NCBI RefSeq assembly: GCF_024696245.1
Contig: NZ_JAILGZ010000077.1
Location: forward strand, 1-34,188
Direction: 5' to 3'
Source: Treponema sp.
GTDB lineage: Bacteria > Spirochaetota > Spirochaetia > Treponematales > Treponemataceae
Length of the DNA: 34,188 bases
Below, in pieces: positions 1 to 34,188 of this stretch. Position numbers and translations under genes: made by a program. The notes under the pieces are model-generated. The model saw only the letters and a list, made by a program, of their open reading frames with translations. It ran no database searches and was not told the origin of the DNA. Position 1 is the stretch's first letter; every line of letters starts with the position of its first letter.

Positions 1-91
1 AAAAGAATAGAATGGGGCATAGTGGACTCATTTCCTCTAAAATGATAAAATCACTGTCGAATTTTATAATAAATCAGAGGAATGAATTTAT

Positions 92-3000
92 ATGTACAAG
101 TCGGTTGATTCAAAAGCAGATTTCCCAAAGCTTGAAGAAGAAGTTTTAAAATACTGGGAAAAAAATGACACATTTAAGAAGTCAGAAGATCAGAGAAAGG
201 GAGCTCCTGAATTTACATTTTATGATGGTCCTCCATTTGCCACAGGACTTCCACATTTTGGCCATTTAATTCCATCAACTATTAAAGACATTATTCCTCG
301 TTATCAGACAATGAACGGCAAAAGTGTAGAACGCCGTTTTGGATGGGACTGCCACGGTCTCCCTGTAGAAAACCTTATAGAAAAAGAACTTGGTATCAAT
401 TCAAAGCATGAGATTGAACAGTACGGAATTGATAAGTTTAATGAAAAATGCCGCGATTCAGTACTCCGCTATACAGCTGAATGGCGTAAAACCGTAACCC
501 GTATGGGCCGCTGGGTTGATTTTGACAATGATTATAAAACCATGAATCCTGATTTTATGGAATCAATCTGGTGGGTAGCTAAGTCTTTGTGGGATAAGGG
601 ACTTATTTATGAAGGAAAATACATTCTTCCATATTGTCCACGTTGTTCTACAGTACTTTCTACTCATGAACTTGCCCAGGGATATAAAGAAAAGCAGGAT
701 CCTGCCGTAACTATCCGCTTTAAGATTACAGCTTCCGTTCCAGCCCTTAAAGATGATTCTATTGCTGACGGTAATACTTACTTCCTTGCATGGACAACAA
801 CTCCATGGACACTTCCTTCAAACCTTGGTCTTTGTATGGGTCCTGAAGTTGACTATGTAAAGATTCTTGATAAGGAATCAGGAGATAAATATATTCTTGC
901 AAGAGCCCGCCTCAGTGCTTATTACAAGGAAGAATCTCAGTATGAAATCCTCTGGGAAAAGAAAGGTGCTGAATTTATCGGTGTTCGTTATGAACCTCTC
1001 TTCCCTTATTTTGCAGAACTTTCTGATCCAGCCGTATGTACAGCTAAAACAAACCAGAAGTGCCAGGAAGGTGCTTTCCGCATGTTTAATGCAGACTATG
1101 TTTCTACAGAAGACGGTACTGGTATTGTTCATATTGCTCCAGCCTTTGGTGAAGAAGATAACAAGGTATTCCGTGGTACAGGTATTCCAAATGTTGAACC
1201 AATTGATGCTGAATGTAAGTTTACAAAAGAAGTAAGTGATTATACAGGACGTTTCGTAAAGGACTGTGATAAGGATATTATGGAACGCCTTAAGAAAGAA
1301 GGTAAACTTGTTAAGAGGGATACAGTCCTTCACCAGTATCCACACTGCTGGAGATGTGGTTCACCTCTTATTTACCGTGGTATCGGTTCATGGTTTGTAA
1401 AGGTTGCTGATCATCATGAGGCTCTTCTTAAATCAAATTCACAGATTAAATGGCAGCCGGCTCATATTAAGGAAGGTCGCTTTGGTAAATGGCTTGCAGG
1501 AAGCCGTGACTGGGCAGTAAGCCGCAACCGTTACTGGGGTAATCCTATTCCTATCTGGAAGTGTGAAGATCCTGAATGCGGACATACCATCTGTGTAGGA
1601 AGCCGTGAAGAACTTAAAGAACTTAGTGGTGTATACCTTGATGACCTTCACAAGCAGTTTGCAGATAAGGTTACAATTAAGTGTCCAAAATGTAACAAGA
1701 CAATGTACCGCATTCCGGAAGTATTTGACTGCTGGTTTGAATCAGGTTCCATGCCTTACGCCCAGCAGCATTATCCTTTTGAAAATAAAGAAAAGTTTGA
1801 AAAGAGCTTCCCTGCTGACTTTATCTCTGAAGGTCTTGATCAGACCCGCGGATGGTTCTATACACTTACAATTCTTGCAAGTCATCTTTTTGACAAGCCG
1901 GCATTTAAGAACTGTGTTGTTAACGGTATTGTTCTTGCAGAAGATGGTCGTAAGATGTCAAAGAGTCTTCGCAACTATACAGACCCTGTTGATGCAATCA
2001 ATAAGTTTGGTGCTGATGCAATCAGGCTTTTCCTTATGCACAGTGCAGTAGTACGTGCAGATGAAATCCGTTATTCAGATGAAGGTGTTCGTGATGTAAT
2101 CAAGAGCATTATTCTTCCTCTCTGGAATTCATACAGCTTCTTTGTACAGTATGCAAATATTGATAAAGTTACTTGTACTGGTCATGAATTTGATTCAAAG
2201 CTTCCTGAAAATCCACTGGACAGATGGATTCTTTCTGTAAGCCAGAAGATGATTGCTGACGTAGTAAAGGCAATGGCTGACTATGACCTTAGTGGTGCTA
2301 TCGATCCAATGCTTAACTTTATTGATCAGATTAACAACTGGTATATCCGCCGTAACCGCCGCCGCTTCTGGAAGTCAGGAAATGATTCAGATAAGCTTGA
2401 AGCATACGGTTCTCTTTATTATGCCCTTAAGACCTTCTCACTTGTTGCAGCTCCATTCATTCCTTTCCTTACAGAAACAATGTGGCAGAATCTTAAGACT
2501 GCAGAAGACAAGGATTCAGTTCATCTTATGGATTATCCAAAATACAATGAGAAATTCCGTGATGAAGAACTTGAATTTAAGATGGCTACAGTTCAGAAGG
2601 CTGTTTCTATGGGACGTTCCCTCCGTAATCAGTTTAACCTTAAGAACCGTCAGCCACTTTCAGAAGTTGCCCTTGTTACCCGTAATCAGCAGGAAAAAGA
2701 TGTTCTTGAAAGCATGAAGGATACAATTGCAGAAGAACTTAACGTTAAGAATGTTGTATTCCACGATAAGGAAGAAGAACTTGTTGAATACAAGGCAAAG
2801 GCTAACTTTAAGGTGCTTGGAAAGATCCTTGGACCAAAAATGAAGGCTGCTGCTGCAAAGATTCTTACACTTTCTGGAAGTGACATTGCTAAAATCGTTA
2901 ACGGCGATGTAATTGCAATGAACATTGATGGAACAGACGTTGAACTTAATGCAGAAAGTGTAATCGTAGAACGCTTTGAAAAAGAAAACCTTAAGGTTGT

Positions 3001-3304
3001 TAATGAAGGAACTCTTACAGTGGGTCTTGATACAAAGATTACTGAAGAACTTAAGAAAGAAGGTTATGCCCGTGATGCAGTTCGTGGAATCCAGAACCTT
3101 AGAAAGGAAAGTGGATTTGAAGTAACTGACCGGATTAACCTTAAGATTTCAGGTGACTCAAATGTTAAGGGTGCATTTGAAATGTTTAAGGATTTTATTG
3201 CCGGGGAAACTCTTTCTTCTACAATTGAATGGACAGACTCCCTTACTGGAACAGAAATTGAAGCAGATGATGCAAAATGGGTTGTTTCAGTAGAGAAAGC
3301 CTGA
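92..3304 (+). CDS. ileS: Isoleucyl-tRNA synthetase, eukaryote-like (type 2) form
   Basis: This enzyme charges tRNA-Ile with isoleucine in the cytoplasm. The class I signature PHFGH is at residues 54-58, inside the YDGPPFATGLPHFGHL context, and KMSKS is at 621-625 (GRKMSKSLRN). Cysteine pairs that probably bind zinc are visible (CPRC near 185, CWRC near 440, CPKC near 535). The anticodon-binding region and a long C-terminal extension follow. At 1070 residues it is longer than the roughly 930 of the E. coli type, and the HIGH-motif context is that of the type 2 group; both are normal in treponemes as I know the family. The ATG at 92 has AGAGG at 76-80 upstream. A terminator follows directly, so it is probably transcribed alone. 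Identity is essentially certain; the type 2 assignment is from motif context and length. Confidence 0.97.
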   Translation: MYKSVDSKADFPKLEEEVLKYWEKNDTFKKSEDQRKGAPEFTFYDGPPFATGLPHFGHLIPSTIKDIIPRYQTMNGKSVERRFGWDCHGLPVENLIEKELGINSKHEIEQYGIDKFNEKCRDSVLRYTAEWRKTVTRMGRWVDFDNDYKTMNPDFMESIWWVAKSLWDKGLIYEGKYILPYCPRCSTVLSTHELAQGYKEKQDPAVTIRFKITASVPALKDDSIADGNTYFLAWTTTPWTLPSNLGLCMGPEVDYVKILDKESGDKYILARARLSAYYKEESQYEILWEKKGAEFIGVRYEPLFPYFAELSDPAVCTAKTNQKCQEGAFRMFNADYVSTEDGTGIVHIAPAFGEEDNKVFRGTGIPNVEPIDAECKFTKEVSDYTGRFVKDCDKDIMERLKKEGKLVKRDTVLHQYPHCWRCGSPLIYRGIGSWFVKVADHHEALLKSNSQIKWQPAHIKEGRFGKWLAGSRDWAVSRNRYWGNPIPIWKCEDPECGHTICVGSREELKELSGVYLDDLHKQFADKVTIKCPKCNKTMYRIPEVFDCWFESGSMPYAQQHYPFENKEKFEKSFPADFISEGLDQTRGWFYTLTILASHLFDKPAFKNCVVNGIVLAEDGRKMSKSLRNYTDPVDAINKFGADAIRLFLMHSAVVRADEIRYSDEGVRDVIKSIILPLWNSYSFFVQYANIDKVTCTGHEFDSKLPENPLDRWILSVSQKMIADVVKAMADYDLSGAIDPMLNFIDQINNWYIRRNRRRFWKSGNDSDKLEAYGSLYYALKTFSLVAAPFIPFLTETMWQNLKTAEDKDSVHLMDYPKYNEKFRDEELEFKMATVQKAVSMGRSLRNQFNLKNRQPLSEVALVTRNQQEKDVLESMKDTIAEELNVKNVVFHDKEEELVEYKAKANFKVLGKILGPKMKAAAAKILTLSGSDIAKIVNGDVIAMNIDGTDVELNAESVIVERFEKENLKVVNEGTLTVGLDTKITEELKKEGYARDAVRGIQNLRKESGFEVTDRINLKISGDSNVKGAFEMFKDFIAGETLSSTIEWTDSLTGTEIEADDAKWVVSVEKA

Positions 3305-3320
3305 TTAATATCTTATAATT

Positions 3321-3359
3321 AAAGGCAGTGAAGGTTTTTAAACCCAAGCTGCCTTTTTT
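3321..3359 (+). terminator. Rho-independent terminator after ileS
   Basis: AAAGGCAG (3321-3328) pairs with CTGCCTTT (3349-3356). A smaller inner pairing GGTT/AACC lies within the loop, and the downstream arm runs into a T tract at 3354-3359. It lies 17 bases after the ileS stop codon and separates ileS from the following lipoprotein gene. Confidence 0.8.
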
Positions 3360-3373
3360 ATGCAGGAAGTAAA

Positions 3374-4321
3374 GTGAAAAAGAGTTTATTAGTATCATTT
3401 TTTTGCAGCCTTATACCGGCTTTGTTTTTTAGCTGTCGTTCTTCAAATATTCAACTTGAAGAAGGATCCATAAGTCCTTTAGCTCTTCTTGATGATCAGT
3501 CCAGTATTTACATTAATATTCCGGTGCAACAGCATCAGAAGCTTTTTGCTGATATTTTATGTTCACAGGTTGAGGGACTCGCAGAAAAAGATGCACTTTC
3601 ACTTGCCGAAAGAACCGGTAACCTTTACGCAGGTCTTGGAACTGTAAAGGACCGCTCCCGTCTGGAGGCTGCAGCTGTTGTAGATATTCCAAAAATGGGA
3701 ATTAAATCCGTTTTTAAACAGAAGAACGACTGGTTTTCTCAGGAATATAAGTCAAAGGCTGTAGCAGCTTCTCCTTCCTTTATTCTTTATACAAGAAAAG
3801 AAAATCCCCTGCAGATTTCCTTCCCTGAAAAACAGATTCTTTGTGTTTCTAAAAATGTAGATACCATGCTTGATAAATATGCTCTTTCTGCATCTTTAAC
3901 GGATAATGAAATGACACAGTATCTCCTTCAGGACAGCCAGGATATCCTTTTTTACATTACAAGGCCTGGTCAGTATTTAAGGAACATGATTGGAGTTACA
4001 GTACAGGGCTCTGATAAAGTATGGGGAAAATTAATTTATATGCCTGATCCTGAACATCCAAAAAAGGATACAGGTAAATATCAGATGGAATTTTACATGC
4101 ATCTTCAGGATGCAAAAACCATGAAGGCATTTCAGGGACTTATGGCTTTATCCTTTGCCATGAGTGATGGCTCTGTAGAAGAAGTTGACCCCCTTACATT
4201 AAAGGTTTCCGGGGTTGAAGTTTCCAGGAAGCAGATTAATGAAATGTTTATAAGAAAGCCTGTTACCGGAACACATTACAAAGTAGTAGGTGATAAGGTT
4301 TATGCTGAACCTGACAAATAA
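3374..4321 (+). CDS. Hypothetical lipoprotein
   Basis: A 315-residue protein with a basic N-terminus, a hydrophobic stretch and Cys21 in the context LFFSC, which fits the relaxed spirochaetal lipobox. It is therefore predicted to be lipid-anchored outside the cytoplasm. The rest is a soluble mixed alpha/beta sequence with no domain I recognise and no further membrane segment. The start is GTG at 3374, with AGGA at 3364-3367 six bases upstream. It ends three bases before the first possible start of the uracil phosphoribosyltransferase gene, so the two are probably co-transcribed with the TPR lipoprotein behind them. No function can be assigned; the lipoprotein call is moderately firm. Confidence 0.8.
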   Translation: MKKSLLVSFFCSLIPALFFSCRSSNIQLEEGSISPLALLDDQSSIYINIPVQQHQKLFADILCSQVEGLAEKDALSLAERTGNLYAGLGTVKDRSRLEAAAVVDIPKMGIKSVFKQKNDWFSQEYKSKAVAASPSFILYTRKENPLQISFPEKQILCVSKNVDTMLDKYALSASLTDNEMTQYLLQDSQDILFYITRPGQYLRNMIGVTVQGSDKVWGKLIYMPDPEHPKKDTGKYQMEFYMHLQDAKTMKAFQGLMALSFAMSDGSVEEVDPLTLKVSGVEVSRKQINEMFIRKPVTGTHYKVVGDKVYAEPDK

Positions 4322-4336
4322 TCAATGGAGTTAAAT

Positions 4337-5377
4337 ATGAGTGACGAAAAAGTAATATTAAAAGCAGAAGACCTTGATGGTTATTTAACTGAAGAAGATC
4401 AGAAAGATTTACAGACCCTTGAAGATATGTATTCAAAAACATATCAGTATTTTGCCAGTGAAGACAAGGCTCAGATAATTCAGAGTTTTGATGCCATGGG
4501 CCATAAGATGCAGGAAATCTGTGCCAAGCATCCTAATATTAAAGTGTATAGTTTTGAGACAGATTATGGTGCACAGGCAGAAGCCAGCCGTGTTATTTCA
4601 AAATTAAGGGATTTAAAAACAGAACATGCAGAATTCCTTTATTACACACAGCGTGCTTTTGAAATGCTTTTCCGTCTTGCCTATACAGACGAGCATTCAG
4701 ATAAAAAGAATCATATTGTTGTAAAAACTCCGGTTGTAAATCCAGTGCAGAATTATGCCGTACATAAGATTCCTGATATTGACGATAAAATCGAAAATTC
4801 AGTTATGTGCGTTATGTTAAGGGGAGCCCTGCTTCCAAGCATGATTATGTCTAAGGAAATCGAAGAATATTCTTCAAAGGGGTATGTTACACCATTTGCT
4901 CTCTTTAAGATTTCCCGTGATGATAAAAGACAGGAAACTGACATGCAGTATATCCTTAACCTTAAGAATTCTTTCTTTGATTTAAAGGAACTTGACGGTA
5001 AGGATTTAATTTTTGCAGACCCTATGAATGCCACAGGTGGATCCCTTGTTACTGTAGTAAAGTATCTTCAGGAAAAGGGAATTAAGCCTAAGAGCATTAA
5101 GTTCTTTAACGTAATTTCTGCATTAAAGGGCAGTATGAGGGTAACCCGTGCCCTTGATAACTGCACCTGTTATACTTTGTGGATGGATCCTGTATTAAAC
5201 CACAAGGCTTATATTATGCCAGGTCTTGGTGATGCAGGAGACCGTCTTAACGGCTGCGACAGCCATGAAACTCCACGTAATATTATTCAGCTTATTGCTG
5301 ATTACGGAAGTAATATTGCCGGCCTTTACCGCAGTCAGCTTAGAAAAATTGAACAGACTGTCCTTGGGAGAATCTAA
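4337..5377 (+). CDS. upp: Uracil phosphoribosyltransferase family protein, long form
   Basis: This is predicted to convert uracil and PRPP to UMP (pyrimidine salvage, cytoplasm). Family signatures lie in the C-terminal two thirds: MLRGALLP (equivalent of the LRAG region), the PRPP loop [12 protein letters not shown], and the uracil-binding segment [13 protein letters not shown]. Ordinary Upp is about 208 residues; this one has 346, with roughly 140 extra residues at the N-terminus that match nothing I recognise. I chose ATG 4337 over the in-frame ATG 4325 because GGAG (4327-4330) overlaps the earlier ATG and is spaced six bases from the later one. It lies between two lipoprotein genes. Family is confident; whether uracil is the true substrate of this long variant is less so. 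Confidence 0.82.
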
Positions 5378-5380
5378 CCC

Positions 5381-6058
5381 ATGACTTATAAACTGCTTTG
5401 TCTGTCTTTTTCTGCAGCTCTTTTTTCTGTATTTACTTCCTGTACAAGCCTTTCATCTTTGCCTGTTCCTGGTGAAGAAGCTGTCAGGGAGTCAAATATC
5501 TGTAAGGAATATTATTCCATAGCAAGTGTATATGAAGAGCAGCAGAATTATAGCAAGGCAGTTACTTATTACAAAATGGCAATGTCGGATTCTTCTTTAA
5601 GGAACACAGCTTATTATAAACTTGGCCGCTGTTATGTAATGGCTAAAGATTACGAAAACGGACTGGTAATATATAAGGCACTTTTAAATAAGGATCCGGA
5701 TAATTCTACACTAAAATCTTCAGTTGCCTATATTTATGCCATGACCGGGGATTATAAAAAAGCTGGGGAAATTTATAAGAGCCTTGCAGAAGAAAATCCC
5801 CAGAATGCTGCAATTCAGGCAAATTATATAAATGTGCTTATAGCAATGGAAGATTATTCCCAGGCTGCAGTTGTTTTTAATACATTTAAGGAAACCTTTC
5901 CTGACGACAGTAATATAAAGGCTTTTCAAACAAAGCTTGATAGTATTTTCCCACCGGAAGAAGAGGTGGAGGATTCTACTTTATCAGAAGAGGTGGAGGA
6001 TTCCACTTTATCAGAAGAGGAAGCTGCTGAAGATGCAGGTCAGACTGCTTCTCAATAA
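5381..6058 (+). CDS. TPR-repeat lipoprotein
   Basis: A 225-residue predicted lipoprotein. The signal peptide ends at Cys21 (VFTSC). Residues about 42-180 hold around four tetratricopeptide repeats, seen as helix pairs with the usual Tyr/Ala/Leu spacing (for example YYSIASVYEEQQNYSKAV and YIYAMTGDYKKAGEIYKSL). Such proteins usually act as docking scaffolds in the periplasm. The C-terminal tail is acidic and contains two tandem copies of EEVEDSTLS, encoded by a 27-base DNA repeat. A Shine-Dalgarno sequence (GGGAG, 5366-5370) lies ten bases before ATG. It starts three bases after the upp-type stop, so it is the last gene of that unit. It converges with the minus-strand gene ending at 6084. Confidence 0.85.
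   Translation: MTYKLLCLSFSAALFSVFTSCTSLSSLPVPGEEAVRESNICKEYYSIASVYEEQQNYSKAVTYYKMAMSDSSLRNTAYYKLGRCYVMAKDYENGLVIYKALLNKDPDNSTLKSSVAYIYAMTGDYKKAGEIYKSLAEENPQNAAIQANYINVLIAMEDYSQAAVVFNTFKETFPDDSNIKAFQTKLDSIFPPEEEVEDSTLSEEVEDSTLSEEEAAEDAGQTASQ
5960..6013 (+). repeat. Two tandem 27-base units in the TPR lipoprotein gene
   Basis: Units at 5960-5986 and 5987-6013 differ by a single T/C and both encode EEVEDSTLS. The length is a multiple of three, so copy-number change would keep the frame. A third partial unit (GAAGAGG) follows. Confidence 0.9.
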
Positions 6059-6083
6059 AGTGTTTCCCGTCTTTAATATTTAA

Positions 6084-7526
6084 TTAATCTTTTTTAGAAG
6101 CAAGATAGTTTCTGTATTTTTCCGAATCAGCTTTAAAGGCAACAATAGGAGAGTCTTCATCTTCGATTGCATGGAAGAGGGACTGTTCACTTTCGTTAAA
6201 AAGTCTTTGTCCGGAAATAAGCCTTAATGCCCTTGTAGAAATTCCTATTGAACAGCGAAGGTCCTTATCCTGATTTTTAATTACTGAGTTTATATTTTTA
6301 AGCATTTCCTGAGCTTTATTTAAAGCCTGAGGTATGTTTAATTCCTGAATTATGGCAGAACAACCGTCTTCTTTATAATTAAAAACAAGGTCATTGAATT
6401 TAACAGCCTGAAGGATTATGCCGCTGATTTTTTTACCACATTCACTGGTCCAGTCAAGGGAAGGTATTCTTATTGTGTAAAGGGCAAGATCCTGTTCACA
6501 GGAAGCAGCCCTTATAAGCTCACTGTCAAGTCTTGGTATCATGTAAGATTCCCAGCCAAAACCTGTGTCCGGAGAAAATAATCCTGCAGGTTCCTGAGGA
6601 AGTTCTTTTTTATCCTCTTCATCTGAAGCCGGGCTTTCTTCTGTATCAATAAGCTCTTCTTCAAATAAATCCTCTTCTGCATCTTCTTCTTTTTCTTCTT
6701 TTTCTTCTTCAGAAATTCTATCAGCAGGAGTTTTTTCTTCAAAAGGATTTTCTTCTTCCCTTGTTTCTTCTTTAATTTCAGGAGGAGTAAAATCAACTTC
6801 TTCTTCATTATTGGATATAAGCTTGTTTTCATTAAAAGGATCTTCAATAATTTCTTCCGGAAGATTTTCTGAAGGGCTTTCCGGCTCATTCTTCAAATCA
6901 GCATCATCTTTTTCTTTGGCAGAAATTTCCAAATCATCATCTTCTTCTGTATAATCCTGGTCTTCCTGGTAATCTTCCTGAGAAAAATCATCTTCTTCAT
7001 CAGAATCATATTTTATTTCCTTAGCTTCTGATGTAAGAACCTTGTCTGCAAAGAACATAAGATGGAATACGATAAAAAGGGTAACTATAAAAATAACAAT
7101 AAAAGCCAGCCTTCCCCTGGTAAATATAACGGAAGGCTTTACGGTATAAACGCTGGCTTCAATAAAAATATCTTTATCCTGGCTGGTTCTTAAAGAATCT
7201 CTTTTTAAAATTGTAAAGGATTTTTGTTTTGTTTTTTCATTATCTGAAGGAAAATTTAAGATTTCCTTTCCTTCATAAAAAAGTTTAATGGACTGAAAAT
7301 TGTTTATAGTACTGGAATTAAGAAAATATCTGTTAAAGGCTCTTGTGCCCGGTTCTTCATTTCTAAGGGTAACACTAAGCTGATGAATAAGGCTGCTGAA
7401 ATATTCAGGGGATTTACTTCTGCCTTTTTGATTTTCGATATAAAGGGAAGAAACAAAAGCTGTAATTGTAATTATATATATAAGGACTGCTGCTGCTGCA
7501 ACAAGGATATTTTTTCTAATTTTCAT
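6084..7526 (-). CDS. Membrane protein with acidic linker and degenerate GGDEF-like domain
   Basis: A 480-residue protein. It has a transmembrane segment at about 8-27, an extracytoplasmic stretch of roughly 110 residues, a second membrane segment near 138-160, a very Glu/Asp-rich linker of about 160 residues, and a C-terminal domain of about 140 residues. The last domain follows the diguanylate-cyclase fold pattern (CSIGISTR followed by an AL..A-type helix), but the signature GGDEF is replaced by KEDGC (codons 6360-6374), and the usual RxxD site five residues upstream is KFND (6390-6401). It is therefore unlikely to make c-di-GMP; binding or scaffolding is possible. I start it at ATG 7526, which overlaps the previous gene by 11 bases, not at the upstream TTG 7562. 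It is the last gene of the four-gene minus-strand run. Confidence 0.75.
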   Translation of the reverse strand: MKIRKNILVAAAAVLIYIITITAFVSSLYIENQKGRSKSPEYFSSLIHQLSVTLRNEEPGTRAFNRYFLNSSTINNFQSIKLFYEGKEILNFPSDNEKTKQKSFTILKRDSLRTSQDKDIFIEASVYTVKPSVIFTRGRLAFIVIFIVTLFIVFHLMFFADKVLTSEAKEIKYDSDEEDDFSQEDYQEDQDYTEEDDDLEISAKEKDDADLKNEPESPSENLPEEIIEDPFNENKLISNNEEEVDFTPPEIKEETREEENPFEEKTPADRISEEEKEEKEEDAEEDLFEEELIDTEESPASDEEDKKELPQEPAGLFSPDTGFGWESYMIPRLDSELIRAASCEQDLALYTIRIPSLDWTSECGKKISGIILQAVKFNDLVFNYKEDGCSAIIQELNIPQALNKAQEMLKNINSVIKNQDKDLRCSIGISTRALRLISGQRLFNESEQSLFHAIEDEDSPIVAFKADSEKYRNYLASKKD

Positions 7527-8955
7527 ATTTCTGATTATAACGGAGGGAATAAGCAAGTGCAAGTTTTAAAAGTTCTTCCTCCGTCCTGTCTCCATTGTAT
7601 TTTTTTAACCAGGCACACATAGGGAAAAATATTTTTTTATTTTCCTCCAGTAATTTTTCCGGAATAAAATCAATTTTTTCCTCAGTGCATGATATCTTAT
7701 TATTATTGAAATCCATTGAAAGCCTCTTGCTTTCTTTTTTAAATCCACAGTTCACAGCCCATTCATTTATTGCCTGTCTGTAATTTTTCATTACTTCAGT
7801 TGTCAGGGCATTATTATTTTCATTATCCTTCACAAGTTCTGTTCTGTACATTAAGGACGAGTATTTTGTTTCTGCAGTAGAAAATCTTACAGCTGTTGAA
7901 TTGTACTGTCTGTCCAGATAAGTTCCACGGGCATAAGCTTTACCCTGAGGATAAGAAAAATCTGCTCCTGCAAAAGTCAGGATTTTAAAGCCGGCCTTAT
8001 AAGCAAAATCACAACAGGCAGCGGTCACAGTTCCACCTGCTGCATTAATCAACGGAAGGCTTTTTCCTGTAAGGGCAAGGGATAAAGGGTGCCCTCCATT
8101 ATAAAAGACAGCCTTATGTCCCCGTTGAATCAGGCTTTTGTATATAGCAGGATTTGTTGATAAATCCAGTATAAAAAGAATCTCTTTTCCAGTCTTTTCT
8201 TTAAGGGGACAGTTATAAAAATGTTCTGCAGAAACCTTTTGAGCGTCTGAACTTAAAACAATATCTGCAATAATTCCTTCTTCAAGTAAAGTAGAAAAGG
8301 CTGTGTCTGCAGCTATTATGGAGGCACTGTCCTTTTTTTCTTTTATATAATCAATTGCCTTTTCAAGTCCTGGACCTGCAGCACAAATAAGTGCTTCTTC
8401 CTTATCTGCCTGGTAATTCCAGCTGACAGCATTTTTAAAATTAACAATGATATTATGCTGCCAGATTTTTCCAAAGTGACTTTGAACTGAAAAGTCACCA
8501 CTTATTTTTTTTAATGCCCTGTGTACTTCTTCATTTATTTTTTCTGTAAGGGCAGGGTTTTCATTCTGCCAGGACCTTAAAGAAGTAAAAGTAAAGTTAT
8601 TATAGGAAATAGGAAAATAATTTTTAAGAACAGCCTCTTCAATATCATCAGGGGTAATAAACCTGACGCTGGGATTTGTGCTGCATTCTTTTGTATCCTT
8701 AAAGTTAAGGCAGTAAGAAAGACTTTCCCTGTCAGCTTCTATTGCAAGAATAAAGGAAGAAGGAAATTGTTTTAAAAGGGCCTTTATATGCATCCCGTTT
8801 CCAATTCCTCCAATAACAAAAAATCCATTCTTTTGATTTTGAGCAAAGTTTTCTGCTTCTAAAGAGGGATTATATTTTGAATTCATTGGTCTTTTACTTA
8901 TAAAGAGGGGAATCTCTTCGCCGGTTTTTGCAGTAATAAAGGAATCGTAAATCAA
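7516..8955 (-). CDS. DUF115 / MptE-like (Maf-type) protein, second of a tandem pair
   Basis: A 479-residue cytoplasmic protein of the DUF115 family (6-hydroxymethylpterin pyrophosphokinase MptE-like fold), which also includes motility accessory (Maf) flagellin glycosyltransferases. The family core is visible at about 187-245: ICAAGPGLEKAIDYI, then IIAADTAFSTLL and IADIVLSSDAQ. A second conserved stretch is AAGGTVTAACCDFAYKAG with FAGADFSYP. The start is an unusual TTG at 8955. It is supported by AAGGA (8964-8968) eight bases upstream and by alignment of its first 40 residues with the neighbouring paralogue. It overlaps the preceding stop by four bases (TTGA). Substrate is unknown; a role in surface or flagellar glycosylation is inferred from family and context only. 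Confidence 0.8.
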   Translation of the reverse strand: MIYDSFITAKTGEEIPLFISKRPMNSKYNPSLEAENFAQNQKNGFFVIGGIGNGMHIKALLKQFPSSFILAIEADRESLSYCLNFKDTKECSTNPSVRFITPDDIEEAVLKNYFPISYNNFTFTSLRSWQNENPALTEKINEEVHRALKKISGDFSVQSHFGKIWQHNIIVNFKNAVSWNYQADKEEALICAAGPGLEKAIDYIKEKKDSASIIAADTAFSTLLEEGIIADIVLSSDAQKVSAEHFYNCPLKEKTGKEILFILDLSTNPAIYKSLIQRGHKAVFYNGGHPLSLALTGKSLPLINAAGGTVTAACCDFAYKAGFKILTFAGADFSYPQGKAYARGTYLDRQYNSTAVRFSTAETKYSSLMYRTELVKDNENNNALTTEVMKNYRQAINEWAVNCGFKKESKRLSMDFNNNKISCTEEKIDFIPEKLLEENKKIFFPMCAWLKKYNGDRTEEELLKLALAYSLRYNQKYEN

Positions 8956-10442
8956 GTTTTTAATCCTTTTTCAAAGGTTGCCTGTATTTCCTTTGCAAAG
9001 TTTTCCATTTCCTGACGGATTTTTTTACCAAGAGTTTCCCTGTCTTCCGGTTGAGAACGTTCAAAAAGAATTTCTTCATTAGGCAGAACGCTTTTTATCC
9101 ATTCAATATCGTCAAGATTTTTCCAGGTTTCTTCCATGAGCATTTTAATTCTGTCGTTTTTTATGATTTCATGGGTAAGGTAAAGGGTTGTTGGTTTTGT
9201 CAGGATTCCAGTGGGAATATGCTGTTTAAATATCTTCCAGTCTACATCGGGAATCTGTCCAAGATTATTTTTATAATCATAGTTGTCACTTAAACGGAAA
9301 ACCCTGTGAAAGAAATTATTACTTGCAAACCATGCCCGGTAAATATCCAGTGCCGGCGAGTTAAAGGTAGATGGTGTAATACGGGTTTCCTGAGTTCTTA
9401 GTCTTGTGTCGTGAATGCAGTCATTAATTTCAAGTTCGTTAGGCTGGGTGTGGCTGAATCCTTTAGAAACACTAAGATCCAGACCGCAGAAAAATACCTC
9501 ACCGCTGGTAATGCTTAAGGCAAAGTCTGCTGCAGTACCGCTGACAGTTCCGTTACGTATAGCTTTAACATTAATGTAGTTACATTTGTCTATAAGTTTT
9601 TCTCCAACTCCGTCGCCATAAGCCACAGGAACAATAGTATGTTCGTTAAGAATCTCTCCGTAACAGGCTCCTTCAAGAGGAAGAACCAGAGGAATGTTGT
9701 GGCGTTTTAAGCCGAACTCAAGATGAAGCTTAGCCCAGTAACCGCCGTCTGTAGAAATACAAACATCTGGAATTATATCTGCATCAATTAATGGAGACAG
9801 GGCAGAAGAAACAGCAACAAGAAAATACTGTTCCCTGTACTGCTTTAAAAAAGGAATTGAAGACTTAAGGCTTGGACCGGAAGCACAGACAATTACAGGA
9901 GAATTGCCTTTAAGGATGTATGCGTTATATTTTGAAAAGAGACAGAAGCGCAGGGTATTTTTAGTCCATCTTTTTGCAAAATATCTTCTGGTATTAAGAA
10001 TTGATTTTGTTTTTATTACAGCCTTTTTAATTTCTTCCCAGACTGCATTGTTTTCTTCTTTAAATGCATTCTGAGCTCCAGGCCATGACCAGAAGAAGCA
10101 GGCGATAATTCCTTCATCTCCCATATAATTAAAGATATCAGTGTTAAGGCTTTTTGTTTTTGAAAAATAGAAAACTTTATCCCAAAGTGAATCAGAGTCT
10201 GCAAAATCATCGCATAATCTTACACAGCAAAGTTTTGAATCAGGATAAAGTTCCCTAAAATAATTTACACAATATGAAATGCCAGGTTCTACAACAAGAA
10301 CAAATTTAGGTTTGAATTTACATATTGAATTTTTTACATATCGTTCTGCTTCTTTAGATGGTTCATATGCAGAATGAAGAGGAAAATTATTTATTTTACA
10401 GGTTTTCTCACCGTTGCCTGCCTGGAAGAATTCAACTGCCAT
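8952..10442 (-). CDS. DUF115 / MptE-like (Maf-type) protein, first of a tandem pair
   Basis: A 496-residue paralogue of the next gene downstream. The nucleotide-sugar-type core starts near residue 180: VIVCASGPSLKSSIPFL, then VAVSSALSPLIDADIIPD with CISTDGGYW. It continues with VSGTAADFALSITSGEVFFCGLDLS. Both paralogues share an N-terminal block (SAYEPSKEAERY here, SKYNPSLEAENF in the other), so they probably arose by duplication and have diverged widely. No signal peptide or membrane segment is seen. It begins 30 bases after the acidic-protein stop. The ATG has only AAGG one base away and AGAGGA fifteen bases away, so the ribosome-binding site is poor and translation may be coupled to the upstream gene. 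Function in glycosylation is inferred. Confidence 0.8.
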   Translation of the reverse strand: MAVEFFQAGNGEKTCKINNFPLHSAYEPSKEAERYVKNSICKFKPKFVLVVEPGISYCVNYFRELYPDSKLCCVRLCDDFADSDSLWDKVFYFSKTKSLNTDIFNYMGDEGIIACFFWSWPGAQNAFKEENNAVWEEIKKAVIKTKSILNTRRYFAKRWTKNTLRFCLFSKYNAYILKGNSPVIVCASGPSLKSSIPFLKQYREQYFLVAVSSALSPLIDADIIPDVCISTDGGYWAKLHLEFGLKRHNIPLVLPLEGACYGEILNEHTIVPVAYGDGVGEKLIDKCNYINVKAIRNGTVSGTAADFALSITSGEVFFCGLDLSVSKGFSHTQPNELEINDCIHDTRLRTQETRITPSTFNSPALDIYRAWFASNNFFHRVFRLSDNYDYKNNLGQIPDVDWKIFKQHIPTGILTKPTTLYLTHEIIKNDRIKMLMEETWKNLDDIEWIKSVLPNEEILFERSQPEDRETLGKKIRQEMENFAKEIQATFEKGLKT

Positions 10443-10472
10443 ACCTTAAAATAACTTTCCTCTTTAATCCTA

Positions 10473-13400
10473 TTATGCTAATCCAAGTTCCTTGAAAAGT
10501 TTTTTATATGTTTCAAACTGTTCTGACTGAGCAAACTCTGTGATTTTTTCTTCAGGCAGACTTTCAAGAAGCTGATCCATATAAGAAAGTACAGATTTTA
10601 TTTCTTCTTTCATTCCTTCAGGAATATCATTAGCTGAAGAAGCATCATTTTTATTTTCTACATCTGCTTCTTCAACTTCTACAGCCTGAGTTTCTTCATT
10701 GCTGTCGTCTGAATCTGAATCATCACTTCTGGAATCCCACTGATCAAATACCTGATTTACAGGATCTTCACTAATGCCTTTTTCCAGTTCTTCGTCTTCT
10801 TCTTCCTTAAAGAGTTCGATTGGTTTAGAAAGAGATTCAATTGAAGGAGAAAGATCATCATCTTCTGTTTCTTCTTCAGGTGCGTCTACTTCTCCAAGTC
10901 CTGGCTGGTCTACTGTAACAAGATCAGATAAGTCATCTTCCTGTACGGCAGGTGCTGCACTTTCATCTTCTTCTTCGATAAGATCTGATGAAGAAGCTTC
11001 TACAATAAGATCATCAACTTTTGGTACAGAAATTTCTTCCTGACTTTCTGAATCAGCTTGTGTATCATCCTGACTTTCATCAAATACAGGTTCTTCAAGC
11101 TTTTCATTGTCAAAGTTCATGGAAAGATTTTCTTCATTTTCTGTATCATCCTGGCTCTCATTGTCAGTAACTGCTTCTTCCGGAGGGGTAAGCTCTGCTG
11201 TGTTAAGGATATTGTTAAGTTCTTCACCACTTAAAGCGATAGTGTCATCTTCGTCATTGTCAGAGAAGAAGCCTGAATTATCTTCCTTGCTGTCTCCCGG
11301 AAGAGGAATATCAACATCAGAAAGTGACTCCTCTGCTGTATGACTTACAGCAGCCGGCTCTGCATTTTTAAGTTCTTCAAATTCAGTCTTAAGACTTGAA
11401 ATCTCTGATTTAAGGCTTGCAATCTGTGATGCAATGTCTTTAAGGAGACTGTTTGCATCAAAATCTGAAGAAGCATTCTCTTTTACAGGAGAAGGAGCTT
11501 TTGCTTCTGCTGCAGGAGCAGGAGTAACTGTATCCTGAACTTCATTGTCTTCTGTAATGAACTGTTCTTTAATGAAAACGCTGTAAACTTTCTTTTCATC
11601 ATTTTCATCATTTTCATCATTTTCATCATCTGGAATTGAAACTTCACTCATTTGCTCTTCGACTTCCTTATCCTGAGATTCAAGAGATGCTGCCTCTTCT
11701 TCAAATGTATCTGGTATAGTTTTTTCACTTTCTGTAACAGCTGCAGATTCAAAAGAAAGAGCAGGGAAGCTTTCTTCTGCCTGTGCATTTAATGTTGAAT
11801 CAATGTCGTCTTCTTCATTACTGCTTACATCAACGTTTACTTCTTCAGTTTCTGTAGAAGTGTCTTTGCTTTCTTCAAAACCTTCTGAAGTAAAGATGTC
11901 TTCTGCTGCGTCTGTGAGGGATGGTTCCTGAAAGGAATAGCTCCCGTCATCACTGCTTTCTGCTGAATCAGCTGTTTCTTCTGTAACAGGATTTTCCTCA
12001 AGAACAGGTTCTTCTGCAAAGCTCTCTTCAGAAAGTGAACTTTCTTCTTCTGGAATATCCGTAACGGTATCTGCAATTGTATCTTCGACAGCAGGACTTT
12101 CTTCAGCAAAAGAATTATCTTCAAGAACAGGTTCTTCTGTAAGTGTATTTTCAGAAGAGTCATCCTGTACTGCAGGTTCATCAAGGAAAGAAGTATCAAT
12201 GTCACTTATATCAAATGAGTCTTCCTTGCTGTCTTCATTTTCTACAGGTATATCTGTTGAAGCATCTTCTTCCGGAACTTCAATTGAAGCAACATCAAGA
12301 CCAGATACATCTGCTTCTGAAACATCATCTGATACTGCTTCTTCTTCTACGGAAGTTTCGTCAAAAGATGGTGTATCTTCAATAGCTCCAGTTTCTTCAA
12401 GTACAGGGCTTTCATCTGCAAGAGTGCTTTCTGCAACTGGTGTTTCGTCTACTACAAGATCTTCAAAGTTAAAGTCATCCTGAGTTTCTTCTGCAGCAAA
12501 CTGATTTTCTTCAAATACAGGTTCATCAAGATCAAAGGTTTCTTCTGATTCTGCAGTAAGGTTTTCTCCCCTGTCTGAAATATCAGTATCAGCAAAAGGA
12601 TTTTCTTCTGTTTCTGTATTTTCTTCTGTTATTACAGGATTTTCAAAAGAGTCAGTGTTAAAGCTGTCATCACTACCGCTTACATCGCTTTCATCCTGGA
12701 ATACAGCCATTTCACTGTCATCATCTGATGGAAGGCTTGATTCTGTAACAGGGGTTTCTTCGATTACCGGATTTTCTTCTGCTGCAGGGCTTTCTGTTAA
12801 AGCAGGACTTTCCTCTCCAAAGTCAACGCCGTCAAGAAGACTGTCTACATCAAAGTCATCATCAGGAGCGGACATTGGTGCATCTTCTTTTGTTGCAGAA
12901 GGAGTATCACTTTCTATAACTGTATCAACTGTAATTTCATCTTCTTCATCTGAAGCAGTTTCTGCAATTGCAGGTGTTTCACTGTCAGAATCAGTTTCTA
13001 CATTCATTTCAAAATCAACAGGACCTTCTTCTTTCTTTTCTTCGATTTTATCAGCCTGGGTACCTGCATCATCATCATTGAACCCAAATTCAGAAAGATC
13101 TACGCTTTCTCCTGAATCAGATTTCTTTTCTTCTGAAGGACTGTCGTCGCCAAAACCAAATTCAGAAAGGTCAACGCTTTCTCCCTGGTCAGAAGACTGG
13201 CTTTTATTATCATCTCCAAAGAGTGCATCAAAGTCATCATTTGCAAATTCTTCAGAAGCTTCTTCCTGAGGAATGTCAGCAAATTTTTCTTCATCAGGGG
13301 TATCATCAAAGCTTAAGTCAATATCAAGGGCTTCTTCGTTTTCTGTTGTTTCAGCAGCTTTTTCTTCTTCTGCTTCTGTTTCAAAACCACCGTCAAGGAA

Positions 13401-13751
13401 GTCATCAAGGGAAACTTCTCCTGAATCATTTGCTGCAGGAGGCTGGCTTTCTTCTGCTGCCTGAGGTGCAGGGGAAAGGTCTTCGTTAGGATCTGTAAAG
13501 TCCCCGTCCATAAATGCATCCAGGGATATTTCTTCTTCACCTGAAGTTGAGTTTGTATCAGCAGAACCGGCCGCTTCTGTTTCCTGTTCCATAGTAGACT
13601 GAGCAGCCTTATCAAGGAATGAAAGGTCATTCAGTTCGTCAGGAAGGTCATTTATATTTTCTGTATCGACGCCATCATCAGCTGGAGCTGAGTTTTTAAT
13701 CCAGACGCCGTATTCGTCAAGTTCAGTTTTTTTATCTGATGATTCGTTCAT
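10473..13751 (-). CDS. Large acidic low-complexity repeat protein
   Basis: A 1092-residue protein with a very high Glu, Asp and Ser content and almost no Trp or Cys, and no signal peptide or membrane segment. It is probably cytoplasmic and mostly disordered. Short hydrophobic islands recur in the acidic sea: ISLDAFMDGDF, VSLDDFLDGGF, VDLSEFGFGDD, VDLSEFGFNDD. Hundreds of residues of EEPVLEE/EENPV-type repeats follow. A coiled coil lies at about 760-797 (LKSEISSLKTEFEELKN). The chain ends in a compact, likely folded helical segment of about 45 residues (YMDQLLESLPEEKITEF). The N-terminal YGVWIKNSAP block also looks ordered. ATG 13751 has AAGGGG eight bases upstream. It heads a run with two DUF115 genes and a degenerate-GGDEF gene. 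I do not recognise a function. Confidence 0.8.
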   Translation of the reverse strand: MNESSDKKTELDEYGVWIKNSAPADDGVDTENINDLPDELNDLSFLDKAAQSTMEQETEAAGSADTNSTSGEEEISLDAFMDGDFTDPNEDLSPAPQAAEESQPPAANDSGEVSLDDFLDGGFETEAEEEKAAETTENEEALDIDLSFDDTPDEEKFADIPQEEASEEFANDDFDALFGDDNKSQSSDQGESVDLSEFGFGDDSPSEEKKSDSGESVDLSEFGFNDDDAGTQADKIEEKKEEGPVDFEMNVETDSDSETPAIAETASDEEDEITVDTVIESDTPSATKEDAPMSAPDDDFDVDSLLDGVDFGEESPALTESPAAEENPVIEETPVTESSLPSDDDSEMAVFQDESDVSGSDDSFNTDSFENPVITEENTETEENPFADTDISDRGENLTAESEETFDLDEPVFEENQFAAEETQDDFNFEDLVVDETPVAESTLADESPVLEETGAIEDTPSFDETSVEEEAVSDDVSEADVSGLDVASIEVPEEDASTDIPVENEDSKEDSFDISDIDTSFLDEPAVQDDSSENTLTEEPVLEDNSFAEESPAVEDTIADTVTDIPEEESSLSEESFAEEPVLEENPVTEETADSAESSDDGSYSFQEPSLTDAAEDIFTSEGFEESKDTSTETEEVNVDVSSNEEDDIDSTLNAQAEESFPALSFESAAVTESEKTIPDTFEEEAASLESQDKEVEEQMSEVSIPDDENDENDENDEKKVYSVFIKEQFITEDNEVQDTVTPAPAAEAKAPSPVKENASSDFDANSLLKDIASQIASLKSEISSLKTEFEELKNAEPAAVSHTAEESLSDVDIPLPGDSKEDNSGFFSDNDEDDTIALSGEELNNILNTAELTPPEEAVTDNESQDDTENEENLSMNFDNEKLEEPVFDESQDDTQADSESQEEISVPKVDDLIVEASSSDLIEEEDESAAPAVQEDDLSDLVTVDQPGLGEVDAPEEETEDDDLSPSIESLSKPIELFKEEEDEELEKGISEDPVNQVFDQWDSRSDDSDSDDSNEETQAVEVEEADVENKNDASSANDIPEGMKEEIKSVLSYMDQLLESLPEEKITEFAQSEQFETYKKLFKELGLA
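11593..11628 (-). repeat. Four tandem 9-base units coding DEN/DEK
   Basis: On the + strand TTTTCATCA is repeated four times without error, giving the DENDENDENDEK segment of the acidic protein. Being in frame, slippage would change length without breaking the gene. Confidence 0.9.
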
Positions 13752-13805
13752 AAATTTATCCCCTTTGCTCTTTTGAATCCGAAATAATCCGGTACATCAT
13801 ATTTA

Positions 13806-13832
13806 GTTTCGGCATTCTCTTTTAAAATCTTA
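13806..13832 (-). promoter_or_regulatory. Sigma-28 (FliA)-like promoter for the acidic/DUF115 run
   Basis: Read on the minus strand: TAAGATTT, 11 bases, GCCGAAAC. The established flagellar sigma-28 consensus is TAAAGTTT-N11-GCCGATAA, so 6 of 8 bases match in each box and the spacing is exact. The predicted start point is near 13799, leaving a leader of about 48 bases with the AAGGGG ribosome-binding site. Not proven by sequence alone. Confidence 0.5.
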
Positions 13833-14013
13833 ATGTCTAAGTTTTAAAATCTCCTTACTTACCGGATATTCAAAAAAACTAAGATTCTTCTATTTTACCA
13901 CAAGTATTTTAAATTTTCCAATGAAGAATTAAAGTCTTCTATAAATGTTGTTTTATGTGGATTTTTTACCCCTCTTTTTAAATAATCTTCTGGTGAATAA
14001 AAAAATAAAACAA

Positions 14014-14042
14014 TTCATTAAATAAAAAAGCCTGCCGATAAT
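14014..14042 (+). promoter_or_regulatory. Possible promoter of the FtsB-like gene, leaderless type
   Basis: TTCATT, 17 bases, GATAAT. The -10 ends nine bases before ATG 14052 and no Shine-Dalgarno sequence is present. The same bases include GCCGATAA at 14034-14041, an exact match to the sigma-28 -10 box, but no good sigma-28 -35 lies 11 bases upstream. Which sigma factor would use it is unclear. Confidence 0.35.
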
Positions 14043-14051
14043 CTGAGCATA

Positions 14052-14555
14052 ATGAAAAGGTTAAGATTTCTGACTGCTGCTTTTGCAGGTACACTCTGCT
14101 ATGTCATAATTTCCGTTACAGCCGGAAGATATGGTATGTGGGCTCTGGACCAGCTTGAAGAGCAAAAACGAATACTCAGTGTACACGAAGCATCTGTGGA
14201 AAAAATCTATAATGAATTATCCATGGAAAAAAATGCTTTGCTTAATGACTCCAGTGTCATTGCAGCCTATGCCAGACGTCTTGGCTATGTCAGCGATGGA
14301 GAAATACTTGTTAAGATAAGGGGTCTTTCCTCTTACCAGAATAAGATTCAGGATCCCGGCTACACTGTAGAAGAGGGTGAAATTCACTATATTTCAGAAA
14401 AAAGCTGTAAAGCCATAGGGGTTTTAATATTTGCCCTGCTTTATACGGTTCTTCTTCTTAATGATTTTGCCCATGGAAGAATATATCTGCCTTCAAAACG
14501 ACAGAAACTAACGGTTTTAAATGGAGCTGCAGTATATGATTTGCCGCAAAACTGA
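14052..14555 (+). CDS. FtsB/DivIC-like septum-formation protein
   Basis: A 167-residue protein with the layout of the FtsB/DivIC family: a short cytoplasmic start, a membrane segment at about 7-28, a coiled coil at about 30-65, then the family's tail motif (AYARRLGYVSDGEILVKI, near 71-88). Such proteins join FtsL/FtsQ-type partners in the division complex at the inner membrane. Unusually, a second hydrophobic segment follows at about 122-140 (IGVLIFALLYTVLLL), so both ends should be cytoplasmic. No Shine-Dalgarno sequence precedes ATG 14052; a -10 box nine bases upstream suggests a leaderless message. The gene overlaps the TsaC-type gene at its 3' end. Family assignment is moderately sure; the name is not. 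Confidence 0.7.
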   Translation: MKRLRFLTAAFAGTLCYVIISVTAGRYGMWALDQLEEQKRILSVHEASVEKIYNELSMEKNALLNDSSVIAAYARRLGYVSDGEILVKIRGLSSYQNKIQDPGYTVEEGEIHYISEKSCKAIGVLIFALLYTVLLLNDFAHGRIYLPSKRQKLTVLNGAAVYDLPQN

Positions 14556-15129
14556 TTCAGATTCAATAGAAAAAAGTTCAGATGTATTAAAAAAGGGGGG
14601 AGTTCTTATCCTTCCTACAGATACTGTTTATGGTTTTTCCGGAATTGTAGACCTTAAAGGAAGGCCTGAGTTTAAAAGCGACAGCCGTATCCGCAGTATA
14701 AAGGGCAGGGAAGAAAACAAGCCCCTTATTCAGCTTATAGCAAAGCCGGAAGATTTAAGTATATACACAGATGTAAAGCTTCCTTCAGGGCTTTTATCAG
14801 CCTGGCCCGGCCCCCTTACCGTAATTGTAGATATAAAGAAAGATTCTCCTTTTGCCTTTACCTGTCAGACTGTGGCTTTCCGCTGTCCTGGGGATGAATG
14901 GCTGAGGAAAGTAATAGAAAAATGCGGGGCTCCGGTTTATTCTACCAGTGTAAACAGAAGCGGCTGTCCTGTTCTTACCGAAGAAAGGAAAATCATTGCT
15001 GAATTTGAAGGGGAATGTGACCTTATTGTTCTTGCAGGAGATACAGGGAATTCCCTTCCTTCAACAATAGTAAGGCTTCAAAGTGACGGTTCTTATTCAT
15101 TAATCCGTCAGGGTGCCGTAAAAGTCTAA
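14536..15129 (+). CDS. tsaC: Threonylcarbamoyl-AMP synthase (TsaC/YrdC/Sua5 family)
   Basis: It makes threonylcarbamoyl-AMP from threonine, bicarbonate and ATP, the first step of the t6A37 modification of ANN-decoding tRNAs. Family signatures are visible: ILPTDTVYGFSG near the N-terminus, KGREENKPLIQLI, WPGPLTVIV, VAFRCPGDEWL and YSTSVNRSG. About 197 residues matches the single-domain TsaC type, without the Sua5 C-terminal domain. I place the start at ATG 14536 because GGAG (14523-14526) sits nine bases before it; ATG 14521 in the same frame lacks a site. It overlaps the FtsB-like gene by 20 bases, so translation is probably coupled. It converges with the minus-strand gene ending at 15143. 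Confidence 0.88.
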   Translation: MICRKTDSDSIEKSSDVLKKGGVLILPTDTVYGFSGIVDLKGRPEFKSDSRIRSIKGREENKPLIQLIAKPEDLSIYTDVKLPSGLLSAWPGPLTVIVDIKKDSPFAFTCQTVAFRCPGDEWLRKVIEKCGAPVYSTSVNRSGCPVLTEERKIIAEFEGECDLIVLAGDTGNSLPSTIVRLQSDGSYSLIRQGAVKV

Positions 15130-15142
15130 AAATTAAGCTTAT

Positions 15143-15970
15143 TTATTTTCTTCTCTGCCAGATAACCTTAACAATACCTTCTGCAACTCCACCAGGTGAA
15201 TCTTCGTCTTCTACAAGGGTATTTTTTTCTCCCTGAAGTTTTCCATCAGGGGTAAGGGTCAGCTTCCATTCTACAGGTGGGGCTGAGGCTGCATTTTTAA
15301 GGGCTGTTGCTCTGGGAAGTTCAGGAAAATATGAGGCATTGCTTCTTCCTGTCTGCTTTATATGAACGTTTTTATCTTCTATTTCTACGGAAACATTCAT
15401 AATTGCGCCGTTTTTATAGATGATAACTCCCTTTCCGCTTCTTAAAATCAGGATTTTATCAATAAAGTCTTCTCCGGCCCAGGTTCCTGACAGGTTTTCA
15501 ATGTCAGTATGAGCTTTCTGTACAGGGGCGGTTTCCTTTTGAACCTGAGGGGTTTCCTGAACGGCTTTTCCTGCAAGGTTAGAAAGGAGGTTTTCTAAAG
15601 AAGGCTTGGCATCCAGAAGAATCATGTAATAGGAATCATATTTTTTTGTGGAAGTTACGGCTTTTTTGCTGTCTCCCTTAAGGGCATTAAGGGTACAAAT
15701 CCATCCACCTTCCGGAGCTTCCTGTATTTCTGCATAAAAGGCTATGTTTGAGCCTGCCTTATCAGGGCTGTAGTGGTCTTTTCTGTGGTCTATAACAACA
15801 TAACCGTCAATTGTCTGAAACTGGGAATAAAAATGATCCGTTGTCATCTGAATCATTCCTGTATCCTGAGATGAAGATTCAGTAGCGTAAAAATCAACAT
15901 TCTGGGCTGCATGAAGGGAACATGCCGTCAGAAAGAGAAAAATAAACTGCTGAATATTCCTGATTTTCAC
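15143..15970 (-). CDS. Exported hypothetical protein
   Basis: A 275-residue protein with a signal peptide. LTAC near residue 17 could be a lipobox, or cleavage could follow SLHA; I cannot decide between a lipoprotein and a soluble periplasmic protein. Two regions are seen: residues about 25-125, then a Pro/Gln/Lys linker, then a C-terminal domain of about 115 residues beginning LSGTWAGEDFIDKILILRSGKG. The latter resembles a small beta-barrel or lipocalin-like domain, but I do not know its function. The start is GTG at 15970, which shares its first G with the smpB stop codon (TAGTG), so it is translationally coupled to smpB. Confidence 0.75.
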   Translation of the reverse strand: MKIRNIQQFIFLFLTACSLHAAQNVDFYATESSSQDTGMIQMTTDHFYSQFQTIDGYVVIDHRKDHYSPDKAGSNIAFYAEIQEAPEGGWICTLNALKGDSKKAVTSTKKYDSYYMILLDAKPSLENLLSNLAGKAVQETPQVQKETAPVQKAHTDIENLSGTWAGEDFIDKILILRSGKGVIIYKNGAIMNVSVEIEDKNVHIKQTGRSNASYFPELPRATALKNAASAPPVEWKLTLTPDGKLQGEKNTLVEDEDSPGGVAEGIVKVIWQRRK

Positions 15971-16434
15971 TATCCGTTTAATCCGTTCTTGAATTCTCTT
16001 GCAATGTCCCGCTTAACGTCCCTGTCTTTAATATCGGCACGTTTATCATAAAGCTTCTTTCCTTTGCAGACACCAAGATTTACCTTTACACGGCCGTTTT
16101 TAAGGTAAACATCAAGGGGAATTAAGGTATAGCCTTTTTCTTCTACCTTACGCCTTAATCTCTTGATTTCTTCCTTATGAAGGAGAAGCTTCTTTTTTCT
16201 TTCTGGATTATGGTTAAATATGGATGAATATGAATACTCTGCAATATTAAAATTCTGAAGCCAGACTTCGTTGTTTTCTATAAGGGCAAAACTGTCAGGA
16301 AAAGATATACTTCCATTTTTAACGGACTTTACTTCTGTTCCTTCAAGAGCAATTCCGCATTCAATTGAGTCATCTATGGAATAGTTGAATCTTGCCTTTC
16401 TGTTTTCAGCTATGATTTTCTTACCTTCAGACAT
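15970..16434 (-). CDS. smpB: SsrA-binding protein SmpB
   Basis: SmpB binds tmRNA and takes it to stalled ribosomes for trans-translation. Recognisable parts are the N-terminal NRKARFNYSIDDSIECGIAL, the TEVKSVKNG block, the LLLHKEEI segment, the VYLKNGRVKVNLGVCKGKKLYDKR stretch (core KVNLGVCKGKKLYDKR) and the basic C-terminal tail (RDVKRDIARE). About 154 residues is normal. Of two in-frame ATGs (16440 and 16434) I prefer 16434: a TATAAT box at 16443-16448 would start the RNA near 16436, leaving only the second ATG. No Shine-Dalgarno sequence precedes either. It is followed, with a one-base overlap, by an exported protein gene. No ssrA gene is seen in this window. Confidence 0.95.
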   Translation of the reverse strand: MSEGKKIIAENRKARFNYSIDDSIECGIALEGTEVKSVKNGSISFPDSFALIENNEVWLQNFNIAEYSYSSIFNHNPERKKKLLLHKEEIKRLRRKVEEKGYTLIPLDVYLKNGRVKVNLGVCKGKKLYDKRADIKDRDVKRDIAREFKNGLNG

Positions 16435-16442
16435 ATACATTA

Positions 16443-16471
16443 ATTATATTGAATAAAAATCATGAAGTCTA
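16443..16471 (-). promoter_or_regulatory. Sigma-70-type promoter of smpB, leaderless type
   Basis: Read on the minus strand: TAGACT, 17 bases, TATAAT. The -35 matches 4 of 6 and the -10 all 6. The -10 ends eight bases before ATG 16434, so the predicted RNA starts about two bases before the codon. Confidence 0.6.
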
Positions 16472-16474
16472 CTG

Positions 16475-16507
16475 TTTTGAATTCCGGAGAAAAATGGAAA
16501 TTCAAAA
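16475..16507. promoter_or_regulatory. Inverted repeat between smpB and the rsbU-like gene
   Basis: TTTTGAATTCC (16475-16485) and GGAAATTCAAAA (16496-16507) are inverted copies with one bulged base, separated by ten bases. It lies between two divergent genes and its right arm overlaps the -35 region of the rsbU-like promoter. This fits an operator, although a hairpin in RNA is also possible. There is no T tract, so it is not a terminator. Confidence 0.5.
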
Positions 16508-16523
16508 ACTTCTGTCTTATACT
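16495..16523 (+). promoter_or_regulatory. Possible promoter of the rsbU-like gene, leaderless type
   Basis: TGGAAA, 17 bases, TATACT (4 of 6 and 5 of 6 matches). The -10 ends nine bases before ATG 16533 and there is no Shine-Dalgarno sequence. Confidence 0.4.
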
Positions 16524-16532
16524 TAAAAAGTA

Positions 16533-18167
16533 ATGGCCGAGAATACAAAGTTACGGTTCAGGTTTTCTCCTGCCAGTTTATCAGTAAAACTTCCTCTTTA
16601 TCTGGTACTTTTTTGTCTTATAATCAATATTGTAAATGGTACCCTGGGTTACAGGATATTTAAAAGCCTTTTTGAAAAGCAGTACAAGGACATTACGGAA
16701 CAGATTGCAGCTACAGCCCTTTCTTACATAGACCGGGAAAAGCTTCAGGACTATGCCTGCGGCTGGAATCCGGATCAGGCCTGGGAGGAAAGCAACAGAA
16801 GGCTTGATGAACTTACCGTAACTGCAGAACTTGCCTATATTTACGTAACAATTCCGGATAAGGAATATAATTCCAGGGTTTATATTTTTGATACTGTAAA
16901 TCCCCAGATCAGGGGTGCTAAAAAAATAGAATGCGGTCACGTAAGTTCCCTTAAAAAATATGATGCTGAATATATTGCCAGCCTTAAAAAAGTAATGGAA
17001 AAAGGCCAGCCTTATATCCGTTATGTTTATAAGGAAACCGGCGGTCATGTTACTACATCAATTCCGGTGTGCTCATCTTCCGGAGAAGTTATTGCAATAA
17101 TGAGTGTTGTAAAGCCTATGAGTGAATTAAGGTCCTTTAAGGAGGACTATATAAGGTTTGTAGCCGTTAATTCCCTTATGCTTACAGCCGGATTTATAGT
17201 TATTTTCCTTATAGTTCTTCTTGTAAGGGTTATTCATCCAATAAAAATAATTACAAGGGAAACCTCTCAGTTTGCAAGACAGGGGGGGAAGCTTTCTGAA
17301 AGTATCAAGAAGATAAAGGGCCATAGTGAACTGGCTGTTCTTGCCCGTTCAGTAGAAAAAATGAGTGTGGACATGAACAACTACATCGACGTACTTACAA
17401 AAACTACGGCAGAAAAAGAAAGGCTTTCTGCAGAAATAGATGTAGCCCGTCAGATTCAGGCTAATATGCTGCCAAGAATATTTCCACCTTATGCTGCTCA
17501 TCCGGAACTGGAACTTTATGCCATTATGGAGCCGGCAAAAGAGGTAGGGGGAGATTTTTACGACTTCTTTGTAATAGATGATGACCATTTTGCAGTTCTT
17601 GTAGGTGATGTCAGCGGAAAAGGTGTTCCTGCAGCCCTTTTTATGGTAATTGCAAAGACCCTTCTTAAAAATGTAGCAATGCAGTCTTATTCTCCTGCTG
17701 AGGTTTTTGAAAAAGTTAATGCCCAGCTTTGTGAAGGAAACGATGCCCTGGTTTTTGTTACCTGCTGGATGGGTATCTTTACCTTAAGCAAGGGAAGCCT
17801 GGAATTTGCCAATGCCGGTCATACAAAACCTGTTATCAGACGGGGAGATGATTTTTCTTTTCTGGAATCCAGTCCAGATTTAATGCTTGCCGTAAACGAA
17901 AAAGTTAAATACAGAAATAACAGGGTAGATTTTAAACCTGGAGACAGGCTTTTCCTTTATACGGACGGAGTTACTGAAGCAGAAAACAGCAGTCAGCAGC
18001 TTTATGGAGAAGAAAGGCTTCTGGAATACCTGAGGGCAATTCACAAGGATTCTCCCCGGGAACTTCTTGAAGCCCTGCGCAGCAACATTGAGGAATTTTC
18101 CGGCGATGCCCCCCAGTTTGATGACATTACCATGCTGGAATTTTCCATTAAGAAAAGGCAGGGCTGA
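16533..18167 (+). CDS. RsbU-type membrane PP2C phosphatase
   Basis: A 544-residue sensor phosphatase. It has a membrane helix at about 18-40, an extracytoplasmic sensing region to about 205, a second helix at about 208-233, a HAMP-type segment to about 285, then a SpoIIE/PP2C domain from about 299. Metal-binding and catalytic motifs are intact: GGDFYDFF (near 338), VGDVSGKGVPAAL (near 357), NAGHTKP, YTDGVTEAEN and FDDITMLEF. By family knowledge it removes phosphate from a STAS antagonist protein; the likely partner is encoded at 18552-18854. It overlaps the kinase gene by one base (TGATG). No Shine-Dalgarno sequence is seen. The signal sensed is unknown. Confidence 0.9.
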   Translation: MAENTKLRFRFSPASLSVKLPLYLVLFCLIINIVNGTLGYRIFKSLFEKQYKDITEQIAATALSYIDREKLQDYACGWNPDQAWEESNRRLDELTVTAELAYIYVTIPDKEYNSRVYIFDTVNPQIRGAKKIECGHVSSLKKYDAEYIASLKKVMEKGQPYIRYVYKETGGHVTTSIPVCSSSGEVIAIMSVVKPMSELRSFKEDYIRFVAVNSLMLTAGFIVIFLIVLLVRVIHPIKIITRETSQFARQGGKLSESIKKIKGHSELAVLARSVEKMSVDMNNYIDVLTKTTAEKERLSAEIDVARQIQANMLPRIFPPYAAHPELELYAIMEPAKEVGGDFYDFFVIDDDHFAVLVGDVSGKGVPAALFMVIAKTLLKNVAMQSYSPAEVFEKVNAQLCEGNDALVFVTCWMGIFTLSKGSLEFANAGHTKPVIRRGDDFSFLESSPDLMLAVNEKVKYRNNRVDFKPGDRLFLYTDGVTEAENSSQQLYGEERLLEYLRAIHKDSPRELLEALRSNIEEFSGDAPQFDDITMLEFSIKKRQG

Positions 18168-18568
18168 TGGGAAAAAAGTTATTTAAGGCTCGTATAGACG
18201 ATATGCAGTCTGTTTATGATTTTGTTCATACCTATATTTCTTCTGAGGCTAACAGCAGCGAAGTTAATAAACTGGATCTTGCTGTTGAAGAAATATTTGT
18301 AAACATAGCCCATTATGCCTATTTATCTGATGGTGGTGATGTGGAAGTAGACTGCGTTACTGATGAAGAAGGTTTTCTCTGTGTTACTTTTACAGATTCA
18401 GGAAGGGCTTATGATCCTTTATTAAGGGAAGACCCTGATATCACCCTGTCAGTAGAAGAAAGGGCTATAGGGGGCCTGGGAATATTCCTTACCAAACAGT
18501 TTATGGATGAGGTAAATTATCAGTATCTGGATGGTAAGAATGTATTAAAAATCAGGAAACGATTGTAA
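18167..18568 (+). CDS. RsbW-type anti-sigma/serine kinase (HATPase)
   Basis: A 133-residue GHKL-type ATPase. The N box is at 42-46 (EIFVN), the G1 box at 77-79 (DSG, followed by RAYDP) and the G2 loop at 102-105 (GGLG). This is the layout of RsbW/SpoIIAB kinases, which bind a regulatory target and phosphorylate a STAS antagonist on serine. It is translationally coupled to the phosphatase gene upstream. Its last 17 bases overlap the 3' end of the STAS gene on the opposite strand. No sigma-B-type factor is in this window and treponemes are not known to have one, so the target protein is unknown. Confidence 0.9.
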   Translation: MGKKLFKARIDDMQSVYDFVHTYISSEANSSEVNKLDLAVEEIFVNIAHYAYLSDGGDVEVDCVTDEEGFLCVTFTDSGRAYDPLLREDPDITLSVEERAIGGLGIFLTKQFMDEVNYQYLDGKNVLKIRKRL

Positions 18569-18854
18569 GGATTCCATCCATTCCTGTAGCTGCAAAAACC
18601 TGCCTGCAGAATTCAGAAGGCTTTTTTACAGACATTTTTTTACCTGCAGCGGTCATTATTTTAAGAAGTAGAAGAACAACCCTTAAGCCTGCACTGGAAA
18701 TATAGCTTACGTCTTCAAGATTGAGTATAAGCTGATTACACTGGTCTGCCATTCCCCTTAGAATAAGTTCTGCCTCCGGAGCTGTAACTGTATCCAGACG
18801 GCCGGAAACAAGGGCTTCTATGGTGTCATCTTCAATATTTTGTGTAATTTTCAT
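18552..18854 (-). CDS. STAS-domain anti-anti-sigma factor (RsbV-type)
   Basis: A 100-residue single STAS domain. It has the expected order: beta strand, SGRLDTVTAPEAE, LILNLEDVSYISSAGLRVV with Ser53/Ser54 at the usual phosphorylation site, and a C-terminal helix. By family knowledge it is phosphorylated by the RsbW-type kinase and dephosphorylated by the RsbU-type phosphatase, both encoded next door. I start it at ATG 18854 because AAGGAG lies five bases before it; the longer frame from 18884 lacks support. The gene is convergent with the kinase gene and overlaps it by 17 bases. Confidence 0.9.
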   Translation of the reverse strand: MKITQNIEDDTIEALVSGRLDTVTAPEAELILRGMADQCNQLILNLEDVSYISSAGLRVVLLLLKIMTAAGKKMSVKKPSEFCRQVFAATGMDGILTIVS

Positions 18855-18870
18855 AAAAACTCCTTCATAT

Positions 18871-18900
18871 ATATTCTGAGGCATTTTTTTGTAAAATCAA
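18871..18900 (-). promoter_or_regulatory. Possible promoter of the STAS gene
   Basis: Read on the minus strand: TTGATT (18900-18895), 18 bases, GAATAT (18876-18871). This is a moderate match, placed upstream of the AAGGAG site. Confidence 0.35.
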
Positions 18901-18946
18901 CTTTTTTTAAGCTTAAGGCAGGCAAAATGGTATTCAGCCTAAAACG

Positions 18947-18955
18947 TGATATAAT
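18947..18955 (+). promoter_or_regulatory. Extended -10 promoter of the zinc-ribbon/SUMF1 gene
   Basis: TGATATAAT is a perfect extended -10 (TGnTATAAT) with no clear -35. The RNA would start near 18962, giving a leader of about 26 bases that contains GAGAGG before ATG 18988. Confidence 0.55.
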
Positions 18956-18987
18956 TTAAGGTAAGATTTGTTAATTGAGAGGATTGT

Positions 18988-19932
18988 ATGAGGTGTAAAA
19001 ACTGCGGTAGTGAAATTCTGGATTCATTCAGGTTCTGTCCGTCCTGCGGTCAGAATGTAGAAGAACAGATACTTAATCAGAATCTTGCAGATATTATTAA
19101 AGGCCAGCAGAATTCTTCAGAATCTTCTCATGGAGAAAGATATCTTAATTCCGGAGAGGACAATCCTGCTGTAAGAAGTGACATAATTCCTAAAATGATT
19201 CTTATTGAAGGGGGCTCTTTTGTAATGGGCCAGTCTGAATTTCAGAGAAATGTTCTTTTAAATACTTTTTATATGTCCGAAACTCCAGTAACCCAGAAGC
19301 AGTACCAGGCTGTTACTTCTTCCAATCCTTCAAAGCTTAAGGGGGCAGACCGTCCTGTAGAAAGCGTAAACTGGTGTGAAGCCCTTATCTTCTGCAATCT
19401 TTTAAGTATGTCCCAGGGCCTGGTTCCCTGTTATTCTTTGGGAATGACAACAGACCTTTTGTCCTGTAAAACAACAGACCCCCTCTGGAAAAGGGTAAGC
19501 TGTAATTTTGCCGCATCAGGATACCGGCTTCCTACAGAAGCTGAGTGGGAATATGCTGCCAGGGGTGGTAAAAATCACAATCCTTCTCAGTTCTCAGGCA
19601 GTGATGATATAAACAAGGTTGCCTGGTATGGAGAAAACAGTGATGTTCATACTCATGCAGTATCTTCTAAAAAATCCAACAGTCTTGGCCTTTATGATAT
19701 GTGCGGTAACGTTGCTGAATGGTGCTGGGATTATATGGAAGAACTTCCCCTTATGACCATGACAAATCCATGCGGACCTGATTCCGGTAACTGCCACGTA
19801 AAAAGAGGGGGAAGCTGGCTTGATGACATGCAGCAGTGTACCGTTTATTTTAGAAGCGGCTCTGCACCTGCAGGAAAAAGTTCTACACTGGGATTCAGGC
19901 TGTGCAGGAGTTTTATTGAAGGTATAATGTAA
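18988..19932 (+). CDS. Zinc-ribbon protein with SUMF1/FGE-like domain
   Basis: A 314-residue protein. Cys3, Cys6, Cys17 and Cys20 form an N-terminal zinc ribbon. A linker of about 45 residues follows, then a formylglycine-generating-enzyme-like (SUMF1) domain from about 70: MILIEGGSFVMG, YMSETPVTQKQYQAV, GYRLPTEAEWEYAARGG, NSLGLYDMCGNVAEWCWDY and a final GFRLCRS. In true formylglycine-generating enzymes a catalytic Cys follows the GGSW motif; here the sequence is GGSWLDDMQQC, so that Cys is missing. It is probably a binding or other SUMF1-like protein rather than a sulfatase activator. No signal peptide is seen. It may be linked to the partner-switching genes by position only. Confidence 0.85.
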   Translation: MRCKNCGSEILDSFRFCPSCGQNVEEQILNQNLADIIKGQQNSSESSHGERYLNSGEDNPAVRSDIIPKMILIEGGSFVMGQSEFQRNVLLNTFYMSETPVTQKQYQAVTSSNPSKLKGADRPVESVNWCEALIFCNLLSMSQGLVPCYSLGMTTDLLSCKTTDPLWKRVSCNFAASGYRLPTEAEWEYAARGGKNHNPSQFSGSDDINKVAWYGENSDVHTHAVSSKKSNSLGLYDMCGNVAEWCWDYMEELPLMTMTNPCGPDSGNCHVKRGGSWLDDMQQCTVYFRSGSAPAGKSSTLGFRLCRSFIEGIM

Positions 19933-19938
19933 TCCTGA

Positions 19939-19967
19939 TTGTTTTTAGCTCATTTATCTGTTATTAT
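19939..19967 (+). promoter_or_regulatory. Possible promoter of the lepB-like gene, leaderless type
   Basis: TTGTTT, 17 bases, TATTAT. The -10 (5 of 6) ends eight bases before ATG 19976, and only a GGA is present where a ribosome-binding site would lie. Confidence 0.45.
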
Positions 19968-19975
19968 GGACAATC

Positions 19976-20671
19976 ATGAAACAGAATATCTATGATTACT
20001 CATTTGAAATGAGCCGTCAGCGTAAACATAATATTACGGTAGCCCTTATACTTTCCATATCAGTTTTTATATTTCTTAATATTGTAGTAACTTTTTTTAT
20101 TTTTCCTGTTCTTGTACGTTCAGATTCAATGTCAGATGAAATTACTTCCGGAAGTGTTGTTTTTGTTACGCCTTTAAGCCGCAGTCCTAAGAGGGGTGAT
20201 GTGGTACTTGTAAAAAGGCTTGATGGAAGAAAGCTTTCTGCAGGAGAAAAGTTCCTTAATCTTGGATTCAGGTTTTTTACAGCCCAGACTTTTGCACCTT
20301 TTGGTCATTCAGACCGGGCTACAGGTAAAGAAAGTATCCGCCGTATACTGGCCCTGCCTGGGGATACTATTTACATGAAGGATTATGTTCTTTATGTAAA
20401 GCCTGCAGGAGAAAGCCAGTTCCTTAGTGAATTTGAAGTTTCCGAAAGTAAATACAGCATTTTAAGTTTTTCCATTCCTGCTGAATGGGACTGTATTGGT
20501 TCAAATCCCCAGATGGAAGAAACAACTCTTGGAGAAAACGAATATTTTGTTCTTGCAGACAACAGGGTAGAAGCTGTTGATTCCAGAAGCTATGGTCCCG
20601 TAAAAGGTGAACTTATAGGCGGCAAGGTTATTCTTGAATATTTTCCCCTTAATAAGTTTAAGCTGTTTTAA
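19976..20671 (+). CDS. lepB: Signal peptidase I (S26) homologue with Arg at the Lys position
   Basis: A 231-residue member of the S26 signal peptidase family: one membrane helix at about 22-45, then the Ser-containing box VRSDSMSDEITSG (Ser51), a RGDVVLVKR box, IRRILALPGD and the final LADNRVEAVDSRSYGPV box. These are boxes B to E of type I peptidases in order. In characterised bacterial enzymes the general base is a Lys just before the Arg of the KR..GLPGD motif; here it is Arg122 (codon CGC). The protein may be inactive, altered or specialised, or another Lys may serve. It lies upstream of hemW, 15 bases away. The family is certain; activity is uncertain. Confidence 0.85.
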   Translation: MKQNIYDYSFEMSRQRKHNITVALILSISVFIFLNIVVTFFIFPVLVRSDSMSDEITSGSVVFVTPLSRSPKRGDVVLVKRLDGRKLSAGEKFLNLGFRFFTAQTFAPFGHSDRATGKESIRRILALPGDTIYMKDYVLYVKPAGESQFLSEFEVSESKYSILSFSIPAEWDCIGSNPQMEETTLGENEYFVLADNRVEAVDSRSYGPVKGELIGGKVILEYFPLNKFKLF

Positions 20672-20686
20672 TTAAGGTAAAACTTC

Positions 20687-21862
20687 ATGAAGGATGCCCT
20701 TCTTTATATTCATATTCCCTTTTGTCTTGCCAAGTGTGATTACTGTGATTTTTTTAGTATTCCCTCTTCTCAAAAGACTGTAGATTCACCCTATATTGAT
20801 GCTTTAATAAAGGAAGTTTCCTTCTGGAAAAAGAAGTTTTCCCTTAATTCATGGAAAACCCTTTATATTGGAGGGGGAACCCCAAGTCTTATGTCTCCGC
20901 TTCTTACGGAAAAACTTTTAACTTCCATACTAAAGGCTTCTTCCAGTCTTCCTCAAGAAATTACAATAGAAGTAAATCCTGAAACCCTTACAAAAGAAAA
21001 ACTTTTATGCTACAGGCAGCTGGGAATAAACCGTATCAGTATGGGAGTTCAGTCCCTTAATGACGGGGCTCTAAAAGCATGCGGCAGGCATTGTACTTCT
21101 TCTCATATTCACAATGCCTTAAATCTTCTTGATAAATACTGGCAGTCTTCCTTAAATCTTGACCTTATTGCTGGTCTGGAAGGACAGTCTGATCAGGAAT
21201 TTGCTCAGTCCGCAGAAGAAACAGCTTCCTTTGGCAGTGACCATATGTCCCTTTACACCCTTACTTTAGAAGAAGAAACTCCCATGTATAAAAACACTCA
21301 TCAGGGCAGGGATTTTGACTATGACAGGGCTGATTCCCAGTGGTTTACCGGCAGGGAAATCTTAGAAAAGCATGGTCTTGAGCAGTATGAGGTTTCTAAT
21401 TTTGCAAAAAAGGGCCGTGAAAGCATTCACAACATGGGTTACTGGACTCAGCAGGATTATGCGGGAGCCGGTTGTAGTGCCTGTGGTACTTTTTATGATG
21501 GAGGAGGCCTTCGCTGGACTGTTAAGCGCAATATTGAAGATTATATTAAATACTGGCATGACTATGATGAAAGTAAAGATATGGACTTTAAGCTTCCTTC
21601 TGTTTGTGACAGTGAAATCCTTGACAAAGAGACAGTCGAGTTTGAATACCTGATGATGGGCTTAAGGACTGTTTTTGGTCTTAGTGAAAAAGAATACTTA
21701 AAGCGTTTTGCAGACCTTTCGCCCTGGCATGGAAATCTTAAAGAGAGGCTTGCTCAGGTAAAAGATATAAAAGTAAGGGAACAGAAAGGGGACAGGTACT
21801 TTTATCTGGATAAAGATGGGCTTTTATTTTTAAATAGTGTCCTTGAAACCCTTATGAATTGA
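20687..21862 (+). CDS. hemW: HemW-like radical SAM protein
   Basis: A 391-residue radical SAM protein. The iron-sulfur motif is at Cys13, Cys17 and Cys20 (IPFCLAKCDYCDF). It is followed by LYIGGGTPSLM, EVNPETLTKEKL, GINRISMGVQSLND and NLDLIAGLEGQ, all typical of HemW, formerly annotated as oxygen-independent coproporphyrinogen oxidase. A fourth nearby Cys, found in true HemN, is absent. HemW proteins bind heme and act as chaperones; whether this organism uses heme cannot be told here. AAGG lies nine bases before the ATG. The gene ends 10 bases before the promoter of the small ribosomal-type gene. Confidence 0.9.
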   Translation: MKDALLYIHIPFCLAKCDYCDFFSIPSSQKTVDSPYIDALIKEVSFWKKKFSLNSWKTLYIGGGTPSLMSPLLTEKLLTSILKASSSLPQEITIEVNPETLTKEKLLCYRQLGINRISMGVQSLNDGALKACGRHCTSSHIHNALNLLDKYWQSSLNLDLIAGLEGQSDQEFAQSAEETASFGSDHMSLYTLTLEEETPMYKNTHQGRDFDYDRADSQWFTGREILEKHGLEQYEVSNFAKKGRESIHNMGYWTQQDYAGAGCSACGTFYDGGGLRWTVKRNIEDYIKYWHDYDESKDMDFKLPSVCDSEILDKETVEFEYLMMGLRTVFGLSEKEYLKRFADLSPWHGNLKERLAQVKDIKVREQKGDRYFYLDKDGLLFLNSVLETLMN

Positions 21863-21871
21863 AATTTACCC

Positions 21872-21900
21872 TTGACGTAAAAAGGAAAATTCCGCATAAT
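21872..21900 (+). promoter_or_regulatory. Strong sigma-70-type promoter of the small ribosomal-type gene
   Basis: TTGACG, 17 bases, CATAAT: 5 of 6 matches in each box with ideal spacing. The RNA would begin near 21907, 26 bases before the GTG start. Confidence 0.75.
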
Positions 21901-21932
21901 AAGTGAACTTATTAATAGTAAGGAGTACTATC

Positions 21933-22022
21933 GTGCCTTGTGGAAAGAAAAGAAAGCGCGCAAAGATAGCGACACATAAGCGTAAGAAGAAGCTTAGAAG
22001 AAATCGTCATAAGAGTAAGTAG
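21933..22022 (+). CDS. Small basic ribosomal-type protein (AURKAIP1/COX24 domain, bS22/mS38-like)
   Basis: A 29-codon gene, far below the usual size cut-off. The product is about half Lys/Arg (MPCGKKRKRAKIATHKRKKK, then LRRNRHKSK). This agrees with the short bacterial AURKAIP1/COX24-domain proteins, whose relatives are mitochondrial mS38 and mycobacterial bS22 of the small ribosomal subunit. Evidence that it is real: AAGGAG at 21920-21925, seven bases before the GTG; a near-consensus promoter upstream; and a terminator downstream. It is therefore an independent one-gene unit between hemW and dxs. The role in the ribosome is inferred from the family. Confidence 0.85.
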   Translation: MPCGKKRKRAKIATHKRKKKLRRNRHKSK

Positions 22023-22057
22023 TCATACTGCTTTCTCGGTCTGACTTTTTCTAAAAG

Positions 22058-22094
22058 GACCGCGGTTTTTTAATTTAACTGCGGTCTTTTTTTT
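22058..22094 (+). terminator. Rho-independent terminator after the small ribosomal-type gene
   Basis: GACCGCGGTT (22058-22067) pairs with AACTGCGGTC (22077-22086) with one G-U pair and a nine-base loop, followed by eight T (22087-22094). Confidence 0.9.
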
Positions 22095-22119
22095 ACTCTT
22101 TTCGGGAGGCGCGTGAGCC

Positions 22120-24033
22120 GTGATTCTTCAGACAATCAAATCACCCCAGGATTTAAAGCAGCTGGATGAGGATAAGCTTCCTCTTCTTGCTTCACAAATG
22201 AGGGATTCAATAATTTCTACAGTATCTGAGAACGGCGGACATCTTGCCAGTAATCTGGGTGTTGTTGAACTTACCATAGCCCTTCACAGGGTTTTTAACA
22301 GCCCTGATGATGCAATAGTCTGGGACGTCAGCCATCAGTGTTATCCTCACAAAATGCTTACAGGCCGTTACGGTCAGTTTTCTTCAATTCGTAAAGAAGG
22401 GGGAATCTCAGGTTTTACCAGAATTAAGGAAAGTCCCCATGATTATTTTGATGCAGGCCATGCTTCTTCATCAATTTCTTCTGCCCTGGGCCTGCTTGCT
22501 GCCTGGAAGCTTCAGGGGCGTAATGACAAGGTAATTGCCGTAATAGGAGACGGGGCCCTTACCGGAGGAATGGCCTTTGAAGCTTTAAGTCATGCCGGCC
22601 AGCTTTGTCAGAACCTTATAGTTGTTGTAAATGACAATCAGATGTCCATAAGTCCTAATACAGGAGCCCTTTCAAGATACCTGTCCCGCCTTACTACAGG
22701 GGCTGCCTATCAGAAAATCCGCCGCAGACTGGATCATATAATTGACCGGATTCCATATTTTAACCGCCATATTGGAAAAGTAATTTACAGAATGAAAAGA
22801 GCCCTTAAGGGACTGCTTTTATCAAATAATCTATTTGTAGATCTCGGTTTTGAATACGCAGGTCCCCTTGATGGTCATAATATAAAGGAACTGGAAAATA
22901 CATTTAAGAGAATTAAAAAGATTCCCCGGCCTGTTGTAGTTCATGTTGTTACTAAAAAAGGAAAGGGCTATTCCCCTGCAGAAAATAATCCTTCTGCCTT
23001 TCATGGAATAGGTCCCTTTAATATCAGTGACGGTTCAGTAGAAAAATTTAATGCCCTAAGCTTTACGGAAGCCTTCAGCCGCATAATTGTTTCCATGGGA
23101 GAAAAGGACAGCCGTATCTGTGCCATTACTGCAGCTATGTCAAAGGGGACGGGGCTGGATACTTTTTCAAGAAAGTTCCCGGAGCGTTTTTTTGACGTAG
23201 GAATTGCAGAAGAGCATGCCGTAACATTTGCCGGTGGTCTTGCAGCAGGAGGGCTGATTCCTTTTGTTGCCATTTATTCCACCTTTATGCAGCGCTCAGT
23301 AGACCAGGTAATTGAAGACATTGCCCTGCAAAACAGACATGCCGTTATTGTAATGGACAGGGCAGGTGCTGTTCCTGGAGACGGAGAAACTCATCAGGGA
23401 ATATTTGACATTTCACTTTTACGCTGTATTCCTGACCTGGACTTTCTTACGGTTGTAAGCGGCAGGGATATGGAACTTTGTCTTGATTATGCTGTTAATG
23501 TATGTAAAGGTCCTGTCTGTCTCAGATGGAGTAAGAATTCCTGTCCTTCAGAAATAGAAGAGTTTTCTCAGCCTGTAGTAAGGGGCAGGGGTATACTGGT
23601 TCCTGCAGAAAAAATATCTCCTTCCCTTGAAGCTTCCCTGGAAGATGCAGACAAAGATGGCCGCAGGATTCTTCTTGTGACAACTGGCAGCATGTACGGA
23701 GAAACTCTTGTTGCCGCAAGAAATCTTCTTATGAAGGGGTATTTATGCAGTATTTACGTGCTGCGCTTTATAAAGCCTTTTGATACTGAATATTTTACTT
23801 CCATAGCCAGAGATTATAATGCAGCTGTAATAATAGAAGACGGAATACGTATTGGAAGTTTTGCTGAATATCTTGATATGTATATCCATAAAACTTCAGC
23901 TTTGAGCAGTATTAAAACTCAGGTTCTGGCTTTTCCGGATGAATTTCTTTCCAATGGAGAAAGGGATTATATTCTCGAAGAAGCTGGTTTATCTCCTGAA
24001 TGTATTGTTAATGCAGCAGAAAAGCTGTTTTAA
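22120..24033 (+). CDS. dxs: 1-deoxy-D-xylulose-5-phosphate synthase
   Basis: It condenses pyruvate and glyceraldehyde 3-phosphate to DXP with thiamine diphosphate, the first step of the MEP isoprenoid pathway. Motifs: HLASNLGVVELTIAL, WDVSHQCYPHKMLTGR, the thiamine-diphosphate site GDGALTGG (143-150) with NDNQMSI (171-177), the pyrimidine domain GIAEEHAVTFAGGLA with YSTFMQRSVDQV, and DRAGAVPGDGETHQG. At 637 residues it is full length. The start is GTG at 22120, with GGGAGG at 22104-22109 upstream. It lies 25 bases after a strong terminator and leads a long co-directional run (folP, cdaA, cdaR, acpS and others). No clear promoter is seen in the short gap. Confidence 0.97.
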   Translation: MILQTIKSPQDLKQLDEDKLPLLASQMRDSIISTVSENGGHLASNLGVVELTIALHRVFNSPDDAIVWDVSHQCYPHKMLTGRYGQFSSIRKEGGISGFTRIKESPHDYFDAGHASSSISSALGLLAAWKLQGRNDKVIAVIGDGALTGGMAFEALSHAGQLCQNLIVVVNDNQMSISPNTGALSRYLSRLTTGAAYQKIRRRLDHIIDRIPYFNRHIGKVIYRMKRALKGLLLSNNLFVDLGFEYAGPLDGHNIKELENTFKRIKKIPRPVVVHVVTKKGKGYSPAENNPSAFHGIGPFNISDGSVEKFNALSFTEAFSRIIVSMGEKDSRICAITAAMSKGTGLDTFSRKFPERFFDVGIAEEHAVTFAGGLAAGGLIPFVAIYSTFMQRSVDQVIEDIALQNRHAVIVMDRAGAVPGDGETHQGIFDISLLRCIPDLDFLTVVSGRDMELCLDYAVNVCKGPVCLRWSKNSCPSEIEEFSQPVVRGRGILVPAEKISPSLEASLEDADKDGRRILLVTTGSMYGETLVAARNLLMKGYLCSIYVLRFIKPFDTEYFTSIARDYNAAVIIEDGIRIGSFAEYLDMYIHKTSALSSIKTQVLAFPDEFLSNGERDYILEEAGLSPECIVNAAEKLF

Positions 24034-24050
24034 AAAAGGAGAATTTAATA

Positions 24051-24887
24051 ATGAAATTACCAGAACTGAATCTTTCTTCCCGGACTATTACTTCTAAAAA
24101 TGCAGCTTTTGTAATGGGAATCGTTAATTGTAATGAGGACAGCTTTTTTTCCGGCAGCAGGGGGGGAGCTGAAAGGGCTTTTTTACTTGAAGAAGAGGGA
24201 GCTGACATAATTGACCTTGGGGCTGAATCTACAAGGCCTGGGTCCCGTTATATAAGTGAAGAAGAAGAGTTAAGCCGCCTTATTCCAGTAATAAAGGAAA
24301 TCCGTAAAAAGTCTTCCATTCCATTGTCCATTGATACCCGCAGAAAAAGTGTAATGGAAGCCGCCTTTAATGAAGGAGCAGACATGCTTAATGATATTTC
24401 TGCCCTGGAAGATGATCCGGCTTTAGCTGCCTTTGCTGCAGAAAAGAAAATACCTGTATTCCTTATGCACAAAAGGGGTATTCCTTCAGAAATGCAGTCC
24501 AATACTTCCTACGAAAATGTTTTCAGGGAAGTTGATAATTACCTTAAAGAAAGAGTTGAATATGCCCTTTCTCAGGGAATAGACAGCTCAAAAATTATTG
24601 TTGATCCGGGAATAGGTTTTGGTAAGGATCTTGAAGCAAATAAAATACTTACTGCCAGGTGTGGAGAGCTTTGCGGCGGAAAATATCCGGTTTTAATGGC
24701 TTTATCGAGAAAATCTTATATAGGATTGATTACCGGCCGTAAGACAGAAGACCGTCTTTATGGTACAATTATATGTAATTTTATAAGCATGCTGTCAGGA
24801 GCGTCCTATGTAAGGGTTCATGATGTTGCTCCTTGCGTGGATATGCTTGCGGTGTTAAAATCATTCAGGGAATCAGGACTTTTATGA
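24051..24887 (+). CDS. folP: Dihydropteroate synthase
   Basis: It joins p-aminobenzoate to hydroxymethyl-dihydropterin diphosphate in folate synthesis. The TIM-barrel signatures are present: MGIVNCNEDSFFSGS (22-36), IDLGAESTRPGS (54-65), LSIDTRRKSV, LNDISALEDD, VDPGIGFGKD, MALSRKSYIG and a final RVHDV. The first loop differs from the common NVTPDSF by having NCNEDSF, although Asn26, Asp30 and Ser31 are kept. AAGGAG lies before the ATG. The stop overlaps the cdaA start by four bases (ATGA), so the two genes are coupled. Confidence 0.93.
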   Translation: MKLPELNLSSRTITSKNAAFVMGIVNCNEDSFFSGSRGGAERAFLLEEEGADIIDLGAESTRPGSRYISEEEELSRLIPVIKEIRKKSSIPLSIDTRRKSVMEAAFNEGADMLNDISALEDDPALAAFAAEKKIPVFLMHKRGIPSEMQSNTSYENVFREVDNYLKERVEYALSQGIDSSKIIVDPGIGFGKDLEANKILTARCGELCGGKYPVLMALSRKSYIGLITGRKTEDRLYGTIICNFISMLSGASYVRVHDVAPCVDMLAVLKSFRESGLL

Positions 24888-25687
24888 ATGCTCTTGAATT
24901 AATGCAAAAATTTTATGGATTTTTAAGGCCAATTCTTGATATTGCCCTCCTTACGTTTCTTCTCTACAAGGCCTACGAAATCATTCTTAAGACAAATGCC
25001 CTCCAGATTATTAAGGCAGCTGTAGTTGTAGGTATAGCCTACGGTGTTGTAGGTCTTTTGAACCTTGGCACCATGCAGTGGATTCTTAACGCCTTTGCTC
25101 CTGGTCTTATTATTGCCTTTGCCATTGTATTCCAGCCGGAATTAAGGCTTTTGCTTTTGAAAATCGGTCAGAAGGAATGGTTTGCCTTTGGTACCAGAAG
25201 TAAACATACCTATGTGGATTCAGTTTTAATTGCTGCCGAATCCCTTTCCAAATTAAAGAGGGGTATGCTGGTTGTTTTTATAAAGCATACCAAGCATGAT
25301 AATATTGCTGATACAGGTACAAGACTTAATGCAGACCTGTCATCAGGACTTTTAGTAACTATATTCGGTCATGATACACCCCTTCATGACGGAGCCTGTA
25401 TAGTTCAGGGAGGAAAGCTTGTTGCTGCAGGCTGTTTTTTACCTCTCAGTGAACAGTATGACATTAAAAAAACTTTTGGAACCAGACACCGTGCTGCCCT
25501 TGGTATGAGCGAAATATGTGACGGTGTTGTTTTAGTTGTAAGTGAAGAAACCGGGGCTATAAGCCTTGCCTATGATTCAAAGCTTTATTATGACTTAAGT
25601 CAGGACCAGCTTAAGAAAATTCTTGAGAGCCGCCTGGAAATTACAGCCCAGGATCAGATTATTGAGGATACAATAGATGAACATTAA
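24884..25687 (+). CDS. cdaA: Membrane diadenylate cyclase CdaA
   Basis: It makes c-di-AMP from two ATP at the inner membrane. There are three hydrophobic helices at about 15-32, 40-60 and 66-84, then the DAC (DisA_N) domain with the DGA motif at 169-171 (PLHDGACIV) and RHR at 201-203 (FGTRHRAALGMSE). The 267 residues match the CdaA type. I start it at ATG 24884, which overlaps the folP stop as ATGA; the longer frame from 24833 begins with TTG inside folP and lacks support. Its 3' end overlaps cdaR by 11 bases. This pairing is conserved in many bacteria. Confidence 0.95.
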   Translation: MNALELMQKFYGFLRPILDIALLTFLLYKAYEIILKTNALQIIKAAVVVGIAYGVVGLLNLGTMQWILNAFAPGLIIAFAIVFQPELRLLLLKIGQKEWFAFGTRSKHTYVDSVLIAAESLSKLKRGMLVVFIKHTKHDNIADTGTRLNADLSSGLLVTIFGHDTPLHDGACIVQGGKLVAAGCFLPLSEQYDIKKTFGTRHRAALGMSEICDGVVLVVSEETGAISLAYDSKLYYDLSQDQLKKILESRLEITAQDQIIEDTIDEH

Positions 25688-26795
25688 AAAAATCATGAAC
25701 AGTGTGCTGGAAAACTGGCCTGTAAAGGTAATCTGTTTTATAGCAGCAGTCCTGGTATTTTTCTATCATGAACTTTCAACTCTTTCTTCAAGAAGCTACA
25801 TGGTTCCGGTTAAAATTCTTGAAAACGGAGAACTTACCCTTTCTTCTGAAGCCGACGAAAGCAGGCATGTAAAAGTTACTGTAAGAAGTAAAAGGGAAAA
25901 CCTTGCAGATATTACGGAAGGAGACTTTAATGCCTTTCTTGATATGAACAGGGTAAAGGAAGCCGGCAGAATTGCTGTGGACATTAATGTTGTACCTGAT
26001 TCAAAGGTAATGCTTATTGATCCTCTTGAAATAACCTACAGTCCAAGAACTCTTTATGTTCCTGTAGAAAAATATATTTCCCGCTACGTTCCTGTAAAAC
26101 CTTCCGTTACAGGAAGTGCTGCCTATGGATATGAAATGGTAAATTACAGCATTGAGCCTGATGTTGTTCTTATAGAAGGGCCGGAATCTGCCGTAAATGC
26201 AGTGGAATCAATTTCTACTGAGAATGTTTCCCTTACAGGTGCTTCCAGGGATGTTGTTGCCGTATCTTCTTTACTTCATACATCCAGCCGTATAGAAATA
26301 CCTTCCTCTGAAAATTTTAAGGTTGTACTTTACGTAAGGCCTGTTGGTACAAGCAGAACCATTAAAAATGTACCGGTAACCTATAAGAATATTCCGGAAA
26401 CCCTTTTTGTAAGCAATCAGGAAGAAAGTGTTGATATTACTGTAGAAGGAAGCATGCTTTCCCTTGATAAGCTTTCTCCTTCTGATTTTATCTGTACTGC
26501 AGACCTGGCTGATCTTGAAAAGGAAGGAACCCATGTTCTTCGTCTTGTAGTAAGCGGACCAAAGGATATAGACGTTATTAAGGTAAGCAGGGAAGAGCTT
26601 TCTGTAATTCTTTCTTCTTCAGATAGTGAAGAGACAATTCTTTTACCGGAAGAAATTATTGTAGAAGATAGTAAAAGCATTGAGAAAACAGAGAAAACTG
26701 AAAAAACAGAAAAAATAGAAAAGTCAGAAAAAATTGAAAATGCAGAAATTATTCATGAAGATGCTGCTGCAATAAAAGAAGAAGCGGGGAACTGA
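25677..26795 (+). CDS. cdaR: CdaR-like YbbR-domain protein
   Basis: A 372-residue protein with one N-terminal membrane helix (about 17-34, VKVICFIAAVLVFFY) and an outer region of three or so YbbR repeats. These are seen as recurring blocks such as YMVPVKILENGELTL, YVPVKPSVTGSAAYGYEM and NVPVTYKNIPETLFV. YbbR proteins of this type regulate the neighbouring diadenylate cyclase. The C-terminus (about 338-372) is a charged tail with a run of EKT/EKI/EKS repeats, probably disordered, which the usual CdaR lacks as far as I know. It overlaps cdaA by 11 bases and acpS by one (TGATG). Confidence 0.88.
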   Translation: MNIKKIMNSVLENWPVKVICFIAAVLVFFYHELSTLSSRSYMVPVKILENGELTLSSEADESRHVKVTVRSKRENLADITEGDFNAFLDMNRVKEAGRIAVDINVVPDSKVMLIDPLEITYSPRTLYVPVEKYISRYVPVKPSVTGSAAYGYEMVNYSIEPDVVLIEGPESAVNAVESISTENVSLTGASRDVVAVSSLLHTSSRIEIPSSENFKVVLYVRPVGTSRTIKNVPVTYKNIPETLFVSNQEESVDITVEGSMLSLDKLSPSDFICTADLADLEKEGTHVLRLVVSGPKDIDVIKVSREELSVILSSSDSEETILLPEEIIVEDSKSIEKTEKTEKTEKIEKSEKIENAEIIHEDAAAIKEEAGN

Positions 26796-27181
26796 TGATA
26801 TTTGGAATCGGAACAGACATTGTAGAAACCTGCCGTCTTGAAAAGTGGATTAAGAATTCCCTTATACAGAGATTTTATAATCCTAAGGAAATTGCCTTTC
26901 TTAAGGAAAATTCTTCGATTCAGCGTCAGTGTGAGTATTTTGCCAGCCGTTTTGCCGCAAAAGAAGCATTTTCCAAGGCTTTGGGAACAGGTCTTTGTGG
27001 TTTTGATTTAAAAGATGTGTATACTGTAATAGATGAAGCAGGAAAACCAGCCTTAAGTCTTGAAGGAAGGGCCCTGCAGAAGGTTAAGGAACAATGCGGA
27101 AAGGATTATGTAATTCATCTTTCCCTTACTCACGAAAAAGAGTACGCACTGGCCTTTGTCGTAATAGAAAAGCTTGATTAA
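26795..27181 (+). CDS. acpS: Holo-[acyl-carrier-protein] synthase
   Basis: It transfers 4'-phosphopantetheine from CoA to apo-ACP. The metal-binding residues Asp8 (GIGTDIVE) and Glu57 (SRFAAKEAFSKALG) sit at the standard places, and the C-terminal HLSLTHEKEYALAFVV block is present. The 128 residues are normal for AcpS. The ATG overlaps the cdaR stop by one base, so translation is coupled. Confidence 0.95.
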   Translation: MIFGIGTDIVETCRLEKWIKNSLIQRFYNPKEIAFLKENSSIQRQCEYFASRFAAKEAFSKALGTGLCGFDLKDVYTVIDEAGKPALSLEGRALQKVKEQCGKDYVIHLSLTHEKEYALAFVVIEKLD

Positions 27182-27204
27182 GCACTTTTATAAAGGGAGA
27201 AGAT

Positions 27205-28104
27205 ATGCCGCCTTTAAAGAAGTTTGGAGAACCGGAAGATAAAAAGCCTGCAATTTCATACTGGGCTAAGGAAAAAATTATATGTCCTGTATGTCACAAG
27301 CCTTTTGAAAAGGAAGTAATGCATAAGGGAAGCGGCCGTATGATTGCCGGAAGCCTTACTGATGAACTTCACAGAAATTTTGAACCTTCAAAAAAATACG
27401 GAAGGGTTTATCCCCTTATTTACGATATCGGCTGCTGTCCAAAGTGTCATTGTTCCTTTTTCTGGAAGGATTTTACTGACATAAAGGATATTTCTTCTCT
27501 GGACAGGGTAATGACTGATGAATCTCACCGCAGGGAAGCTGTAGAGGCAATATTCCCTTATTATAACCTCAGGGAACAGCGTACTCTTTATGATGGTGCT
27601 GCCATGTATTACCTGGCCCTTCTTTGCTACGAAAAAGTTGACATTGCCTATGCTCCTACATTTAAAAGGGCTATGATATGTCTTCGTCTTGCCTGGCTTT
27701 GTAAGGATATAGAAAGAGTATGCCCCGGACATAACTATAACTATATAGCAGATGTATTTTACCGTAAGGCCCTTTTCTTTTATCAGCAGACCCTTATTAA
27801 CGAAACCGGAAGAATTGAATCCATTGAAACTGTAGGAAACTTTGGTCCGGACATGGATAAAAACTATGGTTATGATGGTGTAATCTATCTTTGTGGCCTT
27901 CTTGAATACAAATACGGCCAGCATGAAGATGAAGAACTCCGCCTTAAAAAGCTTGATGAATATAAAAGGTCTATTGCAAGAATCTTTGGTCTTGGTAAAT
28001 CTTCCAAAAGTAAACCTGGACCTCTTCTTGATGTAGCAAGAAGCCTTTACGATAAGCTTACGGCAGAACTTTCTGCAAATAATATTTTTAGCGAAGACGA
28101 TTAA
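27205..28104 (+). CDS. DUF2225 protein
   Basis: A 299-residue cytoplasmic protein of the DUF2225 family. Cys27 and Cys30 (ICPVC) and Cys77, Cys78, Cys81 and Cys83 (IGCCPKCHC) suggest a bound zinc. The rest is helical and TPR-like (LYYALLCYEKV-type helices around 140-235) with a Lys-rich tail. Function is unknown in the family as I know it. A Shine-Dalgarno sequence (GGGAG) precedes the ATG, 24 bases after acpS. The stop overlaps the truA start by one base (TAATG). Confidence 0.85.
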   Translation: MPPLKKFGEPEDKKPAISYWAKEKIICPVCHKPFEKEVMHKGSGRMIAGSLTDELHRNFEPSKKYGRVYPLIYDIGCCPKCHCSFFWKDFTDIKDISSLDRVMTDESHRREAVEAIFPYYNLREQRTLYDGAAMYYLALLCYEKVDIAYAPTFKRAMICLRLAWLCKDIERVCPGHNYNYIADVFYRKALFFYQQTLINETGRIESIETVGNFGPDMDKNYGYDGVIYLCGLLEYKYGQHEDEELRLKKLDEYKRSIARIFGLGKSSKSKPGPLLDVARSLYDKLTAELSANNIFSEDD

Positions 28105-28883
28105 TGGAAAACATACTTCTTACAGTCTCATATGATGGTACTGATTTCTGCGGCTGGCAGAGACAGGATAAGGCTGACTATGGAAATCCTGTTCGTACAG
28201 TTCAGGGAGAAATAGAAAAAGCCCTAAAAAAAATGTTCGGAAAAGATATTAATCTTTATGGCAGCGGCCGTACCGACAGTGGTGTTCATGCCAGGGGACA
28301 GGCTGCAAATTTTACTGCTCCTGCAGATAATATTCCGGAATGTAATTATATCAGGGCCCTTAACGGCATGCTTCCTCCTGACATAAGGATTCTTCAGGCA
28401 AAAAAAGTTCCTGATGAATTCAATTCAAGATTTTCTGCTACTTCAAGAAAATACAGGTATTTTATCAGTACGGCTCCTGCGGTCCCTGCAGACAAAAGCC
28501 GTTATGTATGGTGTATCTCCAGGGATGTAAACCTTGAGACCTTAAATGCCATGACTTCCTGTCTTAAGGGAGAAACTGACTGTGCAACTTTTGCAGCAGC
28601 CGGGGATCAGAGTAAGTCTACTAAGCGTTACATAGATTCAGCCCGTTTTTACCGTCAGGATGAAGAGACAATTGTATTTGAAATAGAAGCCAATGCCTTT
28701 TTGTGGAAGATGGTAAGAAGCCTTACCGGAACCCTTATAAGCGGAGAAAAGAAAGGTCTGGGTAAAGACTGGTTTGCATCCATACTTGAAAGCAGACAGA
28801 GGTCCAACAGCCTTTTTACGGCACCGCCTCAGGGGCTTTTCTTATGGGAAGTAAAGTTTGACGGAATAAGGCGCCACGTATAA
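28104..28883 (+). CDS. truA: tRNA pseudouridine synthase A
   Basis: It forms pseudouridine at positions 38-40 of the tRNA anticodon arm. The catalytic Asp58 lies in GSGRTDSGVHARGQ. The family blocks YDGTDFCGWQRQ, RYFISTAP and FLWKMVRSLTGTLI are also present. The 259 residues are of normal length. It is coupled to the DUF2225 gene and convergent with priA, with a three-base gap and no terminator that I can see. Confidence 0.96.
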   Translation: MENILLTVSYDGTDFCGWQRQDKADYGNPVRTVQGEIEKALKKMFGKDINLYGSGRTDSGVHARGQAANFTAPADNIPECNYIRALNGMLPPDIRILQAKKVPDEFNSRFSATSRKYRYFISTAPAVPADKSRYVWCISRDVNLETLNAMTSCLKGETDCATFAAAGDQSKSTKRYIDSARFYRQDEETIVFEIEANAFLWKMVRSLTGTLISGEKKGLGKDWFASILESRQRSNSLFTAPPQGLFLWEVKFDGIRRHV

Positions 28884-28886
28884 GGC

Positions 28887-30893
28887 CTACATCATGCTTA
28901 CAGGATCCATGTCTATTTCTATATAAACATTTCTTGGAGGCTGATATTTTCTCTTAAAGTCAGAAACAAGTCCCTGAAGAATTGAAGCCTTTTTGCTTCT
29001 TAAAAGAAGCTGCCAGCGGAAGTTGCCGCTTACCATAACAAGGGGACATTCTGCCGGACCAAGTATTTCTAAAGGAAGTTCTTCTCCTGCCATTTCCTTA
29101 AGGATTTGTGCAGCCTGCCTGCAGGTATTTTCTGCATCTGCCTTTATCTGGGAACGGAAAACCAGCCTTAAAAGCCTTGAGAAAGGTGGAAAAGACAGCA
29201 TCTCCCTCTGACTGAGTTCTTCCTTATAAAAAGCATCAATGTCATTTTTTACGGCAAGTCTTACAGCATCCCTGTCAGGACTGTAGCTTTGTATTATTAC
29301 CTTTCCGTCGGGAGTAAATCTTCCGGCCCTTCCTGCTACCTGGGTAAGAAGGGAAAAAGTTTTTTCTCCTGCCCTGAAATCAGGAAGGTGAAGGGAAGTA
29401 TCAGCCAGTACAACACCAACAGTCTTAAGGTTAGGAAAGTTCAGTCCCTTTGCAACCATCTGGGTTCCCAGAAGAATGTCATATTCACCCCTTCTGAAGG
29501 CATCAATTTTTTCTTCCAGTTCACCTTTCTTTTTAAGGGAGTCAGTATCAATCCTTATGACCCTTGCATTAGGAAACTTTACTTTTACGGTGTTTTCTAT
29601 ATATTCAGTACCAAAACCAAAGTAACCTACATCCAGGGAACCGCATTTAGGACACTGCTGGGGTGGCTGTATGCTGTAGCCGCAGTAATGGCATCTGAGT
29701 CTGTTTTCGCTTTTATGATATGTAAGGCTTACGGAACACTGACGGCACTTAAGTTCATAGCCGCAGCTGCTGCATCTGAAAAAGTGGGTAAAGCCTCTTC
29801 TGTTAAGAAACAGGATAATCTGTTTTTTTTCTTTTAAAGTACGCCGGATTTCTTCTTCAAGTTCACCGGAAATACAGTTCTGGCTTTGTTTCTGCAGACT
29901 TAAGTTTACGGCTTTTATTGAAGGAAGGGCTCCTCCTGCCAGCCTTTTTGTAAGGTTGTGCCTTAGAATTGTCCCCTGCTGCATGGAATACCAGCTTTCT
30001 ACTGATGGAGTTGCAGAACCCATAACCAGGGGAATCCTGTTTTTAAGACAGCGGAACATGGCAACCTGACGGGCATGGTAGCGGGGAGAAGAACCTGATT
30101 TATATGAAGAGTCATGCTCTTCGTCTATAATTATCATTCCCAGGTCAGGGACTGGGGCAAATACTGCAGTGCGTGCTCCTATTACAACCCTGGCTTCTTT
30201 TCTTAAAATACGCTTCCACTGAGCCAGACGCTGACTTGGGGTAAGGGAAGAATGAAGGACTGCTGCCGTATTACCAAACCTTTTTATTACAGCCCTTACA
30301 ACCTGAGGAGTCAGTCCTATTTCCGGAACAAGATAGATAACTCCCTTTCCTTCATTAAGTACTTTTTCTGCAGCTGACAGAAATACTTCTGTTTTTCCGC
30401 TTCCGGTCATGCCGTAGAGATAATGAAAAAGCCTGGACTGGTCTTTAGTAATTCCTTCTACTGCAAGAATCTGTTCCTGACTGAGCTTCTTTTTTTCAAA
30501 ACTGGATTCGTCTTCCGTAAAGGAAAAACCTGCCTGAGAACTCTCCCTTTTTCCGGAAGGAGTCATTACGGAAAGGCATTCTCCTATATTGCAGATATAG
30601 TAGTTGTGCATCCATTTTGCTATGGAGTAGAGTTCCGGTGTAAGGACAGCTTCTTCATCTGTCCATTTTACTGCGCTTCTTATTTTTTCAAGGGGAACTC
30701 CGCATTCTTCAGGATATTCATCATGGGAAGCAACTACTATTCCCGTAAGCTTTCTGTTTCCGAACCTGACTTCTATTCTTCTGCCAAAAAGGTCTTCCGG
30801 CACTGTCTGACCTTCCTTGTATTCCGGTTCCCTGTATATAAAAGTCTGGTCCATGGGAACATTAAGTACAAGGTCTAAGAAACGCCTTTTCAT
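28887..30893 (-). CDS. priA: Primosomal replication-restart helicase PriA
   Basis: PriA reloads the replisome at stalled forks. Seen in order: an N-terminal DNA-binding region, Walker A GMTGSGKT (161-168), the DEEH box (257-260), a ARYHARQ-like motif (SPRYHARQVAMFR), a zinc-binding cysteine cluster (CSSC, CRQC, CHYC, CPKC) and the helicase C-terminal motifs VAKGLNFPN and QVAGRAGR. The 668 residues are slightly short against the roughly 730 of E. coli. The ATG overlaps the glycosylase stop as ATGA, so the two genes form one unit. Confidence 0.96.
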   Translation of the reverse strand: MKRRFLDLVLNVPMDQTFIYREPEYKEGQTVPEDLFGRRIEVRFGNRKLTGIVVASHDEYPEECGVPLEKIRSAVKWTDEEAVLTPELYSIAKWMHNYYICNIGECLSVMTPSGKRESSQAGFSFTEDESSFEKKKLSQEQILAVEGITKDQSRLFHYLYGMTGSGKTEVFLSAAEKVLNEGKGVIYLVPEIGLTPQVVRAVIKRFGNTAAVLHSSLTPSQRLAQWKRILRKEARVVIGARTAVFAPVPDLGMIIIDEEHDSSYKSGSSPRYHARQVAMFRCLKNRIPLVMGSATPSVESWYSMQQGTILRHNLTKRLAGGALPSIKAVNLSLQKQSQNCISGELEEEIRRTLKEKKQIILFLNRRGFTHFFRCSSCGYELKCRQCSVSLTYHKSENRLRCHYCGYSIQPPQQCPKCGSLDVGYFGFGTEYIENTVKVKFPNARVIRIDTDSLKKKGELEEKIDAFRRGEYDILLGTQMVAKGLNFPNLKTVGVVLADTSLHLPDFRAGEKTFSLLTQVAGRAGRFTPDGKVIIQSYSPDRDAVRLAVKNDIDAFYKEELSQREMLSFPPFSRLLRLVFRSQIKADAENTCRQAAQILKEMAGEELPLEILGPAECPLVMVSGNFRWQLLLRSKKASILQGLVSDFKRKYQPPRNVYIEIDMDPVSMM

Positions 30894-31747
30894 TTTTCTG
30901 CCAGTATCCTTTTACGGAAGGGAATGTCATAGCCGTCGTTGATTTCTAAAAGTCTGGCCCTTACCATTTTAAGGTCTTCCCATACAGGGCGCTTAAGTCC
31001 TGCATCCTGAAGAACCTGCTGGGGAGAAAAGGTTGCCATAAGGGGAATGCCCTTGTAGTCAAAGAATTTGCCCCGGAGTTTATTTATGATTTCATCACTT
31101 TTAAGTATATGCTGGGCACTGGTTCTACCCATAACAAGAATAAGGCTTGGTTTAAGGTAACATATCTGGGCCTGTAAAAATCCTGAACAGGAATCCTGCT
31201 CATCTTTCATAGGTGAACGGTTTTGAGGAGGAAGGCATTTTACGGAAGTAGTCACAAAGCAGTTGCTTTCTGTAGAAAGATTGATTGCAGAAAGCATTTT
31301 GTTAAGGAGAACTTCCGTTTCTTCTGCAAAGGAAGAAAGGTTTTTGCCTTTGTCTTCCATTGGGGCTTCTCCTATAACCAGGACAGCAGGGTTTAAGACA
31401 CCTTTTCCCGGGAATGGAAGGGCTGATGTTCTGCTTAACATGCAGTTAGTGCAGCTTCTGATTTTTGTATTAAGGGTAAAGATTTTCTGATCAGCAGATT
31501 CCTTTTCTGCTTCTGTATCTTTAGCAGCTCCTGTTTCTGCAGCTGGACTTACTTGAGTTACTGCCTGGGCTTCAGCCTGACTGTCAGGGGCAGCTTGATT
31601 TTGTATAAGGGGTTTTTCGATTATTTCTTCAAAATCGTCTTCAAAATCCGGATCCGGGCCTGAAAATTCAGGGGGAATAAAACCCTGTGCCCAGGAAGAA
31701 GCACTTTTGAGCATTTTATAGATGTTTTCTTTTTCTATTGCTTTCAT
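30890..31747 (-). CDS. Family-4 uracil-DNA glycosylase homologue
   Basis: A 285-residue protein. Residues 1-90 are acidic and probably disordered. The Udg4 domain follows. The four iron-sulfur cysteines are kept at 99, 102 (SCTNC), 171 (VKCLPP) and 187, with the usual 16-residue spacing of the last two. Conserved blocks are GEAP (126-129), KCLPPQNRSP and LVMGRTSAQ. The HPxxLL motif of the family, which carries the catalytic His, reads FSPQQVL with Ser241 in place of His, and the first loop (GEAPMEDKGKNLSS) lacks the usual PG..ED form. Activity may be altered or lost. No Shine-Dalgarno sequence is present; a -10 box ends nine bases before ATG. It overlaps priA. Confidence 0.82.
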   Translation of the reverse strand: MKAIEKENIYKMLKSASSWAQGFIPPEFSGPDPDFEDDFEEIIEKPLIQNQAAPDSQAEAQAVTQVSPAAETGAAKDTEAEKESADQKIFTLNTKIRSCTNCMLSRTSALPFPGKGVLNPAVLVIGEAPMEDKGKNLSSFAEETEVLLNKMLSAINLSTESNCFVTTSVKCLPPQNRSPMKDEQDSCSGFLQAQICYLKPSLILVMGRTSAQHILKSDEIINKLRGKFFDYKGIPLMATFSPQQVLQDAGLKRPVWEDLKMVRARLLEINDGYDIPFRKRILAEK

Positions 31748-31756
31748 CAGATGGTT

Positions 31757-31785
31757 ATTTTACACATATATTGTCGTAAACTCAA
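31757..31785 (-). promoter_or_regulatory. Promoter of the glycosylase-priA unit, leaderless type
   Basis: Read on the minus strand: TTGAGT (31785-31780), 17 bases, TAAAAT (31762-31757). The matches are 4 of 6 and 5 of 6. The -10 ends nine bases before ATG 31747. It overlaps the rightward promoter at 31771-31799. Confidence 0.55.
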
Positions 31786-31799
31786 TAATCAGTTAAAAT
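31771..31799 (+). promoter_or_regulatory. Promoter of the glycosyltransferase gene, leaderless type
   Basis: TTGTCG, 17 bases, TAAAAT. The -10 ends seven bases before ATG 31807 and no Shine-Dalgarno sequence exists. It shares 31771-31785 with the leftward promoter. Confidence 0.55.
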
Positions 31800-31806
31800 T
31801 AACTTT

Positions 31807-33036
31807 ATGAACATTGCATTGTTTACCGACAGCTATCTGCCTACTAAAAGCGGAATAGTAACGGTTGTTGTACAGCTCAGGAAGATTCTTGAGGAGTACG
31901 GTCATAATGTAGTCGTCATAACTGTCAATTGTCATGAAATTGACGAAGACGCTCCGGAAGAAAAAAATGTACTCAGGGTTAAATCCATAAAGACAGCATA
32001 CGGAAATCATCAGTATATAGGTGTTCCATCAAGGCGCAAGGTTGTTGCTTTTTTAAGGGAACATAACGTTCAGCTTATACATGCCCATACTGAATTCTTT
32101 GTAGGTCACTGTGCTACTGTAGCCGGTAAAAAACTGGGAATTCCGGTTATAGCTACAACCCATACCATGTGGGAAGATTATTACAGATATTACTTAAAAT
32201 TAGGTAAAATTATTCCTAAAAAAGCCATAAGAAAAATAGTCCGTATACTTTACAAGAGGTTTTACGCCCTTATAAATGTTTCAGAAAAGGCCAGATGTTA
32301 CTTTAAGCAGCCTTTTATGCTTCCCCTTACTCCCAGTGCAGTAATACCAAACGCAATAGATGCTTCAAGGTTTTCTCAGAGGGTATGTACAGAAGAAGAA
32401 AAGGCAGAGCTTAAAAAGAAGCTTGGAATAAGGGACGGAGACAGGGTTGTCCTTTATGTAGGCCGCATTGTAGAAGAAAAAAGACTTGCTGAACTTTATG
32501 AAATAATGAGGAATGTCATAAAGAGACAGTCGGGAATAAAAATGCTTTTTGTTGGTTCCGGGGCTATGGAAGAGCCTTTAAGGGAAAAATGCCAGGCAGA
32601 AGGTCTTTCTTCTGACATTATATTCACAGGTTTTATAGACTGGACAGAACTTTATAAGTATTACGATATATGTGACCTTTTTGTAACCGCATCCCTTTCA
32701 GAAATGCATTCAATGACAATTCTGGAAGCCCTTATTTCTGCAAAACCTGTTGTATGCCGCAGGGATTCAAGCTTTTCTGATACAGTCTTTGACGGAAAGG
32801 ATGGATATTTTGCAGATACGGACAATGAGATGGAAGAAAAAATACTTTCCCTTCTTGCAGACAGGCCTTTAATGGAAGCTATGGGCAGGGAGGCAAAGAA
32901 AGTTTCTTCTTCCTTTACACTGGATGTTCACGGAAAAAGAACTCTTGCTTTTTATGAACTTGTGCTTAAAAACTATCCCCGCAGGGTTACTTCAGAAATG
33001 CTCAGGCGGGCTGTTGAAAACGCAGTTTCAAAATAA
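31807..33036 (+). CDS. GT4-family glycosyltransferase, diacylglycerol-glucosyltransferase-like
   Basis: A 409-residue GT-B glycosyltransferase. The N-terminal acceptor domain has ALFTDSYLPTKSGI, HAHTEFFVG and THTMWEDYY; the donor domain has VIPNAID, YVGRIVEEKRL, FVGSGAMEEPL, FTGFIDWTELYKYY and the EX7E pair Glu299/Glu307 (SEMHSMTILEAL). This pattern is closest to the GT4 enzymes that add glucose to diacylglycerol, but sugar and acceptor cannot be settled from sequence. No signal peptide or membrane helix is seen; it is probably at the inner face of the membrane. The start has no Shine-Dalgarno sequence and is probably leaderless. The outer-membrane-type gene follows 25 bases downstream. Confidence 0.88.
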   Translation: MNIALFTDSYLPTKSGIVTVVVQLRKILEEYGHNVVVITVNCHEIDEDAPEEKNVLRVKSIKTAYGNHQYIGVPSRRKVVAFLREHNVQLIHAHTEFFVGHCATVAGKKLGIPVIATTHTMWEDYYRYYLKLGKIIPKKAIRKIVRILYKRFYALINVSEKARCYFKQPFMLPLTPSAVIPNAIDASRFSQRVCTEEEKAELKKKLGIRDGDRVVLYVGRIVEEKRLAELYEIMRNVIKRQSGIKMLFVGSGAMEEPLREKCQAEGLSSDIIFTGFIDWTELYKYYDICDLFVTASLSEMHSMTILEALISAKPVVCRRDSSFSDTVFDGKDGYFADTDNEMEEKILSLLADRPLMEAMGREAKKVSSSFTLDVHGKRTLAFYELVLKNYPRRVTSEMLRRAVENAVSK

Positions 33037-33061
33037 AAAATAATCAAATTATGGTGGAAAA

Positions 33062-34188
33062 ATGAAAAAAAGTTTATTAATGGCACTTTTTATGTCAGCA
33101 TCAGCTGCTTTGTTTGCCCTGGATCTTCCAACTGCTAAAAGAGGCAGTCAGGAACTGGCAGAAAGCGGACACTGGATTTATGATTCACTTTCACGTATAG
33201 CTTTAGAAGAAGGAAGAATTGATTTTAGTGATTCAACTCCTCTTTCCCTTGCAGAAATAAAGTCTCTTCTAATGGAAGCAGATTATGATTCATTAAGTGA
33301 AAGGGGGCAGAAAGAGTTTGACAGGGTTATGGCCTATCTTAACGATAAAAACATTGCCTTTAACGCTTCTATTTTTGCCCTTACTTTTGAACCGGAAGTA
33401 AATATTGAAGCTTATTATAAAGCAAATGATGATCTGGATTATGTTTATGACAGATACTGCCGTAAGGATTTTATAAAGGTTCCTTTTGCAGTTCAGGGCG
33501 GGGACTACTTTACAATGAAAATGGACCTGGCTTTCAGGCAGAACCAGGGTGTTATGGCACATAATGACAACTACATTAATATTCCTCTTGAAGCAGATGC
33601 CGTAGACGTTAACTTTCCGGATAACGGATATTTTTCTACTGGTTTCAGCTTTACGGAAGATGCAGGTGTTAACTTCAGGCTGGGAACAGGAACCCAGAGT
33701 ACAGGCCGTTCCCTTACAGGAAGTGTTATCATGAGTGAATATCTTACCGGTACTTCCTGGGCTAACCTTGAGCTTTACAGCAGGGATTTCCGCTACAATA
33801 TGAATGTTACACAGTTTAACGTAGACAAATACATGTATACCCACAGGCTTGAGGCCCGTTTCTTTAAGAAGATTTCATTTATGGCTCAGGAAAGTGTACT
33901 TGTATACGCTCCTATGGAACTGCGCTTTCTTAATCCCCTTACGATATATCACGGCATGAGTCCGTGGAGGGATTATCAGCCGGATGAGGATGACTCCGAA
34001 ACAAATGTATGTGCATATCTTGCCCTTAAGCTGAATGTAGTACCTGTAAAATACCTCCGCTTTTACGGAATGTTTGCCATGACTCAGTATCAGACTCCTT
34101 ATGAACTTGAAAACTGGCCTTCTGACTGTACTCCTAACGGTCTTGGCTTCCAGGGGGGAGCAGAAACCTATATTCCATGCAGACAGGG
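33062..34188 (+). CDS. Outer-membrane-type beta-barrel protein, 3' part outside window
   Basis: The frame stays open to the window end, giving 375 complete codons, and the stop is not seen. A signal peptide ends near ALFA-LD (residues 1-20). Residues about 35-95 form a helical block (HWIYDSLSRIALEEGRIDFS). From about 100 on, alternating strands with aromatic edges suggest a barrel. ELRFLNPLTIYHG and the preceding strands recall Wzi-type capsule-assembly barrels, but I hold that loosely. GGTGG lies a few bases before ATG. It follows the glycosyltransferase gene directly and may be co-transcribed. Confidence 0.75.
   Translation, partial: MKKSLLMALFMSASAALFALDLPTAKRGSQELAESGHWIYDSLSRIALEEGRIDFSDSTPLSLAEIKSLLMEADYDSLSERGQKEFDRVMAYLNDKNIAFNASIFALTFEPEVNIEAYYKANDDLDYVYDRYCRKDFIKVPFAVQGGDYFTMKMDLAFRQNQGVMAHNDNYINIPLEADAVDVNFPDNGYFSTGFSFTEDAGVNFRLGTGTQSTGRSLTGSVIMSEYLTGTSWANLELYSRDFRYNMNVTQFNVDKYMYTHRLEARFFKKISFMAQESVLVYAPMELRFLNPLTIYHGMSPWRDYQPDEDDSETNVCAYLALKLNVVPVKYLRFYGMFAMTQYQTPYELENWPSDCTPNGLGFQGGAETYIPCRQ

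Follow-up and report, generated by a model that had tools for sequence, protein, structure and literature searches.

A spirochaete gene cluster with an acidic, largely disordered protein and two Maf-like proteins: a candidate module for flagellin glycosylation

Four closely packed genes in a Treponema genome raise the question of why an acidic, largely disordered protein, two Maf-like proteins and a membrane protein should be encoded together. The window analysed here, a 34,188-nucleotide stretch that represents contig C76 of the Treponemataceae-type genome G000 (nearest relative, G091), carries these genes on its minus strand, where the list of open reading frames (ORFs) places them from 13751 down to 6084 in the order D-A-B-C. 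The cluster's first gene, D (10473-13751), encodes 1092 aa and was defined from the ORF list and its orthologues. It is followed by A (8952-10442, 496 aa) and B (7516-8955, 479 aa, with a TTG start), both DUF115/MptE-like, and then by C (6084-7526), a membrane protein with a degenerate GGDEF domain characterised from the ORF list, Pfam, an AlphaFold model and fold comparison. C is counted from the ATG at 7526, giving 480 aa; the mechanical ORF start is 7562. D and A are separated by 30 bp, A and B overlap by 4 bp and B and C by 11 bp, and the ORF coordinates return the same values as those claimed in a sequence-only reading of this DNA. Upstream of D, a 300-bp gap precedes a divergent DivIC-like gene. 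An Rfam search of the window gave no match, and an opposite-strand ORF within D (12655-13269) seems to be a spurious product of that gene's composition. Elsewhere in the window, 4325-5377 encodes a UPRTase-like protein of 350 aa with a long N-terminal extension, whose 98% identity to its G091 orthologue is far above that of its neighbours.

The cluster is not a local oddity, being shared by nearly all spirochaetes that swim, the agent of syphilis among them. The proposal that its genes belong together had been made dependent on their conservation in other treponemes, and there D, A and B occur together in all 40 Treponemataceae loci fetched, with C in 39 of them, in the order D-(X)-A-B-C. Here X is a fifth gene, an extra same-strand ORF of usually 260-335 aa that lies between D and A in 33 of the 40 loci. 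It is missing from this position in the window, in five relatives (L065-L069) and in L100 and L102. Searching for X elsewhere in the window's clade found none in G000, G091, G035, G094, G078, G088 or G073; the same search gave 1e-41 in T. pallidum-type and 1e-68 in T. denticola-type genomes.

Among 100 genomes of the family, A found matches in 95 and B in 96, counts that take in other DUF115 genes too; the strong matches to A and B are adjacent and in unchanged order in most of the 100. Flanking genes are often kept in Treponemataceae as well (SmpB, Sua5, DivIC-like, ileS), so adjacency within the family is partly general synteny, and loci outside it were therefore compared. D followed by A and B recurs with different flanks, both elsewhere in the class, in further families and orders (L145, L147-L152), and beyond it (L136, L155, L280). 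Within a named set of 80 loci, fetched from GTDB genomes by the D C-terminal domain and overlapping in species with the 40-locus set, A and B follow D in 53 of the 58 loci with at least 5.5 kb downstream of D. Among the species represented are Treponema putidum, Brucepastera parasyntrophica, Gracilinema caldarium and Breznakiella homolactica. Of the 80 loci, 79 are titled spirochaete or unclassified bacterium; the exception, L233, is a 'Thermoplasmata' archaeon MAG contig that carries a spirochaete-type D and is probably mis-binned.

The genome of T. pallidum is strongly reduced, and all five genes are present, at 192564-199665, in genome G020, which we take to be T. pallidum Nichols. A of G020 encodes 470 aa (195453-196865). 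In strain Chicago, TP0177 is listed as a hypothetical protein of 470 aa encoded on the reverse strand at 195519-196931 (PMC3373638); because coordinates and length fit, A corresponds to TP0177, and D therefore to TP0179 by gene order. The same published coordinates rule out an assignment of the cluster to TP0177-TP0181. The hypothetical protein tp0179 has accumulated fixed non-synonymous differences between syphilis lineages (PMC11371664). A literature search under the names TP0177-TP0181 returned nothing on function, and no description of D was found.

That D is acidic, as the sequence-only reading had it, is borne out by its composition of 33% Asp plus Glu and only 3.8% Lys plus Arg; Ser plus Thr make up 18%. 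Between its ends the chain is acidic and of low complexity, and four elements are conserved along it: a YGVW motif, a coiled coil, a ETIALTGDELDNIL motif and a C-terminal domain of about 45 residues. The first appears in the window as LDEYGVWIK (13695-13721, minus strand, as are all features of D; aa 11-19), and a YGVW-type motif is found in 96 of 108 D orthologues against about 1 expected. The coiled-coil segment, SLLKDIASQIASLKSEISSLKTEFEELKN (11364-11450; aa 768-796), was recognised by its heptad-like pattern, and a segment of this kind lies upstream of the central motif in 88 of 97 orthologues. The central motif itself, GFFSDNDEDDTIALSGEELNNILNTAE in the window (11193-11273; aa 827-853), was delimited by orthologue comparison and regular expression; it is of LSxxEL type, typically GFF..DDETIALTGDELDNILNTADFTEE, in the 97 D proteins examined. 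Its regular expression matched 80 times in the 108 orthologues and 0.04 times were expected after shuffling, so the motif is not due to chance. It is single in most Treponemataceae, and repeated six times in the D of L281 (9901-11763) and four times in that of L284 (9690-11312). Repeated short hydrophobic islands had also been claimed for D. Sequence and regular expression do pick out ISLDAF, VSLDDF and, twice, VDLSEF (13086-13529; aa 75-222), a few SLDDF-type motifs of which two in the window match by regular expression, but the rest of the pattern is one conserved DDTIALSGEELNNILNTAE motif plus the coiled coil.

The C-terminal domain (EEIKSVLSYMDQLLESLPEEKITEFAQSEQFETYKKLFKELGLA, 10476-10619), defined from alignments, is 60-79% identical to the first sequence of the aligned family set. 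Of 393 Spirochaetota genomes, 273 contain it, almost always in one copy, and a broader D profile is positive in 60 of 67 panel genomes; these counts, like the other presence and absence counts across spirochaete genomes given here, are not phylogenetically independent. A candidate second copy in the window's own genome proved to be just a marginal match (E 0.007, G000:C8). The central motif was also considered as a mimic of the N-terminal CheY-binding peptide of FliM (LSQDEIDALL-type) and set aside as such: the similarity is not significant, being equalled by 2-11% of background proteins with BLOSUM scoring and typically by about 13% with a D-motif profile. In three non-flagellate genomes, all without FliS, FliM and DUF115, D is a stub of 206-212 aa (L282, 10006-10644; L283, 10773-11393; L144, 5886-6509) that keeps the coiled coil and C-terminal domain and has no central motif. 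These stubs suggest either a second, flagellum-independent role of that part of D or slow decay.

Both proteins that had been called Maf-like belong to the DUF115 family, with PF01973 (MptE-like) scores of 83.6 bits for A (1.8e-23; domain at 9462-9914) and 115 bits for B (4.1e-33; 7945-8418) against a curated cut-off of 34.6. B further matches FlagModPseD at 2.1e-18, yet below cut-off. The GPxL loop and GxD motif of the MptE/Maf domain are kept in A and B alike, and the G, P, L and Asp residues of these motifs are 87-100% conserved in the two sets. All nine other DUF115/Maf proteins in the alignment share the His that follows GxD, as do all aligned A, whereas every aligned B has Tyr at this position. 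By sequence, the closest solved structures are archaeal MptE for both proteins and then Maf 5mu5 for B. The Maf N-terminal domain PF20157 gave no match in A or B at E<=0.1; the long DUF115 protein of the window's genome has a sub-cut-off match (0.00052).

Identity to G091 is 58% for B and 87% for A, an unexpected difference between clustered genes that overlap; replacement by recombination or fast evolution of B could account for it. In flagellate panel genomes there are usually one or two DUF115 genes more, some of them about 600 aa long. In two distant spirochaetes, a Maf-like gene of about this length overlaps or abuts a gene for a penicillin-binding protein (transpeptidase plus PASTA): at L266 (7035-10782, contig C4 of G000, overlapping) and L271 (8805-12568). 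The fourth DUF115 gene of G000 (L267, 6734-8392, contig C13) is flanked by an FGE-sulfatase-type gene and a SurA-like/PPIase gene, and a SurA-like gene precedes a DUF115 gene in L277 too.

The neighbours of D and the company that DUF115 keeps across the phylum point to flagella. In Brevinematales-type genomes (L158, L285, L139, L157), D has FliS as its immediate upstream neighbour, and in L158 and L285 the FliS-D pair is followed by a GAF+GGDEF gene and FapA. In another family (L278), a DUF115 gene stands directly beside FliS. DUF115 is absent from 8 of the 67 panel genomes, namely two flagellate genomes of panel family f6, which we read as Borreliaceae-type, and six genomes without FliS. In 65 of the 67, the presence or absence of DUF115 coincides with that of a strong NeuB match (exceptions, G417 and G123), and flagella without DUF115 and NeuB occur in the panel only in the Borreliaceae-type genomes. 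The distribution of D is the DUF115/NeuB pattern, save for the stubs in three non-flagellates and for G315 and G208, both with DUF115 and NeuB, in which the broader profile detected no D. Flagellin modification by such enzymes has precedents: in Aeromonas, cytoplasmic glycosylation of flagellin by Maf precedes its transfer to FlaJ, the FliS homologue (PMC4065374). Among spirochaetes, the FlaBs of T. denticola bear a 450.2 Da glycan on which filament assembly and motility depend (PMC9481697), and cryo-EM indicates flagellin glycosylation in Leptospira (PMC13144727). We found no paper naming the transferase locus for the spirochaete flagellin glycan.

From the conservation of the cluster, the FliS and FapA neighbours, the joint distribution of DUF115, NeuB and flagella, and the MptE/Maf motifs that are kept, we infer a spirochaete-specific module for O-glycosylation of flagellin (FlaB), which would act in the cytoplasm before export and be organised by scaffold D. 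We assign this reading a probability of about 0.5. It is supported by the non-flagellates with D, since these keep just the stub without the central motif. A and B would be paralogous glycosyltransferases of the Maf family (DUF115), with the Maf-type His kept in A and B more diverged, and their donor would be of the nonulosonic-acid type. The conserved elements of D, including the ETIALTGDELDNIL motif and the C-terminal helical domain, may hold the transferases together, and probably flagellin and FliS too. With its two predicted transmembrane helices, periplasmic domain and inactive GGDEF domain, C could anchor the complex to the inner membrane close to the export apparatus or gate it there, and X would in most relatives add a cytoplasmic regulatory or docking subunit. 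The sequence-only reading had proposed glycosylation of flagellar or surface proteins by a possibly nucleotide-responsive complex; of this, the flagellin version fits the FliS and FapA neighbours and the phylogenetic distribution, and nucleotide response in the sense of c-di-GMP finds no support. That reading was largely right on anatomy and right in part on function, and was incomplete in that it had neither the fifth gene X, nor the conserved elements of D, nor D as a phylum-wide core.

The main weakness of the flagellin reading lies in the additional DUF115 genes of most genomes, one of which could be the flagellin transferase; the lack of detectable PF20157 in A and B and the undetected D of G315 and G208 also count against it. 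The module might instead glycosylate a non-flagellin target, such as an envelope or flagellar sheath protein or D itself, leaving flagellin to the Mafs of about 600 aa. The further DUF115 genes in most panel genomes would suit such a division, as would the shorter length of A and B, their missing Maf N-domain and the Ser/Thr richness of D. Yet in other lineages FliS adjoins D or a DUF115 gene, and DUF115 loss tracks the loss of flagella with the exception of the Borreliaceae-type genomes, and we regard a non-flagellin target as possible but rather unlikely. It is also doubtful, in our judgement, that D, X and C make up a scaffold, for flagellar assembly or at the pole, that serves chiefly to organise flagellar export or placement, with the DUF115 enzymes as passengers in part of the phylum. 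D is more widely spread than its linkage to A and B, it is paired with GAF proteins away from any nearby DUF115 gene in L281, L284, L198 and L158, and it has FapA and FliS as neighbours, all of which a scaffold of this kind would accommodate. However, D is missing from the flagellate Borreliaceae-type genomes, which are also without DUF115 and NeuB, so there D follows glycosylation rather than flagella.

The remaining components, C and X, each contain a domain whose modelled fold resembles that of GGDEF proteins. In its AlphaFold model, C begins with a long helix at the N-terminus, followed in turn by an alpha/beta domain, another long helix, a disordered stretch of about 150 residues and, at the C-terminus, a confidently modelled domain. 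The two helices, presumably transmembrane, flank a small periplasmic domain (7041-7526, minus strand like the rest of C; pLDDT mostly 81-96), the acidic disordered linker follows (6594-7040; pLDDT mostly below 55), and the C-terminal domain (6126-6593) is a degenerate GGDEF domain by model, fold and motif counts, its motif replaced by KEDGC here and by GxDGF in the consensus. For the window's C, the GGDEF match falls short of the curated threshold (Pfam, 13.7 bits; TIGR00254, E 0.0029), and 19 of 30 C orthologues match Pfam GGDEF, the best at 1.1e-8. Compared with GGDEF structures, the modelled domain gives VIA Z 17-20, and its top two matches reach Z of about 19-20 at rmsd 2.3-3.4 over 150-152 residues. 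The claim of a membrane protein with an inactive GGDEF-like domain agrees with this fold and with the absence of the GG(D/E)EF catalytic motif from 40 of 40 C proteins.

For X, the T. putidum model (mean pLDDT 87.7) has two domains, the first resembling GAF and the second GGDEF, each with Z of about 9-10; the second matches the GGDEF domain of PelD with Z 9.5 at 3.4 A over 119 residues. Pfam GAF and GGDEF had no match in 19 X proteins, profile comparison of X with C revealed no sequence-level relationship, and profile comparison for a PelD-like arrangement of GAF and degenerate GGDEF was weak. In loci from outside the class, D is often followed by a gene in which GAF or GAF+GGDEF can be recognised (L158, L285, L281, L284, L198, L280), and the modelled assignment of X as GAF plus degenerate GGDEF is thereby supported by position and fold, not by sequence. 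Such resemblances, to GAF and to the GGDEF domain of PelD in X and to the GGDEF fold in C, could be taken to mean that C and X are PelD-like c-di-GMP receptors that switch the transferases on and off. We consider this very improbable, as the RxxD I-site before the GGDEF position is present in just 1 of 40 C proteins and the GGDEF motif in none, which also speaks against the nucleotide-responsive complex proposed earlier, in its c-di-GMP sense.

Under the flagellin reading, the cluster represents a concrete candidate locus for spirochaete flagellin glycosylation, and one that is present in T. pallidum. More tentatively, we speculate that D is an undescribed, phylum-wide multivalent scaffold, in which ETIALTGDELDNIL-type motifs, single or repeated along its acidic disordered chain, would bring the enzymes that modify flagellin together with the FliS hand-over in one assembly. 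Inactive GGDEF/GAF proteins would tether this assembly, and only glycosylated flagellin would be exported. The cluster itself would also illustrate clearly how degenerate GGDEF proteins can be retained for scaffolding, and how a disordered protein can keep an exact set of elements throughout a phylum.

Several known systems share parts of this arrangement. The C-terminal domain of C has the fold of diguanylate cyclases (PleD, DgcB, GcbC; Z up to 19.9), but has lost the catalytic motif in all 40 orthologues checked. PelD, a GAF plus degenerate GGDEF regulator of Pel polysaccharide synthesis, resembles X as modelled, and both the PelD system and the D-A-B-C cluster pair a degenerate GGDEF protein with glycosyltransferases. 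Unlike in PelD, the membrane anchor here resides in a separate protein, C, the RxxD I-site is kept in 1 of 40 C proteins, and there is no polysaccharide synthase. Archaeal MptE (6-hydroxymethyl-7,8-dihydropterin pyrophosphokinase, 8sd5) is the best solved-structure match by sequence (E 0.00023 for B, 0.055 for A); it is a stand-alone pterin enzyme of about 240 aa, whereas A and B have a large N-terminal region and a flagellar and glycosylation distribution. In contrast to the Maf flagellin glycosyltransferases (Aeromonas Maf1, 5mu5, Clostridium Maf), A and B are two short tandem paralogues with no detectable Maf N-domain and with Tyr for His in B, and we know of no described Maf locus with companions such as the acidic protein D and membrane protein C. 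Nevertheless, A and B share with these PF01973 proteins the MptE-like domain, the GPxL loop and GxD, and, like Maf, their family occurs together with NeuB and flagella and has FliS as a neighbour in some spirochaetes.
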